Source: Silvibacterium bohemicum
Lineage (GTDB): Bacteria; Acidobacteriota; Terriglobia; Terriglobales; Acidobacteriaceae
Assembly: GCF_001006305.1 (NCBI RefSeq)
Contig: NZ_LBHJ01000001.1
Location: forward strand, 310,001-374,000
Direction of reading: 5' to 3'
DNA: 64,000 bases
In this document: positions 1-64,000 of the stretch, one piece after another
Position numbering within the stretch: position 1 is the first letter of the stretch
How the letters are laid out: every line of letters starts with the position of its first letter
Translations under genes and position numbers: made by a program
Notes under the pieces: generated by a model
Database searches by the model: none
What the model was told of the DNA's origin: nothing
The model's input: the letters and a program-made list of their open reading frames with translations, nothing else

Positions 1-595
1 CGGGCAGGTTGGTGCCCAGCTGGTCATAGAGGGTGGCGAAGCGCGGCACGACAAACGTGATCAGGAAGACGAACAGGCCGAAGACCAGGGTAATCAGCAG
101 CGCGGGATAGATCAGCGATGCGGTCAGCTTCTTGCGAAAGGTCAGCGAAATCCGCTGAAAGGAGAGAAAACGGCCGAGAACCTCTTCCAGGTTGCCGCTT
201 CGCTCGCCGGCCAGCAGCGTGGTGGTGTAGATGATCGGAAATCCACCTTGCGCCTCGAAGGCCGCCGAGATCGATTCACCGGTTCTCACGCGGGCTGCGA
301 CGTTCTGCAGCTGGCCCGCAAAGGCGGGGTTTTTCTGGCTCTTGGCCAGCATCTCGAGCGATCCGAGAATGGGCAGGCCGGCCTTCACCAGGGTCAGGAA
401 CTGCTGGTTGAAGATGATGAAGGTCTCCAGCTTGGCTTTGCGCCTGCTGCCGGTAAGTCCTTTGGGCTTAATCGAATAGACATAATAGCCGGCATGGGAG
501 AAGCGTTGGCGCAGCTCCTCGGCGGTGGCCGCCGACTGCACCTGTTCCTGGACGCGGCCGCGCTCGTCGGCCAGCTTGATTACAAATTCCGCCAT
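1..595 (-). CDS. pilC: PilC/GspF-like type IV pilus or type II secretion inner-membrane platform protein (C-terminus beyond window)
   Basis: Reading the minus strand from an ATG at 595 gives MAEFVIKLADERGRVQEQVQ and an open frame that runs off the left edge, about 198 codons seen. It holds a T2SSF domain: a helical cytoplasmic bundle with FNQQFLTLVKAGLPI, then GERSGNLEEVLGRF, then a first membrane segment (LIYPALLITLVFGLFVFLITFVVPRF). Family knowledge: this polytopic protein couples the assembly ATPase to pilin polymerisation. A pilin gene lies 2.5 kb upstream on the same strand. GspF and PilC cannot be told apart from this half. The gene is cut only by the window edge. Confidence 0.88.
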   Translation of the reverse strand, partial: MAEFVIKLADERGRVQEQVQSAATAEELRQRFSHAGYYVYSIKPKGLTGSRRKAKLETFIIFNQQFLTLVKAGLPILGSLEMLAKSQKNPAFAGQLQNVAARVRTGESISAAFEAQGGFPIIYTTTLLAGERSGNLEEVLGRFLSFQRISLTFRKKLTASLIYPALLITLVFGLFVFLITFVVPRFATLYDQLGTNLP

Positions 596-704
596 GTGTG
601 GATGCTACTTCAGGGTACCAGTTCCCGCAGACGATAGACGCAAAGGATCGGCGAAGCGTTCAAGAAGACATCGACCTGCCCGCTACTTGAGTTCACGCCG
701 GTGC

Positions 705-737
705 CCCATCCTTCACGGTTTCATCGTGAAGGGTGGG
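705..737. terminator. Strong inverted repeat between the Ycf48-like gene and pilC
   Basis: Arms 705-717 (CCCATCCTTCACG) and 725-737 (CGTGAAGGGTGGG) pair over 13 positions with one G-U in RNA and a 7-base loop. It sits directly after the stop of the minus-strand gene that begins at 1922 and before pilC. No long T-run follows, so it may act as an mRNA-stabilising or repeat hairpin rather than a classical intrinsic terminator. Confidence 0.5.
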
Positions 738-743
738 AGACCA

Positions 744-1922
744 CTAAGGCCGTTTCAGCCGCCCCTCATCCAGCTTGGCGATCCGTCCCTTGGGGCCCAC
801 GATCCAGGGCAGGCTGAGGGCGTTCCAGTTGCCATTGTCCAGCGGAGACCAGGTTTTGCCGCCGTCGTAGCTGATATCGGAGCCGTTGGGCCCGGCGCTG
901 ATCCAGACCAGATGGGAGTAATCTTCTACAGTCCCGGAATTGGGCAGTATCTGCACTGCCGAGCGATAGCCTCCAGGTGGGGTTGTCGCCGCTATCCATC
1001 GCCGGCCAGCCTCGTCCCAATAAGCCGCGGTACCTGACCGCTCAGTCGGATCGTTGTAATCGCCGCCTACCACGACCGCGTGATGAATCGTCTCATCTCC
1101 ATCAAGAACGGCGATAGAAAACGCTCCTGAAGAGCTTTTTCCGGAGGATAGAGGAACGCGATCGGGGGTTACCTTCCAACGAACCGAACAATGCTCCGGA
1201 TCTTTGTGATAGGTCTGCGGATCGCACTCACTCTGCCCACGAAAAATGAAAGCTCCTGTCGTTCCGCCAGCCGCAAACCAGTAAATGAAGTTCTCATTAT
1301 CGACGGAATTGAGGACCTGGGCGGCGAAAACCAGCGCCGAATTGCTGGCGGCGAAAGCCCCAATTTTCGACGCGTCCGCAGCCAAGCCGGGCGAGGAAGT
1401 GGATTTAACCCTTGTCCAGTGACTCCCGCCGTCGGTGGTGCGAAGCACGGTAAATGCTCCCCCGACCGGATCCCCTAGCATCGTTCCATACTGGCCGTCA
1501 GACTCTTCGAAACTGATGGAATCCCAAAAACCATCCTTATCGGGATTGGTATAGAGCAGCGTCCAGTGCGAGCAACCGTCCGTGGTCTTATACAACCGCG
1601 ACAGATCCCCCGGCCCGGACGACATCACAATCGCCGTGTCCGCGTCCCACGCCCAGATACCCCGAAAATCCAGCTTCTCCGCTCCGGGAGGCATGGCGCA
1701 GCTCTGCCACACGAAGCCGCTGTCCTCGGTGCGCAACACCGTGCCATCGCTTCCGCTGGCCCAGGCTACGCCGCCGCCCACGGCATGAATGCCGCGCAGG
1801 CCTGCAGAACTCCCGCTCGACTGCATCACCCAAGGCCCGGAGGTTACATCCTGCCCTTCGGCGTTGCCAGCGACGAGCGCCGCTAAGAGCGCCACCACGG
1901 CCATTCCCAGACGGCGTTTCAT
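744..1922 (-). CDS. Secreted Ycf48-like beta-propeller protein with BNR/Asp-box repeats
   Basis: An open frame extends to 2009, but ATG at 1922 gives a clean signal peptide (MKRRLGMAVVALLAALVAGNAEG) and overlaps the stop of the upstream gene by four bases (ATGA), suggesting translational coupling. The mature protein, about 390 residues, has recurrent Asp-box motifs of the form TTDGxSHW, LRTEDSGFVW and SYDGGKTW, which build the propeller of the Ycf48/PSII-stability and sialidase-like folds. Function is not known here; acidobacteria are not oxygenic, so a photosystem role is excluded and a scaffold role in the envelope is more likely. It ends the pilin-LolA-MliC cluster. Confidence 0.75.
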   Translation of the reverse strand: MKRRLGMAVVALLAALVAGNAEGQDVTSGPWVMQSSGSSAGLRGIHAVGGGVAWASGSDGTVLRTEDSGFVWQSCAMPPGAEKLDFRGIWAWDADTAIVMSSGPGDLSRLYKTTDGCSHWTLLYTNPDKDGFWDSISFEESDGQYGTMLGDPVGGAFTVLRTTDGGSHWTRVKSTSSPGLAADASKIGAFAASNSALVFAAQVLNSVDNENFIYWFAAGGTTGAFIFRGQSECDPQTYHKDPEHCSVRWKVTPDRVPLSSGKSSSGAFSIAVLDGDETIHHAVVVGGDYNDPTERSGTAAYWDEAGRRWIAATTPPGGYRSAVQILPNSGTVEDYSHLVWISAGPNGSDISYDGGKTWSPLDNGNWNALSLPWIVGPKGRIAKLDEGRLKRP

Positions 1923-2311
1923 TTCGCTGCCACCCGATGGCAGGCCGACTGCATCTTGCCCGCGAGCGAATCGGAGGAGAATGTGGTGCCGCGTCCGGCC
2001 GCGTCCCACCAGATGTACTGGTTCGCCGCATAGCGCGCGCCTGAGCCGGAAATGATGTTGGCGAAGATCAAGGTGTTTTTGCCGACCGGCAGGATGGCGA
2101 GGCTGTTTCCGCCGCCGTTCACATACTCGACCGGAAACGGCCCGGCCGGCAGGCCCATCTTCACGCCCTGTTCATCGCATTGGTATTGCAGAGTTATGCG
2201 GGAGAGCGGCTGCGATCCCTTCAAGTGAATGGTGAGATCGGTCGCCGCTGCCAGCGAGCCATAACCGAATGCGGCTGCCAGAATCACCTGCAGGATCATC
2301 TGCTTGAGCAT
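1919..2311 (-). CDS. MliC/PliC-family C-type lysozyme inhibitor-like secreted protein
   Basis: ATG at 2311 is preceded by an AGGAGG ribosome site, and the product starts MLKQMILQVILAAAFGYGSLAAA, a signal peptide. The 130-residue product carries the MliC pattern: LQYQCDEQG near the start of the mature domain, then an ISGSGARYAANQYIWW block, TFSSDSL and a late Cys (MQSACHRV). The SGSGARY loop is the segment that enters the lysozyme active site in characterised MliC proteins. The two Cys would form the family disulphide. No lipobox is visible, so it is probably soluble in the periplasm. It overlaps the next gene by ATGA. Confidence 0.75.
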   Translation of the reverse strand: MLKQMILQVILAAAFGYGSLAAATDLTIHLKGSQPLSRITLQYQCDEQGVKMGLPAGPFPVEYVNGGGNSLAILPVGKNTLIFANIISGSGARYAANQYIWWDAAGRGTTFSSDSLAGKMQSACHRVAAK

Positions 2312-2399
2312 GGCCTCGTTCCTCCTGAAATCGTCGTTTCTTTGCGCCGTCGCTTTTTGTCGCGGCGCGATATGGGCTTCCCGCCCGTGAAAGAGCTTT

Positions 2400-3119
2400 C
2401 TAAACCGGCGGCATGCCGTTGATGACATGCACTCCAGCGGGAGGATTGAAAACAAAGCTTCCATCCGCGGCCGGAACATTGGCCGCCTCGCCGGAAAAGG
2501 TAAAGGTGTTGGTGATCCCATCCGTCTCTTCGACGCGCAGCGAGCGAATCGTTCCATCCGCGGCCGCAGTTACGCTGAAGGAAGCGACGCGCTTCTCCAT
2601 GCCACGCGGAATCCCGGTGAGCGTGTAAGCTCCGTCAGCGGCGGGAGCAATCGCGATTCCGTTCAACTCTTTCGCGAGTTGGGTGTGTCCGAGAAGCAGC
2701 CGCAGCGGCGAGCGCATATCGTCCAATTGCTTCACCGGCACGCGCTGCACCTCCGTGTCGCCGGGCGAATAGAAGTACCCATCATGTCCGTCGAGGATGA
2801 AGAGCTTGCCATCGGGCTGGGTATAGGTCCAGCGCATCTTGCCCGGCTTCTTCAGCAGCAGCACGCCGGCCTCATGCCGGTTCATGCCCATGCCCGAGTA
2901 GCTCTGGACGAAATGGACTTCCAGCGAATGAAGTGCGTTGTAATGGCGATCGATGCGGCTGGCTAGAATGTCTGCGGTTAACCCCGCAGCGGTATTAGCC
3001 GCGCCGGTCTGGGCCGAGGTCATTTGGGGATGGGCTGGATTAGCAATCCAGCAGAGCATCGCGGCGATAGTCGCCGCGAATGCCCGCTTTGCGTTGAATG
3101 GGAAGAGAAGGCGTCTCAC
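2400..3119 (-). CDS. lolA: Outer-membrane lipoprotein carrier protein LolA
   Basis: The 239-residue product has a signal sequence and then the LolA half-barrel pattern: ILASRIDRHYNALHSLEVHFVQ, LLLKKPGKMRWTYTQPDGKLFILDG, YFYSPGDTEVQRVPVKQ, and a late block with FSVTAAADGTIRSLRVEETDG. LolA ferries lipoproteins across the periplasm from LolCDE to LolB. Length and motif order fit the family, including the R-W-x-Y-x-x-P segment. It lies 24 bases after the pilin gene and 88 bases before the MliC-like gene on the same strand, so cotranscription is likely. Confidence 0.88.
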   Translation of the reverse strand: MRRLLFPFNAKRAFAATIAAMLCWIANPAHPQMTSAQTGAANTAAGLTADILASRIDRHYNALHSLEVHFVQSYSGMGMNRHEAGVLLLKKPGKMRWTYTQPDGKLFILDGHDGYFYSPGDTEVQRVPVKQLDDMRSPLRLLLGHTQLAKELNGIAIAPAADGAYTLTGIPRGMEKRVASFSVTAAADGTIRSLRVEETDGITNTFTFSGEAANVPAADGSFVFNPPAGVHVINGMPPV

Positions 3120-3143
3120 TTCCTCTAGCTTACTGAAGTGCGC

Positions 3144-3698
3144 TTATTGCAGTGCGACCGTGCAGTTGGTGCCGCCGGTAGCATCCTTGCGCACCTCGCC
3201 CTGCTGGTCGATGCAAAAGCCGTTGTGTCCCGTCTTACCCACCGCCTGCGGCACCGCCGTGACCTCGTAGCCGGTGTACATGTCCTGGTTGTTCACCGTG
3301 ACCTTGGTGCAGTTCACGATGTTGAAGGTGTATCCGCTTTTCTGGCCGCCGGCCAGGTCGCCCTGGAGCAACTGCGCCGACTGCGGATTCGGCGGTCCGG
3401 CTTTGGAATCGCCGCCCAGCGCCTGCAGCGAGCAGGCGAAGCCGTTTGCCGGATAGGTGGTCTGGAACTGGATCTGCGACTCATAGATCGCACGCAGCGA
3501 CTGAATGGCCGAGGTCTCATTGGCCTGCATCTTCATGCCGGCAAAGTTGGGGATGGCGATCAACATCAGGATCAGCATGATCGAGATCACGATCAGCAGT
3601 TCCATCAAGGTGAAACCGGCTTCGGACAGGTAACGGCCGCTGTTTTGGCGGGATCGGGCTTCTTTACTAACCAGGCTGCGAGCAATCGAAAGCTTCAT
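3144..3698 (-). CDS. Type IV pilin / type II pseudopilin with class III signal peptide
   Basis: The 184-residue product has a prepilin site EAG-FTLMELLIV at residues 26-37: Gly28 before the cut, Phe29 as new N-terminus and Glu33 at +5, followed by a hydrophobic helix (ISIMLILMLIAIPNF). The leader of about 28 residues is long and positively charged. The C-terminal domain has Cys pairs (FACSL, NIVNCTK, GFCID, NCTV) that could form disulphides. It is likely a pilin or minor pseudopilin assembled with the PilC-like protein encoded downstream. It heads the lolA-mliC-ycf48-like gene row. Confidence 0.85.
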   Translation of the reverse strand: MKLSIARSLVSKEARSRQNSGRYLSEAGFTLMELLIVISIMLILMLIAIPNFAGMKMQANETSAIQSLRAIYESQIQFQTTYPANGFACSLQALGGDSKAGPPNPQSAQLLQGDLAGGQKSGYTFNIVNCTKVTVNNQDMYTGYEVTAVPQAVGKTGHNGFCIDQQGEVRKDATGGTNCTVALQ

Positions 3699-3837
3699 AA
3701 GTCAATATCCCTTGGGGAGAGACCGCGTGAACACTCTCGCCACACGCAATCCTAACGGATGAAGACGCAGGAAACCAGCAAACCGCTCAAGGGCAGGGTG
3801 TAGGAGATAGTTTTAGGGTAAAGAAGACAGGGAATTG

Positions 3838-3937
3838 GGTGTAGGGAGCAGGGTGTAGAAAAGCCAAGACAATTTCACGCGCGGAGCATTACCTCCGCCC
3901 CGCCCACTACACCCTAAACCCTGTACCCTACACCCTG
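3838..3937. repeat. GGGTGTAG / CTACACCCTAAACCCTG spacer repeat
   Basis: Two opposed low-complexity tracts flank a 45-base centre: GGGTGTAGGGAGCAGGGTGT on the left and CTACACCC-TAAACCCTG-TACCC-TACACCCTG on the right. It lies just before the stop codon of the minus-strand M16 gene, that is, downstream of it in transcription. Similar tracts occur at 7521-7605 and 43952-43990. The arms could pair, but the sequence resembles a short-unit (GGGTNTA) repeat more than a designed terminator. Confidence 0.6.
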
Positions 3938-3940
3938 CCT

Positions 3941-5215
3941 TTAACACGCTAGCTGGTCGCGCGTGACCTTCAACCCGTCCAGCCGGCCCAGCAGGGTCAC
4001 GGCGATCCGGTCGGGTTGGAAGAGGGTGTTGGCCATGGCCATTACCTGTTCGTCCGTCACGTTCTCCACCTTGTCCAGGATCTCCTGCAGCCCGAAGAAG
4101 TAATTGAAGTACATCTGCTGGCGCGCCAGGTTCGACATCCGCGACATCGAGCTCTCCAGTGACAACAGCAGGTTGCCCTTCAGCTGGTCTTTGGCGCGGC
4201 GCAGCTCATCCGCGGCCATGGGCGTATTTTTCAGCTTGCCGAACTCCGTCATCACCAGATCGATCACCTGCACCGCCTTGTCCGACGATGTGCCGGCGTA
4301 AACGCAGAGCGATCCGGTATCGCGATAGGGATTCAGGTCGCTATAGATCGCATAGGCCAGGCCGCGCTCCTCGCGGACCGTCTGGAAGAGCCGCGAGCTC
4401 ATGCCGCCGCCGAGCACGGTATTCAGCACCAGCGTGACGTAGCGTGACTCATCGGCAACCGGAGGGGAAGGCACGCCCAGGCAGAGCTGTACCTGTTCCA
4501 GCGATTTTTTGTTGCGCAGGTTGATCCGCGCTGCGGTCTTGGGTGGAGCTTCGGTGTGTTCGCTCTGTCCCGCCGGCAGGGCTTCGAATTTGCGGGTCAC
4601 GCGGTCGACGAAGTCGTCATGCTCGATGTTGCCGGCAGCGGAGAAAATCATGTTGCCGCCGAGAAAACGCGAGCCGTAGAAGTCGAAGAGCGTCTCCCGC
4701 TCGAACTTGCGCACCGTCTCCTTGGTGCCGAGGATCGGCTTGCCCAGCGGATGGTCCTTCCAGAAATTCTGGGTGAAGATCTCATGCACCAGATAGTCGG
4801 GATTGTCTTCGTCCATCTTGATCTCTTCGAGGATCACGCCGCGCTCGCGGTTGATCTCTTCGGCGGCGAAGACCGGATTCAGCACCAGGTCCGACAACAC
4901 TTCGAGCGCGCTCGGCACATGCTCGTCCAGCACCTTCATGTTGAAGCAGACCGTCTCTTTGCCGGTGAAGGCGTCGAGGTTGCCGCCGATGGCGTCCACC
5001 TCGCGCGCGATCCGTTGCGCCGACCGCGACTTCGTGCCTTTGAACACCATGTGCTCCACGAAATGCGAGATCCCATTCACCTCGGGCTGCTCATGGCGCG
5101 ACCCCGCACGGATCCAGACACCCATGGCTACGGAGCGGATGTGGTCCATCTTCTCGGTGAGAATCGTCAGTCCATTGGGCAGGATGGTGCGGCGTATATT
5201 TCTCTCGTTACTCAT
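3941..5215 (-). CDS. M16 (pitrilysin/mitochondrial-processing-peptidase-like) zinc protease
   Basis: The 424-residue protein has the inverted zinc motif HFVEH at residues 51-55 (ISHFVEHMVFKGT) and the downstream glutamate in the ERGVILEEIKMDED segment, so it should be catalytically active. The second half has the inactive-like domain with GGGMSSRLFQTVREERGLAYAI, carrying the Arg and Tyr used for substrate binding. No signal peptide, so it is cytoplasmic like Bacillus YmxG/MlpA. It is divergent from rlmN with a 101-base gap. The start ATG at 5215 gives MSNERNIRRTILPNGLTIL, the usual family N-terminus. Confidence 0.92.
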   Translation of the reverse strand: MSNERNIRRTILPNGLTILTEKMDHIRSVAMGVWIRAGSRHEQPEVNGISHFVEHMVFKGTKSRSAQRIAREVDAIGGNLDAFTGKETVCFNMKVLDEHVPSALEVLSDLVLNPVFAAEEINRERGVILEEIKMDEDNPDYLVHEIFTQNFWKDHPLGKPILGTKETVRKFERETLFDFYGSRFLGGNMIFSAAGNIEHDDFVDRVTRKFEALPAGQSEHTEAPPKTAARINLRNKKSLEQVQLCLGVPSPPVADESRYVTLVLNTVLGGGMSSRLFQTVREERGLAYAIYSDLNPYRDTGSLCVYAGTSSDKAVQVIDLVMTEFGKLKNTPMAADELRRAKDQLKGNLLLSLESSMSRMSNLARQQMYFNYFFGLQEILDKVENVTDEQVMAMANTLFQPDRIAVTLLGRLDGLKVTRDQLAC

Positions 5216-5316
5216 GCAGTCTCGCGACCTTTCTACTTGGGGCCGTCCGTCGAAAGGTTGACCGGCGTCCGTTGGTCATTGTGAGCGGGGAAGAACACTG
5301 ATCTTCGGTCTCGCGA

Positions 5317-6558
5317 ATGCGCTATGCTGACACCACGGATTCCGGATTTACGATGACGGCTGGCAGGAACAATCTCTACTCCATTTTAGACGCTTTACCA
5401 GCCGTTCCGATTCGTCCCCTTTTTGGCCTTAAAAATGAGGAGCTTAGCGGGATTGCCAAGGAATTTACGGTACCAGAGTACCGTGCCCGGCAGATATCCC
5501 AGGGGCTTTACCGGGTCTGGGTTTCCTCCCTCGACGACATCACTCCGCTGCCTAAATCCTTCCGCGATCAGCTCGCGCAGGCGGGATACGGCATCGGCCT
5601 TCCCCAGATCGCAGAGACATTCAAGTCCATCGACGGAACCGAACGCTATCTCATCGCCGTCGGAGATCCGGGAGCAGGAAGCGCTCAGACGGTGGAGACG
5701 GTCTGGATGCCCGAGGGCGATGACGGCGAAGAAGGCGACGGCTCCGAAGCTGGAAACTTCTCCGCAGCCGTTCCCGGCCACGGCAGAGCCGGCGACGAAG
5801 AGGCCAGCGGCCATCACGACGCCACCATCTGCGTCTCCAGCCAGATCGGCTGTGCCGTCAACTGCCAGTTCTGTCTCACCGCGAAGCTGGGCATCATTCG
5901 CAACCTCACCGCGGGCGAAATCGCCGGACAGGTCGTCGCCGTACTCAAGCGCCACGGCGTGAAGATCGGCCGCGATCGCATCAATCTCGTCTTCATGGGC
6001 ATGGGCGAGCCCTTTCTCAACTACGACGCCTTCATGGACGCGGTGCGCCTGCTGGTCGAAGAGGTGGGCATTGCCGAATCGCGCATGACGGTTTCGACCT
6101 CCGGCATCGTCCCCGGCATCGAGCGCTTCGCCTCGGAGACGGTCCGGCCCAAGCTGGCCATCTCGCTGAATGCCTCGAACGACAAGGTGCGCGAAGAGAT
6201 CATGCCCATCACGCGCAAATGGGATATCGGCGACCTGATGGACGCGGTGCGCAAGGTTCCTCTGCGGCCGCGCGAGCGGGTGACCTTCGAATATGTTCTG
6301 TTAGGCGGAGTGAACGATCAGCCGCAGCACGCGGCGGAGGTGGTCAGGCTGATCCGTCGCGCCGGACTGCCGGCCAAGGTGAATCTCATCGCCTGGAATC
6401 CCGGCCCCGGCATCCCCTACTCGATGCCCGCGCCGGACGACGTTGCGCGTTTTCAGCAGCACCTCATCGAGCACGAAATTCCCGCCTTCGTGCGGCGTCC
6501 GCGCGGCCGGGATATTTACGCCGCCTGCGGCCAGCTCAAGCAAACCGTCGAAGTCTGA
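5317..6558 (+). CDS. rlmN: 23S rRNA (adenine-C2)-methyltransferase RlmN, radical SAM
   Basis: RlmN methylates A2503 of 23S rRNA (and a tRNA adenine) with a radical-SAM mechanism. The 413-residue product shows the CxxxCxxC cluster at Cys179/183/186 (GCAVNCQFC), the two catalytic cysteines Cys172 (TICVSSQIGC) and Cys404 (IYAACGQLKQ), FMGMGEPFLNYD, and STSGIVPGI. Between residues about 133 and 168 there is an acidic and glycine-rich insertion not needed by the fold. ATG at 5353 (MTAGRNNLY) is an alternative start; neither start has an obvious ribosome site. The gene is monocistronic and divergent from the M16 gene. Confidence 0.95.
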   Translation: MRYADTTDSGFTMTAGRNNLYSILDALPAVPIRPLFGLKNEELSGIAKEFTVPEYRARQISQGLYRVWVSSLDDITPLPKSFRDQLAQAGYGIGLPQIAETFKSIDGTERYLIAVGDPGAGSAQTVETVWMPEGDDGEEGDGSEAGNFSAAVPGHGRAGDEEASGHHDATICVSSQIGCAVNCQFCLTAKLGIIRNLTAGEIAGQVVAVLKRHGVKIGRDRINLVFMGMGEPFLNYDAFMDAVRLLVEEVGIAESRMTVSTSGIVPGIERFASETVRPKLAISLNASNDKVREEIMPITRKWDIGDLMDAVRKVPLRPRERVTFEYVLLGGVNDQPQHAAEVVRLIRRAGLPAKVNLIAWNPGPGIPYSMPAPDDVARFQQHLIEHEIPAFVRRPRGRDIYAACGQLKQTVEV

Positions 6559-6791
6559 AGCCGGGCGGACCGCTTGGATTGCGGTCTCGTTTCTTCTGAC
6601 CAAGTTGTTTCGGTTGGCCGCCGCGGCTCCGGACTAGAGACGTGCGGTAGTTTGCGTACCAGCGCGATGGTAGGAATTAGTTCAGGGAAAGCAGGAATCT
6701 TATGGACCTAATTTCACTCATGGTCCGCTTTGCGAAGAGACTCACAAAGCTAAAAGGAAGGAACGCATGAGATGCCTCCCTCCTCTTGCTC

Positions 6792-7514
6792 TCAGTTCTG
6801 GAATCGCCAAAGCGCCACGCCGCCGAAGAGTCCGTCTTCGTTGGAGATGATGGTGACCTGCGGTGGAAGCGTGAAGTTGATCTCAGCGGCGTTGCCTCCG
6901 CCGATATAGAGGTGATCCCAGTTGAAGGTATGCGCCGTCTGCTCAATAGCCTCTTCGAGGAGCTTGTTCCAGCGCTTTTTACCCAGCTTCTTCAGGCCTT
7001 TGCGGCCGAGGTAGTCCTCGTATGTCTTCCCCTTGCGCCAGGGATGATGGCCTAATTCCAGGCCGGGGCAGAGATGGCCGTCAGTGAAGAGCGCCGAGCC
7101 CATGCCGGTGCCGAGGGTGATGGTAAGCTCCACACCTTTGCCGCTGATGGCTCCGTAACCCTGCACCGCAGCATCGTTGGCCAGATGCACGGGCCGTTTC
7201 CAGCGCTTATGCAGCGTGGCCTCGAGGGGGAAGCCGATCCATTCCTTGTCCACATTGGCTGCGGACCATATCTTGCCGCGCTTCACCACGCCGGGAAAAC
7301 CTATCGACACCCGGTCGAAAGCAGGAAGGTGGCTGCGCAGCTTTTCGAGTGCCGCCAGCATCTTCGCGGGAGTCGCGGGCTGCGGAGTAGGCGTGCGCAG
7401 CCTCTCGGAGAGCGGGTTGCCGCGCGCATCCAGAAGCATGACCTTGATGCCGGTGCCGCCAACATCGACAGCCAGAGTAATGGGGTGAGGAAAGTGCTTA
7501 TCGCCTTTAGACAT
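6792..7514 (-). CDS. ppgK: ROK-family kinase, probable polyphosphate glucokinase
   Basis: The product shows the ROK/PpgK pattern: phosphate-binding LAVDVGGTGIKVMLLD at the N-terminus, GFPGVVKRGKIWSAANVDKEWIGF, catalytic HLANDAAVQGYG, TLGTGMGSALFTDG and the C-terminal HLYIGGGNA. The lack of the usual ROK CxCGxxGC zinc motif and the WxxFPL-type segment fit PpgK, which phosphorylates glucose from polyphosphate or ATP. The open frame reaches 7553, but this upstream part is translated CCCTAAACCC repeat, so ATG at 7514 (MSKGDKHFPHPITLAVD) is preferred. Substrate and donor are inferred from family only. Confidence 0.82.
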   Translation of the reverse strand: MSKGDKHFPHPITLAVDVGGTGIKVMLLDARGNPLSERLRTPTPQPATPAKMLAALEKLRSHLPAFDRVSIGFPGVVKRGKIWSAANVDKEWIGFPLEATLHKRWKRPVHLANDAAVQGYGAISGKGVELTITLGTGMGSALFTDGHLCPGLELGHHPWRKGKTYEDYLGRKGLKKLGKKRWNKLLEEAIEQTAHTFNWDHLYIGGGNAAEINFTLPPQVTIISNEDGLFGGVALWRFQN

Positions 7515-7520
7515 AAGTTC

Positions 7521-7605
7521 AGGAAGTAGGGTATAGGGATGGGGGGACAGCATACAAGCGCGCCGTGGCTTCTACACCCTCCGCCCTACCCCCTAAACCC
7601 TGCTC
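7521..7605. repeat. TAGGGTATAGGG / CTACACCCT spacer repeat
   Basis: The gap between the kinase start and the anti-sigma stop is filled by AAGTAGGGTATAGGGATGGG on the left and CTACACCCTCCGCCCTACCC-CCTAAACCCTG on the right. The layout matches the 3838-3937 element: opposed tracts around a short unique centre, immediately downstream of the stop of a minus-strand gene. Confidence 0.6.
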
Positions 7606-8412
7606 TCAAGATCCGGCCATCACGATCGGCAGTGTTGGCGTGTTTGATCCCTGTGCATCTTCGATGGTCACGCCGAAGGCCTTCGCCTCTACGCCCTCAG
7701 GCAGCTGCGGCAATACCACTGAGGCACTGCCCGTCGCGTCCGGACGGAAGAGACCTGCGGGAATCGGAGCTTTTCCATTCGCGGGGATGAGCCACAGCTC
7801 ATAGGTTTTCTCCGGCTTCACCGGGTGCAGATTGCTCGCGACGAAGATCAGCGCGCCCTTGCTGGGTAGATAGGTAGCGTGTCCTACCGGCTGCGCAGGC
7901 TGCTTGGTCTCGGTAAGCGTGACTTGTTTCGCCGCCGGTGAAGTCAGCGCGTCGGTCAGCTCCTGGGCGCGATCGGCCTGCGCCGATAGCTGTGCGATAT
8001 CCGATTGATCTTTCCCAAGCTGCTGCTTGAGCTGCTGGCTCTCATATCCGAAGTAGACGGCAACGGCGATGGCCGCGAAGGCGGTCACCCATCCCAGCCA
8101 GCCCAGGCCCGAGCCCGGCTTGCGACCAGCTGAGACAACTGCAGGCTCAGCCTTGGCGCTCCGCCCCAGAGTAGTTTCCTGAGGAGTATTCGCGATGTGC
8201 GCCATAAAGCGTTGCTGTGCGCCCGCGGGAAGTGCCTGTTGCTCGACGCTCAATCCGAGCAGGGCATCCTCCGCAAGAATATCGCGCAAGGCCGCCTTGC
8301 AAGCCGCGCACCCTTGCAGGTGGTCGCGTACCTCGGTCTGCTCCTCAGGCGTGAGCGCCTGCATGGAGTAGAGCGCGAGATCTTCTTGCGAGATGTGCTT
8401 GGCGCCGTTCAC
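7606..8412 (-). CDS. Anti-sigma-K factor RskA-like transmembrane protein with zinc-finger N-terminus
   Basis: The 268-residue product has an N-terminal anti-sigma domain with the HxxxCxxC zinc motif (HLQGCAACKAAL), a single membrane segment near residues 105-122 (LGWLGWVTAFAAIAVAVYFGY), a short heptad-like stretch (SQQLKQQLGKDQSDIAQLSA), and an extracytoplasmic RskA domain (YELWLIPANGKAPIPAGLF, GVTIEDAQGSNTPT). It should hold the ECF sigma factor encoded immediately upstream at the membrane until proteolysis releases it. Its start overlaps the sigma stop by four bases (8409-8412). Confidence 0.9.
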   Translation of the reverse strand: MNGAKHISQEDLALYSMQALTPEEQTEVRDHLQGCAACKAALRDILAEDALLGLSVEQQALPAGAQQRFMAHIANTPQETTLGRSAKAEPAVVSAGRKPGSGLGWLGWVTAFAAIAVAVYFGYESQQLKQQLGKDQSDIAQLSAQADRAQELTDALTSPAAKQVTLTETKQPAQPVGHATYLPSKGALIFVASNLHPVKPEKTYELWLIPANGKAPIPAGLFRPDATGSASVVLPQLPEGVEAKAFGVTIEDAQGSNTPTLPIVMAGS

Positions 8413-9005
8413 GCGGTCAAAACCTTTCTCAAGGAAAGCAATGCAAGACGAATTCTCGTCTTCACCGTGCCCAGAGGGTCTCCGGTTTGCTGAGCGATCT
8501 CCGAATGGCTCAGTCCTTCAAAATATGCCAGCTCGACTGATTTCTGCTGCTCCACGGGAAGCTCATGCATGGCCACCCGAATTTTTTGCATCAGAACCGA
8601 GCGCTCCGCTTCGCTGGCAAGATTGGTCGACGAAGGCAGAGAGAACAATTCAATAGGATCAGACGGACGACGGCGGCGAAGTGTGTCAATGGCCCGATTG
8701 CGGGCGACGACAACCAGCCAGCCCCCGAGCGATCCTTTCCCGGAAACAAAGGCCGCGGGGTTTTTCCAGACCCTGACAAAGATTTCCTGGACAACATCCT
8801 CCGCTTCACCCGAGTCCTTAAGAACTCGCAGCGCTACGGAATACACCATGGGGGAGTAGCGTTCGAAAAACCGCGCCATCGCATCCTGATCGCCCGAAGT
8901 AATCCTGTCGAGCAAGACGCCATCTTCGATTTGGCCAGCGTTCACCGCGGTTCTATCCATAGAACGGGGAGCGCTTGGAATCGGATTTTGGGAATCCTCA
9001 GGCAT
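8409..9005 (-). CDS. ECF RNA polymerase sigma factor (SigK-like)
   Basis: The 198-residue product has sigma region 2 (DAMARFFERYSPMVYSVALR, SGEAEDVVQEIFVRVWKNP) and region 4 with a helix-turn-helix (LPVEQQKSVELAYFEGLSHS, then EIAQQTGDPLGTVKTRIRLA). The group is the RskA-coupled ECF type, consistent with the overlapping anti-sigma gene downstream. A partner regulon cannot be deduced, and I could not identify a clear autoregulatory promoter in the 142-base divergent gap with tlyA. Confidence 0.92.
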   Translation of the reverse strand: MPEDSQNPIPSAPRSMDRTAVNAGQIEDGVLLDRITSGDQDAMARFFERYSPMVYSVALRVLKDSGEAEDVVQEIFVRVWKNPAAFVSGKGSLGGWLVVVARNRAIDTLRRRRPSDPIELFSLPSSTNLASEAERSVLMQKIRVAMHELPVEQQKSVELAYFEGLSHSEIAQQTGDPLGTVKTRIRLALLSLRKVLTA

Positions 9006-9147
9006 GTTTTCGAAACCAAGGGTATTCTGCGAGGAGCGTTCGAATTTAGCAAGAAAGTTGAAAACGACTTGCAGTAGTCACTGAAACTATCCGGTCGGGG
9101 GCCTCATCCTTTTGTGCCGAGGATCGGATTCAGTCAGAGTAGATACG

Positions 9148-9918
9148 ATGAAGTGCCGCCTGGACAAGTTGCTTGTAGATCGCGGCTTAACCCCCTCCCG
9201 GGAACGGGCGCAAGCGCTCATTCTAGCTGGCCGCGTTCTGGTGGACGAGCAGAAATTCGAAAAGCCGGGTACTTCCGTTTCACCCGACGCAAATGTGAGG
9301 TTGCTCGGCGAGGATCTGCGTTATGTAAGCCGTGGCGGACTCAAGCTCGAAGCTGCGTTGCAGCACTGGAAAATCGAGCTTGGAGGGAAGTTCTGTCTCG
9401 ATGTGGGCGCATCGACCGGCGGCTTCACCGACTGCATGCTGCAGCACGGAGCCGCAAAGGTGCTCGCCGTCGACACCGGCTATGGGCAGATCGCGCAAAA
9501 GCTGCGCAGCGATCCTCGAGTGGCTTTAATGGAGCGCACGAACGCCCGCAAGCTTGCTCCCGGAGAACTGCCACCCGGCATCCGGTTTCTCTCGATGGAC
9601 GTCTCGTTCATCTCGGCAACGCTGGTGCTCCCGGCCGTCGTCGCCGCTGCGGCTGCGGGGCCGGAGGGTCTGGAAGCGGTGGTGCTGGTCAAGCCCCAGT
9701 TCGAGGCAGGCCGCGAGCATATCGGCAAGGGCGGCATCGTACGCGATCCCGCTGCTCACCAGCTGGCCATCGATCGGGTGCGGGATTGTGTGATCGCGCT
9801 CGGCGCAGTCGAGATCGAAGTGATCGATTCCCCCATTCAAGGTGCAGAGGGAAATCACGAGTTTCTGTTGCGCGCGTTGATCCCCTCCCTGACAACAAAA
9901 AATTGCCAGCTCTCATGA
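9148..9918 (+). CDS. tlyA: TlyA-family rRNA 2'-O-methyltransferase / putative hemolysin
   Basis: The product, about 256 residues from ATG 9148 (MKCRLDKLLVDRGL), has an N-terminal S4 RNA-binding domain (SRERAQALILAGRVLVDEQ) followed by an FtsJ-like SAM methyltransferase domain: SRGGLKLEAAL, CLDVGASTGGFTDCMLQHGA (SAM motif I), VDTGYGQI, SMDVSFISATLVLP and LVKPQFEAG. In mycobacteria TlyA methylates C1409 of 16S and C1920 of 23S rRNA; the hemolysin label is historical. The upstream ATG at 9112 is less likely because homologues begin at the MxxRLDxLL segment. Confidence 0.9.
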   Translation: MKCRLDKLLVDRGLTPSRERAQALILAGRVLVDEQKFEKPGTSVSPDANVRLLGEDLRYVSRGGLKLEAALQHWKIELGGKFCLDVGASTGGFTDCMLQHGAAKVLAVDTGYGQIAQKLRSDPRVALMERTNARKLAPGELPPGIRFLSMDVSFISATLVLPAVVAAAAAGPEGLEAVVLVKPQFEAGREHIGKGGIVRDPAAHQLAIDRVRDCVIALGAVEIEVIDSPIQGAEGNHEFLLRALIPSLTTKNCQLS

Positions 9919-9948
9919 GAACGATGAGCCCTGGTTGCTGAGAAATTC

Positions 9949-10050
9949 TTGGTCTTGGAAGGGTACGGCCTTCAGGCCGTACGTAGATCAGGCAAAAGGA
10001 GCGCGGCTTCAGCCGCTGAGGGAACTCCCCTAAGGTCCATTATCAATCTC
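9949..10050 (+). repeat. Tandem-hairpin REP-like element, copy 1
   Basis: Head TTGGTCTTGGAAGGG, then hairpin 1 TACGGCCTTCAGGCCGTA (stem with TTCA loop), linker ACGTAGATCAGGCAAAAGGA, hairpin 2 GCGGCTTCAGCCGC, then CTGAGGGAACTCCCC and a tail TAAGGTCC-ATTATCAATCT. The same order recurs at 16321, 38151 and 47891. It lies 30 bases after tlyA. The apparent reading frame across it (EGYGLQAVR) is repeat-derived. Confidence 0.85.
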
Positions 10051-10153
10051 AGCTTTCGTGAGAACGAAGAGCTGTCGTTCCATGGCAACGGAATCTCTTC
10101 GCGGGGCATCCAGACACTCGGCGTGTGTGTGCGGGATTTTTGGCCGCGAAGGG

Positions 10154-10969
10154 ATGTCCACTTTGAAGCATGATGTGTGTCAGATATCGGCTCGATTGCC
10201 CGCAGCGATTGCCGCGTTGCTGAGTGTGGGACTTGTTCTCGCCGCTTCCGGATGCGCGAAGCACGAGGCTCCCGTGCAGCCAGTCGCGCAGCCTCAAGCC
10301 CCAATCACCAAGCCTGCTCCGGCCACGCCGATCGACGCCAAAAAAGTGGAGCTGGGTGGCGCCACCTGGGACCCGCAATGGGACGCCATCGTCGAGAAGG
10401 CGCTTCCCGGAGAAATGCTCTCGACCGCGGTGCCACGCGATGTTCGCCGCTTCTGTCCACGCTTTTATGGAATGAGCGAAGTCGACAAGCGCGCCTTCTG
10501 GGCTTACTTCTTCCAGGCGCTTGCCGGAGCTGAAGCCGGCCTCGATCCCGATACCCGCGTCCGCCACACCGACCCCGCTGTTGCGGTCATCGATCCTGTA
10601 ACTCACCGGGCAGTGCGCAGCGAGGGATTGCTGCAGCTGACGTATGAGGATCAGCAGCGCTACGGCTGCGACTTCAACTGGGATGCGGATAAGAATCTTC
10701 CTCCCAAGGATCCGGCCAAGACCATCCTGCAGCCGAAGAACAACCTCGAGTGTGGAGTGAAGATCCTCGACCACCAGATGATCGATCAACACAAGGGCGT
10801 GGTATCGCGCACCAGCTACTGGTCGACCTTGCAGCCGGGAACCATCAGCTACCGCGTCTTCGTGAAGCAGATGGCTAATCCTCCACTGGCCTGCGGGCTT
10901 GCCACGAATACCCGCAGAGTGGCCAGGGTAGCGTCCAAAACACAGAGCCGCGAGACGGCTATTCGCTAA
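10154..10969 (+). CDS. Lipoprotein with lytic-transglycosylase-like (SLT) domain
   Basis: ATG at 10154 gives a lipoprotein signal ending LVLAASGC, so the mature protein is lipid-anchored. After a proline-rich linker (residues about 40-65, APVQPVAQPQAPITKPAPAT) comes a domain with AFWAYFFQALAGAEAGLDP, SEGLLQLTYEDQQRYGCDF and NLECGVKILDHQMID, resembling the lysozyme-like fold in which the catalytic Glu precedes a xGLxQ motif (ALAGAEAG then EGLLQLT). Assignment to peptidoglycan lysis is by resemblance and moderate. A strong hairpin terminator follows the stop. Confidence 0.7.
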   Translation: MSTLKHDVCQISARLPAAIAALLSVGLVLAASGCAKHEAPVQPVAQPQAPITKPAPATPIDAKKVELGGATWDPQWDAIVEKALPGEMLSTAVPRDVRRFCPRFYGMSEVDKRAFWAYFFQALAGAEAGLDPDTRVRHTDPAVAVIDPVTHRAVRSEGLLQLTYEDQQRYGCDFNWDADKNLPPKDPAKTILQPKNNLECGVKILDHQMIDQHKGVVSRTSYWSTLQPGTISYRVFVKQMANPPLACGLATNTRRVARVASKTQSRETAIR

Positions 10970-10986
10970 CAGCAATCGTAGAGCAA

Positions 10987-11016
10987 CGAAGCCCCTCGAA
11001 CATCCGAGGGGCTTCG
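10987..11016. terminator. Bidirectional terminator between convergent genes
   Basis: Perfect 12-bp stem CGAAGCCCCTCG (10987-10998) and CGAGGGGCTTCG (11005-11016) with a 6-base loop, between the plus-strand transglycosylase stop and the minus-strand propeller stop. T-rich sequence on the plus side is short (CTATTGCTTT), so termination may be partly stem-driven. Confidence 0.75.
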
Positions 11017-11036
11017 CTATTGCTTTCGGGTGAGCA

Positions 11037-12278
11037 CTACTGCAGGTCGACGACCGCAACTCCCTGAGGACGAGTGGTGGCGGGCACATTGAAGGTGATA
11101 GGCGTGCCGGTTTCGTCCAGCGTGCCGTCACTGTTCACGGACAAGGTATGCAGAACATTGCCCTGTCCTGCGGGGAAAGAGGCCGAGTCTCGCTGGGAGA
11201 TGGAGTACACGTGCTTTCCATCCTCTGAGACCGAGATCTGGAAAGCATTGCCTACGCCCTGCAGCGTCAGAGTCTGAATCTCGACCGGGAATTCAGGGTC
11301 GGTCGCATCGTAGACGCTGATCTGGTTGGTCGTGGTGTCGGTAGTGTACAAACGGTTGCCGCTCTTATTGGAGCGAATCCAGCAGATGCCCTGGCCGGCA
11401 TTGGGAACGGTGCGCAAAAACTTCAGCGCGCCATTCTGGCTATAGCGGTACACGCCCATCTTATTGGCGGTGACATAGCCCACATAGAGAATAGGCGTGC
11501 TGGGATTAGCGGCCAGGCCGAGCGGGAAGCGCGGGGTGGTCGCATCGAACTCCGATGCGGGAAGCGCAATGGCCGGCTGAGCCTGCAGGCGTCCCTGCCA
11601 ATCCACCTGGAAAGGCTGGATCAGGCCGCCCAGGAAGTTGTTGCCGATGAGGAGATTGGTGCCGGGTACGAAGAGCCCTTGCGAAGGCGAGCTTCCTGCG
11701 GCGACGCTCACCGTCGGCTCGAATGGATGCGAGCTATCGTTAGTGGCGTCCCCGACCGGCACCAGAATGCCATCCGGCTCGACCGTCATGGTTGTGTAGT
11801 TGGGCAGAATGGTCGACGGGCGCCCGAAGTCACCGCTCTGGTTGGCGATGTACAGGGTGTTGCCGTTGAGCGCCAGGCTCACCGGGTCGTTGCCGCCGGA
11901 GGGAAAGGGAGAGCCCTCGACCGCCTTGAGCGATCCATCTTCATCGATGTGAAAGACCGCGATGCTATCGCTGCCGGGGTTGACCGCAAAGAGCAGCGTG
12001 TTCTGCGGATTGGTGATGACTTCCTGGTCCGAGTCGAACGGCCCGAGATTCGGACCGGTGTACTGTACGCCCGCGCCTCCGGTGAGAAATGGCGAGCCCG
12101 GGAGCGGCGTGAGATTGCCGCCGCTTCCGCGCTTGAAGGCAAAGATGGAGTTGCTGTTCGCGGCGGCGGTATTGCTTTCCACGTACACATACTCGCTTGA
12201 GCTGCTGGCATAGAGCGGTGAGAACGAAGCGGCAACACAGGTTGCCGCAATGCCGAGCGATAGAATGCTCTTTCGCAT
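11037..12278 (-). CDS. Secreted lactonase-family / YVTN seven-bladed beta-propeller protein
   Basis: The 413-residue product has a signal peptide (MRKSILSLGIAATCVAASFSPLYA) and repeated blades with YVESNTAAANSNSIFAFKRG, LFAVNPGSDSIAVFHIDEDG, NTLYIANQSG, LYVGYVTANKMGVYRYSQNG, RLYTTDTTTNQISVYD and HVYSISQRDS. The pattern is that of the 6-phosphogluconolactonase-like (Lactonase) and YVTN propellers, but a secreted form is unlikely to work in the pentose phosphate pathway. A structural or binding role is more probable. It is convergent with the transglycosylase-like gene and divergent from mntA. Confidence 0.8.
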   Translation of the reverse strand: MRKSILSLGIAATCVAASFSPLYASSSSEYVYVESNTAAANSNSIFAFKRGSGGNLTPLPGSPFLTGGAGVQYTGPNLGPFDSDQEVITNPQNTLLFAVNPGSDSIAVFHIDEDGSLKAVEGSPFPSGGNDPVSLALNGNTLYIANQSGDFGRPSTILPNYTTMTVEPDGILVPVGDATNDSSHPFEPTVSVAAGSSPSQGLFVPGTNLLIGNNFLGGLIQPFQVDWQGRLQAQPAIALPASEFDATTPRFPLGLAANPSTPILYVGYVTANKMGVYRYSQNGALKFLRTVPNAGQGICWIRSNKSGNRLYTTDTTTNQISVYDATDPEFPVEIQTLTLQGVGNAFQISVSEDGKHVYSISQRDSASFPAGQGNVLHTLSVNSDGTLDETGTPITFNVPATTRPQGVAVVDLQ

Positions 12279-12395
12279 GACTGGAACTCCTCGGAAGGGG
12301 GATTTCAGGCACGCGCCTCAATGTGTCGGAAAAGCGTGCCTGCCCATTCGAGGGAGGGTTACGGTTTCAGTTACACTTCGCTGTCGAAATTTATC

Positions 12396-12409
12396 AAGTA
12401 GTAATACTT
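12396..12409. promoter_or_regulatory. Short palindrome in the lactonase-MntA divergent gap
   Basis: AAGTA-GTAA-TACTT at 12396-12409 is a perfect 5-bp inverted repeat with a 4-base spacer in an AT-richer patch of the 250-base divergent gap. It could be an operator for either gene. No protein can be assigned. Confidence 0.2.
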
Positions 12410-12528
12410 CGGATCGCATGCAACGAATGCCGGGAGCAATGTTCGATACTCTGAGGCCGAAACGGTGAATAGCTCTAGAGTCGACGGAAATATTGAATAT
12501 AGATGGCCATCTGTGCCAGAGTCTTGGT

Positions 12529-12825
12529 ATGGACAGGCGCCACGTTATCGAGACCTTGCGCTCTCACGAGCTGGAACTCCGCGCTGCCGGGATTGTGCAT
12601 CTGTCTGTCTTCGGATCAGTCGCTAGAGACGAAGCCTCGTTGGATTCCGATATCGATCTTCTGGCGGAGTTCGATCAGTCGAAGCTCCACACCCTCGTGA
12701 GCGTTGGTCGTCTGGAAATCGAGATCGGCGATTTGTTGGACGCCAAAGTTGACCTCTCCACGGTCAGTTGGCTAAAGGAGTCCGTTCGCCAAAAGGCCAT
12801 GAGCGAGGCTGTTCTTGCCTTTTAG
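12529..12825 (+). CDS. mntA: MntA-like nucleotidyltransferase antitoxin
   Basis: A 98-residue product from ATG 12529 (MDRRHVIETLRSHELEL) with the minimal nucleotidyltransferase motif GS-x10-DxD: FGSVARDEASLDSDIDLLAEF. In the MntA-HepT system this enzyme adds AMP units to a tyrosine of HepT and silences it. The downstream hepT-like gene begins 11 bases before this stop, the normal overlapping arrangement. The first ATG of the open frame at 12493 lacks family support. Confidence 0.87.
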   Translation: MDRRHVIETLRSHELELRAAGIVHLSVFGSVARDEASLDSDIDLLAEFDQSKLHTLVSVGRLEIEIGDLLDAKVDLSTVSWLKESVRQKAMSEAVLAF

Positions 12826-13165
12826 CAACGCTCAGAGCTGTCTGCGCGACATTCTGGAGAGTATCGCCCTTATCGACGAGTTTTTGGCCGGAGTGGATTT
12901 CCTGCTCTATCAAAACGACGCCAAAACCAGATCTGCTGTAGAACGCCAAATGCAGATTCTCAGCGAAGCTGCAGTCCGTCTCGGCAGTGAAGCCGAGGCG
13001 CTGTATCCGGGACCGGATTGGAAGGGCTTGCGCGGGATGGGCAATATTCTTAGGCATCAGTATCATCGAGTAGACGACAAAGTCGTATGGGACACAGTCG
13101 AGCACGATCTGCCACAATTGAAGATCGCGGCCGCCAAAGGGCTTCGGCCGGAGCCGCAAGGCTAA
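12815..13165 (+). CDS. hepT: HepT-like HEPN ribonuclease toxin with altered active-site motif
   Basis: The 116-residue all-helical product matches the HepT/DUF86 family: LRDILESIALIDEFLAG, ILSEAAVRLGSEA, PDWKGLRGMGNILRHQYHRV and DDKVVWDTVEHDLPQL. Typical members have the RNase motif Rx4HxY in the form MRNxxxHxY. Here the aligned arginine codon is GGC (Gly): MGNILRHQY. An Arg two residues before that Gly and another just before the His remain, so activity may be lost or shifted. It overlaps mntA by 11 bases, as expected for a toxin-antitoxin pair. Confidence 0.83.
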   Translation: MPFSNAQSCLRDILESIALIDEFLAGVDFLLYQNDAKTRSAVERQMQILSEAAVRLGSEAEALYPGPDWKGLRGMGNILRHQYHRVDDKVVWDTVEHDLPQLKIAAAKGLRPEPQG

Positions 13166-13189
13166 TAAAGTCATTCCCCGCCGAATTCG

Positions 13190-13218
13190 TTGACCCCGTC
13201 CAGAAATTGACGTATTCT
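13190..13218 (+). promoter_or_regulatory. Sigma-70-type promoter for rplM-rpsI
   Basis: TTGACC (13190-13195), a 17-base spacer and TATTCT (13213-13218) form a near-consensus promoter 25 bases after hepT. It implies a leader of roughly 245 bases before rplM. Confidence 0.6.
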
Positions 13219-13337
13219 AAAGTCCTTGCGCAGTCTGCGTCTGCCTGGCTGTTTGTTGATCCGTTTAGCCGGGATGTGAACGTGGGAAACCGATGGAAGT
13301 GAATCTGCGCCAGCCTCACGCGAACAGCATTCTGTAA

Positions 13338-13371
13338 GCTGCGGGGAATTTCAGGTCCGCGGCTGCTTTTT
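13338..13371 (+). promoter_or_regulatory. Terminator-like hairpin in the rplM leader, possible attenuator
   Basis: GCTGCGG (13338-13344) pairs with CCGCGGC (13357-13363; one G-U) over a 12-base loop and is followed by TGCTTTTT (T-run 13367-13371). It lies between the candidate promoter and rplM. L13 is known to regulate its own operon in several bacteria through the leader, so a control role is plausible but inferred. Confidence 0.45.
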
Positions 13372-13470
13372 GCGCGTGGGCAATTTGCGTTTTTTAGGCG
13401 GGATTAAGTCTCGCAGGCCGGTTCCGGGCTGGGTCATGCGGAGCGATGTTCTGAGGAGAAGGAAAGAACG

Positions 13471-13905
13471 ATGTCGACATATATTCCGAGCGCGCACGAG
13501 ATTGACCGTAAATGGTTTGTGGTGGACGCCACGGGCAAGACCCTGGGCCGTCTGGCGACCGAAGCGGCCAGCGTGTTGGCCGGCAAGAGAAATCCCAAGT
13601 ACGTGCCTTATATCGATATGGGCGACCATGTCATCGTCGTCAACGCCGAAAAGGTGCGTCTGACCGGGCTGAAGAGCCAGCAGAAGGTCTATCGCCGCTA
13701 CACCGGCTTCCCCGGCGGTCTGCGCGAGGAGTCCTTCATTCGCCTGATCGCGCGGCGTCCGGAAAAGGTCATCGAGGAGGCCATCAAGGGCATGCTTCCC
13801 AAAACCAAGATGGGTCGCCAGATGGCAACCAAGCTGCAGGTTTACAAGGGCGACAAGCACCCTCATCAGGCGCAGAAGCCGGTGCCGCTCGAGATCAACG
13901 CTTAA
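13471..13905 (+). CDS. rplM: 50S ribosomal protein L13
   Basis: The 144-residue product matches L13 end to end: [71 protein letters not shown] and [18 protein letters not shown]13 is a primary 23S rRNA binder of the large subunit. GAGGAGAAGG lies 10-15 bases before the ATG. It is 28 bases upstream of rpsI, the conserved rplM-rpsI pairing. Confidence 0.98.
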
Positions 13906-13933
13906 AAATCTTTAGAAGAGATCAGGACAGAGA

Positions 13934-14329
13934 ATGGCAGATTTGGTTCAGTATTACGGAACGGGACGGCGCAAGTCGGCGATCGCCCGCGTGTTTCTTC
14001 GCCCTGGCAGCGGTAACTTCACGGTCAACGGTAAGCCCAGCGATGTCTACTTCGTCACCGAACAGCAGCGCGTTTCGGCGGTTCGTCCGCTGATCCTGAC
14101 CGAGCTGAAGGGTTCGTTCGACGTGTTGACCACCGTGCGTGGCGGCGGCGTAAGCGCGCAGGCCGATGCGGTGAAGATGGGTATCTCCCGCGCTCTGCTC
14201 GAGTTCAATGCCGAGCTGCGCAAGACCCTGAAAGCCGAAGGGCTGCTCTCGCGCGATGCGCGCCAGAAAGAACGGAAGAAGTACGGACAGAAGGGTGCCC
14301 GTAAGAGATTCCAGTTCTCGAAGCGCTAG
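13934..14329 (+). CDS. rpsI: 30S ribosomal protein S9
   Basis: The 131-residue product shows the S9 hallmarks: [40 protein letters not shown] and the basic C-terminal tail [16 protein letters not shown], whose last Lys-Arg reach the P-site tRNA anticodon in known ribosomes. It is the second gene of the rplM-rpsI operon and is followed by a strong hairpin with a T-run. Confidence 0.98.
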
Positions 14330-14342
14330 TTTTCAGTGCACG

Positions 14343-14400
14343 GAGCTCAGAGCACAGTTTCTACCGAACACTGTGCTCTGGGCCCTGAGCTCTAGTTTTT
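14343..14400 (+). terminator. Terminator after rpsI
   Basis: CAGAGCACAGT (14348-14358) pairs perfectly with ACTGTGCTCTG (14370-14380); an outer GAGCTCAG/CTGAGCTC pair (14343-14350 and 14385-14392) offers an alternative longer stem with a bulge. TTTTT follows at 14396-14400. Confidence 0.7.
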
Positions 14401-14430
14401 AAGTAGTTAAATTTTCCCAAGAGGGAATCA

Positions 14431-14469
14431 ATCCCGGTCTTTGGCCGTTTCTGTTCTTTAGGCCGGGAT
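14431..14469 (+). promoter_or_regulatory. Hairpin in the rpsB leader, possible S2 autoregulatory site
   Basis: ATCCCGG (14431-14437) and CCGGGAT (14463-14469) pair around a 25-base loop and end 21 bases before the TTG start of rpsB. S2-dependent control through the rpsB leader is known in other bacteria; a link here rests only on position and structure. Confidence 0.35.
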
Positions 14470-14490
14470 GCAATTCACTGAGGAGGCTGT

Positions 14491-15384
14491 TTGGCCACGA
14501 TCACCATGAAGGAGCTGCTCGAAGCGGGTGTTCACTTCGGGCATCAGACGAAGCGCTGGGATCCGCGGATGAAGGAATACATCTTCGGCGAGCGCAACGG
14601 CATTTACATCATCGACCTGCAGAAGACCTTGAAGATGTTCAAGGACGCCAGCAAGTTCGTCACTGACCTGACGGCTACCGGCAAGGTCATCCTGTTTGTC
14701 GGCACCAAGCGGCAGGCGCAGGATGCCATCGCCGAAGAGGCGACCCGCTGCGGCATGTTCTACATCAACCAGCGTTGGCTGGGTGGACTGCTGACCAACT
14801 GGGTCACGGTGCAGAAGTCGGTGAAGCGCCTTCAGGAACTGGACGATATGGCCACGGACGGCCGCTACGACCTTCTGACCAAGAAGGAAGTCATCAAGCT
14901 CGAGCGCGAGCGCAAGCACCTGCAGGCCAATCTCGCCGGCATCAAGAACATGCGCCGCCTGCCCGATGCGCTCTTCATCGTGGATTCGAACAACGAAGCT
15001 ATTGCCGTTAAGGAAGCCCGCAAGCTGGGCATCCCGGTGGTTGCGGTTGTCGACACGAACTGCGATCCCACGGTTGTGGACCACGTAATTCCAGGCAACG
15101 ACGACGCGCTGCGCGCCATCCGCCTGTTCACCTCGAAGATCTCCGATTCGGTGATCGAGGGTGTGCAGATCTCGGGCGACAAGCAGTATGCCGAGGTTGC
15201 GGGCGTGACCACGCAGACCGACATCGAAGCCAGCGCCGAGGGTGCGACGGAAGCTCCGGTTGCCGAAGCTGCTGCCGAGACTGAAGTTGTCGACCTCGAA
15301 GCGGCACTGGGCGGCGGAATCCGCAAGGCTCCGGCGATCGTTGCGGCTCTGGACGAGGCCGAGGCAGCGGAAAGCAGCTATTAA
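14491..15384 (+). CDS. rpsB: 30S ribosomal protein S2, with acidic C-terminal extension
   Basis: Start codon is TTG at 14491, supported by GAGGAGG nine bases upstream and the conserved beginning [20 protein letters not shown]. Further S2 motifs are [85 protein letters not shown]. The 297 residues exceed the usual 230-260: after about residue 240 there is an Ala/Glu-rich tail ([20 protein letters not shown] onward) of low complexity. S2 binds last on the small-subunit platform. It precedes tsf, as in most bacteria. Confidence 0.98.
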
Positions 15385-15423
15385 GACTTTGGAAATGGCC
15401 TGAAGGCCGTGGAGAAGTTGGGG

Positions 15424-15461
15424 AAGCGTGGCTGCGTTCTTTCAAACGGCCACGCTTTTTT
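15424..15461 (+). terminator. Intrinsic terminator between rpsB and tsf
   Basis: AAGCGTGGC (15424-15432) and GCCACGCTT (15449-15457) with a T-run to 15461. A GGCC-TGAA-GGCC palindrome at 15397-15408, a reverse-oriented core like the REP elements, lies just upstream. Partial read-through would let S2 exceed EF-Ts. Confidence 0.75.
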
Positions 15462-15610
15462 ATGTGGACTTGCCGTCCAGGCCCACGCGCTTCGCGCCAA
15501 CCAGAAATCTGAATTCTGCGACAGAATGCGCCTCTTCTATTTACAGGCTGTTGATGAGCCGGGACAGCGCGTTCATGGGATTCTAAAATTGAGGGAGCAG
15601 GTACAAAGGG

Positions 15611-16267
15611 ATGTCTACTGTGACTGAAAAAATCGATGCCAAGCTGGTAAAGCAACTGCGCGACAATTCTGGCGCGCCGATGGGTGACTGCCTCAAGGCT
15701 CTGCAGGAGTCGAAGGGCGATATGGAAGAGGCGTTCGTCATTCTGCGCAAGCGCGGCATGGCGTCGGCTGCGAAGAAGGCTTCGCGCACCACCAACGAGG
15801 GCGCGGTCGGAACTTACATCCACGCCGGCGGAAAGATCGGCGTGCTGCTCGAAGTGAACTGCGAGAGCGATTTCGTGGCCCGCACCGAGGACTTCCAGGA
15901 TCTGCTGAAGGACATCGCCATGCACATCGCGGCGACCGATCCCCGCTACATCCGCAAGGAAGACGTCACCGCCGAAGATCTGGAGCGCGAAAAGGATATC
16001 TATCGCGCGCAGGCCGCAGCGACCGGCAAGCCGGCTCCGGTGGTCGAGAAGATCGTCGAAGGCAAGATGAGCAAGTTCTATGAGGAAGTCTGCTTGCTCG
16101 AACAACCGTTCATCAAAGAGCAGACGGTCGCCATCAAGGACATCATCGCAACCAAGGTCGGCAAGCTGGGCGAGAACCTCTCGGTTCGCCGCTTCGCGCG
16201 CTTCAAGGTTGGCGACCCCAACTGGACCGTGGCGCAGGTGAAGGCGACGGAAGAAGCGGCCAGCTAG
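15611..16267 (+). CDS. tsf: Translation elongation factor Ts
   Basis: The 218-residue product has the N-terminal UBA-like domain (KLVKQLRDNSGAPMGDCLKA with the conserved R-x-x-[TS]-G pattern), then AVGTYIHAGGKIGVLLEVNC-ESDFVART and DIAMHIAA, and the C-terminal module VCLLEQPFIKEQTVAIKDII. EF-Ts exchanges GDP on EF-Tu. It is shorter than E. coli EF-Ts (283), having a reduced core as in many non-enteric bacteria. The start ATG has AGGGATGT close upstream (GAGGGAGCAGG at 15591-15601). Confidence 0.97.
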   Translation: MSTVTEKIDAKLVKQLRDNSGAPMGDCLKALQESKGDMEEAFVILRKRGMASAAKKASRTTNEGAVGTYIHAGGKIGVLLEVNCESDFVARTEDFQDLLKDIAMHIAATDPRYIRKEDVTAEDLEREKDIYRAQAAATGKPAPVVEKIVEGKMSKFYEEVCLLEQPFIKEQTVAIKDIIATKVGKLGENLSVRRFARFKVGDPNWTVAQVKATEEAAS

Positions 16268-16293
16268 TCAGCCTGTAAGAGCAAGTCAGCGAA

Positions 16294-16318
16294 AGCCCGG
16301 ATAGCTATCCGGGCTTTT
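16294..16318 (+). terminator. Terminator after tsf
   Basis: AGCCCGGAT (16294-16302), loop AGCT, ATCCGGGCT (16307-16315) and TTTT, 27 bases after the tsf stop. Confidence 0.75.
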
Positions 16319-16320
16319 GC

Positions 16321-16445
16321 TGCTGACAAAGTCTTGCTCTTTGAAGGGTACGGCCTTCAGGCCGTACGTAAATCAAGCAAGATGAGTGCGGCTTTAGCCA
16401 CTGAGGGAACACCCCGCTCGCACTCAAAGGTTGGTCATCGATCTC
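16321..16445 (+). repeat. Tandem-hairpin REP-like element, copy 2
   Basis: Head TGCTGACAAAGTCTTGCTCTT-TGAAGGG, hairpin 1 TACGGCCTTCAGGCCGTA, linker CGTAAATCAAGCAAGATGAG, hairpin 2 degenerated (GCGGCTTTAGCCAC), CTGAGGGAACACCCCGCTCG, tail AAGGTTGGTCATCGATCT. Same orientation as copy 1. It is sandwiched between two terminators after tsf. Confidence 0.85.
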
Positions 16446-16477
16446 GCCCGGATAGCCATTCCGGGCTTGTTTTTTTT
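16446..16477 (+). terminator. Second terminator after tsf
   Basis: GCCCGGA (16446-16452) and TCCGGGC (16460-16466) followed by TTGTTTTTTTT. Its stem sequence resembles that of the first terminator at 16294, as if the REP element had inserted into or been bracketed by a duplicated terminator. Confidence 0.7.
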
Positions 16478-16546
16478 GAGGCAGTAAATCATCAGGTCTT
16501 CGCCCAGCGATGCAGTATCATCGGTGCGATGTTCTTTGCTTAAACG

Positions 16547-19378
16547 ATGACTCCGGAACGCTGGCAGAAAGTAGAACAGCTCTTCCAGCAGGCTCTCAAG
16601 CTCCCACCCGATGGCCGCGCCAGCTTTCTCGCGCAGGCCACTGGCGGAGACGACGAAATCCGCCACGCTGTCGAGATGCTGCTCGCGCAGAGCAGTCCGC
16701 ATACTTCCCCAGCCCCATACGTGCCGGATGCTGCGCTGTCGGCGACATTACCCGAGGGCTCGCGCCTCGGTCCATACGAGATCGAGGGACTGCTGGGCTC
16801 GGGCGGCATGGGCAAGGTCTATCGCGCCGTCGATACGCGTCTGGGGCGACCCGTAGCCATCAAGATTTCCGCCGAGATACCGGGAGCGAACTTCAAGCGC
16901 GAGGCGCGCGCCATCTCCGCGCTGAATCATCCCCATATCTGCACACTCTACGATGTCGGCTCCAACTACCTGGTGATGGAGCTGGTCGAGGGCGAGTCGC
17001 TGGCTCAAAGGCTCGACCGTGGATCGTTGCCCACCAACGAAGTCCTGCGCTTCGGCGCTCAGATCGCGGAGGCTCTGGCCGCGGCTCATGCGCGAGGCAT
17101 CACGCATCGCGATCTGAAACCGGGCAACATCATGCTCACTGCGACCGGCATCAAGGTGCTCGATTTTGGATTGGCCAAAATCGGGATACAGAACGGCAGC
17201 GTTCCATCTTTTTCGACGACCACGGAAAGCATTCTTCAACCGGGCGCCATCCAGGGAACACTGGCTTACATGGCGCCCGAGCAGTTGGAGGGTGCAGAGT
17301 GCGATGCCCGCAGCGATCTCTTCTCCTTGGGGCTCATCCTCTACGAAATGGCGACGGGACGACGCGCCTTTGCCGCCGCCAGCCAGGCCACGCTGATCGG
17401 CGACATCCTGCACCGCACGCCCGACCTCGGTGTCCTACAACCGCCCGGTCTCAAAGCGATCGTCGAAAAGAGCCTCGCCAAGAAACCCGAAGAGCGCTGG
17501 CAGTCAGCCGAGGAAGTAAGACAGGCGATGCAACTGGTGGAGAAGGTGCCGACCGCATCGCTGGCTGAGATGCGGGGAGGAGTTCGGCGTTCAACCCGCC
17601 GCATCTGGACGAAGAGCATGGCCGTCGCTGCCATTGTGTTGCTGGTGGCGACGATGGCGGCCGCACTGTGGTGGCGCGTCCGGCAGCCACACCCAAGCGG
17701 ACCGCTCACGGTTGCGCCTTTGGGCGATTATGCCGGAATGGTGCAGCAGCCATCGCTCTCTCCCGACGGAAGTCACATCGCCTTCTCCTGGAATGGCGTT
17801 GACCCGCAAAACTTCGATATCTATGTAAAGTCCATCGCGGCGAACGGACCCTTGAAGGGCGCGCCGCTGCGCCTGACCACCGATCCCGCCGACGACTTCG
17901 CGCCGGCATGGTCGCCGGATGGAAACTCGGTCGCATTTCTTCGCCAGGTCAACGGGGGAAACCACTATCTGGTGCTGCTGGTGCCGGCTCTCGGAGGACT
18001 GGAGCGCCGGCTAGCCGAGATCACGCTGCCCGATATATCCCAGCTCTCGGGACCCTACCTCGCATGGGTGAGTGATAGACGGTCTGGCGACGGCCGCTCC
18101 CTGGTTGTGGAGAGCATGACACCGAGCGGTGTGAGTGCGCTCCACGTGCTCTCGATCGACAGTGGAAAGTTGCGGCAGGTTACCTTCCCTCCCGATGGCG
18201 ACATCGGCGATCACTGCGTCTCGGCCTCTCCCGATGGCACGCATCTTCTGTTTCGTCGCGCCACATTAAGGCCGGAGTGGACCGGCAAGCTTTACATGCT
18301 GGCGATGAACGAAGGAGCGTCTCCGTCAGGTCGCGTTGCCCCCGTAGCAATGCCGGTGAACCAATGTGCCGCGTGGACCGCGGACGGAAAGAGCATCGTC
18401 TATCCCTCGGCTCTGGGTATGTGGACCCTGCCGATCGAGGGTGGCGCAGCTCCGAAGCTGCTGGTCGAGACCGGGCGGGGAGGCAATTGGCCTTCGGTCG
18501 CGCTGCGCGGATCACGCATGGCCTATACCCGAACCGTGGGAGGAAATCTCCAAATCCGCAGGCTCAACCTTTCATCTTCTGACCAGCCTTCGGGCGCTTC
18601 CGCGAAGTTCGCAAGCTCTTCACGCGATCAGTTCGCTCCCATGTTTTCGCCGGACGGAAGCAAGGTAGCGTTCTCTTCCGGACGCGCCGAGGTCTCTGAA
18701 ATATGGGTTTGCAATCGCGATGGATCGGGCTGCAATCAACTCACCTGGACCGACAACGCCAACACCGGCGATCCAAGCTGGTCGCCCGACGGCAAGTCGA
18801 TCGCCTACTATTCCACCCTCGGTGGCCATGCGCGGGTTTATACAACTGCGGCTGAAGGCGGCAATGCGCATGCGGTCACCTCCGCCGACGTGGATTCGAT
18901 CTATCCATCGTGGTCCCGCGACGGCCAGTGGATTTACTTCACCTCGCGCCAAACTGCCGTCTATCAAGTCTGGAAGGCCTCGCCACAGGGTGGCGGCCGT
19001 GCCATCCAGGTTACGCCGCAGGGCGGCTACGCGCCTGTCGAATCACCCGATGGACACTGGCTCTACTATCTCGGCAGTGGAGACAAGGACGCCGCGCTGT
19101 GGCGCATGCGTCTGCCATCGGGCAAACCCGAGCCGGTGCTGCCTTCAGTCCTCTTCCACAATTTTGCGTTGGCCGCGCGAGGCGTATATTTCATCGCGCG
19201 ATCAGAAGATGGGCTGGCCATCCAGTTTCTAGATCTCTCTTCGCGTCAGAGTCGCGTGATAGCGCCAGTGCAAAGCGGATATGCCGGTCTGACTGTCTCG
19301 CCGGATGCAAAGACTATCCTCTATACCGAAATAGCCGCGGCCACCAGCCAGATTTACGTGATCGATAACCCGCACTGA
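16547..19378 (+). CDS. Transmembrane Ser/Thr protein kinase with TolB-like WD40 propeller sensor
   Basis: The 943-residue product begins with a helical segment typical of acidobacterial kinases (MTPERWQKVEQLFQQAL), then a Hanks-type kinase domain at about 75-340: GSGGMGKVYRAVDTRLGRPV with ATP-binding Lys106, catalytic HRDLKPGN (Asp189), DFGLAK (207-212) and MAPEQ. A membrane helix follows near 355-375 (SMAVAAIVLLVATMAAALWW), and then a periplasmic propeller with repeated SPDGxxIAF/WSPDG motifs characteristic of TolB/PD40 blades. All catalytic residues are present. Such receptors are thought to sense the envelope; ligand and substrates are unknown. It stands alone on the plus strand. Confidence 0.93.
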   Translation: MTPERWQKVEQLFQQALKLPPDGRASFLAQATGGDDEIRHAVEMLLAQSSPHTSPAPYVPDAALSATLPEGSRLGPYEIEGLLGSGGMGKVYRAVDTRLGRPVAIKISAEIPGANFKREARAISALNHPHICTLYDVGSNYLVMELVEGESLAQRLDRGSLPTNEVLRFGAQIAEALAAAHARGITHRDLKPGNIMLTATGIKVLDFGLAKIGIQNGSVPSFSTTTESILQPGAIQGTLAYMAPEQLEGAECDARSDLFSLGLILYEMATGRRAFAAASQATLIGDILHRTPDLGVLQPPGLKAIVEKSLAKKPEERWQSAEEVRQAMQLVEKVPTASLAEMRGGVRRSTRRIWTKSMAVAAIVLLVATMAAALWWRVRQPHPSGPLTVAPLGDYAGMVQQPSLSPDGSHIAFSWNGVDPQNFDIYVKSIAANGPLKGAPLRLTTDPADDFAPAWSPDGNSVAFLRQVNGGNHYLVLLVPALGGLERRLAEITLPDISQLSGPYLAWVSDRRSGDGRSLVVESMTPSGVSALHVLSIDSGKLRQVTFPPDGDIGDHCVSASPDGTHLLFRRATLRPEWTGKLYMLAMNEGASPSGRVAPVAMPVNQCAAWTADGKSIVYPSALGMWTLPIEGGAAPKLLVETGRGGNWPSVALRGSRMAYTRTVGGNLQIRRLNLSSSDQPSGASAKFASSSRDQFAPMFSPDGSKVAFSSGRAEVSEIWVCNRDGSGCNQLTWTDNANTGDPSWSPDGKSIAYYSTLGGHARVYTTAAEGGNAHAVTSADVDSIYPSWSRDGQWIYFTSRQTAVYQVWKASPQGGGRAIQVTPQGGYAPVESPDGHWLYYLGSGDKDAALWRMRLPSGKPEPVLPSVLFHNFALAARGVYFIARSEDGLAIQFLDLSSRQSRVIAPVQSGYAGLTVSPDAKTILYTEIAAATSQIYVIDNPH

Positions 19379-19524
19379 AGTCGCACACGCTCATCATTCC
19401 GAAGACCGCCAATCCACAGCGCGAAAGCCGTCATTCTGACGATCAAAGGGAGGAAGAATCGCAGCGCTGTATACGGATACACACCGCTGCGATTCCGGCC
19501 GCCGCTGAAAAGTAACCGCCTTAG

Positions 19525-22500
19525 TTACATTTTGCCGATGTCGGTCATATTGTCCTCGGGATTGCGGTCGATCAGCTTGTTATACGGATCGATGCCCGCC
19601 CGGGTCGGTTTCTGGTCGACAACAAAGATGATGGTCGAGTCGTTCTGCGTGATCCATTGCTTCTCCACGTGAATCGGCTGCTCGTGATCCTTGCTTCCCG
19701 AGAAGACGCCTACCTCGATCAGGTCGTGAATCGGCACTTCCTGCTCCGCTCCTTCGCCATTGGCCTTCAACTTGTGCGATTTCACCGTCATCACCACTTT
19801 GTACTTATGGTCCGGAGTTTCCTGCCAGGTCGCCGAGACGACGCGGTTATCGTAAAGCGTGATGGTCTCGAACATATCGGTGATCAGATACTGCAGATCG
19901 GGGGGAGTTGCGCCGCGCAACGCCGCATCGAAGCCCCGCGTATCGGGATAAGGGCCCCCGGCATAGCGATTCTGGCGAAGGTAGTTGCCCAGCGCGTTGT
20001 TGAGCGTGTCCTCGCCGATGTAGTCGCTGAGCGCATAGAGCACCAGCGAGCCCTTCTGATACCAGACGTAGGGCTCGTTCTGCACCAGCAGCAACGGTGG
20101 CTCATGGCGGACCTCACCTGCGCGTCCGCGAAGATAGCCATCGAGCTCATGGCGAAGGAATCGGCGCATGTTGGCGTCGCCGTAGCGGTGCTGCATCACG
20201 CGCAGCGCAGAGTATTCGGCAAGGCTCTCGGACATCATGTTCGAGCCCTGCACATCGGCGCCAATAATCTGGTGTGCCCACCATTGGTGAGCCAGCTCAT
20301 GCGCGGTGACGAAGTAAGAGAAGTCGATATCTTCCGGCTTGAGCACCCGGCCGATGAATCCGATGCCTTCGGAGTAAGGAACGGTGTTGGGAAAAGATTG
20401 CGCGAACTCGCGGTAGCGGGGGTATTCCAGAATGCGGTACTGCGCGAACTGGTAAGGGCTGTAGTACTTCGTGTAGTAATCGAGGCCGGCCTTTGACGCG
20501 CCGATCATCTTGTCAAGATCGTAGGTGTGCTGCGGCGTGTAGTAAACCTCGAGGTTCACGTTCTGCCACTTATCGTGCTTCACCGCGTAGCGACCCGAAA
20601 GATACGAGAAGAAGTCGGCGATGTCGGTCGACCCCATGCTGTACTCGTAGTAATTCCTGCCATCCTGTGTCCATTGCTTCTGGAGATATCCGGACGAGAT
20701 AGCCGTCTGATCTCCCGATGTGCTCACTACAGTGTGATAAGTGACCCAATCGGAGTCGGGGCGGAAGAGATTGGCCTGCGAGTAATAGGGATCGCCGCGG
20801 GGCGCCATCTCCGCGTAAGGACCAAGCTTCTCTTCCCGGCGTCGCACCGGGTTATCCAGCTCGATGCCGCGGTTGTATCCGAGATATGGGAAATAATCCT
20901 GATCGAAGAAGGTTCCGTTGTAAGCAAACTCCGCGCGCTCGTTGCCGTCCTTGAATCCATGCGAGCTGTACGAGCACTTGAAGTCCATGCGCAGCTTGTC
21001 GCCCGGCGCGAGTGGCGTGGCGAGATGATAGATGAAATACCAATGCGCTTTGTCATTGAGCGTCTGCTGCGCAGGACGGTCGAAGTGGATTTCGTCAACG
21101 GAATCGCGTGCTCCGGTGATATGAATATCGCTGATCGGCTGCGTCGTGCGATTGAGCAGGATGTACCATCCGGTCGCGGAGAACGACCGGCGCTCAGGAA
21201 AGATGTTCACCGTGGTGTCGACTGCGATCACCTTGGGCAGCGGCTGCTTCTCGTATTTTTTGTAGAGCTTTTCGTAATCCGCCTGCAAGTGGCGCGCCTG
21301 CTTCGCGGTGCGAAAGACATTCAGCACATGCGTGTTGTAGTAGAACCAGCCTCCACTGCCTGCGGCGATGAGAATGAGCAGCACCGATACGGGAATGACT
21401 CCCGGAATTCGCTGGCCCGCGCTGTGCAGGCGGCTCTTCCACGAGGAATCGCTCCCACGTCGATGCAGCAGGACAGAGACAGCTCCAATTAGTCCACCGA
21501 TCGCCAGCCAGTAAACCAAAATCCAGATGAGCGCGGCGACAAAGTGGCCGTAGCCATTCATGTCGGAGTAGGTGTACGGCGTAATCTCGCCGTAGAGCAC
21601 CAGGCGATTCTCGATTCCAATGCGATACAGCACCGGCACCAGGACGAAGAATCCAACGACGACGCCATGCGCCATGAACTTATTGCCGAGAATTGTCTGA
21701 ATGAACAGCGCCAGCAGGATATAAATCACAACCTGCGCGAAAGTTATGAGGTAGAGCTCTTTAAAGTAGTGGAGAAGCTCGAAGTGAAAATAGCCCTGGA
21801 TCGCCTGGGACAGAATGCCGCATACCATCACCACCGTCAGCAAAATTAGCTCCACGATGGCCAATGAGCAGAACTTGCTCAGCCAGTCGATCCACTCGCG
21901 TGAGGGCAGCGCATCGTGAATCTGCTCGAAGCGGACATCGCGCTCGCGCCAGATCAGCTCGCCGGCGTAAAGCGTCGACACGATGAGGAAGAAGAGCATG
22001 GCCGAGCCTTCCACTGCCTGCAGCATCAGGAAGGTTAAAGGCCATACGTTCGATTCATCGAGGCGTCCGGCGAAATGCCCGTTGATCATGACGTAGACGA
22101 TCATGACCAGGGCGATTGCCCAGAAAGGAATCTCTCGAACTACGTTGTTGATGCGCAGCCGCACCAGGCTGAAGAATTGCAGCAGGCTGGTGCGCGCTCC
22201 GAAGACCTGATGCACGACAGGCAGCTTCACGCCGAAGCGAGCCCGCGGCGGACGCGCATCCTCCTGCTCCACTTTCTTTTTCTTCTTCGAGGCCCGCGCG
22301 GTCAGCGTTTCTGCCGACATGGGAAAAAATATCCAAAGAACGACAAGAGAAAGCAGGCCGACGCTTGCCCACAGCACGCGGTTCCAGAGGAACATTCCGG
22401 TCCAGGTGGGGATGAGAGTATTTCTCTCGGCGACCGTCCAGTAGCGCGTGATGTTTTCGGTCCACAATATGCCCAGCGGATCGAAGACCGATGGCCAGAA

Positions 22501-23109
22501 GTAATTCAAGGAGCGTGTCTGCGAGACGGAGATGGCCAGGATCAGGTAGATCACGAAGAAGATCACACCCTGCAGGTAAACCGTGACGACCTTCCGTGTG
22601 AGCGCGGCCACCGTGAAAAAGAGCGAGCCCACAAAGAAGACCTGGATGGCGCAGACTTCGAAGAAGAGCTTCGCATACATGGCCAGATGAATCGGCTGAA
22701 TCCGCGTGTGGTCGGCCCATGGCGCGAAGCTGCCGAGGATCTCTCCGATCGGCAGCCCGGTCAGGATCAGCAGCGTGATGATCAGCGAGCCCAGCCATCG
22801 GCCGCCCAGGTAGGGCAGCTTGCCGATCGGCTTAGTAAAGACCAGCTGATAGGTATCGCGCTGGAAGTCGCGCAGGATCGATGGGCCGAAGATCGCCGAC
22901 ATCACCAAAATACCGAAGGCTGAAAACTCGGCAAAGATGATCAGCGTGCTGTAGGGGCCGTTGAGTGCAATCTTGCCCGCGCCCGTCGGCCCGAAGTCCT
23001 CAGCGGCGACCGACAGGAAGGCAAGCAGGAAAAAGAGCAGGAAATAGACGTAAGTCGAGATGCTTTTGAAGCGCAGCTTCAGCTCGAACAGAAGAAAATC
23101 TAAGAACAT
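19525..23109 (-). CDS. ABC transporter permease fused to an M1-family (gluzincin) aminopeptidase domain
   Basis: Start ATG at 23109 (MFLDFLLFELKLRFKSISTY); the open frame upstream overlaps the ATPase gene out of frame and is not used. The 1194 residues begin with two ABC-2-type membrane regions (to about residue 690, more than ten hydrophobic segments), then an extracytoplasmic domain with an M1 N-terminal beta sandwich and the zinc site HELAH at 937-941 with Glu961 in SESLAEYSA. The Glu is 20 residues after the second His, one more than in classical M1 enzymes. The ATPase gene lies 34 bases upstream. Substrate unknown; peptide export and trimming is possible. Confidence 0.92.
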   Translation of the reverse strand: MFLDFLLFELKLRFKSISTYVYFLLFFLLAFLSVAAEDFGPTGAGKIALNGPYSTLIIFAEFSAFGILVMSAIFGPSILRDFQRDTYQLVFTKPIGKLPYLGGRWLGSLIITLLILTGLPIGEILGSFAPWADHTRIQPIHLAMYAKLFFEVCAIQVFFVGSLFFTVAALTRKVVTVYLQGVIFFVIYLILAISVSQTRSLNYFWPSVFDPLGILWTENITRYWTVAERNTLIPTWTGMFLWNRVLWASVGLLSLVVLWIFFPMSAETLTARASKKKKKVEQEDARPPRARFGVKLPVVHQVFGARTSLLQFFSLVRLRINNVVREIPFWAIALVMIVYVMINGHFAGRLDESNVWPLTFLMLQAVEGSAMLFFLIVSTLYAGELIWRERDVRFEQIHDALPSREWIDWLSKFCSLAIVELILLTVVMVCGILSQAIQGYFHFELLHYFKELYLITFAQVVIYILLALFIQTILGNKFMAHGVVVGFFVLVPVLYRIGIENRLVLYGEITPYTYSDMNGYGHFVAALIWILVYWLAIGGLIGAVSVLLHRRGSDSSWKSRLHSAGQRIPGVIPVSVLLILIAAGSGGWFYYNTHVLNVFRTAKQARHLQADYEKLYKKYEKQPLPKVIAVDTTVNIFPERRSFSATGWYILLNRTTQPISDIHITGARDSVDEIHFDRPAQQTLNDKAHWYFIYHLATPLAPGDKLRMDFKCSYSSHGFKDGNERAEFAYNGTFFDQDYFPYLGYNRGIELDNPVRRREEKLGPYAEMAPRGDPYYSQANLFRPDSDWVTYHTVVSTSGDQTAISSGYLQKQWTQDGRNYYEYSMGSTDIADFFSYLSGRYAVKHDKWQNVNLEVYYTPQHTYDLDKMIGASKAGLDYYTKYYSPYQFAQYRILEYPRYREFAQSFPNTVPYSEGIGFIGRVLKPEDIDFSYFVTAHELAHQWWAHQIIGADVQGSNMMSESLAEYSALRVMQHRYGDANMRRFLRHELDGYLRGRAGEVRHEPPLLLVQNEPYVWYQKGSLVLYALSDYIGEDTLNNALGNYLRQNRYAGGPYPDTRGFDAALRGATPPDLQYLITDMFETITLYDNRVVSATWQETPDHKYKVVMTVKSHKLKANGEGAEQEVPIHDLIEVGVFSGSKDHEQPIHVEKQWITQNDSTIIFVVDQKPTRAGIDPYNKLIDRNPEDNMTDIGKM

Positions 23110-23143
23110 GGCGTCGCCCTCCCGGGCCTGAAGCGGGATCGGG

Positions 23144-24085
23144 TCAGTTGATCTTTGCCGTGGTGGCGCCGCTCTCGATCTTGAGGAAGTACACATCTTC
23201 GAGGTTGGCATCGACCGGGCGGAAGCCGTTGCCGGGATCGCTCTCGGCGTAGACGCGAACCTCATGCGCACCGCCCAGCAGCTGCACAGAGACGATCTGC
23301 ATCTGTGCTTCGATGGCCTCCAGTTCGCTCTCGTCGGTGACCAGCTTGCTCCAGATGCGGCTAGCCAGGGTTTCGAGCGCTTCGGAAGGCGCACCTTCGA
23401 GAACCACCTGTCCGTTGCTGATGATCGCCATGCGATTGCACAGCTCGCGAACGTCTTCGACGATATGCGTCGAGAGGATCACGATGACGTCGCGCCCGAT
23501 GGCGCTGAGCAGATTCAGGAAGCGATGCCGCTCGACTGGATCGAGGCCGGCCGTGGGCTCATCCACGATGATGAGCTTGGGGTTCGCCAGCAGCGCCTGA
23601 GCAATGCCGAAGCGCTGCTTCATGCCGCCTGAATAAGTGCTGAGCGCTTTTTTGCGCGCATCCCAAAGATTGGTCTGCTGCAATAACGCTTCGACCATCG
23701 ATTTGCGCTCACCGCTGCTGGTAATGCCCTTCATCACGGCCAGATGGTTGAGCATGTCCAACGCTGAAATCTTCGGATAGACCCCGAACTCCTGAGGGAG
23801 ATAGCCAAGCAGCCGACGCACCGTCTCTTTCTGCTTGACTACATTGATGCCGTCTAACCAGATCTCGCCCGCATCGGGCTCCTGCAGCGTCGCGATGGTG
23901 CGCATCAGCGTGCTCTTGCCCGCGCCGTTCGGGCCTAACAGCCCGAACATGTTATTTCCGACGGTGAGGTTCAGTCCCTTCAGCGCCTGCACGCCGTTGG
24001 AATATGTCTTAGTCAGACCGGTGATTGTAAGTGGCACAGTATCTCCCTCGCATCTCTCAGATATGGCTTGAGCCGCGTTGCTCAA
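23144..24085 (-). CDS. ABC transporter ATP-binding protein
   Basis: The 313-residue product has Walker A GLLGPNGAGKST, Q-loop LGYLPQEFGVYP, signature YSGGMKQRFGIAQALLANPK, Walker B LIIVDEPTAGLDP and H-loop ILSTHIVED. The C-terminal 90 residues are the regulatory extension common in ABC-2 exporters. It precedes the permease-aminopeptidase gene by 34 bases, so the two make one transporter. No regulator is adjacent. Confidence 0.95.
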   Translation of the reverse strand: MSNAAQAISERCEGDTVPLTITGLTKTYSNGVQALKGLNLTVGNNMFGLLGPNGAGKSTLMRTIATLQEPDAGEIWLDGINVVKQKETVRRLLGYLPQEFGVYPKISALDMLNHLAVMKGITSSGERKSMVEALLQQTNLWDARKKALSTYSGGMKQRFGIAQALLANPKLIIVDEPTAGLDPVERHRFLNLLSAIGRDVIVILSTHIVEDVRELCNRMAIISNGQVVLEGAPSEALETLASRIWSKLVTDESELEAIEAQMQIVSVQLLGGAHEVRVYAESDPGNGFRPVDANLEDVYFLKIESGATTAKIN

Positions 24086-24192
24086 TCATCTGGCTTGTGG
24101 GAATGAAGTATACGTGCTGAGGCCGCGGAAGGTTGCCTCTTATTTTGATAAGGTCGCATCAGAAGCCGGCCCCCAGGCCAGGCTCACCATCG

Positions 24193-26334
24193 CTATTCCG
24201 TAGCGAAAAGCGGTTCCGATGCGGCCTCCGCTTCCAGCCGGTCGAGGAGCGCGGAGATCGTTTTGGTCAAGCGCAGCAGGCCCTCCTCCTGTGCCGAGAT
24301 CGGTGTGTGCTCGCTGGCCTCTAAGCTCTCCAGGAATTTCTGCAGGCCGGGGTGTGGAGGATGTTCGTAGGGCTTGCCGTCGAGTTGGCTTTCCAGGCGG
24401 TCGGCAACGTGATTGATCGCCCGCGAACAGTCTTCGAGAAAGCTGCGCTCGATATTGCGAAAAGCTTCGGAGATGCGGCTGGGGTCGCCGAACAATCGAA
24501 ACTGAAGCAGCGGAATCTCCATGAGATAAAACGTGCGCAGCGACGTTTGCCAGCGGCGGATGCGATCACGCGCAGCCATGTGGGCCGCACGATCCGGTCC
24601 GGTTTCGAAGGGAACCGCATCGGCCTGCGCGTTGACCTCGCCGAAATATCGGTAGACCTGATCCCGCTGTTTGCGAATAAGGACGATGGTGTCGGCATCT
24701 GCGCCAATGCCGGATTCGGTGACCAGCGTGGCCATGAGCCGGAGATTGCGGACAAAGATGCGAACCATCTGATCGGATGCCGCGCGGGGGTAGAGGCGCT
24801 CAAAGACCAGCCACATCATCGAAATCCCCAGCAGCACGCCGATGGCGCGGTCGCGGGACGCGCTCAGCGACAGTTGAATGCTGAATTCGCTCAAGTTGAT
24901 GAAATAGAACGCGACGACGATCTGCAATCCTGCGTAGGAAAGACGCGCGCTGGATGTGGCAACCCACGCCCCGATGGCCGAAACCACGGCGAATAGAACT
25001 GTAAAGCCGGTAATGGAGTCGATGTAGGGCAGCACGAAGACCTGCGCTCCGAGCCCAAAAACAAAGCCGCCCAGCAATGCTCCCGCGATGCGCAGCACCT
25101 GCTTCTGCCGCGATGAGCCGATGTTGGTGAGAGCCGTGAGCACACAGGTGGTGACGGCGGTCGAGATGCCCGGCCAATCGAGTGAGACGTAGGTGATGTA
25201 GCAAAGCATGGCCGCGAGGGTGCCGCCCAGCACGTAGCGTAGATGCTCGCGATTGGAGAAAGCATCTTCGACGAAGAGGCGGTTCGATGTTTGTTCGGCT
25301 TCCAGAATCTGCATCCGCGGATCGATCGATGTCTGGCTGGCATAGATGGAAGGAATGAGTGCAAGCAGCGATTCCAGCTCGGAAAAGAGCGGCGTGGCGG
25401 CGCCTTGATCGCGCTCCGGCTCCCATGATGCAGGCGATCTCTGTTCTTCCATGCACACCCGGATTTCGGCGACGTGCTCAGCCAGCAAAGCTGCTCTCCG
25501 CTCCAGAGCGGTATCGAGGACAGGATAGGCGTTGGCGAGGGCTGCTGCGAAATCCATGCTGCGGCCGATGACAGAGATCAAAGCGCTGCTCTGCATGCGT
25601 TGTATCGATGTGAAGTTGGCGCGGGTAATATAGCGGCGCAAAGCTCCGACGCCGACGACGGCGTATTGCGAGAGGAGCCGGTTGGTCTCCGGGTCGGCGG
25701 CCTTGCCGGCGCCATAGGTGCGAAGCATGCTTTCGATGATTTTGAGACGGTCGTGCATTCCGTCTTTCAATTCATCGCGCTTGCTGAAGGCGTGGAACAC
25801 GACCTCTACCGAAAGTGTGACCAGCGCGCCGATGAATGTGCCCAACACCTGCCAAAGGGTGAGTTCGACATTGTGTTGCGCGGGGCCGGGCAGATACCAG
25901 ATCGAAAGGGTATTGGTTGCCACGATGCTGAGGCCGGTGGCGAGGGCAAAATTGGTCAGCGTACGAAGGAGAAAGAAAACGATAAAGAGGCTGACCGCCT
26001 CCCATAGAAAGTGGGTGACGGGAATGGACGCGAACATGCGCGCACCAATAGGAACGAACAGGCCGCCGATGACGAAGGCGGCCACGATGGAGATAGCCGA
26101 CTTCGCCGTGGAGAGAAGGTTTTCGCGCGAAAGAATGAAGGCGCAGAGCGCGCCGACGACGCCACCCGGAATACGGAAGGTGACGATGATGATCATGGTG
26201 AGGGTGGCAGAAATGACCATGCGCGCGACCGTCGCGCCGCGGCCGGGATAGGGAGCCAGTTCGCTGCGCAGAAAGGCGGTGAACCAGTCGCTAAAGCGGG
26301 CACGATGCGGAAGCTGGATCGTGGAGGAGGCCAT
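24193..26334 (-). CDS. FUSC-family inner-membrane efflux component (MdtO/AaeB-like)
   Basis: The 713-residue product has two clusters of membrane segments (about residues 38-180 and 370-510) separated by long cytoplasmic helices, the FUSC architecture. Recognisable parts are ATVARMVISATLTMIIIVTF, GALCAFILSRENLLSTAKS, and in the second half LRYVLGGTLAAMLCYITYVS and LDWPGISTAVTTCVLTALTN. FUSC proteins export aromatic acids or dyes with an MFP and an outer-membrane channel. It is the last gene of the TolC-YtcA-HlyD-FUSC row, two bases after the MFP stop. Substrate unknown. Confidence 0.9.
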   Translation of the reverse strand: MASSTIQLPHRARFSDWFTAFLRSELAPYPGRGATVARMVISATLTMIIIVTFRIPGGVVGALCAFILSRENLLSTAKSAISIVAAFVIGGLFVPIGARMFASIPVTHFLWEAVSLFIVFFLLRTLTNFALATGLSIVATNTLSIWYLPGPAQHNVELTLWQVLGTFIGALVTLSVEVVFHAFSKRDELKDGMHDRLKIIESMLRTYGAGKAADPETNRLLSQYAVVGVGALRRYITRANFTSIQRMQSSALISVIGRSMDFAAALANAYPVLDTALERRAALLAEHVAEIRVCMEEQRSPASWEPERDQGAATPLFSELESLLALIPSIYASQTSIDPRMQILEAEQTSNRLFVEDAFSNREHLRYVLGGTLAAMLCYITYVSLDWPGISTAVTTCVLTALTNIGSSRQKQVLRIAGALLGGFVFGLGAQVFVLPYIDSITGFTVLFAVVSAIGAWVATSSARLSYAGLQIVVAFYFINLSEFSIQLSLSASRDRAIGVLLGISMMWLVFERLYPRAASDQMVRIFVRNLRLMATLVTESGIGADADTIVLIRKQRDQVYRYFGEVNAQADAVPFETGPDRAAHMAARDRIRRWQTSLRTFYLMEIPLLQFRLFGDPSRISEAFRNIERSFLEDCSRAINHVADRLESQLDGKPYEHPPHPGLQKFLESLEASEHTPISAQEEGLLRLTKTISALLDRLEAEAASEPLFATE

Positions 26335-26336
26335 GG

Positions 26337-27575
26337 CTATCTCCGCGTAGCCAGAGAAGACTCACCGCGGATGACGACAACCGCCGATTCTCCAAGGCGG
26401 AAGACTTCGTTCGGCTGGGCTTCGAGGCGTACACGCACCGGAAAACGCGAAGCGAGATGGACCCAGTTGAGCGTGCGCTGCACATCGGGAAGGCCGGGCG
26501 GCGAAAAACTTCCGATCAGATCGGCATCCGGCGTTACGCCGAAACCCACGCTATCCACGACACCCTGGTAATGAACATTGGGACGGGACAGCACGTAGAC
26601 CTCGGCTGGCATGCCGGGGCGGATATGACGAAGCTGGGTCTCGCGGAAGTTGGCGATAGCCCACCATGTCCGCGTATCGATCAGAGTGAAGATCTGCTGT
26701 CCGGCCGTAGCGTAGGCGCCCTGAGAGATGATCAGGTTGGTCACGCGGGCATCGAAGGGGGCGTCGACTTTGCAGTTGTCGAAGTTGTATTGCGCAGTGT
26801 CGATCACGGCCTGCTTGCCTGAGACCTGACCCTCCAGCGGTTCGAGCGTAGTTACGTTATGAGAGGCCTGCTGCACCTGCTGATGGCTCTGTACGAGTGT
26901 GGCTTGCGATTGCGCGTACTGCGCTTTGGCGGCGTCAAGTCCGGCTTCTGCCAGGGCCAGCTGCGCGCGTGCCTGATGGGTTTCCTGCGAGCGCGTGATT
27001 TCCAGCGTGCGCGCCTGGTCGATCTGGTCCACAGTTACAAATTGTTTGGCCAGCAGCGGCTCGATACGATGGAGATTATTCGTCGCATAGGCCAGGTCCG
27101 CGTTCGCGCGTTCTACCGCGGCTTTGGCGTTCGAGACATCGGCCTTCGCCTGCTCGATGGCTGCGGAGGAGCGATTCAGGCTGGCCTCCGAGCTCAGCGC
27201 GCTGGCCTTGGCCACATCCACGCCGCTTACCTTGCCGGCGATGACGCGACGCTCGTCGTTGATCTCACCGGCCAGCGCCACCTGGTCCGACTTCGCCCGC
27301 GCCAGCGCGTAGGCGTAGGGGCGGCCGTCGATTTCGAAGAGACGTTCTCCCTGTTTCACCAGCTGGTTATCCACGACATTCAGCTTGGTGATGGGTCCGT
27401 TCACCAGCGGGGCGATGCCAATATAGTTGGCGAAGATTTCGGCGTCGTCGGTACGCGGATCGTTCGTGACTTTGTTGAGAACCAGCAGTCCGGTAATCGT
27501 GGCGCACAAGATGATTACGACGCTTACGACGCGGCCCGCGCGGTTGCTGCTTTGCGATGATTCGTCGAGTGTCAT
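26337..27575 (-). CDS. HlyD/EmrA-family membrane fusion protein (MdtN-like)
   Basis: The 412-residue product has one N-terminal membrane helix (VVSVVIILCATITGLLVLNK), the TDDAEIFANYIGIAPLVNGPI start of the barrel-sandwich domain, a lipoyl half (VVDNQLVKQGERLFEIDGRP), a long helical hairpin rich in Ala/Gln (residues about 90-250) and the second lipoyl half (DNCKVDAPFDARVTNLIISQ, GAYATAGQQIFTLID). It bridges the FUSC pump and TolC in the periplasm. Two bases separate it from the FUSC gene. Confidence 0.92.
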   Translation of the reverse strand: MTLDESSQSSNRAGRVVSVVIILCATITGLLVLNKVTNDPRTDDAEIFANYIGIAPLVNGPITKLNVVDNQLVKQGERLFEIDGRPYAYALARAKSDQVALAGEINDERRVIAGKVSGVDVAKASALSSEASLNRSSAAIEQAKADVSNAKAAVERANADLAYATNNLHRIEPLLAKQFVTVDQIDQARTLEITRSQETHQARAQLALAEAGLDAAKAQYAQSQATLVQSHQQVQQASHNVTTLEPLEGQVSGKQAVIDTAQYNFDNCKVDAPFDARVTNLIISQGAYATAGQQIFTLIDTRTWWAIANFRETQLRHIRPGMPAEVYVLSRPNVHYQGVVDSVGFGVTPDADLIGSFSPPGLPDVQRTLNWVHLASRFPVRVRLEAQPNEVFRLGESAVVVIRGESSLATRR

Positions 27576-27583
27576 AAGTTGCC

Positions 27584-27919
27584 CTAACTAAAGAAAATCA
27601 GCCATAACGTGAATGCGAAAAACGCTGCCAGACAGGGGTAAGTCACAATCGTCCACTGAATCAACCTGTCCCGTTTGAAACGCGCCAGCACCCAGTTCGT
27701 GATGCCTGCCAGCACTATTCCCACGATCATGCAGATGAGCCAGGCAGGGAAAAACGAGCCCAGAATATTGAACGATGGCGCCCGCCCACAGCCCGCCAGG
27801 AGGCTGAAACCACCCAATCCGAGGAGCGGTGCCATCGATTTTTGCAAAAGCTGCACGAGCCTCAGTTCTTCTTCCCATCCTCGTTGTTTCATCACAGTCG
27901 TTCCATCCTTGCGCTTCAT
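27584..27919 (-). CDS. ytcA: YtcA-like small lipoprotein of an efflux operon
   Basis: The 111-residue product has a lipobox (FSLLAGC), then RAPSFNILGSFFPAWLICMI with a membrane helix, a basic turn (RFKRDR) and a second helix (PCLAAFFAFTLWLIFFS). The layout matches E. coli YtcA, encoded beside mdtNOP, including the A-P-x-x-x-x-G-x-x-x-P-x-W-x-x-C segment. The ATG at 27919 overlaps the TolC stop by ATGA; ATG at 27892 (MKQRGWEEE) with AAGGA upstream is an alternative. Role in the pump is unknown. Confidence 0.75.
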   Translation of the reverse strand: MKRKDGTTVMKQRGWEEELRLVQLLQKSMAPLLGLGGFSLLAGCGRAPSFNILGSFFPAWLICMIVGIVLAGITNWVLARFKRDRLIQWTIVTYPCLAAFFAFTLWLIFFS

Positions 27920-29403
27920 GGCGCGGGCTTCGGCGGAGGCTGAACCTGAATCAGGTCGCCGGTGCGGAACGCCAGATCCGCAACCTGCAATAGCAGCTGC
28001 GTACGCGCCAGTATCTCTTCCGATCGCGCCTGGGCCAACGTCTTCTGCGCCGACACTACATCGAGCAAATTCCGTACTCCATACCCGTACGACTCGCGTG
28101 CCGCTTCATAGGATTGATCGGAGGCGGTCAGCAGAGCTGTCGCGGCCTGTTGCTGCCGGAGCGCCGTCCTCATATTCGAATAGGCGGTCCATACTTCGTC
28201 GGAGATCTGGTCGCGAAGCGCATCGATGTTCGCCTGCGCAGCTCGCTTCTCTGCCTTGGCCTCGGCAATCTCATGCTCCCGCCGTGTGCCGTCGAAGAGC
28301 GTCCACTTGAGCTGCAGGCCAACGGTCCACACTTCACCCTCTGCATAGCCGCCGGGAAACAGATTGGTTTGTCCGTACGCGCGGGCCTCGCCTCCATCGC
28401 CGCTAAAGCCAAGCGTGGGAAAGTAGGTCGAGCGCGCCTGCCTGATGGTGCCTTCAGCGGAGCGCACCCGAGCCACCTGCTGCATCAGCTCCGGCCGTTG
28501 CGCAAAGGCGCGATCGATTTCCTGGTCTACGGAGTCGACCATCGCGTTCGGCGTGCTCAACTCTCGGATGTCCTGCACCTTGAACTGTATCTCGGGAGGC
28601 AGTCCCATCGCTGTCGCCAGATCTCCACGCGCAATATCTTCCGCTCCGATGGTCGCCTGCAGATCGTAGTCGGCCTGCGCCCGCGCCGCGGTTGCCTCTA
28701 GCAGATCGGGCCTGGTGGCGAGGCCATTGTCCAGCCGGTTCTGTGCGTCCTCTTCCACCGTCTGCGCATTCTTCAGGCTCACCTCTGCCGCCTCGCGCTG
28801 GCCCATCGCATTCAGCAGGCGATAGTAGGCCGACGACACCTTGAAGATAACCTCGCGATGCGTGTTGTTGAACTCGAGGTTCGCGATCAGCAGGTTGGCC
28901 TTGGCCACATCGACCGCTCCGCCCCGGCCGCCAAAGTCGAAGACCAGATATTCGACATGCAGCGTCGGTTCGAAGACGGCAATGGTCTGCCGTTGAAAAT
29001 ACTGGTTGACTAACGTTGCCGTACGCTCCGTTGCCGCCAGCGCGACTGCGGCAATAGTCGGCAGGAACGCGGCCCGTGCGATTCCCACAGCTGCTGCTCT
29101 CGCCCTGGCCTGCTCCCAGGTGACGCGCGTCTCCGGATTATGCCGCTGCGCGAGGTCGATCAACTCAGCCAGCGTGTAAACCTTCGCAGCATCGATGTCG
29201 TATTTCGCCTCGGGACGCGCAGCCAGTTCGCGATCCAGACTCTGCTCCGCCTTCGAGTGCCAGACCTTGTCTGGAGAATCGGGTACGCTCTGCGCGAAAC
29301 AATGCGACGCGGCGGGGACCATCATCAAAGCAATGGACGCAACTTGAAGGATTTGTCTCGTGCCATTGAAAGCCCGCGGCCGCATGCGATGGATTGGAAA
29401 CAT
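27916..29403 (-). CDS. TolC/OprM-family outer-membrane efflux protein
   Basis: Two OEP repeats are visible: LAELIDLAQRHNPETRVTWE at the N-terminal side and ELMQQVARVRSAEGTIRQAR in the second half, with YFPTLGFSGDGG and long amphipathic helices between (HREVIFKVSSAYYRLLNAMG, and YSNMRTALRQQQAATALLTA). ATG 29403 (MFPIHRMRPRAF) leads into a signal peptide ending HCFAQ; the open frame to 29517 adds no support. It is the first gene of the efflux row and would provide the trimeric channel. Confidence 0.88.
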   Translation of the reverse strand: MFPIHRMRPRAFNGTRQILQVASIALMMVPAASHCFAQSVPDSPDKVWHSKAEQSLDRELAARPEAKYDIDAAKVYTLAELIDLAQRHNPETRVTWEQARARAAAVGIARAAFLPTIAAVALAATERTATLVNQYFQRQTIAVFEPTLHVEYLVFDFGGRGGAVDVAKANLLIANLEFNNTHREVIFKVSSAYYRLLNAMGQREAAEVSLKNAQTVEEDAQNRLDNGLATRPDLLEATAARAQADYDLQATIGAEDIARGDLATAMGLPPEIQFKVQDIRELSTPNAMVDSVDQEIDRAFAQRPELMQQVARVRSAEGTIRQARSTYFPTLGFSGDGGEARAYGQTNLFPGGYAEGEVWTVGLQLKWTLFDGTRREHEIAEAKAEKRAAQANIDALRDQISDEVWTAYSNMRTALRQQQAATALLTASDQSYEAARESYGYGVRNLLDVVSAQKTLAQARSEEILARTQLLLQVADLAFRTGDLIQVQPPPKPAP

Positions 29404-29576
29404 CTCCTTCCGGAAATCTTGCCCGGTGAATCGAAGGCAGTGCTGTTGCGAAGCATCAGTGTAAATGGGAATCGATATCCCACCCCGTCTCTTGCACGAT
29501 ACTGCGGTTTTCCTCATGTGGCGAGGAGAAACAAGTCGTGAGATTTGCTTCTCCTATTTGATTCCGCGTTATCTCA

Positions 29577-30683
29577 TTACGGGTGTAGAGGCTGGCCTTT
29601 CATAAACGCGGCAACGTTCCCATTGAGAAATTTTTCGTCCGCCGGGCTTGCCCCCGCTCCCGCAGGATGTCCCCACAACGACGGGATAGGCAGCAGGGTG
29701 CAGTGCGGAATCAGCGGCGCTTCGGTGCGGGCATCGGTCACCGGAAAGTACAGGTCGGTCGCCGATGGCATGTAGAGGACCTGCGCCTTGATCGATCCGA
29801 GTGCCTTCGTCGTATCGCCGTTGAATCCCGGAGTCGTCCCCACGTCGTGCTGCTCCCAGGTACGCATCTGCAGGATAAGGTTGTTGGCATCGGCGTCCGG
29901 AATGAAGTGCGTCTTGTAGTTCTCGATCACCTGCGCCAGCGTGCGCCCGGCCGGCTCTTCCGTCTTCCACAACTCCTGGTGCCACCACTCCTGCGAAAAC
30001 AACCACGCCGTCCACACCAGCGAGAACGACTGGATGCCTTTCACCGGCTCTGTGGTGTAATCGCCGCCCTTGAATGCGTCATCCGTTTCAATCGCGTTGA
30101 TCTCACTCTCCAGCCGCACAATGCCATGTCCATAGGTCTTGGCCGTGCCGGAAGTCGCCACGATCCGGTCCATGTAATCGGGATAAGAGACAGCCCATTG
30201 AAAGGCCTGCTGCGCACCCATGGAGAAGCCGATGACCGCCTGCAGGTGCTTCACGCCCAGCTCCTGGGTAAGAAGCTGATGAACGGCCTCAACATTGTCG
30301 CGAATCGTCGTGACGGGGAAGCGCGGCCCGTGGAACGGCTCGGGCGTATTGCTCGGCGACGAAGAGCGGCCGTTGCCAAATAATTCGGATGTAATCAGGA
30401 ACTGCTTCTCCGGGTCCAGCGCCTTGCCCGGTCCGATGAGCCATCCGTAGCCCTTCATGTTCGCCATGTAATGCGAGGGCAGCAGGATGGCATTGTCCCC
30501 GGCAGCATTCAAATGCCCATATGTCCCGTAGACAATCTTTGCCTCCGGCAGCGTGACGCCGCTCTCGGTATGGAAGTTGTGAATGACATAGGTGTGTTCC
30601 ACCGGCTCAGGCTGCTGCGGAGCGGATTGCGCGAGCAGCGACAGGGAAGAGAGGCTGAGAACAATAGACGCAAGAATTTTCAT
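29577..30683 (-). CDS. Secreted alpha/beta hydrolase of the homoserine O-acetyltransferase (MetX) superfamily
   Basis: The 368-residue product has a signal peptide (MKILASIVLSLSSLSLLAQS) and an alpha/beta fold with nucleophile elbow GFSMGAQQAFQWA, oxyanion part ILLPSHYMANMKGYGW, catalytic Asp in SATDLYFPV and His in SLWGHPAGAG. MetX enzymes are cytoplasmic and make O-acetylhomoserine; a secreted form with shortened lid argues for a different ester or amide substrate. It is 20 bases downstream of the amidase gene on the same strand, so the two may act on the same compound outside the cytoplasm. Confidence 0.82.
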   Translation of the reverse strand: MKILASIVLSLSSLSLLAQSAPQQPEPVEHTYVIHNFHTESGVTLPEAKIVYGTYGHLNAAGDNAILLPSHYMANMKGYGWLIGPGKALDPEKQFLITSELFGNGRSSSPSNTPEPFHGPRFPVTTIRDNVEAVHQLLTQELGVKHLQAVIGFSMGAQQAFQWAVSYPDYMDRIVATSGTAKTYGHGIVRLESEINAIETDDAFKGGDYTTEPVKGIQSFSLVWTAWLFSQEWWHQELWKTEEPAGRTLAQVIENYKTHFIPDADANNLILQMRTWEQHDVGTTPGFNGDTTKALGSIKAQVLYMPSATDLYFPVTDARTEAPLIPHCTLLPIPSLWGHPAGAGASPADEKFLNGNVAAFMKGQPLHP

Positions 30684-30703
30684 GAGGGATCGTCTCCAAA
30701 AAG

Positions 30704-32308
30704 TTACGGCAAAGGTGGAAAGAGCGGCGGATCTCTGCGCTGCTGCGTGGTTTGCTCGAAGTCATAGGCGTAGCGGATCAACTTGGCTTCGCTGAATGCC
30801 GGCCCAAGAATCGTCAGCCCCGCCGGCAGCGCGCCGTGCGTGAAGCCCATAGGCACGGTGATGGCCGGAAAGCCGGTCTGCGGCGAGAGCACCTGGCTGT
30901 TGTCGCCTGCGGGACTCTCCGTGTCGCCCACCTTGCGTGGCGCATTGCTCCAGGTCGGATACACAATGGCGTCGAGGTGATCCTTCGCCATCGCCGCCAT
31001 CAATGCGTTGCGGAAGGCAATCTTCGGCGCATCGTGATAGACGTCAGGGCATGGCGCGCGCCGGTCGTCAGCCTTAGGCGGCGCGACGGCTCCTTTGATC
31101 TCCTCTTCGATGTAGGGCAGATAAAGTCCCGACGCAACGATGGACTTCAGATCGTGATACGGCGCGTTCGGATGCTTCGCGAGGTAAGCGTTTAGGTCGG
31201 CCTCGAAATCACCGCACCACAGATTCTTCGTGAGGTCGTCATAGCCGGGGATCGTGAAGGGATCGACCAGCACCGCGCCCTCCTGCTGCAGTGTCTTCAG
31301 CGCCTGCTCGGTCACTGCTTTCACCTCCGGATCGGTCTCCGGTTTATCAAAGTACTGCCGGAAGACCCCGATGCGCGCGCCGCGCAGTCCATGCCGGTCG
31401 AGAAATTGCGTGTAACCGAGCTTCGGTCGCCTTGTACTATGCCACGTGATTGGATCCGCCGAATCTGGTTTAGCAACCACCGTCAGCAGCGCAGCGGCGT
31501 CGGCCACGGTGCGCGCGATCGGTCCGCCGACATCGTTATTCGCAAACAGCGGAATGATGCCGCTGCGGCTGGTGAGGCCGATGGTCGGGCGAATGCCCAC
31601 GAGATCGTTATGCGACGATGGTCCGCGAATCGAATTGCCTGTGTCGGTTCCAAGTCCCGATTCGCCCAGGCTGGACGCGACGGCGGCGGCGGTGCCTCCG
31701 CTCGAACCCGCCGGCACACGCGTCAGGTCATAAGGATTGCGCGTGATGCCGGCGATGGAGCTGGCGGTCAGATAAGGGCTGAAAGCCCACTCCGCCATGT
31801 TGGTCTTGGCCAGGATGATGGCTCCGGCTGCGCGCAGCCTGGCGACCATGGTGGCGTCGCGCTCGGGGAGGAAGCCCTTCATGGCCAGGGAGCCGCCGGT
31901 GGTCTGCAATCCCATCGTGTCGTAGTTGTCCTTGATGAGCACAGCGATGCCGCCCAGCGGAGGCAGCGTGTGCGTGGCGGCGAAATTGTGATCGCAGTCG
32001 TCGGCATCGGCAAGAGCGTTGGGATTGACCAGCACAATCGAGTTCAGGCGCTGATTGCCGCCTGGGCCGTCCATCGGTTTCTGATCGTAGAAACTGATGC
32101 GAGCCAGGTAGCTCTGTACCACCGCGCGGCAGGTGGTTCGTCCCTCGCGGATGGCCTGTTGCGTCTCGGCGATGGTGGCGCCAACCACATTGAAGCGATT
32201 GTCGGCTGAACGATCACCGGGGCCCTGCGCCTGCGCAAAGGCCGGAACCGTCGGTCTCACGGCAAAAGCCGTAATTAGGAGCAGTGCCGCGGGGAGAAAT
32301 CCTCTCAT
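30704..32308 (-). CDS. Secreted amidase (amidase-signature family)
   Basis: From ATG 32308 the 534-residue product has a signal peptide ([20 protein letters not shown] ... AFAQ) and the amidase-signature domain: catalytic Lys in [15 protein letters not shown], the Gly/Ser-rich [20 protein letters not shown] and nucleophile Ser in [15 protein letters not shown]. The open frame to 32431 has no support as a start. Family members hydrolyse amides to acids and ammonia; the secreted subgroup is common in soil bacteria. It is divergent from blaI, whose operator lies in the shared 181-base region. Confidence 0.9.
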
Positions 32309-32421
32309 CGGATGCCTTATCTGCTGGAAAGTGATGGATTTATGGAACGCTACGGGTGTTTTGAATATAGCCGAAGCCTTCCTGGGATAACGAGATTTGC
32401 CCTGTCCACGAAAAAAGAATT

Positions 32422-32461
32422 TTGCGGCCAACCAAAAATTGTGCTAACTAATTGTTTAGTT
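32422..32461 (+). promoter_or_regulatory. blaI promoter with overlapping BlaI-type operator
   Basis: TTGCGG (32422-32427), a 17-base spacer and TAACTA (32445-32450) form a promoter 29-45 bases before blaI. The palindrome AACTAATTGTTTAGTT (32446-32461; arms AACTAA/TTAGTT, spacer TTGT) covers the -10 box and start point, as expected for BlaI autorepression. It may also affect the divergent amidase gene. Confidence 0.7.
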
Positions 32462-32489
32462 GCTCGTCAGAAGGATTGAACGAATTTCA

Positions 32490-32897
32490 ATGCCTCCGAA
32501 GAAATCCATCACGCTGACCGAAGCCGAACTCCGGCTGATGAAGGTTCTGTGGGAACGCGGCGAGTCGGCTGTCTCCGATATTGTCGCTGCCGTCTCCGGC
32601 GAGCGAACCCTGGCCTACACCTCGGTTCTCACCACCGTGCGCATCCTCGAGAGCAAGGGCTATGTCTGTCATCGCCAGGAGGGCCGCGCCTTTCTCTACA
32701 GTCCGTGCATTGATGAGTTCCAGGCCAGCAAGTCCGAGGTTCGCCACGTGCTGCAGCGCTTCTTCGGCAACTCCCGCGAGCGGCTGCTCCTCTCGCTGCT
32801 CGGAGATGACGACGTCTCTCCCGAAGAGCTGAAGCGCCTGAAAGATGCCATCGCCAGCGCACCCGACGACTTTGCCGGCCAGCCGGAGGAGGTCTAG
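32490..32897 (+). CDS. blaI: BlaI/MecI-family transcriptional repressor
   Basis: The 135-residue product (MPPKKSITLTEAELRLMKVL) has the winged-helix Penicillinase_R domain: WERGESAVSDIVAAVSGERT, LAYTSVLTTVRILESKGYVC recognition helix, HRQEGRAFLYSP wing, then the dimerisation helices. In known systems BlaI dimers block an operator until BlaR1 signalling destroys them. ATG 32490 follows AAGGAT. It abuts the M56 gene (stop 32895-32897, next ATG 32900), so the pair is cotranscribed. Confidence 0.93.
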   Translation: MPPKKSITLTEAELRLMKVLWERGESAVSDIVAAVSGERTLAYTSVLTTVRILESKGYVCHRQEGRAFLYSPCIDEFQASKSEVRHVLQRFFGNSRERLLLSLLGDDDVSPEELKRLKDAIASAPDDFAGQPEEV

Positions 32898-32899
32898 TG

Positions 32900-34255
32900 A
32901 TGGAACACGCAACGGGCATCCTCAGCACTTTTTCCGCCGCGCTTGCCGGCTCCCTGGTCACCGCGATCTGGGAAGGCACCGTATTGGCTGCGAGTATCGC
33001 TCTCTGCCTTCACCTCGTGAAGGGAATCCCTGCGGCCGTCCGCTCGGCTCTGTGGACGGCGGTGCTCCTGTTTGTCGTTCTCCTGCACTTCGTCCCGTTC
33101 TTCGGCATTCGCTCAGCTGAGGCGCAGCTCGGGGCTGCAAAGACGTTACATGTCGACCTGCGCTGGAGCATGGCCATCGTCGCGCTCTGGGCTGTTTTCT
33201 CCCTGGTCCGCGCGGCACAGCTGGTTCACAGCGCCATCGGCCTGCATCGGATCGCCAAGAGGGCAATCCCCGTCGCCGCCTCTCCGGAATGCGCTGTGCT
33301 GCTGCGCACGCGCCTTCGTTCCGCAAGGCTCTGCGTTTCGGCGGATGTCGATCGTCCAAGCGTGATCGGCTTCTTCGCTCCGCGCGTTCTGATTCCGCTG
33401 GCTCTCTACGAAAAGCTCCCGGCATCCGAGCTGGAACAGATCGTGATGCACGAGATGGAGCACCTGCGCCGCGGCGACGACTGGACCAACCTCCTGCAGA
33501 AGCTCAGCGTCGTCCTCTTCCCGCTGAATCCTGTCCTGCTGTTTGTCGACCGCCGTCTTTGCGCGGAACGCGAGCTGGCCTGCGACGACCGCGTGCTGCA
33601 TCTCACCCGCGCCCGCAAGGCTTATGCCACCTGCCTGGTCAATCTCGCGGAACATTCGATGTTGCGCCGCAGCGCTTCGCTGGTATTGGGAGCGTGGGAG
33701 CGGCAGTCGGAGCTGGGCCGTCGCGTGCGCCGCATCCTGCGTGGGCCGGAGAGCGTGATGGGACGCAGGCAGATGCGCCTGGTGACCAGCGCACTGCTTT
33801 TAGGGATGATGACCGGCGCGTTCACGCTCGCTCGCGAACCGCAGCTGATCAGCTTCGCTCCGCGACCCGCACTCCCGATGGAAGCAAGCATCATGCCCGC
33901 TGCCCGCTATGTACCGGCGTCGTTCCGGACCACCATGCCTGCGCTGAAGATGGTCGACACCGTCTTCCATCTTCCGGCCGCATCGCCGGATAAGCAGCCG
34001 GTGAAGCCGGCAATCGCGCCGAAGCCGCGCCTGCGTAAGGCTGTGCGTACCATCCCCGCCAATCGCATCACGCTAGCCGATATCTCTGAGCGCCGTGCGC
34101 TGTCGAGCAGAATGCCGCAACGCGCAGCCGTTCTCGTTCTCACCGATTGGACGGGTGTTCCTCTGCCGCCCCGTCTTGGCCTGGTCGTCTCTGACGACAT
34201 CTATTCCTACGCCGCCGTTCCCACTCCAAACGGCTGGCTCATCGTCCAACTCTAA
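32900..34255 (+). CDS. blaR1: BlaR1-like M56 membrane metallopeptidase sensor without penicillin-binding domain
   Basis: AGGAGG seven bases upstream supports ATG 32900; GTG 32897 is possible. The 451-residue product has membrane helices near 8-38, 50-70, 88-115 and 296-311 and the zinc site HEMEH at about 184-188 with Glu in RRLCAERELACDDRVL. After the last helix a tail of about 140 residues would lie in the periplasm; it is rich in Pro/Ala/Lys and ends DWTGVPLPPRLGLVVSDDIY. It has no SxxK/KTG penicillin-binding domain, so the signal is probably not a beta-lactam bound as in BlaR1. The HtrA gene follows 30 bases later. Confidence 0.88.
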   Translation: MEHATGILSTFSAALAGSLVTAIWEGTVLAASIALCLHLVKGIPAAVRSALWTAVLLFVVLLHFVPFFGIRSAEAQLGAAKTLHVDLRWSMAIVALWAVFSLVRAAQLVHSAIGLHRIAKRAIPVAASPECAVLLRTRLRSARLCVSADVDRPSVIGFFAPRVLIPLALYEKLPASELEQIVMHEMEHLRRGDDWTNLLQKLSVVLFPLNPVLLFVDRRLCAERELACDDRVLHLTRARKAYATCLVNLAEHSMLRRSASLVLGAWERQSELGRRVRRILRGPESVMGRRQMRLVTSALLLGMMTGAFTLAREPQLISFAPRPALPMEASIMPAARYVPASFRTTMPALKMVDTVFHLPAASPDKQPVKPAIAPKPRLRKAVRTIPANRITLADISERRALSSRMPQRAAVLVLTDWTGVPLPPRLGLVVSDDIYSYAAVPTPNGWLIVQL

Positions 34256-34285
34256 CCGCAAGAAAACCCATGGGAGGGTTGTTGC

Positions 34286-35839
34286 ATGTTCGAACCAACT
34301 AATCAATTAGTAGAAAAGGCCAGGAAATTGGCCGCACCTGCTGCCGTGGCCGGAGCCTTCGTTCTCGGCGCTGCGTTCTTCGTCGGACACGGCGGCGTTC
34401 ACGCTGCTGCGGTATCGAATCCCGCTCCGCTCGATGACCGCAGTGTCTCCGCGCTCACTGCGCTCGATCAGGCCATGGAGTCGGTCGCGTCCCGCGTCAC
34501 GCCCGCCGTCGTTAACATCGCCGTCACCTCGCGCACCACCGAGCAGAACACCGGCGACGATCAGCAGGCGCAAAATCTGCCTCCGGGCTTCGCGCAGTTC
34601 TTCGGACCGAACGGTCCCTTCGGAGGGCAGCAGCCGCAACAGCCGCAGCTCCAGCACGGCATCGGCAGCGGAGTCATCATCTCGCCTGACGGCTACATCG
34701 TCACCAACAACCACGTGGTCGAAGGCGCGACCCAGATCAAAGTGACATTGAACGATCGCCGCGTGCTCACTGCCAAGCTGGTCGGCGTCGACAAGCTGAC
34801 CGATCTCGCCGTGGTCAAAGTAAACGCCACGGATCTGCAATCGATCTCCTGGGGAGATTCGACCAAGCTGCAGCCGGGACAGACGGTGCTGGCCTTCGGC
34901 AGCCCCTTCGGATACTTCAAGTTTTCAGTGACGCGCGGCATCGTCAGCGCCGTGAACCGCGACAACCCCTATCGTGACGATGCGCGCAAGCCGGGTGGTT
35001 ACATCCAGACCGATGCGGCAATCAATCCCGGCAACTCGGGCGGACCGCTGGTCGACGCGCGCGGCGAGCTGGTCGGCATCAACACCTTCATCATCTCCGG
35101 CGATGGAGCCTTTGCCGGAGCCGGCTTCGCCATCCCCTCGCAGATGGTGCGTGCCACGGCCGAGCAGCTTATTCAACATGGCAAGGTCGAACACGGTTAC
35201 CTCGGCATCAGCATGAACGACGTGACGCCGGACAACGCCGGCTTCTTCCATCTGCAGGAGGCCTCCGGTGCGCTCGTCGCGCAGGTAAGTCCGGATTCTC
35301 CCGCCAGCCGCGCCGGTTTGCGCAACGGCGATGTGATCGCCGCGCTCAACGGGCAGAAGATCGACAACTCGGGCGCGTTGCAGGTGCGGGTCAGCGAAAT
35401 GACGCCCGGAACCAGCATCTCTCTCGGCATCGTCCGCGACGGCAAGCCGCAGACGTTGAACGTGACCGTAGGGCAGTTCCATAACAACAAAGAGGTCGCA
35501 AGCAATGACGACGATAGCCAGGGTGGGCCGCAGAGCGGCAAGCTCGGCCTTGCGGTAAGTGATCTCACCCCGCAGGTCCGGCAGCAGCTCAGCGTTCCCG
35601 ACCAGGTTCACGGCGTGGCGGTCCAGAATGTTCGTCCCGGCAGCCCCGCGGAAGATGCAGGCTTGCAGCCCGGCGACATCATCCTCGAAGTCAACCGTCA
35701 GCCCGCGTCATCGGCAAGCCAGTTTGTGAGCGCAGTCCACGGCAGCACGGCAGGAAAGGACGTGCTCCTGCTGGTGTGGTCGAAGGGCAACGCAACCTAC
35801 CTCACCCTCCATCCCGATCAAGGCGATCAGAACGGCTAA
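34286..35839 (+). CDS. degP: Periplasmic serine protease Do (HtrA/DegP/DegQ) with two PDZ domains
   Basis: The 517-residue product has an N-terminal membrane/signal segment (AAPAAVAGAFVLGAAFFVGH), a Gln/Pro-rich LA-like loop near 86-124, and a trypsin-like domain with His143 (TNNHVV), Asp173 (LTDLAVVKV) and Ser251 (NPGNSGGPL). Two PDZ domains follow, with GYLGISMNDV and KLGLAVSDLT at their carboxylate-binding loops. It degrades or chaperones misfolded envelope proteins. The gene is 30 bases after blaR1, and its first codons contain a BlaI-type palindrome, suggesting control by the same repressor. Confidence 0.95.
   Translation: MFEPTNQLVEKARKLAAPAAVAGAFVLGAAFFVGHGGVHAAAVSNPAPLDDRSVSALTALDQAMESVASRVTPAVVNIAVTSRTTEQNTGDDQQAQNLPPGFAQFFGPNGPFGGQQPQQPQLQHGIGSGVIISPDGYIVTNNHVVEGATQIKVTLNDRRVLTAKLVGVDKLTDLAVVKVNATDLQSISWGDSTKLQPGQTVLAFGSPFGYFKFSVTRGIVSAVNRDNPYRDDARKPGGYIQTDAAINPGNSGGPLVDARGELVGINTFIISGDGAFAGAGFAIPSQMVRATAEQLIQHGKVEHGYLGISMNDVTPDNAGFFHLQEASGALVAQVSPDSPASRAGLRNGDVIAALNGQKIDNSGALQVRVSEMTPGTSISLGIVRDGKPQTLNVTVGQFHNNKEVASNDDDSQGGPQSGKLGLAVSDLTPQVRQQLSVPDQVHGVAVQNVRPGSPAEDAGLQPGDIILEVNRQPASSASQFVSAVHGSTAGKDVLLLVWSKGNATYLTLHPDQGDQNG
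34297..34312. promoter_or_regulatory. BlaI-type palindrome inside the first codons of the HtrA gene
   Basis: AACTAATCAATTAGTA spans codons for residues 4-9; ACTAAT-CA-ATTAGT is a perfect palindrome with the same centre-to-arm geometry as the site on the blaI promoter. It uses codons ACT AAT CAA TTA GTA, strikingly AT-rich in a GC-rich gene, which suggests DNA-level selection. Confidence 0.6.
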
Positions 35840-35857
35840 GCTGCCGGATTCCACAGG

Positions 35858-35892
35858 AACGCCGGTGTCTATTCATGGCATCGGCGTTTTTC
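35858..35892 (+). terminator. Terminator after the HtrA gene
   Basis: AACGCCGGTGTC (35858-35869) pairs over 12 positions (two G-U) with GGCATCGGCGTT (35877-35888), loop TATTCAT, then a T-run to 35891. Confidence 0.78.
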
Positions 35893-36027
35893 GTTGGACG
35901 GCGAGATCTCTCCGATGTTGACGCTGTGGATTTAAGATGTGGCAGGCATTGTCGTGCTCACCGTGAGCATCTTATGGACAAGAGCTTCGTGCAAATTCAA
36001 TCCACGAGATTCAGGCAAGGGGAGAAG

Positions 36028-37431
36028 ATGGCGGTCGAAATTAAGTTTGGCACTTCAGGATGGCGGGCGATTGTCGCCGAAGACTTCACGCTGGGAAATA
36101 TCCGGCGCGCGGTGACAGGCATTGCAAAATACGTGGCGGCGCAGCCGGGCCAGCACTCTGTATTGGTGGGGCGCGATCCTCGCTTTCTGGGTGAGACCTT
36201 TGTGGCCGAGGCGGCCAGGATCCTCGCCTCGCATGGCGTGAAGCCGATTGTGATTCCAGACGCCGCGCCGACGCCGGCCATCTCCTACACCGTCCGGAAA
36301 TTGAAGACCGGTGGCGCGATCAACTTCACCGCCTCGCACAATCCGCCGGAATACAACGGCATCAAATTTTCAACTCCTGACGGCGCACCCGCCCTGCCCG
36401 AAGTGACGAAGCAGATCGAGGCTCAGATCGCCGCACTTGGCGAAAGCGTGATCCCATCGGCTCCGGAGCCCAAAGACAAGTTCGAAGAAGTCGACGCGAA
36501 GCCGGATTATCTGAAGCGCCTCGGTGAGCTGGTGGATTTTCCCGCCATCAAGAAGTCGGGAATCAAGGTCGTCTTTGATCCCTTCTGGGGCGCGGCGCGC
36601 GGCTACAGCTGCCACATCCTCCGCGAGCACGGCGTCGAGACGGCGACGGTTCACGACTATCGCGATGTGCTCTTCGGCGGCCATGCTCCCGAGCCGGACG
36701 ATCATCTGCTGGGCGATTGCAAAGCCAGGATGAAGGAGACGGGAGCGAAGATCGGCATTGCCACCGACGGCGACGCCGACCGCTTCGGCATCGTCGACGA
36801 AGACGGGACGTTTATTCAGCCGAACTACATCATCGCGCTGCTCTTCGACTATCTTGTCCAGACGCGCGGCTGGAAGAACGGAGTGGCCAAGTCTGTTGCC
36901 ACCACCAACCTCGTCAATGCGCTGGCCGAGTCGCTCAACATTCCCCTCTACGAGACGCCGGTCGGTTTCAAGTACATCGGCGAGCTGATCAATCAGGACA
37001 AGATCGTCATCGGCGGCGAAGAGAGCGCCGGTCTCACCATCCGCGGGCACGTTCCGGAAAAGGATGGCGTGATTGCCGGCCTGCTGGTCACCGAGATGGT
37101 CGCGGTTCGCGGCAAGAGCCTGGGAGCACAGCTAAAGGATCTCTTCGGTCGCGTGGGCGAGTTCTATCCCAACCGCGAAAACTTCCGGCTGACTCCCGAG
37201 GTGAAGGAAAAATTCGTCGAGAAGGTGAAGACCGATCCCAAGGAGCTGAGCGGACGCAAGGTTTCGCAAATCGTTCGCACCGACGGCTTGAAGCTGATCC
37301 TCGAAGACGGCTCCTGGGTCTGCTATCGCCTGAGCGGAACCGAGCCGGTGGTTCGCGTTTACTCCGAAGCTCGCAAGCATAGCGACACCGATGCGCTGAG
37401 CGCCGCTGCCAAAAACTGGGTGCTGGAATAA
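36028..37431 (+). CDS. Phosphoglucomutase/phosphomannomutase (alpha-D-phosphohexomutase)
   Basis: From ATG 36028 (MAVEIKFGTSGWRAIVAEDF; AGGGGAG upstream) the 467-residue product has the four-domain mutase pattern: phosphoserine loop FTASHNPPEYNGIK, metal loop TDGDADRFGI, sugar loop GGEESAGLTIRGH and phosphate loop RLSGTEPVVRVYSEA. It interconverts glucose- or mannose-1-P and -6-P. The sugar loop GEES without the usual Gly-Gly/Gly-His ending leaves glucose versus mannose preference open. The 35776 start in the same frame runs through the HtrA end and terminator and is rejected. Confidence 0.93.
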   Translation: MAVEIKFGTSGWRAIVAEDFTLGNIRRAVTGIAKYVAAQPGQHSVLVGRDPRFLGETFVAEAARILASHGVKPIVIPDAAPTPAISYTVRKLKTGGAINFTASHNPPEYNGIKFSTPDGAPALPEVTKQIEAQIAALGESVIPSAPEPKDKFEEVDAKPDYLKRLGELVDFPAIKKSGIKVVFDPFWGAARGYSCHILREHGVETATVHDYRDVLFGGHAPEPDDHLLGDCKARMKETGAKIGIATDGDADRFGIVDEDGTFIQPNYIIALLFDYLVQTRGWKNGVAKSVATTNLVNALAESLNIPLYETPVGFKYIGELINQDKIVIGGEESAGLTIRGHVPEKDGVIAGLLVTEMVAVRGKSLGAQLKDLFGRVGEFYPNRENFRLTPEVKEKFVEKVKTDPKELSGRKVSQIVRTDGLKLILEDGSWVCYRLSGTEPVVRVYSEARKHSDTDALSAAAKNWVLE

Positions 37432-37464
37432 ACGCAGTAATTCGTATCCACCGCTGACACGAAT

Positions 37465-37494
37465 TGGGCCTTCTCTTACCGGGAGGCCCATTTT
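37465..37494 (+). terminator. Terminator after the phosphohexomutase gene
   Basis: TGGGCCT (37465-37471) and AGGCCCA (37484-37490) followed by TTTT. The loop CTCTTACCGGG is partly complementary to nothing else nearby. Confidence 0.65.
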
Positions 37495-37629
37495 GCTGCT
37501 TATTTGCCGATTTTCCATGCGAAGAATTGGCGAAAGAATGGCGCTCTTGATTCCTTCCGGCTAACTTTCACTCGAACTCGATGCGCTTCCTCCGGTGTTC
37601 GGTCGATGATTTGAATCTGGGGAGTCATC

Positions 37630-38031
37630 GTGAATGCCGTTGCGTCCAAGCCGTCGTTAAAATCGCGCGCCGTGAGCTCGGTGTACCGGGTTCGCCGCCG
37701 CATCGCGACTGGGCTGGCGGTGGTTCTGGCGGTGTTCTTCGGATTCCATGTCATGTTCGGCCGCAATGGTCTGAATGTGTACGAAGCCAAGCGCACGGAA
37801 GACCGTTCGCTGCACCAGCGGATCGACACGTTGCAGCAGGAAAACGACCACCTCAAGGATCACGTAGACCGGCTGACCAGCGATCCCGATGCCATCGAGC
37901 ATGAGGCGCGGGAGAAGCTGCACTACGCCCGCCCCGACGAGGTCATCTGGACTCTGAACGATGTGCGGCGCTCCGGCGACGGCTCTTCTAGCAACAGTGA
38001 CCTTGCCCAGAGCGTGCAGGCGAAACGATAA
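37630..38031 (+). CDS. FtsB/DivIC-family septum formation initiator
   Basis: GTG start at 37630 with GGGGAGT upstream. The 133-residue product has a short cytoplasmic N-terminus with basic residues (SSVYRVRRRIATG), one membrane helix (LAVVLAVFFGFHVMFG), a coiled coil (RSLHQRIDTLQQENDHLKDH-VDRLTSDPDAIEHEAREKL) and the family end motif HYARPDEVIW. It would join FtsL and FtsQ in the divisome. The tail after residue 115 is Ser/Asn rich and probably disordered. Confidence 0.85.
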   Translation: MNAVASKPSLKSRAVSSVYRVRRRIATGLAVVLAVFFGFHVMFGRNGLNVYEAKRTEDRSLHQRIDTLQQENDHLKDHVDRLTSDPDAIEHEAREKLHYARPDEVIWTLNDVRRSGDGSSSNSDLAQSVQAKR

Positions 38032-38089
38032 CATCGGGAAATTTGCGACAAAGGGAAGCGCAGGGCAAATGCTCTCTGGGTTCAGGCCG

Positions 38090-38276
38090 CTGACCAAGCC
38101 TTAGCCTTGGAAGGGCACGGCCTTCAGGCCATGCGCAAATTGTGCCGATGTTGCTGACCAAGCCCTGGTCTTGGAAGGGTACGGCCTTCAGGCCGTACGT
38201 AAACGAGCAAAATGAGTGCGGCTTCAGCCGCTGAGGGAACGCCCCGCTCGCACTGCTAAGGTTCTTCATCAATCTG
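38090..38276 (+). repeat. Tandem-hairpin REP-like elements, copies 3a (partial) and 3b (complete)
   Basis: 3a (38090-38140): GCTGACCAAGCCTTAGCCTT-GGAAGGG then CACGGCCTTCAGGCCATGC, ending before hairpin 2. 3b (38151-38276): GCTGACCAAGCCCTGGTCTT-GGAAGGG, TACGGCCTTCAGGCCGTA, linker, GTGCGGCTTCAGCCGCTGAG, GGAACGCCCCGCTCGCACTG and tail TAAGGTTCTTCATCAATCT. The 317-base gap between ftsB-like and the next gene holds nothing else recognisable. Confidence 0.85.
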
Positions 38277-38348
38277 ATCCCAGGGCGAACCCGCCTGGGC
38301 TTTTCTGTTTTAGCGCGCAGAAGCCGGGCCTTCTATACTGCTTGAGGA

Positions 38349-38576
38349 ATGGGCATACTCTCGCCAGCACGGTTCATGTGGAACGCGACGCGCGGGCATC
38401 GTCTTCGCCCCTGGCGCAGCGAATACATCAAGTGGCGCATCGAGACCTACTCCGGCATGAAGGCCGACGAGATCAAGCCCTCCGATGTGCTGCGCTTCGT
38501 ATGGAAAGAGAAGGGAAACCTTCTCCGCTTTCTCAAGTGGACGGGCGAAATCGAAAAAGCCGGGATACGGGATTAG
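38349..38576 (+). CDS. Small conserved-looking hypothetical protein (75 aa)
   Basis: Not recognised. The ORF has a GAGGA site immediately before ATG 38349; ATG 38376 (MWNATRGHRL) is an alternative. The product is basic and aromatic-rich (WNATRGHRLRPWRSEYIKWR, then IETYSGMKADEIKPSDVLRF and VWKEKGNLLRFLKWTGEIEK), with no membrane segment or signal. Regular Trp/Arg/Tyr spacing and a helical pattern argue for a real protein. It ends 24 bases before the xylanase gene, so may be cotranscribed with it. Confidence 0.6.
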   Translation: MGILSPARFMWNATRGHRLRPWRSEYIKWRIETYSGMKADEIKPSDVLRFVWKEKGNLLRFLKWTGEIEKAGIRD

Positions 38577-38600
38577 ATCTCGAATAAGAGCAGGAGCAGA

Positions 38601-39749
38601 ATGCAAAATCGGCGGGAATTTCTTCGACTGTTGTCTGCCGCGGCGGTGCTTCCCCCGCTCACCAATGCGTATCAGGAAAAGGACACGCGCCCTTCCGCGC
38701 TCGCCGATGTCTCCGGCCCGCGCTCTTTGCGCGCGCATGCTGAGCAGCGGGGCTTGCTGGTGGGGTGCGCCGTGGTCCCGGATCGGTTGACCGGCGAGCC
38801 GCCCTACGGCAGCGTCGTTGCCGAACAGGCGAACCTGCTGGTCGCTGAGAACGCAATGAAGTGGGGCGCGCTGCGGCCCGCTCCCGGCAAGTTCGATTTT
38901 CGCGGCGCGGACGAAATCCTGGCCTTCGCCGCCGGGCACAAGCAGAAGGTCCGCGGCCACAATCTCTGCTGGCATGAGTCGATTCCCAAATGGTTCGATG
39001 GCGCCGTCACCAGGGACAACGCGCGGCAGTTTCTGGTTCAACACATTCAGACCGTGGCTGGCCGCTATGCTGGCAAGCTGCATTCGTGGGACGTAGTGAA
39101 CGAGGCCATCGATACCAAGAGCGACCGGCCGGATGCCTTGCGTAAATCTCCCTGGCTGGAGCTGATCGGTCCCGATTACATCGAGCTGGCGTTTCGTACG
39201 GCGCGCCAGGCCGATCCCGCCGCGCTGCTGACCTACAACGACTACGGCATCGAGAACGACTCGGCTGACAACCGCGAAAAGCGTGGACAGGTGTTGCAGC
39301 TGGTGCGGCGGATGAAGGATCGCGGAGTGCCCATCGACGCGGTCGGGGTGCAGAGCCATCTCACCGTGACCGATCCAGCGCCCGGAGCCGGTCTTCAGGA
39401 GTTCGTCCGCGAGCTGCGCCGCATGGGATTGCAGGTATTTGTAACCGAGCTTGATATCAATGAGCGCAAGCTTGAGGGCTCGATCGCCGAGCGCGATGCC
39501 GCCATTGCCAAACTATACAAAGATTACGTAACCATGATGGTGGCAGAACCGAATGTGAGTGCGGTGCTGACCTGGGGTATTACGGATCGCTACACCTGGC
39601 TGGACGGTCCGAAATACGCGCGTATCGACGGCAAACCGCAGAGGTGCCTGCCTTTCGATTCCGACTATCAACCGTCGCCGGCCTTTTTCGCCTATCGGGA
39701 CGCGCTGGACACGCGGCTCCCGTCTGCATCGGTACCAACCCATAAATAG
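38601..39749 (+). CDS. GH10 endo-1,4-beta-xylanase
   Basis: The 382-residue product has a short Tat-like leader (MQNRREFLRLLSAAAVLPPL) and a GH10 barrel: LLVAENAMKWGALRPAPGKF, VRGHNLCWHESIPKW, acid/base Glu168 in SWDVVNEAID, YNDYGIE, GVQSHL and nucleophile Glu283 in VFVTELDIN, ending with TWGITDRYTWL. GH10 enzymes cleave xylan backbones. No carbohydrate-binding module. AGGAGCAG lies 5 bases upstream. It fits a soil polysaccharide degrader. Confidence 0.95.
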   Translation: MQNRREFLRLLSAAAVLPPLTNAYQEKDTRPSALADVSGPRSLRAHAEQRGLLVGCAVVPDRLTGEPPYGSVVAEQANLLVAENAMKWGALRPAPGKFDFRGADEILAFAAGHKQKVRGHNLCWHESIPKWFDGAVTRDNARQFLVQHIQTVAGRYAGKLHSWDVVNEAIDTKSDRPDALRKSPWLELIGPDYIELAFRTARQADPAALLTYNDYGIENDSADNREKRGQVLQLVRRMKDRGVPIDAVGVQSHLTVTDPAPGAGLQEFVRELRRMGLQVFVTELDINERKLEGSIAERDAAIAKLYKDYVTMMVAEPNVSAVLTWGITDRYTWLDGPKYARIDGKPQRCLPFDSDYQPSPAFFAYRDALDTRLPSASVPTHK

Positions 39750-39863
39750 GCGCTAAGAAGGCGTCATATTGGTGCGGTGAAAGCCTATCCATGCGGCCTC
39801 GCGTCTTTGGGCAACGTCTCTTCATCTGCAACATGCAGTCCTAATTTTTTTCCGGAGTAAATA

Positions 39864-40535
39864 ATGGGTGAATTTGTAAAGCTGACCGCAAGTGATGGGC
39901 ATGAGCTGGATGCCTACGTGGCAAAACCAGAGGGCGATCCCATCGCAGCATTGGTGGTCATTCAGGAAATTTTTGGCGTCAACAAGCACATCCGCGCCGT
40001 CGCTGACGGTTATGCGAAAGATGGATTTCTCGCCGTGGCTCCGGCTCTCTTCGATCGCTTCGAGCGTGGCGTAGATATCGGTTATGAGGGCAAGGATATG
40101 GAGAAGGCCATGTCTTTCTTCCCCAAGTTGGATGTCGACCAGATGAGCAAAGACACAGCGGCTGCAATCAAGTATGCGCGCGAACAGGCAGGGAAAAAGA
40201 CCGGCATCATCGGTTACTGCCTGGGCGGGTCGATTGCCTGGCTGGCCGCTTCGCAGGGAGTTGTCGACGCCGCAGTGGGATATTACGGCGGGATGATTGC
40301 AAAGTTTGCCGACGCTCCGATCAAGGCTCCCATCATCCTGCATTTCGGCAAGAAGGACGCGCACATTTCCGAAGAAGATAGAGCGAAGATCGCAGCAGCG
40401 CATCCCGAAGTCCCCATCTATCTCTACGACGCGGGACATGGATTCAATTGCGACATGCGCAAGGACTTCGATGCGGATTCGGCGAAGTTGGCTCGCGAGC
40501 GTTCGCTCGAGTTCCTGAAGAAAAACCTGGCATAG
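39864..40535 (+). CDS. Dienelactone hydrolase family protein
   Basis: The 223-residue product has the DLH triad Cys119 (IGYCLGGS), Asp165 (GKKDAHIS) and His192 (DAGHGFNCD), plus QEIFGVNKHIR with the Glu that supports the Cys. No signal peptide. Family members hydrolyse dienelactones from chloroaromatic breakdown, but most genomic homologues have unknown ester substrates. The neighbours give no pathway hint. GGAGTAA precedes the ATG at a good distance. Confidence 0.92.
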   Translation: MGEFVKLTASDGHELDAYVAKPEGDPIAALVVIQEIFGVNKHIRAVADGYAKDGFLAVAPALFDRFERGVDIGYEGKDMEKAMSFFPKLDVDQMSKDTAAAIKYAREQAGKKTGIIGYCLGGSIAWLAASQGVVDAAVGYYGGMIAKFADAPIKAPIILHFGKKDAHISEEDRAKIAAAHPEVPIYLYDAGHGFNCDMRKDFDADSAKLARERSLEFLKKNLA

Positions 40536-40562
40536 CTGCAAAAAATCAGCTTCCAAAAGAGA

Positions 40563-40607
40563 ACAGAGACGGCGGGGAAGTGTCATTCACCGTCGTCCCT
40601 GTTTTTT
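40563..40607 (+). terminator. Terminator after the dienelactone hydrolase gene
   Basis: ACAGAGACGGCGG (40563-40575) pairs with CCGTCGTCCCTGT (40590-40602) with one mismatch and one G-U, then TTTTTT. Confidence 0.72.
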
Positions 40608-40738
40608 AGCAGCCATCTTCGTGCTTTTTCCCGTCTTTCACCGCTCGCGGCGTATCCTTCTCCTAGCTACGAATATCAAAAGAACGGGGAACGTTCCTGT
40701 GCCGTTCTCTTGATGGACGAAGGAGACACCGGAGACTG

Positions 40739-42349
40739 ATGGCAGCATCCGCCGCGACCGCCGATCCTAAACTCATAGCTCAGGAAAAATGGCGGCCCAG
40801 AGTCAATCCCTGGATCATCGCCGCCACTGTGGCCATGGCTGCCTTCATGGAGGTGCTCGATACCTCCATTGCCAATGTCGCGCTGCCTCACATCGCAGGA
40901 AGTTTGGGAGCGAGCCAGGACGAGAGCACCTGGGTGCTCACTGCTTATCTCGTTTCCAACGCCGTCGTGTTGCCCATGGGCGGCTGGGCGGCGAGCGTCA
41001 TCGGCCGGAAGAAGTTCTTCCTGCTGTGCATCGTGATCTTCACGGTAAGCTCCTTTCTCTGCGGTATCGCGCCCTCTCTGCCTCTGCTCCTCCTGTTTCG
41101 TGTCATGCAAGGCGCAGGCGGTGGAGGACTGCAGCCGATGGCCCAGGCCATCATGGCGGATTCCTTTGAGCCAGCGCAGCGCGGTCTCGCCTTCTCGCTC
41201 TATGGACTGGTCGCGGTGCTCGCTCCTTCGATCGGGCCGACGCTGGGCGGTTGGATCACCGACAACTACAGCTGGCACTGGATCTTCTACATCAACATCC
41301 CGGTCGGCATCCTGGCCTTCTTCCTCACGCAGCGGCTGGTCGAAGATCCGCCGTGGAGCAAGCCTGACCGAAAGAATCTATTCAAGCTGGACTACGTGGG
41401 ACTGAGCCTGCTGGTTATAGCCATGGGCGCGCTGCAGATCGGCCTCGATAAAGGCGAAGAGAAAGATTGGTTCGGCTCGCACTTCATCGTGGGATTCGCC
41501 ATCGCCTTCGCGATCTCGTTTATCGCACTCATCCTTTGGGAGTGGCGCGCCAAAAATCCGCTCATGGACCTGCGCCTCTTCAAGCAATCCAACTTCGCCG
41601 TCTGCTGTTTCCTCATGCTGCTGACCGGCGGCCTTCTGAACGCCACCACCGTACTGCAGCCGCAATTTTTGCAAGCCCAATTGGGATACACAGCGACTCT
41701 GGCCGGCCTCTCGCTCTCCGGCGGAGGATTGGTGCTGATCTTTCTCATGCCGCTGGCCGGTCAGGCTGTGGGACGATTTCCCGCAAGGAATATCATCGCC
41801 TTCGGCTTCATTATCTTTTCTATCGCGTACTTCATGAGCGCCACCTTCATCAACCTCGGCCTCAGCTTCAAGACTTCTTCGTGGCTTCGCGTCGTCCAGG
41901 TCACTCCCATTCCCTTCGTCTTTATTTCGGTCACCACCGCAGCCTACTTCGGGCTTCCGCGCGAGAAGAGCAATCAGATATCCGGGCTCATCAACTTCGT
42001 GCGCAACATCGGCGGCAGCATTCTCATCTCGCTGACGAACGCCGCGGTGACGGAGCGCGGCATGTTTCACCAGAATCAGCTGCTGAAGTATCTGACTCCC
42101 TCGAACGCCAACTTCCAGCAGCGCGTCGACAGCCTGAGCAATGTTTTCACCACCAGCGCGGGAGGCGGCAACGCGAATCTGTTGGCGCAGGGGTCGATTT
42201 ATAACCAGCTTCAGCAGCAATCCCAAACGCTGGCCTATGTCGATGTTTTTTACATCCTTTGCGGCGCTTCGATCTTGATGATTCCCGCAGCCTTCCTGCT
42301 GAAGAAGAATCACCCCGGAGCGGGAAGCGGCGAGATCGCTGTCCACTAA
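40739..42349 (+). CDS. DHA2-type (EmrB/QacA) MFS multidrug exporter
   Basis: The 536-residue product has 14 likely membrane segments and DHA2 motifs: MAAFMEVLDTSIANVALPHI (motif D1), DESTWVLTAYLVSNAVVLPM, GWAASVIGRKKFF (motif A), LLLLFRVMQGAGGGGLQPMA (motif B) and APSIGPTLGGWITDNYSWHW (motif C). These are proton-driven drug exporters; EmrB homologues usually pair with EmrA and TolC, but no MFP gene is next to it. The start ATG 40739 follows GGAGACTG. Confidence 0.93.
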   Translation: MAASAATADPKLIAQEKWRPRVNPWIIAATVAMAAFMEVLDTSIANVALPHIAGSLGASQDESTWVLTAYLVSNAVVLPMGGWAASVIGRKKFFLLCIVIFTVSSFLCGIAPSLPLLLLFRVMQGAGGGGLQPMAQAIMADSFEPAQRGLAFSLYGLVAVLAPSIGPTLGGWITDNYSWHWIFYINIPVGILAFFLTQRLVEDPPWSKPDRKNLFKLDYVGLSLLVIAMGALQIGLDKGEEKDWFGSHFIVGFAIAFAISFIALILWEWRAKNPLMDLRLFKQSNFAVCCFLMLLTGGLLNATTVLQPQFLQAQLGYTATLAGLSLSGGGLVLIFLMPLAGQAVGRFPARNIIAFGFIIFSIAYFMSATFINLGLSFKTSSWLRVVQVTPIPFVFISVTTAAYFGLPREKSNQISGLINFVRNIGGSILISLTNAAVTERGMFHQNQLLKYLTPSNANFQQRVDSLSNVFTTSAGGGNANLLAQGSIYNQLQQQSQTLAYVDVFYILCGASILMIPAAFLLKKNHPGAGSGEIAVH

Positions 42350-42514
42350 CTCGCGTCCGCTCGCTGCACTTCTATCCCCGTCCCAGGAAAGTCCTATCGG
42401 CGCGCCCAACCGTCAGTAAGGGGCGGTTCCAGAATCCGGGGCACTGGCTCTGCATCCAAAAGTTATGAAAATTGATGAGATGAATAATTTCACGCCGTCG
42501 CATGCGTGGAGCCG

Positions 42515-43879
42515 ATGACCTCGGAGGTTCGAGAAGAGACCGGCGCACGGAACGCGACTGGGGCTAGTCCGATGCCTGCCCCGAGTCAGAGTAGTTTCTC
42601 GCATGCGTGGCGGGCGCTGCGGCATCCCAACTTCCGCCTGTTCTTTGCCGGCCAGAGCATTTCGCTCATCGGCACCTGGATGACGCGCATCGCCACAGCC
42701 TGGCTGGTCTATCAGCTCACCCATTCGGCGCTTCTGCTGGGCACAGTCAGCTTCGTTGGGCAGATCCCCACATTTATCCTTGCGCCACTGGCCGGTGTTC
42801 TCGTCGATCGTGTCGACCGCCGCATGGTGCTGCTCTGGACGCAGGCCCTGGCCATGCTTCAGTCGCTGATTCTGGCCTGGCTCACGCTCACCCATCGCAT
42901 CACCATTAGCGAAGTCTTGGCGCTGAGCGCCTTTCAGGGCGTCATCAATGCCTTCGATATGCCCGGCCGGCAGTCCTTTATGGTCAAGATGGTGGAGGAT
43001 CGCACCGATCTTTCGAACGCCATCGCCATCAACTCGTCCATGGTCAACCTTGCCCGGCTGATCGGTCCTTCACTGGCTGGCCTGGTCATCGCAGCCACCA
43101 ACGAGGGATGGTGCTTCTTGATCGATGGCATCAGCTACATCGCCGTCATTGTCTCGCTGCTGCTGATGCGGGTGAAGGCCGATGAAGTAAAGCGCGCAAC
43201 CGCCTCGATGGCCGCTCAGCTGCGCGAGGGCTGGGATTACGTCTCGACCTTCGTGCCGGTGCGAACTATTCTGCTGCTCTTCGCGCTGGTCAGCCTGATG
43301 GGCATGCCCTACGTTGTGCTGATGCCGGTCTTCGCCGCCCAGGTGCTGCACGGAGGCCCGCACACCCTCGGATTCCTGATGGGCGGGGCCGGAGTCGGCG
43401 CGCTGGTTTCTGCGCTGTCGCTGGTGCTGCGCAAATCGGTGCGCGGACTGCTGAAGATGATTCCGATTGCCGCCGCGATCTTCGGAGTAGGCCTGGTGGC
43501 CTTCGGGCTTTCGCGCGTGATGTGGCTTTCGATGGCGTTGATGGTGATTGTGGGCTTCGGGATGATGCAGGGCCTGACCGCCAGCAACACCATCATCCAG
43601 ACCCTCGTTCCTGAAGATAAGCGCGGCCGCTTGATGAGCTACTACACAGCAGCCTTCGTGGGCATGGCGCCCTTCGGCAGCCTGCTCGCCGGCTCCATGG
43701 CGCATTGGATCGGCGCGCCGAGAACTGTGATGGTAACCGGTACCTGCTGCGTGGCGGGATCAGCCTGGTTTTGGACGCAGATGAAGACGCTGCGCAAGGG
43801 AATCAGGCCAATCTACGAGCAACTAGGCATAGTCCCGGCAAGACCCAGCAAGCTGGTAGAAGAACAAGCAGGCAACTAA
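42515..43879 (+). CDS. MFS transporter of the MFS_3 (EntS-like) group
   Basis: The product (454 residues from ATG 42515; GTG 42506 adds three) begins with a Ser/Pro-rich leader, then WRALRHPNFRLFFAGQSISL-IGTWM, ATAWLVYQLTHSALLLGTVS, APLAGVLVDRVDRRMVLLWT (motif A) and PGRQSFMVKMVEDRTDLSNA, which is diagnostic for the EntS-like group. About 12 membrane segments. Members export siderophores or other metabolites; no siderophore genes are near. A hairpin oriented for the opposite strand separates it from the M16 pair. Confidence 0.9.
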   Translation: MTSEVREETGARNATGASPMPAPSQSSFSHAWRALRHPNFRLFFAGQSISLIGTWMTRIATAWLVYQLTHSALLLGTVSFVGQIPTFILAPLAGVLVDRVDRRMVLLWTQALAMLQSLILAWLTLTHRITISEVLALSAFQGVINAFDMPGRQSFMVKMVEDRTDLSNAIAINSSMVNLARLIGPSLAGLVIAATNEGWCFLIDGISYIAVIVSLLLMRVKADEVKRATASMAAQLREGWDYVSTFVPVRTILLLFALVSLMGMPYVVLMPVFAAQVLHGGPHTLGFLMGGAGVGALVSALSLVLRKSVRGLLKMIPIAAAIFGVGLVAFGLSRVMWLSMALMVIVGFGMMQGLTASNTIIQTLVPEDKRGRLMSYYTAAFVGMAPFGSLLAGSMAHWIGAPRTVMVTGTCCVAGSAWFWTQMKTLRKGIRPIYEQLGIVPARPSKLVEEQAGN

Positions 43880-43907
43880 AGACTCGTCACGCACTCACCG
43901 TCACCGC

Positions 43908-43948
43908 TCAAAAAGCAAAACGGGCAACGCCAAAGAAGGCCTTGCCCG
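43908..43948 (-). terminator. Minus-strand terminator of the M16 pair
   Basis: CGGGCAA-GCC at 43921-43931 and GGC-TTGCCCG at 43938-43948 form an interrupted stem with an AAAGAA loop; reading the minus strand it is followed by TTTTGCTTTTTG (43908-43919). Confidence 0.65.
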
Positions 43949-43951
43949 CCA

Positions 43952-43990
43952 AACCGCTAAACCCTAAAACCTATCCCCGACACCCTATCG
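43952..43990. repeat. CTAAACCCTAAAACC spacer repeat
   Basis: CCGCTAAACCCTAAAACCTA-TCCCCGACACCCTATCG lies directly downstream (in transcription) of the M16 stop, third example of the CCCTAAACCCT/TACACCCT family seen at 3838 and 7521. Here only the right-hand tract is present. Confidence 0.5.
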
Positions 43991-45547
43991 TCAATTTCCC
44001 GGTCCCATCTGCTGCCGCATTCCCGCCGGCATGGGGATGGTGATATCGATCGGATGCGGCTGGCCCATGTTCAGCTCAGTCAGCGGTGTTCCAAGCTGCG
44101 ATTCGTTGCCGACGACCAGCACCGCGAGCTTGGATGGGTCGATGTACTTCTTCGCCACGCGCTCCAGATCCGCAGTCGTTACTGCTTCCACTGCGGCGCG
44201 ATATTTCTCCAGAAAATCCGGAGGATATCCATAGAACTCCAGCGTCGTCGCCTCGGTCAGCACCTTTTCCTTGCTGTCGTAACGGAAGATGAAAGAATTC
44301 AGCAGCTGGTCCTTGGCGCTGGTCAGTTCGGCATCCGTGAAGGGCTTGGTCTTGAGATCGTTGATCTCATCGAGCATGGCCTTGGTGGCCGTCACGGTGG
44401 TCGGGCTCTTGGTGAGAGCTGTTGTGTAGAACATCCCCGGGTGGTCATACGACGCGCCATAGCCGCCGCTCACCGAGTACGCCAGGCCCATCTTGGTGCG
44501 CACCTGCTGAAACAGCCGCGAGCCAAAGCCGCCGGAGAAGATTTCGTTCATCACCGCGAGCGCATAGAAGTCGGGGTTGCGGCGGTCGGTGCCGAGCCCG
44601 ACGATCCACACGTTGCTCTGGTTCACGTCCTCTTTGTTGACGAAATAAACCCCCGGCTTGGGACCGGCAAATTCGCCGCCGGGCTTGGGCGATGCAGCGC
44701 CGCGTGGCAGGCTTTCAAACGCCTCGCGCAGCTTTTTCTCCATCGTCGCCGAATCGAAATCGCCTTCTACCGAAATGATGATGTTATTGGGAGCGACCGT
44801 CTTCGCATGCCACGCCTTCAGATCGTCGACCGTGACAGACATCACCGTCGCAATCTCCGGCTCACGAGCGTAAGGGCTGTCCGCACCGAAGACCAGCTTG
44901 GTCGCCTCGCGCTGCGCAACCTCTTCTACATCGTCGTTGCGGCGCACGATGCCGGCCACCGCCTGCTGCTTGGCCAACTGCAATTTCTGGTCGTTGAAGG
45001 CCGGATGCTCGAGCACATCGACGGCGATGCCGAAGACCTGATCTTCATCCTTGGTAAGGCATGACCACGAGACAGAGGTGGAATCGATATCTCCACCGGT
45101 CTCCACCTTCGCCGCCTTCGCCTCGAGAAGATCATCGAGTTTGTCGCCATCCTGGGTCGTCGTGCCGCTGGTGCGCCAGGTCTCGCCGTAAAGTCCGATC
45201 AGTCCAACCTTGGCCGCCGGCACATCGCGCGATCCGCCGCGAATATCGATCGTGCCGCTAATGAACGGCAGCTCGTGGTCTTCTTCGAGAAGAATGATCA
45301 CGCCGTTTTTCAACTCGACGCGCTTCGGCGGTTCAGGATGAAAGGCCGGCAGCGGTGGAATGGGAATCTGCGTCCATGGCTGGGCCTGGCGCGCCGCCTT
45401 GGCGTCGGGAGGAACCACCGTCGTAGTCTGCGCCTGCGCAGAGATCGCGGCCAGCGCCGTCATGCCGAGCAGTGAAAAGACGGCCGTACGAATCGGATGC
45501 GCGCCGCGCCGGGGAAGCCTGCTCAATGGAAGTCTATGCCTCATCAT
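43991..45547 (-). CDS. M16-family peptidase-like subunit lacking the zinc motif
   Basis: The 518-residue product has a signal peptide (MMRHRLPLSRL ... AISAQAQ) and the M16 fold, but the zinc-site position reads GLIGLYGETWRTSGT rather than HxxEH, so the residues that bind zinc are missing. The second domain keeps GGFGSRLFQQVRTKMGLAYS, carrying the Arg/Tyr pair. This matches the inactive partner of heterodimeric M16B proteases. It overlaps the active-subunit gene by four bases (45544-45547), so they are likely made together in the periplasm. Confidence 0.9.
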   Translation of the reverse strand: MMRHRLPLSRLPRRGAHPIRTAVFSLLGMTALAAISAQAQTTTVVPPDAKAARQAQPWTQIPIPPLPAFHPEPPKRVELKNGVIILLEEDHELPFISGTIDIRGGSRDVPAAKVGLIGLYGETWRTSGTTTQDGDKLDDLLEAKAAKVETGGDIDSTSVSWSCLTKDEDQVFGIAVDVLEHPAFNDQKLQLAKQQAVAGIVRRNDDVEEVAQREATKLVFGADSPYAREPEIATVMSVTVDDLKAWHAKTVAPNNIIISVEGDFDSATMEKKLREAFESLPRGAASPKPGGEFAGPKPGVYFVNKEDVNQSNVWIVGLGTDRRNPDFYALAVMNEIFSGGFGSRLFQQVRTKMGLAYSVSGGYGASYDHPGMFYTTALTKSPTTVTATKAMLDEINDLKTKPFTDAELTSAKDQLLNSFIFRYDSKEKVLTEATTLEFYGYPPDFLEKYRAAVEAVTTADLERVAKKYIDPSKLAVLVVGNESQLGTPLTELNMGQPHPIDITIPMPAGMRQQMGPGN

Positions 45548-47157
45548 TGCGCACCTGCCTGGGACTGCTGCTGCGCAGATGGTTTTGGAGCTTCAAACTC
45601 GACCATCGCATAGGTGCGGTTGGTGTCGACAAAAACCTTGTTAGCCACTCTGCGAATATCCGCCTTCGTCACTGAATCGATCTTCTGAAGTTGATTGAAA
45701 AGCTCTCGCCAGTCTCCATATCGCAACTGATAAATCGCGAGCTGCTGCGCAAGTCCTTCGTTATCGCCCAGCCCACGCAGCAGGTCTGCGCGTGCGCGGG
45801 TCTTGAACATGGCCAGCTCTTCGTCGCTTACATCCGCTGCCTTCAGCTTGTCGATCTCTTTATGGATCGCGGCACGCATCTCTTGCGGTGTGTGTCCCTG
45901 ATCGGGCACAGCGAAGAAGGCGAAGAGGCCCGGATACTTGTCGCCGGGGAAGCCGCTGAAGCCCTCAGCCTGCGCGGCAATCTGCTGGTCGCGCACCAGT
46001 GAGCGATAGAGGCGCGAGGTACGGCCGTTCGAGAAGATGTCCTGAATCGCATCGTAAACAGCGTCGTCGGGATCGCGATAGTCGGGGCGGTGGTAGCCCT
46101 CAAGATAAAGCGGCTGCGTCGGCTCCTTGATGACGACGGATTTCTCTGCAGTCTGCGGAGGCTCGACCGTGGTCATCTCCTCCGGCTTCGGCCCGGCGGG
46201 TATCGTGCCGAAGTATTTTTCGAACATCGCCATATCGCCGGGCTTCACATCGCCCACCACGGCGATGGTGATGTTCGCCGGCACATAGTAGATCTTGTGA
46301 AAGGCCGCGGCCTCGGTGGCCGTGATCTGGCTCAACTCGCTCTCCCAGCCCACATTCGGCCGGTGATAGGGATGCGCAACGTACGCGGCGGCCAGAAACT
46401 GCTCCACCATGCGGCCGATGGGATTGGAGTCGACGCGCATGCGCCGCTCTTCCATCACCACGTCGCGCTCCTTATAAAACTCGCGCGGCACCGGATTCGC
46501 GATGCGGTCGCTCTCCATGTAGGCCCACAGCTGCAGGCGATTCGCGGGCATGCTCCAGAAATACTGCGTCGCGTCGAGGCTGGTCTCGGCGTTCAGTCCG
46601 CTGGCTCCGTTGGCGTCCGCAATCTCCGTGAACTCGTTGGGGATCACGTATTGCTCGGCATCTTTCTGGGCATCCAGAAACGCATCGTGCAGCTGCTTGA
46701 GCTTGGCTTCATCGCGGCCCACGCGCTTGCGATACTCCGTGTCGTAGGCGGCATAAGCATCTTCCACCTTGTCGAGCGCAATCTTCTCCGCCGCGTAGTC
46801 GGTGGTGCCGATATCCTTCGTCCCCTTGAAGGCCAGGTGTTCGAACATGTGCGCGATGCCCGACTGGCCGCCAGGATCGTTGGCGTCGCCCGCATCCACG
46901 ATGGTGAAGTAGGAGAACACCGGCGCTTCCGGCCTCTCGCAGAGGATCAGCGTAAGACCGTTGGGTAGAACCTTTGTCGTGACACGCTTGTTGAAGTCCG
47001 CCAGGAACCGGCCAGGGTTCGCTTGATCAGGGCTCGCCTGATCAGGACTTGCGTGACCCTGGCTCCAGGCCAGCTTCGCGGCTGGACCCACGATTGCGAG
47101 ACAGGTTCCAAGCGCGGCCACACGCGCAAACCCATGCGCAGCAGAAAGAAATCTCAT
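45544..47157 (-). CDS. M16-family zinc protease, active subunit, secreted
   Basis: The 537-residue product has a signal peptide (MRFLSAAHGFARVAALGTCL ... LAWSQ), a small SPDQA repeat (residues 37-46), and the HMFEH zinc site at 103-107 (SGIAHMFEHLAFKGT) with the downstream Glu in MEERRMRVDSNP. An insertion of charged helices (AAYDTEYRKRVGRDEAKLKQ) follows the active site. It should form a heterodimer with the inactive subunit encoded next. Periplasmic peptide degradation is likely; a substrate is not known. Confidence 0.93.
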   Translation of the reverse strand: MRFLSAAHGFARVAALGTCLAIVGPAAKLAWSQGHASPDQASPDQANPGRFLADFNKRVTTKVLPNGLTLILCERPEAPVFSYFTIVDAGDANDPGGQSGIAHMFEHLAFKGTKDIGTTDYAAEKIALDKVEDAYAAYDTEYRKRVGRDEAKLKQLHDAFLDAQKDAEQYVIPNEFTEIADANGASGLNAETSLDATQYFWSMPANRLQLWAYMESDRIANPVPREFYKERDVVMEERRMRVDSNPIGRMVEQFLAAAYVAHPYHRPNVGWESELSQITATEAAAFHKIYYVPANITIAVVGDVKPGDMAMFEKYFGTIPAGPKPEEMTTVEPPQTAEKSVVIKEPTQPLYLEGYHRPDYRDPDDAVYDAIQDIFSNGRTSRLYRSLVRDQQIAAQAEGFSGFPGDKYPGLFAFFAVPDQGHTPQEMRAAIHKEIDKLKAADVSDEELAMFKTRARADLLRGLGDNEGLAQQLAIYQLRYGDWRELFNQLQKIDSVTKADIRRVANKVFVDTNRTYAMVEFEAPKPSAQQQSQAGAQ

Positions 47158-47214
47158 GAAACCTCGATCTAGACAAGAACAGATGGATACAGATTTGACG
47201 CTAATCGTGTGAAA

Positions 47215-47742
47215 TCAGGGTGTCAAACGCGAAGCGCCGCCGGTTTTAGCCACGGCGAAAACCAGCCGGACGGGACGCAGGTTGAAATAGATCATCCACC
47301 ATGCACCGATGAGTGCGACCGCTGCATAGATGAGCGCCAGCGTCAGAAGCATCGCGCCGAGTGGGATGGGCATTGCCGGATTAGGATGAGCATCCATGCC
47401 GATGATGATGGGACTGCGCCGTGCAAAGAGCAGCGTAGCCGACAACAGTGAAAAGACAAGAAAGTCCAGCGCGCCGATAGCCATGATGGAATACCGCGCC
47501 CAGATGCGTAGCTGGAACAGGCCGGCTACGGTCCACGCGCACCAAGCGAGAAACAGCAGCAGCAGCAGGTCGAAGCTGGCCAGAATGATGCGGACCGAGG
47601 CGATGTGCGGCACCAGCGGATTGCGCGTGAGAAACAATGCGGCAACGGAACCGATGAGGCAGACCGCACCGAAGCAGATCAACAGGCTGAGGACAACGGC
47701 GGCCAGGCTGATTCCACCCGGCTTGCTTTCGGTATCGTGCAT
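47215..47742 (-). CDS. Uncharacterised membrane protein with four hydrophobic segments
   Basis: Not recognised. ATG 47742 (MHDTESKPGGISLAAVVLSL) has AGGAG eight bases upstream, better than the open-frame start at 47766. The 175-residue product has segments near residues 11-38 (LAAVVLSLLICFGAVCLIGS), 52-76 (IILASFDLLLLLFLAWCAWT), 84-106 and 118-142 (MLLTLALIYAAVALIGAWWM), and ends with a basic tail. It lies 57 bases downstream of... that is, before the M16 start on the same strand, and may share its promoter. Confidence 0.62.
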   Translation of the reverse strand: MHDTESKPGGISLAAVVLSLLICFGAVCLIGSVAALFLTRNPLVPHIASVRIILASFDLLLLLFLAWCAWTVAGLFQLRIWARYSIMAIGALDFLVFSLLSATLLFARRSPIIIGMDAHPNPAMPIPLGAMLLTLALIYAAVALIGAWWMIYFNLRPVRLVFAVAKTGGASRLTP

Positions 47743-47842
47743 TGCATGTCTCCTGGCAGCGGGCACGATCGGCGTGGCCCTGGTGAGTTTTTAAAAGCTA
47801 CAGTATGCGCGCGAACAACGAAAGTATCGCATCGATAACCAG

Positions 47843-48001
47843 GTCTCGGTCTTGGAAGAGTACGGCAAGCTGTACCTAGATCAAGAAACTTGCTCTTGGT
47901 AGGTACGGCCTTCAGGCCGTACGTTAATTAAGCAAAACGAATGAGGCTTCAGCCGCTGAGGGAACGCCCCGGTTCGCGCTACAAAGGTTCGTCATAAATC
48001 T
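47843..48001 (+). repeat. Tandem-hairpin REP-like elements, copies 4a (degenerate) and 4b (complete)
   Basis: 4a (47843-47886): GTCTCGGTCTTGGAAGAG, then TACGGCAAGCTGTAC, a decayed hairpin 1. 4b (47891-48001): TTGCTCTTGGTAGG, TACGGCCTTCAGGCCGTA, linker, GAGGCTTCAGCCGCTGAGGG, AACGCCCCGG and tail AAAGGTTCGTCATAAATCT. As at 38090, a partial copy precedes a complete one. Confidence 0.82.
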
Positions 48002-48108
48002 CGCGCGGCGCTCCCCAGCGCGGCCTTCGTTATTCGAAGAACCCTTCTACTTGTCTTTCGGAGCCCAGGCCAAGGAAGAGGCCAGCGATTTGGTTTTCCG
48101 GAGGGAGC

Positions 48109-48158
48109 GTGAGGCTTCAGCCTCACGAAGAGTCCAGCCAACGGAAGGGCTTCAGCCC
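48109..48158 (+). repeat. Pair of TTCA-loop hairpins upstream of the DoxX-like gene
   Basis: GTGAGGC-TTCA-GCCTCAC (48109-48126, perfect 7-bp stem) and GGGC-TTCA-GCCC (48147-48158). Same loop and GGC/GCC closing pairs as the REP-like elements but different flanks, so a related family or a remnant. The rest of the 504-base gap between 47743 and 48246 has no gene that I can support. Confidence 0.6.
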
Positions 48159-48246
48159 CGGGCCTTTGCTTTCTAAACTTGACTCATCTAAGGAGATCAA
48201 TGCGGCGAATCGCGATCGGGGGCCGCTCTGCTACCGTTAACGACAT

Positions 48247-48717
48247 ATGCACTATGCCGTGCCCATCTTTGTCGTCGCGCTGACCATTCCGGCGTTCTTC
48301 CTGCTCGCTCGCGGTGGCTTCGTCGCCTTCGGATGGCCGCAGCGGGGAATACGGATTCTGGTCGCAGTAATTCTGTTGGCCTCGGCGATCGGACATTTCC
48401 TTCAGCCCGCATTTGTCGCGGCGCTGATTCCACCGGTCTTTCCCTTCCGCTATGCGCTGGCTATCGTAAGCGGAATTTGCGAGGCCGCCGGCGGTATCGG
48501 CCTTCTGCTGGCATCGACGCGCCGGATAGCTTCGCTATGGCTGGCGGTGTTCATGATCGCCATCTTTCCGGCGAATATCTACATCGCAGGAAAGATGATT
48601 GGGCCCCTGCATATGCCCAGCGTGGCCGTGCGCGGCCTCATGCAGATTGTGTTCGTCGCTCTCATCCTGCTGGGCGGCTGGGGTGCGCCCATAATCAGAA
48701 AGAAAACAACCGCCTAA
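48247..48717 (+). CDS. DoxX-like small membrane protein
   Basis: The 156-residue product has four hydrophobic helices: MHYAVPIFVVALTIPAFFLL, IRILVAVILLASAIGHFLQP, FRYALAIVSGICEAAGGIGL and LMQIVFVALILLGGWGAPII. GHFLQP near helix 2, the Gly-rich helix 3 and FPANIYIAGK before helix 4 match the DoxX/DUF417-like quinol-related membrane family. Function unknown. Its stop codon overlaps that of the convergent gene at 48714-48717. Confidence 0.72.
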   Translation: MHYAVPIFVVALTIPAFFLLARGGFVAFGWPQRGIRILVAVILLASAIGHFLQPAFVAALIPPVFPFRYALAIVSGICEAAGGIGLLLASTRRIASLWLAVFMIAIFPANIYIAGKMIGPLHMPSVAVRGLMQIVFVALILLGGWGAPIIRKKTTA

Positions 48718-49679
48718 TTCTTCTTCGCCGGTTGCGCCGGCTTCTGCATCGTCGCGTAGTCGGGAAGGAAAATCAGCAGGCCGCCACTGGGCAGCAGCTT
48801 CGAATAGCCGGCCTGCAGCTGTTCGTTGTAGTGGTCGAGAGAGAAATCGAAGCTATTGGCCGGCTCTTTATCCGCCAGCTGCAGGTCCGCGTCCTCCATG
48901 AGAAATTTTCCATACTTCATGCGCCCGCCGCGAAAGTAAATGAAGTTCGCCGCCGGTGTCGGAGGCTGCGCCCCTTTCGCGACGGGCGGCCCGAAGACCT
49001 GGACTAGAGAGTCGCCCTCGATGCGCACCGACGTAATTTTGCCGGTAATCCGCGGCGGCGGAAACAGCGCATTGATGGGAAGAATAATGTCGTCGCCTTC
49101 GATGTAGAAGCGCGATGGCTTCCGCGGCTGGGCAATCGATGAGAGCTTAAGTCCCAACGCGTCCAGCACGCCTTTCTTCAGCATGCCGGCAGCTTTCAGC
49201 TCGGTGAAGTGAACGCGAATGTCGCTGTCGTCCGCGATCGTGACGGTGCCTTTTCCTTCGAAAGGAATACCGATGAGCTTATGGAGATCGCCTTTCACCA
49301 CAATCTGATTGCCTTCAAAGGAGACAGTGATGTTTTTGATCGGAGCCTTGGCTTTCGGCAGCAGATAATTATTCAGAAGCGCGCTGAGATCCGGCGCTTT
49401 GAGGCGGGTTTCGCCTGAATCGATCTGCACGATGAAGGTTCTCTTGTCATCGAGCGAAATGACGTCGCCCGACCTGGGGATCATCCATCCCTCAAGCCTC
49501 GGCACGGTGAGCACCACGTCATCCATGACGTGAAAGAGGCTGTTCTGCACGACGATGTGTACCGCGCCCTTGGCTGCCGGTTGTGCAATGGGGTGCAGCT
49601 TTTTAGGCGGCGTGACTGCCGCGGCCTGCACGGCGAGAACAGAAGCCAAAAGCCACTGGGAAATGAAATTATTCTGCAA
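48714..49679 (-). CDS. Secreted protein of unknown function (321 aa)
   Basis: Not recognised. Signal peptide MQNNFISQWLLASVLAVQAA, then an all-beta-looking protein: GAVHIVVQNSLFHVMDDVVL, RTFIVQIDSGETRLKAPDLS, ALLNNYLLPKAKAPIKNITV, QIVVKGDLHKLIGIPFEGKG, FYIEGDDIILPINALFPPPR and FIYFRGGRMKYGKFLMEDAD. Alternating beta strands with an LNNYLL-type helix recall LmeA/DUF2993-like lipid-binding proteins, a weak resemblance. It is convergent with the DoxX-like gene and divergent from fadN. Confidence 0.75.
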   Translation of the reverse strand: MQNNFISQWLLASVLAVQAAAVTPPKKLHPIAQPAAKGAVHIVVQNSLFHVMDDVVLTVPRLEGWMIPRSGDVISLDDKRTFIVQIDSGETRLKAPDLSALLNNYLLPKAKAPIKNITVSFEGNQIVVKGDLHKLIGIPFEGKGTVTIADDSDIRVHFTELKAAGMLKKGVLDALGLKLSSIAQPRKPSRFYIEGDDIILPINALFPPPRITGKITSVRIEGDSLVQVFGPPVAKGAQPPTPAANFIYFRGGRMKYGKFLMEDADLQLADKEPANSFDFSLDHYNEQLQAGYSKLLPSGGLLIFLPDYATMQKPAQPAKKN

Positions 49680-49899
49680 GCATCTGTCCTTGATTCCAAA
49701 TTTTGTTTGCCAGCTTGGATGCCGACTCGCCGGATTTCCTTCGATCTCCCATCGCTTCCGTTGGCGAACTGGAGGAGCGGAAAGATTTCGTTGATGCCGT
49801 CAAAGGATGACCCTCCTTGACCCTCGTCGAGCCGCCCAGTATTCTGCCCGCGGGTCGGGAAACTTGCCATCGCTGCCTGATCCGGAGAACCTTATCATA

Positions 49900-52368
49900 A
49901 TGAGCCCTTCCGCATCGCCATCCGTTGGTTCCACTCCTCTGCTGCGCCGCGCTGCCGTTCTCGGAGCCGGAGCCATGGGCTCGCGCATCGCGGCCCATCT
50001 GGCGAATGCTGGCGTACCGGTGCTCCTGTTGGATATCGTTCCGCCGGGAAACGCTGCCTCGCGCAGCAGCATCGCCGTGAGCGCAATAGCGGCGCTGCTC
50101 AAAGCCAAGCCCGCTGCGTTTTATGATGCTGCCAGCGCCGCGCTGATTACGCCCGGCAACTTCGAAGACGATCTGGAGCGGCTGAAAGACTGCGACTGGG
50201 TGATCGAAGCCGTCGTCGAGGACCTCGACATCAAGCAGGCGCTGATCGGGAAGATTGCTCCGCACCTGCATCCCCAAGCCATCGTCACCACCAACACCAG
50301 CGGCCTGCCAGTGGCGTCGATAGCCGCGAAAGCCACGCCGGAGTTCCGCCGGCGCTGGTTCGGCACGCACTTTTTCAACCCGCCGCGCTACATGCGGCTG
50401 GTCGAAGTCATCCCTACGCCGGAGAGCGACGCTTACGCCGTCGCCTCCATCGCGACATTTGCCGACCGCAGGCTGGGCAAGGCCATCGTCTTCGCCCGCG
50501 ACACGCCCAACTTCATCGCCAACCGCATCGGCGTCTTCTCCATGCTCACCGCGGTGCGCCTGATGCAGGAGCAGGACCTGAACATCGAAGATGTTGACGC
50601 GCTCACCGGCTCCATCATCGGCTGGCCGCGCACCGGCACCTTTCGCCTTGCCGACATGGTTGGCATCGATGTGCTGGCGCACGTGGCGCGGAACTTCGCC
50701 GCGTCTCAAGGGCACGACGCGGCCGCCATCAAGCTGCCTGACTTCATCGCGGCCATGCTGGAGCGCCGCTGGCTGGGCGACAAGACCGGGCAGGGCTTCT
50801 ACAGGAAAGACCCGGCCATCGCCGATCCGAAAAAGAATCGCCTAGCACTTGATTGGCGCACCCTCGAATATCGTGAAGCAGCGCGGCCAAAGTTTCCATC
50901 GATCGAAATGGCGAAGAATGCCGAATCGCTGCCCGAGCGTCTGCGCCTCGTCCTCGGCGGCGATACGAAGAAAGACAAAGCCGCGGCCTTTCTCTTTCCC
51001 CTGCTGACATCCATCTGGAATTACGCCGCCGATGTCCTGCCCGAGATTGCCGACTCGCCCGCGGACATCGATCGCGCCATGCGCACCGGCTTCAACTGGG
51101 AGTTCGGTCCCTTCGAGATGTGGGATGCCGCAGGCGTGGCTGCAACAGTCGAGCGGCAGCGCGCGGATGGTGCGCACATAAGCACGCAGGCCGAAACTCT
51201 GCTGGCATCGGGAAATTCCTCCTGGTATCGGGACCAGCCGTATCGGGATCAGCCGGAAGAGCCACAGGTCTTCGACACCGCAACGAAGAGTTATCGCGCC
51301 GTGAGCCTGCCGTCAGGCGTCGCCACGGCGGCAAGCTTTCGCAGTGCGAATAAGGTGGTGCGCAAGAACCCCGGCTGTTCGCTCCTCGACATCGGCGAAG
51401 GCATCGCGCTGCTCGAGCTGCATTCGAAGAAGAACGCCATCGGCGACGACATCGTGTCGATGATTACGCAGACGCTCAATCCATCCAGCGAGCACGTGCG
51501 GAACTTCCGCGGCTTTGTCATCGGCGGCGATGCCGGCGACTTCTCTGTGGGCGCCAACCTCATGCAGCTTCTCCTCGTCATCCAGGAGGGCGAGTGGGAC
51601 GAAGTTGAGCAGGCCATTCGCGCTTTTCAGCGCATGACGTCCGCGATCAAGTTCTGTCCGCGCCCGGTGGTTTCCGCGCCCTTCGGTATGTGCCTCGGCG
51701 GAGGAACGGAGATCTCGCTGCACGCTGCGCGCCGTCATCCCCATGCCGAGTTGTATATGGGGCTCGTCGAAGCCGGCGTCGGTCTGGTGCCTGGCGGCGG
51801 TGGCACCAAGGAGATGGCGCTGCACGCCATCGATGCTGCACGCGCCTCTGTGGGGATCGATCCTGCTGCTGCGCCGTTGCGCTTCGCGCTCTCTGCCGAC
51901 CTGCAGGATGCGTTGCGTCAGCGCTTCGAAACTGTAGCGATGGCTAAGGTCTCGACTTCGGCTGCAGAGGCGCGTGGGCTAGACCTGCTCGCACCGTCCG
52001 ACCCCATCGCAATGAATCGCCAGCGCCTTCTCCTCGACGCGAGGGAGACGGCCATCGCTCTCGCCGAAGGCGGATTCACCGCGCCCGTGCCGCGTACCGT
52101 TCCCGTCCCCGGCGAAGCCGTGCTGCCAACCTTGAAGCTGGGTGTGCATCTCATGCGAAAGGCGGAGTACATCAGCGATCACGATGTGAAAGTAGCCACG
52201 CACATCGCGAACATCCTGTGCGGAGGTTCCTTGACTCCCGGCTCCCTCGTGAGTGAACAATATCTTCTCGACCTGGAGCGCGAGGCCTTCCTCTCGCTGT
52301 GCGGCGAGCGCAAAACACAGGAGCGCATCGCTTACACGCTGCAAACCGGAAAGCCGCTACGGAACTGA
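49900..52368 (+). CDS. fadN: 3-hydroxyacyl-CoA dehydrogenase / enoyl-CoA hydratase fusion (FadN type)
   Basis: ATG 49900 is preferred to 49807 because the NAD motif follows at once: AAVLGAGAMGSRIAAHLANA. The 822-residue product has the dehydrogenase first (THFFNPPRYMRLVEVIPTPE with catalytic His and Glu; PNFIANRIGVFSMLTAVRLM; GWPRTGTFRLADMVGIDVL) and a crotonase domain in the C-terminal part (GDFSVGANLMQLL oxyanion loop, MCLGGGTEISLHAARR, GLVEAGVGLVPGGGGTKEMA). This order matches Bacillus FadN/YusL, not E. coli FadB. It performs hydration and oxidation steps of beta-oxidation; thiolase and acyl-CoA dehydrogenase follow. Confidence 0.95.
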   Translation: MSPSASPSVGSTPLLRRAAVLGAGAMGSRIAAHLANAGVPVLLLDIVPPGNAASRSSIAVSAIAALLKAKPAAFYDAASAALITPGNFEDDLERLKDCDWVIEAVVEDLDIKQALIGKIAPHLHPQAIVTTNTSGLPVASIAAKATPEFRRRWFGTHFFNPPRYMRLVEVIPTPESDAYAVASIATFADRRLGKAIVFARDTPNFIANRIGVFSMLTAVRLMQEQDLNIEDVDALTGSIIGWPRTGTFRLADMVGIDVLAHVARNFAASQGHDAAAIKLPDFIAAMLERRWLGDKTGQGFYRKDPAIADPKKNRLALDWRTLEYREAARPKFPSIEMAKNAESLPERLRLVLGGDTKKDKAAAFLFPLLTSIWNYAADVLPEIADSPADIDRAMRTGFNWEFGPFEMWDAAGVAATVERQRADGAHISTQAETLLASGNSSWYRDQPYRDQPEEPQVFDTATKSYRAVSLPSGVATAASFRSANKVVRKNPGCSLLDIGEGIALLELHSKKNAIGDDIVSMITQTLNPSSEHVRNFRGFVIGGDAGDFSVGANLMQLLLVIQEGEWDEVEQAIRAFQRMTSAIKFCPRPVVSAPFGMCLGGGTEISLHAARRHPHAELYMGLVEAGVGLVPGGGGTKEMALHAIDAARASVGIDPAAAPLRFALSADLQDALRQRFETVAMAKVSTSAAEARGLDLLAPSDPIAMNRQRLLLDARETAIALAEGGFTAPVPRTVPVPGEAVLPTLKLGVHLMRKAEYISDHDVKVATHIANILCGGSLTPGSLVSEQYLLDLEREAFLSLCGERKTQERIAYTLQTGKPLRN

Positions 52369-52450
52369 TCGAGTGAATCGCGAGAATCAAATACAGAAAC
52401 GCGCGTATGGCTGCAATCCCGCCCGCGTTTGCAATCTAAGGAAGAGCAGG

Positions 52451-53113
52451 ATGAAATATGACGGGAACGATGAGTCATTCGGATTCGAGGCTGCCTTGCT
52501 CCTGAAAAGCACGAGCATCCTCCTCATGTTTCTTGTCATGATCTCCGCCGCACGGGCGCAATCCGGAGCGCCATCGCAGTCTTCACCCGATCTTGCGGAG
52601 AAGGCCGAGACCGGAAGCGCGCGCCTGCCCAGCGGCACGGAAGTCGCTTATCGCATCCGTTTGCTGCCGCTGGCCTCGTTCCCGTCGCTGCCCGCGGCCA
52701 TCGCCAGTCAACTGCAGCAGAAGAATTGCATGGTGCCGCAGACGTACGAGGCGCGCCGGCCGGAGAATGTGATTCATGGCGCATTCGAAAAACAGGGAAG
52801 CGATGACTGGGCGGTTCTTTGCTCGGCGAGCGGCACGACCGCGCTCTACGCATTTTTCCAGTCGCGTCCGGACCAGCCCATTCTGTTGAGGAGCCAGCGC
52901 GATCAGGAATGGCTGGGCGCAGAGGCCGGCAGCGGTTACGGCGCGGCGTGGGGCATCTCCATCGCCGACGCTTCGCAGATTCGACCACTCAAGTCGAGCC
53001 GGCACATCGCCCCGATCGATCATGCGGGAATTCGCGACAGCAATGTCGAACGCTCCTCATCCATCCATTACTTTCACAACGGCGCGTGGGTTCCGCTCGA
53101 TGGCGGAAACTGA
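52451..53113 (+). CDS. Secreted protein of unknown function within the fad operon (220 aa)
   Basis: Not recognised. ATG 52451 follows GAAGAGCAGG. The N-terminus (MKYDGNDESFGFEAALLLKS-TSILLMFLVMISAARAQS) is a signal peptide with a long charged lead. The mature part has two Cys (KNCMVPQTYEA, AVLCSASG), SDDWAVLCSASGTTALYAFF and a C-terminal IDHAGIRDSNVERSSSIHYF. It sits between fadN and fadA in the same direction, 82 bases after fadN and 65 before fadA; any link to lipid metabolism rests on position only. Confidence 0.75.
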   Translation: MKYDGNDESFGFEAALLLKSTSILLMFLVMISAARAQSGAPSQSSPDLAEKAETGSARLPSGTEVAYRIRLLPLASFPSLPAAIASQLQQKNCMVPQTYEARRPENVIHGAFEKQGSDDWAVLCSASGTTALYAFFQSRPDQPILLRSQRDQEWLGAEAGSGYGAAWGISIADASQIRPLKSSRHIAPIDHAGIRDSNVERSSSIHYFHNGAWVPLDGGN

Positions 53114-53178
53114 CCGCCGATGCCAGTCGCCACGCGTCCTAACTACGATGACCCCAGCGAGAACCATCGAGGTGTTTT

Positions 53179-54363
53179 ATGAGTGACGTATATATCGCCG
53201 CTGCTGTTCGCACAGCGGTCGGCAAGGCTCCCAAAGGCACCCTGGCCGCCACGCGCCCCGACGATCTGGCCGCATACGCGATTCGCGGCGCGCTCGATCG
53301 TGTGCCGGAGCTCGATGCGCGAGAGATCGAAGATGTAATCCTCGGCTGCGCCATGCCCGAAGCCGAGCAGGGAACCAACGTGGCTCGCATCGCGAGCCTG
53401 CGCGCTGGACTCCCGGTCGAGGTATCGGCGATGACCATCAACCGTTTTTGTTCGTCCGGATTACAGGCCATCGCCCTCGCCGCCGATTCCATCCGCTCGG
53501 GACGTGCGCAGGCCTCGATCGCCGGAGGCACCGAGTCGATGAGCATGATCCCCGGCGCAGGAAATAAATTCAGCGCCAACCCATGGCTGATCGACAATCA
53601 TCCGGACGCTTATCTGTCGATGGGCCTCACCGCGGAGAATGTAGCGAAGAAGTACGGCATCTCGCGCGAGCAGGCGGACGAGTTCTCGCTGGCCAGTCAT
53701 CGCAAGGCGCTGGCTGCAATCGAAGCAGGAAGGTTTGTCGACGAAATTGTGCCGATTACGGTGACAAATACCATCCCGGGCACGAAGCCGGCCAGGCCCG
53801 AGGTGAAATCGAGCGAGTTTAAGCGCGATGAAGGCCCGCGCGCCGACACTTCTGCCGAAGCTCTCGCTAAGCTGAAGCCCGTATTTCACGCCCAGGGCTC
53901 GGTGACAGCTGGGAATTCGTCGCAGACCTCCGACGGCGCGGCGGCAACGATAGTGATTTCCGCAGAGCGGGCGAAGCAGCTCGGTATCCAGCCCCTGGCG
54001 CGTTTCGTCAGCTTCGCGACCGCAGGCTGTCCTCCGGAAGAGATGGGCATCGGCCCGGTCCACGCAATCCCCAAAGCTCTGAAGCTGGCCGGCCTCGAAC
54101 TTAACCAGATCGATCTCATCGAGTTGAACGAAGCCTTCGCGGCGCAGGCATTGGCGGTGATCCAGCAGGCCGGACTCGATCCGGCGAAGGTCAACGTGAA
54201 TGGTGGCGCGATCGCTTTGGGACATCCGCTGGGCTGCACCGGAGCCAAGCTTACGGCAACCTTGCTCTACGAGATGAAGCGCCGGAATCTGCGCTACGGC
54301 CTGGTAACGATGTGCGTTGGTGGAGGCATGGGCGCCGCTGGGGTATTTGAAAATTTGAATTAA
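53179..54363 (+). CDS. fadA: Acetyl-CoA C-acyltransferase (3-ketoacyl-CoA thiolase)
   Basis: The 394-residue product has nucleophile Cys91 ([15 protein letters not shown]), catalytic His in [23 protein letters not shown] and the second Cys in [11 protein letters not shown], all thiolase signatures. It cleaves 3-ketoacyl-CoA in the last step of beta-oxidation. No loop typical of biosynthetic acetoacetyl-CoA thiolase can be judged by eye. Second enzyme of the fadN-A-E set; GAGGTGTTTT before ATG gives a weak ribosome site. Confidence 0.95.
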
Positions 54364-54406
54364 ACCTGTAACGGCCGCGTTCCGTGCCCCAAGCCATCAT
54401 CGACGA

Positions 54407-54427
54407 TGTGTCACATTATGTGCCACA
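54407..54427. promoter_or_regulatory. Twin TGTGnCACA operators before the vapBC-like genes
   Basis: TGTGTCACA (54407-54415) and TGTGCCACA (54419-54427) are two 9-base palindromes 12 bases apart, just before the antitoxin ATG at 54436. The spacing, about one helix turn, is typical for antitoxin-bound operators. Confidence 0.55.
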
Positions 54428-54435
54428 ATGAATCG

Positions 54436-54675
54436 ATGCCAACCATGAACATGCGTGAGCTCCGCGACACCCGCAAGTTGAAGGCGTGGCTGCGGGCAGG
54501 CAAGTCGATCGAACTCCGGGACCGGGACCTGGTGATCGGTCGCATAGTGCCCGAAGAGAAGGTGCCATCCGAAAAAGATTGGCCTGATTTCGAGGCACGT
54601 CATCGAGAGCTCTTCGGCGATCGCGTTTTTAACGCTGTCGAAAACTTCTTAGAAGATCGCCATGGTCGTTATTGA
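54436..54675 (+). CDS. vapB: Phd/VapB-family antitoxin
   Basis: The 79-residue product from ATG 54436 (MPTMNMRELRDTRKLKAWLR) has the Phd/YefM-like N-terminal DNA-binding fold (GKSIELRDRDLVIGRIVPEE) and an acidic helical C-terminus (DWPDFEARHRELFGDRVF) suited to bind a toxin. ATGs at 54406 and 54418 lie inside the operator palindromes and are unlikely. The stop TGA overlaps the TTG start of the PIN gene. Confidence 0.82.
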   Translation: MPTMNMRELRDTRKLKAWLRAGKSIELRDRDLVIGRIVPEEKVPSEKDWPDFEARHRELFGDRVFNAVENFLEDRHGRY

Positions 54676-55097
54676 ACATCTATGTCGATTCAAGTTTCCT
54701 GGTAGCGGTCTATCTATCCGATACGCATAGTCCCGGGGCATTGCGGCGTATCGCTCAACGTCCGCAGATATGGCTCACTCCCTTTCACAAAGTCGAGATG
54801 ATGCACGCCATAGCTCAGAACGTGTATCGCGGCGATCTTACTCAGGGAACAGCGGAAAAAATACGCAAAGGCTTTGTAGGCGATTGCGAATCCGGTGTGT
54901 GGTCTTTGACCGAGATGCCGGCGGGAGTTTTCGAATCGGCTGCCGCGTTGGCGCTTCGTCATGTATCTCGAATCGGCGGCCGAACCCTCGATACCCTCCA
55001 CGTCGCATCAGCCATCGAACTCAAGGCGCAGCATTTCTGGACCTTCGATGAGCGCCAGGCAAAGCTCGCTAAAGCCGCTGGTCTCAAGGTCTCCTGA
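54672..55097 (+). CDS. vapC: VapC-family PIN-domain ribonuclease toxin
   Basis: The TTG start at 54672 overlaps the antitoxin stop (TTGA). The 141-residue product has the PIN acidic residues: Asp in MNIYVDSSFLVAVYL, Glu in FHKVEMMHAIA, Asp in GGRTLDTLHVASAIEL and Asp in FWTFDERQAKLA. All four are present, so the toxin is probably active as an Mg-dependent RNase. The pair lies between thiolase and acyl-CoA dehydrogenase genes in the same direction. Confidence 0.9.
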   Translation: MNIYVDSSFLVAVYLSDTHSPGALRRIAQRPQIWLTPFHKVEMMHAIAQNVYRGDLTQGTAEKIRKGFVGDCESGVWSLTEMPAGVFESAAALALRHVSRIGGRTLDTLHVASAIELKAQHFWTFDERQAKLAKAAGLKVS

Positions 55098-55168
55098 GTG
55101 GTTCATCCCCCACGCACAAAAACGGAGTAAACTGCTCCGTGCTTCAAGACTGAGGAGCTAAGAGCGAT

Positions 55169-56998
55169 ATGTCCACTCCCGTTGCGCCGACTCCAGTTGC
55201 GCCCACTCCCGTCACCGGCGGCAGCTTTCTTTTGCAGGAGGCCGATCCCGCCGGCATCTTTACTCCCGAAGATTTCTCCGACGAGCAGCGTCAGATCGCA
55301 GACACCACTGCCGACTTCGCCGCGAACGAAATTCTCCCCGCAGCCGCGGAGATCGAAGCCAAGAATTTTGACGTCACCTGCGCACTGCTGCGTAAAGCGG
55401 GCGAGCTGGGACTGATGGCCGTCGATGTTCCTGAGGAATACGGCGGCCTGGCCATGGACAAGGTTACGTCCGCCATCATTGCCGACCGCATGTCGGTGTT
55501 GGGCAGCTTCAGCGTGGCCTTCAGCGCGCATACCGGCATCGGCACGCTGCCGCTGGTGTGGTACGGAACCCCGGCGCAAAAGACAAAATACCTGCCCAGG
55601 CTCGCCAGTGGAGCATGGCTTTCGTCCTACGCGCTTTCCGAAGCCACCAGCGGCTCGGATGCAATGAACATGAGCGCTCGCGCGGTGCGCGATGGCGACC
55701 ACTATGTACTGAACGGCGAGAAGATGTGGATCACCAACGCCGGCTTCTCCAACCTCTTCACCATCTTTGCCAAGATTGCCGACCCGGCCGATCCCGACCC
55801 ATCGAAGACGAGGATGTCGGCGTTTCTCGTCGAGCGCACCACGCCCGGCCTTAGCATCGGACCCGAAGAGCACAAGCTCGGCATCCGCGGTGCATCGACC
55901 TGTCCGGTGATCCTGAACGACTGCCGCGTGCCGGTTGAGAACCTGCTCGGCGAAGCCGGTAAGGGGCATCACATTGCCTTCAACATTCTGAACATCGGCC
56001 GTTTCAAGCTGGGCGCGGCATGTGTCGGCGGCGCGCGCAACTCGCTCGCCAATGCCGTGAGCTACGCGAAGGAACGCAGGGCTTTCGGCAAGGCCATTGC
56101 GGAGTTCGGCCTCATCCAGCAAAAGATCTCCGACTCGGCGACCCGCATCTACGTCGGCGAATCGATGGCCTATCGCACCATCGGCGCGATCGATGCAGCG
56201 CTCGAGGCCATCCCCGAAGCACAGGCGAATGATTCGCGCGAGATACAGAAGCGCATCGAGGAATTTGCCGTCGAATGCTCGATCCTCAAAGTCTGGGGCA
56301 GCGAGATGCTGGATGCGGTGGTCGATCACACCCTGCAAATTTACGCGGGCTACGGTTATGTCGAGGAGTATCCAGCGGAGCGCGCCTATCGCGATTCGCG
56401 CATCAATCGCATCTTTGAGGGCACCAACGAGATCAACCGGCTCATCATCACCGGCTTTCTGATGAAGCGAGCATTGAGCGGGCAGCTTCCTCTGCTCGCG
56501 GCAATCAAGGATTTAATGGATGAGCTGATGTCGCCGCCGTCCTTCTCCGGAACAGAGGACAATGACGACCCGCTCGCGCGAGAAGTGCAGATGCTGGCCA
56601 ATGCCAAGAAGCTCGCGCTCTTCGCCGCCGGCTCGGCGAGCCAGAAGTACATGAACGGCCTCGGTGAGCAGCAGGAGATCATGGGCGCGCTGGCCGACAT
56701 CATCTGCGAGGTCTATGCCTTCGACTCCGCGTTGGCGCGCGCCCGCAAACTGGCGGCATCCGCTTCTCCTCATGCGCAGCTGGCGGCGCAGATGACCCAG
56801 CTCTACGCAGTGTCGGCGTTTCATATCATCGAAGTCGCAGCGCGGCAGGTAATCGCGGCTGTCGCCGAAGGTGACATGCTGCGTACGCAGCTGGCGATCT
56901 TTCGCCGGCTGGTGAAGCACGAACCCGCGGATACCGTCGCCCTCAGCCGCGCCGTCGCCAAAGCCGTCATCGACCACGGCCGCTATACCATGGCATGA
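55169..56998 (+). CDS. fadE: Acyl-CoA dehydrogenase (FadE type)
   Basis: The 609-residue product starts with a low-complexity PVAPTPVAPTPVTGG leader, then the ACAD domains: LMAVDVPEEYGGLAMDKVTS, YALSEATSGSDAMNMSARAV, LNGEKMWITNAGFSNLFTIF (FAD/NADP-like loop), LGIRGASTCPVILNDCRVPV, ERRAFGKAIAEFGLIQQKIS and the catalytic Glu region YVEEYPAERAYRDSRINRIFEGTNEINR. A C-terminal helical extension of about 160 residues fits Bacillus FadE and VLCAD-like enzymes. It makes enoyl-CoA, which FadN then hydrates and oxidises. Confidence 0.95.
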   Translation: MSTPVAPTPVAPTPVTGGSFLLQEADPAGIFTPEDFSDEQRQIADTTADFAANEILPAAAEIEAKNFDVTCALLRKAGELGLMAVDVPEEYGGLAMDKVTSAIIADRMSVLGSFSVAFSAHTGIGTLPLVWYGTPAQKTKYLPRLASGAWLSSYALSEATSGSDAMNMSARAVRDGDHYVLNGEKMWITNAGFSNLFTIFAKIADPADPDPSKTRMSAFLVERTTPGLSIGPEEHKLGIRGASTCPVILNDCRVPVENLLGEAGKGHHIAFNILNIGRFKLGAACVGGARNSLANAVSYAKERRAFGKAIAEFGLIQQKISDSATRIYVGESMAYRTIGAIDAALEAIPEAQANDSREIQKRIEEFAVECSILKVWGSEMLDAVVDHTLQIYAGYGYVEEYPAERAYRDSRINRIFEGTNEINRLIITGFLMKRALSGQLPLLAAIKDLMDELMSPPSFSGTEDNDDPLAREVQMLANAKKLALFAAGSASQKYMNGLGEQQEIMGALADIICEVYAFDSALARARKLAASASPHAQLAAQMTQLYAVSAFHIIEVAARQVIAAVAEGDMLRTQLAIFRRLVKHEPADTVALSRAVAKAVIDHGRYTMA

Positions 56999-57118
56999 AG
57001 TTCGTTTATAGATGACTTTCGTGCGAAAGTAGACTTTGCCGTGGCGAACTTCGTCCCACCTTATAAGGCGAAATCGCGTCTGAGTTTCCACTGGCGTCGA
57101 TTCCGCTTGAAGAGGGCT

Positions 57119-59959
57119 ATGTTGCAAAGGATTGTTTCTCGCTGTGATGTTTTTACCGTAGTGGCATTTGCATTTTTTCTTTCCATCTACGCATCGTCCG
57201 CGGCATTCGCTCAGTCGCTGGTTAAAGACCGAATCATCGAGGCGCCGAATTCGAGCGCGACGATGCAGTTGCCGAACAGCGTCAATCCACGGGCCAAAGC
57301 CCAATACGATATCGGCCGCGTCAATGCGTCGACCCAATTCGAAGGCATCACCATGTTCTTCAAGCCCAGTGCCGAACAGCAGGCGGCGTTGGATGCCCTG
57401 GTGCAGGCGCAACAGACGCCCGGCTCGCCCCTCTTTCGCCAATGGATTACCCCGGCGCAATATGCCAGCCAGTTTGGACTATCGACCAGCGATCTGGCCA
57501 AAGTCCGGACGTGGCTGGAGCAGCAGGGATTCAATGTCGTCCGCATCTCGAATAGCCGGAACGCGATCACCTTCTCTGGAACAGCGGCGCAGGTCGAGGC
57601 GGCCTTTCAGGCCCAGCTTCACCGCTACAACGTGAACGATGTGGTGCACACGGCCAACGCCGGTGCCCTTTCCATTCCCGCCGCGCTCGGCAGCGTGGTT
57701 CTTTCTGTCCGCAACATTGCAGACTTCCGTCCTCATTCGCTGCATCGCATTCAGCATGTCTCCGCGGTGAACAGCAACTACAACTTCGGCAGCGGAAGTT
57801 CGGCGCAGCACTTTCTCGCTCCTGGAGATTTCGCCACCATCTACGATCTCGCCCCGCTCTACAACGCGGGATTCACGGGAAGCGGCAAGACCATAGTGAT
57901 CGTCGGCCAGAGCGCAATTGCAACCGCCGATGTAACGCATTTCCAGAGCGCAGCCGGCCTCGCCCAAAAGACGCCCACCATCACGCTGGTGCCCGAATCT
58001 GGAACCAGCACTCCAGTGGCTGGAGACGAAGACGAATCAGACCTCGATGTGGAGTGGTCCGGTGCCGTTGCCACCGGCGCAACCATCAATTTCGTCTACG
58101 TTGGGAATAACCAGGATTTTAGCGTTTTCGATTCTATCCAGTACGCCATCGACAACAATCTCGGCCAGGTCATCAGCAGCAGCTATGGAGCCTGCGAGGC
58201 CGATATCTCCGGTTCGGATATTGCGACCTTCCAATCATGGTTTGAGCAGGCCAACGCTCAGGGCCAGACCGTCGTCAACGCGGCAGGAGACAACGGTGCA
58301 ACCGACTGCGAAAGCTCGGGCACGAAGAGTACCGTAGTCAACGGCGACGAAGCCACCCAGGGGCTTGCGGTTGACTATCCGGGATCGTCTCCGAATGTCA
58401 CCTCGATCGGCGGCACTGAGTTTTCGGGCGACGTGAACTCGCCCGGCACCTACTGGAACTCCTCGAACAGCAGCTCCAACACTTCGGCGATTGAATACAT
58501 CCCGGAGATGGTCTGGAACGACACCTCGACGACGAACGGCCCCGATGCCGGCGGAGGCGGTAAGAGCATACTCTTCGGCAAGCCCTCCTGGCAGACTGGC
58601 ATCGGCGTTCCCAATGACAGTGCCCGCGATGTTCCCGATGTATCCCTGAACGCGTCGCCTGACCATGACGGCTATCTCTTCTGCGCCTCCGGCACGGGGG
58701 GAGCGAACGCCGATCCCAACAGCTGCAGCAACGGATTTCTTGACGGTACCGCAACGAGCAGCATTCCCACCGTTGCCGGCGGCACCTCCTTCGGCGCACC
58801 CACCTTCTCCGGCATTCTGGCTATTCTGAACCAAAAGCTGAATGCGAACGGCCTGGGCAACGTCAATCCCGAGATCTACAGCCTGGCCGCCTCAGACTAC
58901 GCCAGTGCCTTCCACGACGTCACCACCGGCAACAACGAGATCCCCTGCGAGATCGGCTCGGTCGACTGCACCAGCTCGCCGATTGGATACACCGCCACCA
59001 CCGGCTACGACCTGGCCAGCGGCTGGGGTTCCGTCGACGCCGGAAACTTCGTCGGTGTCTTCTCCATCGGCGGCGGCGCGTCACCCGTAGCTACAACCAC
59101 GGTTCTGACCGCGACCAGCACCTCCGTCACGATCGGCACCGCCATTACGGTCACGGCGACTGTCCAGGACAATAGCGGCTCCGGTACTCCTGCGGGAACC
59201 ATTCAGTTTTCCGTGAACGGCACCAACGTTGGGAGCGCTGTCACTCTTTCGAGCGGGGTTGCCACTTACAGCTTCACGCCCTCTACCGCCGGAACCTATA
59301 CGGTGGGGGCGACCTATGTCCCGTCGGACGCTGCCACGAACTCCGGCTCCACGGCCTCGCTGGCTATCACCGTAGCGGCAACCAGTAATGGCAGCGCCTC
59401 GTTTTCGCTGAGTGCAACCAATGTCAGCGCCGCCCAGGGGAGCAGCGGAACCTCCACCGTCACGGTAACGCCAGCTGGAGGATTCACCGGAGGCGTGGCT
59501 TTCACACTGTCTGGACCCAGCACTCTCACCAATTTCAGCTACTGCGTGAACAGCGCGACCGTCAGCGGCACGGCTGCGGCGACCGCCACCATTACCCTCT
59601 ACACCACGCCCAGCTCCTGCCCAACGGCCGCGACTCGCGCCTTCTCGACGCCCGTACAAGTCGGCGGTCCGGCTTCAGGCCGCGGCCATAACGAGCTAAC
59701 CCGCGCCATGGCCGGAACGGCATTCGTTTCGCTGTTTCTCCTGGGATTTCCCGCCTTCCGCCGCCGCCGCTGGCCGATGCTGGCGGCTCTGCTGATGCTG
59801 GGCCTGTGCACGTTGGGTGTCAGCGGATGCGGCGGCAGCAGCTCAACCACCACGGCCGCGACTACCTCGCCCAAAGGCACCTACACCCTGACCCTTACCG
59901 GCGCCAACAGCACGCTCAACCTGGCCGAGACCACCAGCTTTACGCTCACCGTGAATTAA
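57119..59959 (+). CDS. S53 (pro-kumamolisin) serine-carboxyl protease with Ig-like and C-terminal membrane modules
   Basis: ATG 57119 (AGAGGG upstream) gives signal peptide MLQRIVSRCDVFTVVAFAFF; GTG 57041 is an alternative. A pro-kumamolisin activation domain comes first (TMFFKPSAEQQAALDALVQA, FRQWITPAQYASQFG), then the catalytic domain with Glu306 and Asp310 (DESDLDVEW), oxyanion Asp in NAAGDNGA and Ser557 in AGGTSFGAPTFSG. An Ig-like domain follows and a C-terminal part with AFVSLFLLGFPAFRRRRWPM-LAALLMLGLCTLGVSGC, probably membrane associated. All catalytic residues are present. Such acid proteases fit an acidic habitat. Same direction as a second S53 gene 512 bases downstream. Confidence 0.92.
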   Translation: MLQRIVSRCDVFTVVAFAFFLSIYASSAAFAQSLVKDRIIEAPNSSATMQLPNSVNPRAKAQYDIGRVNASTQFEGITMFFKPSAEQQAALDALVQAQQTPGSPLFRQWITPAQYASQFGLSTSDLAKVRTWLEQQGFNVVRISNSRNAITFSGTAAQVEAAFQAQLHRYNVNDVVHTANAGALSIPAALGSVVLSVRNIADFRPHSLHRIQHVSAVNSNYNFGSGSSAQHFLAPGDFATIYDLAPLYNAGFTGSGKTIVIVGQSAIATADVTHFQSAAGLAQKTPTITLVPESGTSTPVAGDEDESDLDVEWSGAVATGATINFVYVGNNQDFSVFDSIQYAIDNNLGQVISSSYGACEADISGSDIATFQSWFEQANAQGQTVVNAAGDNGATDCESSGTKSTVVNGDEATQGLAVDYPGSSPNVTSIGGTEFSGDVNSPGTYWNSSNSSSNTSAIEYIPEMVWNDTSTTNGPDAGGGGKSILFGKPSWQTGIGVPNDSARDVPDVSLNASPDHDGYLFCASGTGGANADPNSCSNGFLDGTATSSIPTVAGGTSFGAPTFSGILAILNQKLNANGLGNVNPEIYSLAASDYASAFHDVTTGNNEIPCEIGSVDCTSSPIGYTATTGYDLASGWGSVDAGNFVGVFSIGGGASPVATTTVLTATSTSVTIGTAITVTATVQDNSGSGTPAGTIQFSVNGTNVGSAVTLSSGVATYSFTPSTAGTYTVGATYVPSDAATNSGSTASLAITVAATSNGSASFSLSATNVSAAQGSSGTSTVTVTPAGGFTGGVAFTLSGPSTLTNFSYCVNSATVSGTAAATATITLYTTPSSCPTAATRAFSTPVQVGGPASGRGHNELTRAMAGTAFVSLFLLGFPAFRRRRWPMLAALLMLGLCTLGVSGCGGSSSTTTAATTSPKGTYTLTLTGANSTLNLAETTSFTLTVN

Positions 59960-59974
59960 GACCATCGCGACCGC

Positions 59975-60010
59975 GGGCCGCTTGAAAAGCTCAGGCGGCC
60001 CTGCGTTTTT
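59975..60010 (+). terminator. Terminator after the first S53 gene
   Basis: GGGCCGC (59975-59981) and GCGGCCC (59995-60001) with a 13-base loop, then TGCGTTTTT ending at 60010. Confidence 0.7.
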
Positions 60011-60471
60011 GTGTCGCACACACATGGGCTCGCAATTTATTCCCATTTGATTTACTTTTCTCGCAACATATACGCGCGATCCGCGTCTATACCTGCGCGT
60101 TGGTGCTTCCGCTTATCCATGTATCGTTCTGGGTCCAGATCGGCTCGTTGCTCACCCACCCGGGAAATTAACGCGCCGTTTATACGGATGAAAAAGAACG
60201 ATCTCTTTGCCGCCTCATCTCTCGACACCGCGAATCTCTTGTCTTTCCGCCACGCCCGCAGCGAGTTCCCTGCCCGGGATTCCTCTCTCTTGAAACATCT
60301 TTTGAAAACTCTTAACGATGCTTCCGGCCCCTTTGTTCGCAACCTGCTCCTTGAAGCAAGCCAGCCGGTCATCGACGCTTCCCTTTGTTCTCCAGCGCAT
60401 CGTCAGAATGCGCCCCGCAAGTTTCCTGCGCACCGGCGCAGGCGTTTTTCACTGTCTTCACACTGAACAGG
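60011..60471. other. Intergenic region between the two S53 genes
   Basis: 461 bases without a gene that I can support. It is less GC-rich than its neighbours, contains pyrimidine-rich tracts (TTCCTCTCTCTTG, CTTTGTTCTCCAGCG) and a possible promoter at 60290-60318. The open frame at 60011-60466 shows no protein-like pattern. Confidence 0.5.
60290..60318 (+). promoter_or_regulatory. Possible sigma-70-type promoter for the second S53 gene
   Basis: TTGAAA (60290-60295), a 17-base spacer and TAACGA (60313-60318), about 154 bases before the ATG at 60472. Match to consensus is moderate, so this is tentative. Confidence 0.3.
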
Positions 60472-63400
60472 ATGGCCATGCTTCAAAAAATTCTGCCCAC
60501 TCTACGCGACCTCCGCAAGCTCGGTGCCGCCGCCTTCCTTCTCTGCCTGGCTCCGGCGATGCTCTCGGCCCAGGCGACTCAGGCTGTCACTTCGCCTGTC
60601 GCGAACCGCCTCACCCAGCCTGTTGACGAAAGCGCCCGGGTCACCCTGAAGGGAACCGTCCATCCGCTGGCCAATGCCGCCAACGACCGAGGCGCCGCGT
60701 CCGACAGCATGCCCCTCGACCGCATCCAGGTATTGCTGCAGCGCAGTCCTGCCCAGGAGTCCGCGCTCAAGCAGCTCATCACCGACATGCACACGCCGGG
60801 CACCGGCAGCTATCACAAATGGCTGACGCCCGATGCGTTCGGCAAGCAATTCGGCCCCTCCGACCAGGACATCGCCACCCTCGAAGCGTGGCTGCAGTCC
60901 AAGGGCTTCAATGTTGCCAAGGTGAACCCCGGCAAGCAGAGCCTTGAAGTCTCCGGCAGCGTGGCCCAGTTCCGCACCGCCTTCAACACCCAGATCCATA
61001 AATATGTGGTGAACGGCGAGACCCACTACGCCAACGCCAGCGACCCGCAGATTCCCGCCGCGTTGGCCCCGGTCTTCGGCGGATTCGCCTCGCTCAACAA
61101 CTTCCGGCCGAAGAGCCTGGCTCGTGTGCTGGGCAAAGCCACTTACGACCCCAAGACGGATAAGGCCACACCGCAGTGGACGCAGGCCAACGGCACCGGC
61201 TTGAGTTTTGTATTTTCGCCCGCCGACTTCGCCGTGCAGTACGATCTGACTCCCCTGCAAACTGCCGGACTCGAAGGTCAAAATCAAAGTATTGCCATCA
61301 TCGATTTTTCGAACATCAATGTCGCTCTGGTGAACCAGTTCCGCACCCTTTTCGGCCTTCCGGCGAATCCTCCGCAGGTCATCATCGATGGGAATGACCC
61401 GGGGATCGGTGGCATTAACAACCCCGACGGGCCTCTGGCGGGCAGCGATGTGGAATCCTATCTTGACGTCGAGTGGGCAGGAGCCATTGCTCCCCAGGCC
61501 ACGATCGATCTGGTAGTCGCGGCGGATACGGCGCTCGAAAATGGCGGTGTGCTTGCTGCCGAGCGCGCTGTCTACAGCAATATCGCCCCCATCATCAGCT
61601 CCAGTATCTCGACAGGCGGATGCGAACAGCAGGCCGGCTCTTCCAACGCTTTCATTTCGGCTCTATGGGAGCAGGCTGCCGCTCAAGGCATCACCGTTCT
61701 GGAAGCCGCCGGAGACTCCGGCTCGGCAGGTTGCGATAACGACGATACGCAGGTATATGCAGTTAGCGGCCAGGCAATAGGAAGCTGGGCGGCGACTCCC
61801 TATAACGTTGCCGTCGGCGGGACCGACTTTTACTACAGCGACTACGCGACCGGTGCGGCCAGCGCTTCAACCTACTGGAGCACCACCCCCACCCAGTTGC
61901 CTGCGGTTTCGCTGCTTCAGCCTATTCCCGAACAACCCTGGAACGACAGCCAGTACGGGCTGAACGCGATAAATTTCTTCAGTGCAGATGGCACGACAAC
62001 CATCGCCGCCGGCAGCGGCGGAGCCAGCAATTGCGCCTTGGGAACGGGTACGGCAAGCAACGGCGGTTGGGCTACCTGCACGGGCGGATATCCCAAACCA
62101 TCGTGGCAGACCGGCGCAGGTGTGCCCGCAGACAATGTGCGTGACATTCCTGACCTATCGCTCTTCGCTGCGGACGGCTTGAACTATAGCTTCTTCCCCG
62201 TTTGCGCGGCGGACGGCGATTGCCAGTCTCCTTCCGGCAGTAATCCTGTTCAGATTACCGGGGTCGGCGGTACCTCGGGCGCAACACCTTCGTTTGCCGG
62301 CATCATGGCCCTGGTCAATCAGAAATACGGTCCTCAGGGACAGGCGAACTTTGTTCTCTATCCACTCGCCGCGCAATTCCCCGCCGCTTTCCATGATGTG
62401 ACCGTGGGAACGAATTCCGTGCCGTGCGAATTCCTACCGAGCGCTACCCCTGGCTGCATCAAGGTTTCCAATCCAATCACCGCAACCGATCCAAACCTGG
62501 GCGCAGCTCAGGAAGGCCAGATCGGCACCGGAACCACGCCCGAATATAACGCAGGAACCGGTTACGACCTCGCTACCGGACTAGGGTCCATCGACGCCAA
62601 TCAGCTGGTCACGAACTGGGGTAATGTCAAGTTCGCTTCGAGCGGCGTGACGCTAACCTCTCCCACGGCAGGTACAACCGTGACCCATGGCTCGCCGGTG
62701 ACCTTTACGGGAACAGTTGCCGAGACCGGTACCGGGACGGCCACCCCAACGGGATCAGTAGCGATCGAAACCAGCAGCACCGGGACCTCGCAGCAGGGGC
62801 AAATTACGCTTCCTCTGAGCGGCGGAGCATTCAGCGGTCCAACAAGCATTCTCCCTGGTGGCACTTATAACGTGTGGGCTCGCTATAGCGGAGATTCCAC
62901 CAATACCGCGAGCCAATCCGCCCCGGTTCAGATCACGGTCAATCCCGAGGCCAGCAGCCTTAATCTGAATGTACTAAGCCCAAACAGCAGCGGAGCTTAC
63001 GTTGTTGTTCCCTCGGGCACTGCAAGCATTCCTTACGGAACGCAGCTGGTTCTTTCTGGGCGGGCATTTCCGACCACGTACTACAACCAGTGCGTTAACG
63101 TGGCGACTGCTCCGGCAAGCTGCAGCACAGCGAGCTTTACAAGCCCCACCGGAACCGTCACGTTCTCTGACAGCGGCACGGCGGTCAACACTGCGGTGGT
63201 CAATACCGAGGGAGACGCCGAATATAATCCCACCGATCCCGTCGCGGCACATCTCACGACGCAAATCGGTTCGCACTCGATCACTGCGGCATTCTCGGGC
63301 GATGGCAGCTACAGCCCGAGTACCGCTGCGGCAATTACCTATACTGTCACCCCGGCGCCCACGACGATTACGCCCACAGCCGCGGTCTCCACGCTATACG

Positions 63401-64000
63401 CGGGGCAGGCGACGACCTTCACGCTCGTCATCCAGTCCAGCGGCGTTGGCATGGCGCCGACTGGGACAGTCACAATCAGCGGCGGTCCATCGGGAACCCC
63501 GACCAGCGTTCCAGTTGCCTCTAGCGGTGTGGATGCTCAGGCCGGCACTACGTCGAGCTATGCGACGGTCGCTTTTCCGGCTTCCGTTGCAGCGAACACT
63601 TACACCATGACATTCACCTATAGCGGTGATGGCAACTACACCGGGTCGTCGACATCTGGAGGCCTTCAATTTGTAAGCCCGCCTTCGGGTCTTAAGGCCA
63701 GCAGCGCGGCTATTACGACCAGTGGCCCGGCGACTTCGCCCGATGCTGCGATCAATGTAACTGTCACAGTGACGGGAACGGGAACCACTGCTCCCACGGG
63801 GACAATAACTCTCGAGACGTCGGGTTACAACTTCAACCCATTGACCCTTGTTCCATCAACGACTGGTGTTACTTCCTCCGTAACAATCACCGTGGACAGT
63901 ACGTCACTCCTTCAGGGCGCAAATGTTCTAACGGCTGCTTATTCCGGCGACTCGGTCTATGCTCCCTCTTCTTCCCCTGCAGTGAGCATTGCCAACCCCC
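60472..64000 (+). CDS. S53 (pro-kumamolisin) serine-carboxyl protease with Ig-like repeats, C-terminus beyond window
   Basis: The frame from ATG 60472 stays open to the window end (1176 codons). It has a signal peptide (MAMLQKILPTLRDLRKLGAA ... AMLSAQA), an activation domain (SYHKWLTPDAFGKQFGPSDQ), and a catalytic domain with Glu328 and Asp332 (DVESYLDVEW), EAAGDSGSAGCD and Ser602 (GVGGTSGATPSFAG). From about residue 720 come Ig-like Big_3-type repeats with recurring (A/Y)xYSGDxxYxxS motifs; at least four are visible. Catalytic residues are intact. The repeats probably extend the protease from the cell or bind polymers. Only the far end is missing from view. Confidence 0.93.
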   Translation, partial: MAMLQKILPTLRDLRKLGAAAFLLCLAPAMLSAQATQAVTSPVANRLTQPVDESARVTLKGTVHPLANAANDRGAASDSMPLDRIQVLLQRSPAQESALKQLITDMHTPGTGSYHKWLTPDAFGKQFGPSDQDIATLEAWLQSKGFNVAKVNPGKQSLEVSGSVAQFRTAFNTQIHKYVVNGETHYANASDPQIPAALAPVFGGFASLNNFRPKSLARVLGKATYDPKTDKATPQWTQANGTGLSFVFSPADFAVQYDLTPLQTAGLEGQNQSIAIIDFSNINVALVNQFRTLFGLPANPPQVIIDGNDPGIGGINNPDGPLAGSDVESYLDVEWAGAIAPQATIDLVVAADTALENGGVLAAERAVYSNIAPIISSSISTGGCEQQAGSSNAFISALWEQAAAQGITVLEAAGDSGSAGCDNDDTQVYAVSGQAIGSWAATPYNVAVGGTDFYYSDYATGAASASTYWSTTPTQLPAVSLLQPIPEQPWNDSQYGLNAINFFSADGTTTIAAGSGGASNCALGTGTASNGGWATCTGGYPKPSWQTGAGVPADNVRDIPDLSLFAADGLNYSFFPVCAADGDCQSPSGSNPVQITGVGGTSGATPSFAGIMALVNQKYGPQGQANFVLYPLAAQFPAAFHDVTVGTNSVPCEFLPSATPGCIKVSNPITATDPNLGAAQEGQIGTGTTPEYNAGTGYDLATGLGSIDANQLVTNWGNVKFASSGVTLTSPTAGTTVTHGSPVTFTGTVAETGTGTATPTGSVAIETSSTGTSQQGQITLPLSGGAFSGPTSILPGGTYNVWARYSGDSTNTASQSAPVQITVNPEASSLNLNVLSPNSSGAYVVVPSGTASIPYGTQLVLSGRAFPTTYYNQCVNVATAPASCSTASFTSPTGTVTFSDSGTAVNTAVVNTEGDAEYNPTDPVAAHLTTQIGSHSITAAFSGDGSYSPSTAAAITYTVTPAPTTITPTAAVSTLYAGQATTFTLVIQSSGVGMAPTGTVTISGGPSGTPTSVPVASSGVDAQAGTTSSYATVAFPASVAANTYTMTFTYSGDGNYTGSSTSGGLQFVSPPSGLKASSAAITTSGPATSPDAAINVTVTVTGTGTTAPTGTITLETSGYNFNPLTLVPSTTGVTSSVTITVDSTSLLQGANVLTAAYSGDSVYAPSSSPAVSIANP

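Follow-up and report, generated by a model that had tools for sequence, protein, structure and literature searches.

A TIRYT group has been described in Acidobacteria (accessible part of PMC3733652). According to the available sections of PMC4923244, IS1272/TnSha1, of the IS1182 family, targets hairpins, including terminators, with little primary-sequence specificity, and the blunt cuts of IS1272 remove part of the hairpin and leave no duplication. In the IS1202 group, the target duplications measure 16–28 or 24–29 bp; the portions of the two sources at hand state that no specific target was found for this long-duplication group and give the ends of its Acinetobacter relatives as TGT..ACA (PMC10132070, PMC10045372). 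Insertion sequences that target REPs include IS1397, ISPpu9 and ISNm1106, with IS5 among five families concerned, as far as the accessible text of PMC1525189 goes. Here we describe a short repeat of Silvibacterium bohemicum that resembles each of these in part; a literature search, which reached few subscription papers, found no published description of it.

Anatomy and distribution of the element

The window analysed here is a stretch of 64,000 nucleotides (C1:310001-374000) of the 6.46 Mb genome. A preliminary description of the window had reported four complete copies of a tandem-hairpin element, all on the plus strand and all intergenic, and we found the same: hairpin 1, TACGGCCTTCAGGCCGTA, is exact at 9964, 16349, 38180 and 47904, always on the + strand, and each of the four sites falls between likely genes: one past an FtsJ-like gene, one past tsf, one ahead of a GH10 gene and one in a gap whose neighbouring ORFs have no Pfam match. 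Degenerate forms of hairpin 1 occur at 38116 (+) and 15394 (−), and allowing up to three mismatches gives 10 matches in the window when reverse reads are counted (0.03 expected from shuffled sequence). Hairpin 2 starts 38–39 nt past the start of hairpin 1, at 10003, 16388, 38218 and 47943 with 0–2 mismatches; it is a short pattern and thus provides weaker evidence (12 matches in the window, 2.2 expected). A repeat search of the window recovered the same four copies, 95 nt each. No tRNA genes were found in the window.

The unit is about 126 bp long and consists of a left end (GTTGCTGACAAAGTC), hairpin 1, a linker, hairpin 2, TGAGGGAAC and a right end (AAGGTTCGTCATCAATCTC), the end sequences of the element being GTTGCTGACAAAG / GTCATCAATCTC. 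When copies are aligned with their flanks, the consensus order is GTTGCTGACAAAGTCTTGGTCTTGGAAGGG, hairpin 1, CGTAAATCAAGCAAAATGAG, hairpin 2, TGAGGGAACGCCCCGCTCGCAC and the right end CAAAGGTTCGTCATCAATCT, mostly followed by C. In the aligned copies both hairpins carry a TTCA-like loop and lie on the same strand in the same direction, not inverted. The consensus ahead of hairpin 1 is GGAAGGG, and the GT(A/G)G head is absent at the hairpin foot. By eye, the outer ends show an inverted likeness at about 12 of 18 consensus positions; we grade them as weak inverted repeats because, copy by copy, the likeness beats 97.5% of shuffles in only 5 of 23.

Copy 1 (9934..10049, +; 116 bp) has hairpin 1 at 9964-9981, hairpin 2 at 10003-10016 and an internal deletion past hairpin 2; an alternative longer ORF of the upstream gene would finish 8 bp within it. 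Copy 2 (16319..16444, +; 126 bp) lies downstream of tsf, with its hairpins at 16349-16366 and 16388-16401. Copy 3 (38150..38275, +; 126 bp), the copy named in the preliminary description, has hairpin 1 at 38180-38197 and hairpin 2 at 38218-38231. The head and tail proposed earlier do lie in the unit, which is longer than was claimed, and the range 38090-38276 given for it contains one full copy together with a partial module, a left end plus degenerate hairpin 1 that repeat search and BLAST place ahead of copy 3 at 38089..38139 (+). Copy 4 (47837..48001, +; 165 bp) carries two hairpin 1 modules, the first degenerate, with hairpin 1 at 47904-47921 and hairpin 2 at 47943-47956. A TTCA double hairpin of another type (GTGAGGCTTCAGCCTCAC ... 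GGGCTTCAGCCC) lies about 100 bp past copy 4, at 48109-48159, and degenerate repeats resembling CACCCTAAACCCT occur at 3893-3939, 7558-7618 and 43943-43989 of the window.

Further copies, on which the reading as a dispersed repeat depended, are plentiful: a BLAST search of the whole genome with copy 3 (38150-38275) returned 35 places including itself, at 71–100% identity, and hairpin 1 is exact at 13 places in the genome (zero in the control). We read 30 of the 35 places as loci, and five of these have the double-hairpin core without outer ends. Copies with a single hairpin 1 module measure 116–138 bp; five copies have two or four such modules, so that the number per copy ranges from 1 to 4. 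Orientation is uniform along long stretches, yet both strands are used, and the all-plus arrangement thus holds inside the window and fails genome-wide. The intergenic position fares better: compared with crude gene calls, nearly all of 28 copies are intergenic, one core-only copy falling inside a called ORF, and in 21 of the 27 copies counted in the gene-context tally the upstream gene is co-oriented with the element (two-sided p 0.006), the other six being opposite. The element strand is also the C-rich strand in 20 of 26 S. bohemicum stretches, a possible replication-strand bias from which we draw no conclusion because these stretches are local, with some of them adjacent or overlapping, and because gene direction is a confounder. 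Near one element copy lies a tandem array (L089 ~6010-7050, C4:43010 onwards) whose period is about 185 bp.

Duplicated hairpins at the borders

Flanks were compared for 23 of the 30 loci read, leaving out the five core-only copies (L047, L048, L049, L053, L054) and the partial upstream modules (L050, L052); element ends were placed by hand, and the right end is absent from L040 and L041. The two flanks of the same copy resembled each other far more than flanks swapped between copies (mean score 21.2 versus 12.9; none of 20000 permutations reached the same level). When only 34 nt of flank were used, a direct repeat brackets 11 of the 23 copies above the 97.5th percentile of swapped pairs; these repeats are 20–28 nt long and are separated from the border by 0–6 nt on the left and 0–3 nt on the right. 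By reading, 10 of the 11 are palindromic and usually a terminator (L039 is not clearly palindromic), and in nine the right hairpin begins 0–1 nt past the element. The hairpins at the duplicated sites are intact and doubled, with no stem loss. Across the 23 copies, the flanks fold with means of −12.1 (left) and −12.8 kcal/mol (right) versus −7.8 kcal/mol for local controls, and 9 of 23 on each side fall within the lowest 5% of the control. The remaining 12 of the 23 copies, among them copies 3 and 4, have no significant duplication. For about half of the copies, insertion with duplication has good support.

In the window, copy 1 is bracketed by its duplicated target hairpin, the left copy of which, CAGCTCTCATGAGAACGATGAGC, occupies 9907..9929 (+) and scores 17 with the right flank (best swapped pair, 14); the right copy lies at 10050..10072 (+), its fold beginning at the first base past the element. 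Copy 2 stands between two copies of the tsf terminator hairpin, the left one, GCCCGGATAGCTATCCGGGCTT, at 16295..16316 (+) and the right one, identified by flank alignment and followed by a T tract, at 16446..16468 (+). Past copy 3, sequence and folding point to a terminator-like hairpin, CAGGGCGAACCCGCCTGGG then CTTTT, at 38281..38299 (+), with a weak left duplicate at 38061..38080 (+). This copy entered the flank set with its inner left border, and its outer left flank, scored separately, reached 9.0, the 95th percentile of swapped flanks and hence borderline. No significant flanking duplication was found for copy 4 (47837-48001).

Do such pairs also occur away from the element? A gapless test for spaced direct repeats over 498 kb of S. 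bohemicum DNA (25 stretches, with L082, L104 and L105 left out), which picks up just 5 of the 11 duplications, found 31 repeats. By reading, terminator-like pairs among the 31 occur only at element copies (four flagged, plus L046, which is outside the script's pattern). The remainder comprise tandem arrays, coding-like repeats, one REP-like pair and a single repeat adjoining an element copy.

Orthologous sites were read in relatives. Downstream of tsf, the four readable genomes of the same genus (G001, G002, G004 and G008; G003, G005 and G007 were left out) have a single terminator and lack the element. The region was fetched from 80 relatives and read in 22; all 22 lack both the element and a same-sequence terminator pair after tsf. 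In 15 of the 22 the stretch scanned downstream of tsf holds exactly one strong hairpin, in the other seven it does not, and one relative has a TTCA-type hairpin further downstream. Only 2 of the 11 duplicated sites are comparable with relatives. At the C1:794650 site, G002 has one terminator, with a similar stem, ahead of the downstream gene, and the upstream gene is unmatched there. At C16:148356 and C1:793036, sites without duplication in S. bohemicum, the element is absent in G001.

The double-hairpin core, RAYT genes and IS5-type MITEs

A model of the unit matched 294 of 398 same-family genomes at E ≤0.001. With 8 candidates scored per genome, relatives reached at most 80.3 bits among the matches listed, versus 137–153 bits for 8 S. 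bohemicum copies. A DNA search of 61 relatives gave matches in 14 genomes, those of other genomes covering at most part of the unit, and the 29 loci read in relatives contain no outer ends of the S. bohemicum type; the full-length unit was found in one genome only.

Inverted pairs of the core, with stems that differ in part, stand around RAYT genes in two genomes, one of the same genus and one a named Acidobacterium MAG. In the same-genus genome G008 (L121), a RAYT frame (NF047646, 92.1 bits, cut-off 80) is preceded by the double hairpin and followed by an inverted one. At L279, a locus retrieved because of tsf rather than the core, a RAYT (102.9 bits) has inverted double hairpins with other stems on both sides. 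The earlier statement that no transposase is present, made of the window, does not carry over to the S. bohemicum genome, which has two RAYT matches. One of them, at L055 1462-1932 (C4:849185; 105.6 bits), seems to have its C-terminus out of frame; we rejected it as the cognate enzyme, as it is flanked by unrelated inverted GGGTGCCCCATCCTT... repeats. The other, at L056 1150-1800 (C12:134161), is a frameshifted remnant (55.2 bits, under the cut-off of 80) with inverted double TTCA hairpins on both sides, whose GGGGCC stems are unlike those of the element. The suggested search for a genome-encoded RAYT turned up a broken gene beside similar hairpins with other stems, and a second RAYT whose repeats are unrelated.

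Of six RAYT loci in the fetched DNA, three have double TTCA hairpins, L055 and L177 have other repeats, and L322 is unjudged; the core can therefore be assigned to one RAYT group as its repeat. As an acidobacterial repeat of RAYT type, the double TTCA-hairpin core is family-wide. None of the RAYT loci read has the full 126-bp unit next to the gene.

The end AGGTTGCGGAAAAACTC matches, with at most one mismatch, in 65 of 200 same-family genomes (12 for the reversed control). From 40 stretches we obtained 16 complete sister-genus MITEs with both ends (G206, G136, G200, G127, G193, G117, G083 and G187), leaving out L216, at a contig end, and L209. An exact 4-bp duplication accompanies 12 of the 16, versus 21 of 240 swapped pairs; the flanks of L209 mismatch by eye, so that its inclusion gives 12 of 17, and L184, L185 and L186 have common flanks and are not independent. 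Eight of the 16 lie in a 4-nt hairpin loop (stem ≥3 bp), and eight contain, by eye, the double-hairpin core. An autonomous element (L208, in G193) has CTAG on each side, ends that match those of the sister-genus MITEs, and an IS5-family transposase of 362 aa (285.9 bits with NF033581, cut-off 140; 210.9 with the IS1182 model, below the cut-off of 270). By eye, the S. bohemicum left end with its usual preceding CAG is identical to the sister-genus MITE end at 15 of 18 positions, and in G034 copies an IS5-type end is joined to a right part like that of S. bohemicum.

For the S. bohemicum subfamily the IS5 link is weak, because IS5-type duplications are 4 bp, not 20–28 bp. A search of the S. bohemicum genome for an IS5 relative gave 0 matches, which shows little since the query was one IS5 protein. 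Nor was an autonomous partner with the same ends found in this genome, and there is no clear surplus of ends: the right end gave one unplaced match, the long left end none, and the short left end 38 against 13 in the control (counts only, the extra places not being read). Five loci of the same family (L308, L310, L319, L320, L322) carry another MITE-like type, with ends approximating TAAGGARNCTCTGATTAAGTC and the same double-hairpin core. Across the MITE-like types, the ends seem to change while the core stays. The loop of one REP-like hairpin contains an inserted 242-bp MITE that has IS5-type ends and, internally, long inverted repeats (L200 1080-1322).

A probable hairpin-targeting insertion unit and its relatives

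What kind of element is this? Since the core is enclosed in extra ends, the hairpins at the borders are duplicated in about half of the copies, upstream genes are mostly co-oriented with the element, and the tsf sites of the relatives read are element-free, with a single terminator in the four of the same genus, we conclude that it is probably a non-autonomous, MITE-like insertion unit, with a RAYT-type double-hairpin body between ends recognised by a transposase, that inserts at hairpins, mostly terminators, and duplicates them. The transposase would recognise targets able to form a hairpin, in the typical case a gene's intrinsic terminator, and would also recognise the outer ends; no such enzyme was found in the S. 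bohemicum genome. Both strands would be cut at opposite bases of the target hairpin and the element joined; repair of the gap would copy the hairpin and so leave one on each side of the element. The enzyme may be a DDE transposase, perhaps IS5-like as in the sister genera, and, to judge from the insertion products, the target may be cut while extruded as a hairpin. Retention of the terminator may have made insertions tolerable, and the hairpin 1 module would have been amplified in tandem in some copies.

The preliminary description had recognised the architecture of REP/BIMEs mobilised by RAYTs. Were the element an ordinary REP/BIME, a RAYT, an HUH transposase acting on single strands, would have spread the copies via their hairpins, and the ends and the flanking hairpins would be incidental. 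The core does fit this view, as its copies flank the RAYT genes of relatives in inverted pairs (G008, L279), a broken RAYT in the S. bohemicum genome has double TTCA hairpins, the 1–4 hairpin 1 modules per copy recall mosaic elements, and core-only copies make up five of the 30 read. The whole unit does not: it reaches beyond the RAYT-flanking core to conserved ends, its hairpins run in the same direction without a GT(A/G)G head, the hairpin stems at the local RAYT are unlike its own, and two of the six RAYT loci bear other repeats (L055, L177). Moreover, to our knowledge direct repeats of 20–28 bp, such as stand at both borders, are neither predicted by RAYT dispersal of REPs nor left by HUH insertion. 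We therefore consider it unlikely that an ordinary REP/BIME accounts for the unit. It is more doubtful still that the double terminators existed before the element landed between them, or that the second terminator copy arose later by slippage or conversion. That 7 of 22 relatives depart from exactly one strong hairpin downstream of tsf, and that only 2 of the 11 duplicated sites could be compared, counts in favour of such a history, but both terminator copies are locus-specific near-copies, a repeated same-sequence terminator follows tsf in no relative read, and the limited-sensitivity test of 498 kb found no terminator-like pair away from the elements.

A function of the sequence itself explains less. 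Most copies lie past gene ends on the transcribed strand, and the consensus of 16 aligned copies holds both hairpins, as would be expected of a conserved 3′-UTR RNA element (an mRNA stabiliser or riboregulator) whose hairpins are under selection at these genes. Two-sided changes, however, occur in just 2 of 16 pairs, on which ground we rejected strong RNA covariation; in 4 of 16 sequences one base pair of hairpin 2 is lost, and the element is missing from the orthologous sites compared. The window has no Rfam match at gathering thresholds, and an Rfam family there was likewise rejected. A conserved RNA role is accordingly very improbable. Open frames across the copies (EGYGLQAVR...) had been flagged as prone to misannotation as proteins, and rightly so: of 23 copies, 13 keep this frame open throughout the element and 10 have a stop in it, and both the lengths and the hairpin spacing vary by 1–2 nt. 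We rejected the frame as coding, and the chance that the element is a fragment of a translated protein family is negligible.

If insertion with hairpin duplication is the correct reading, it would explain the low-harm spread of a small element, which settles immediately beyond a gene and duplicates its terminator, leaving a terminator in place. The reading also brings RAYT repeats and DDE MITEs, usually treated apart, together in one bacterial family. Cutting of the target in its extruded hairpin form would be a single explanation for the 4-bp loop sites and the whole-hairpin sites alike. A broader scheme is possible, and we offer it tentatively: a transposition system may target extruded DNA hairpins as such, with the duplication corresponding to the hairpin here and to the 4-nt loop in the sister genera, in which case DDE-transposon ends would have taken up RAYT-type repeats to form hybrid REP/MITE elements. 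If hairpins are the target, every insertion would add landing sites, since the elements bear the same kind of TTCA hairpin. The hairpin as target is testable because the length of the duplication should follow the hairpin.

Where does the element stand among described systems? Of the features of GTAG-type REPs, it has short, palindromic, dispersed and intergenic hairpins and a core inverted around RAYT genes (L121, L279); it lacks the GT(A/G)G head and the alternating unit orientation of REP/BIMEs. As in MITEs, the unit is short, dispersed and gene-free, with a target-site duplication (11 of 23 copies, 20–28 nt). The core that flanks the RAYTs of L121 and L279 is non-GTAG and partly self-complementary, and we liken it to TIRYT repeats on these features. 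As described in the accessible parts of PMC3733652, PMC2817692 and PMC6006769, TIRtrons/TIRYT and RAYT-associated REPs share with it partly self-complementary repeats inverted around RAYT genes; the S. bohemicum unit differs from them in its extra ends, its terminator duplications, its same-direction hairpins and its lack of a GT(A/G)G head. The sister-genus IS5-family MITEs resemble it in the core (8 of 16) and, by eye, in the left end (15 of 18 identical), and differ in their 4-bp duplications, often at hairpin-loop sites, and their clean inverted repeats. REP-targeting insertion sequences have insertion into palindromic repeats in common with it; in the available text of PMC1525189 these land within REPs, whereas the S. 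bohemicum element duplicates terminators and itself bears REP-like hairpins. With IS1272/TnSha1, as far as PMC4923244 could be consulted, it has the hairpin target in common, but it duplicates the hairpin and carries no gene. Compared by duplication length, ends and target with the IS1202 group, in the sections of PMC10132070 and PMC10045372 at hand, it has duplications of about the same length (20–28 nt). Within the compass of these sources, the S. bohemicum element is thus like the IS1202 group in duplication length and like IS1272 in target, and fully matches neither.
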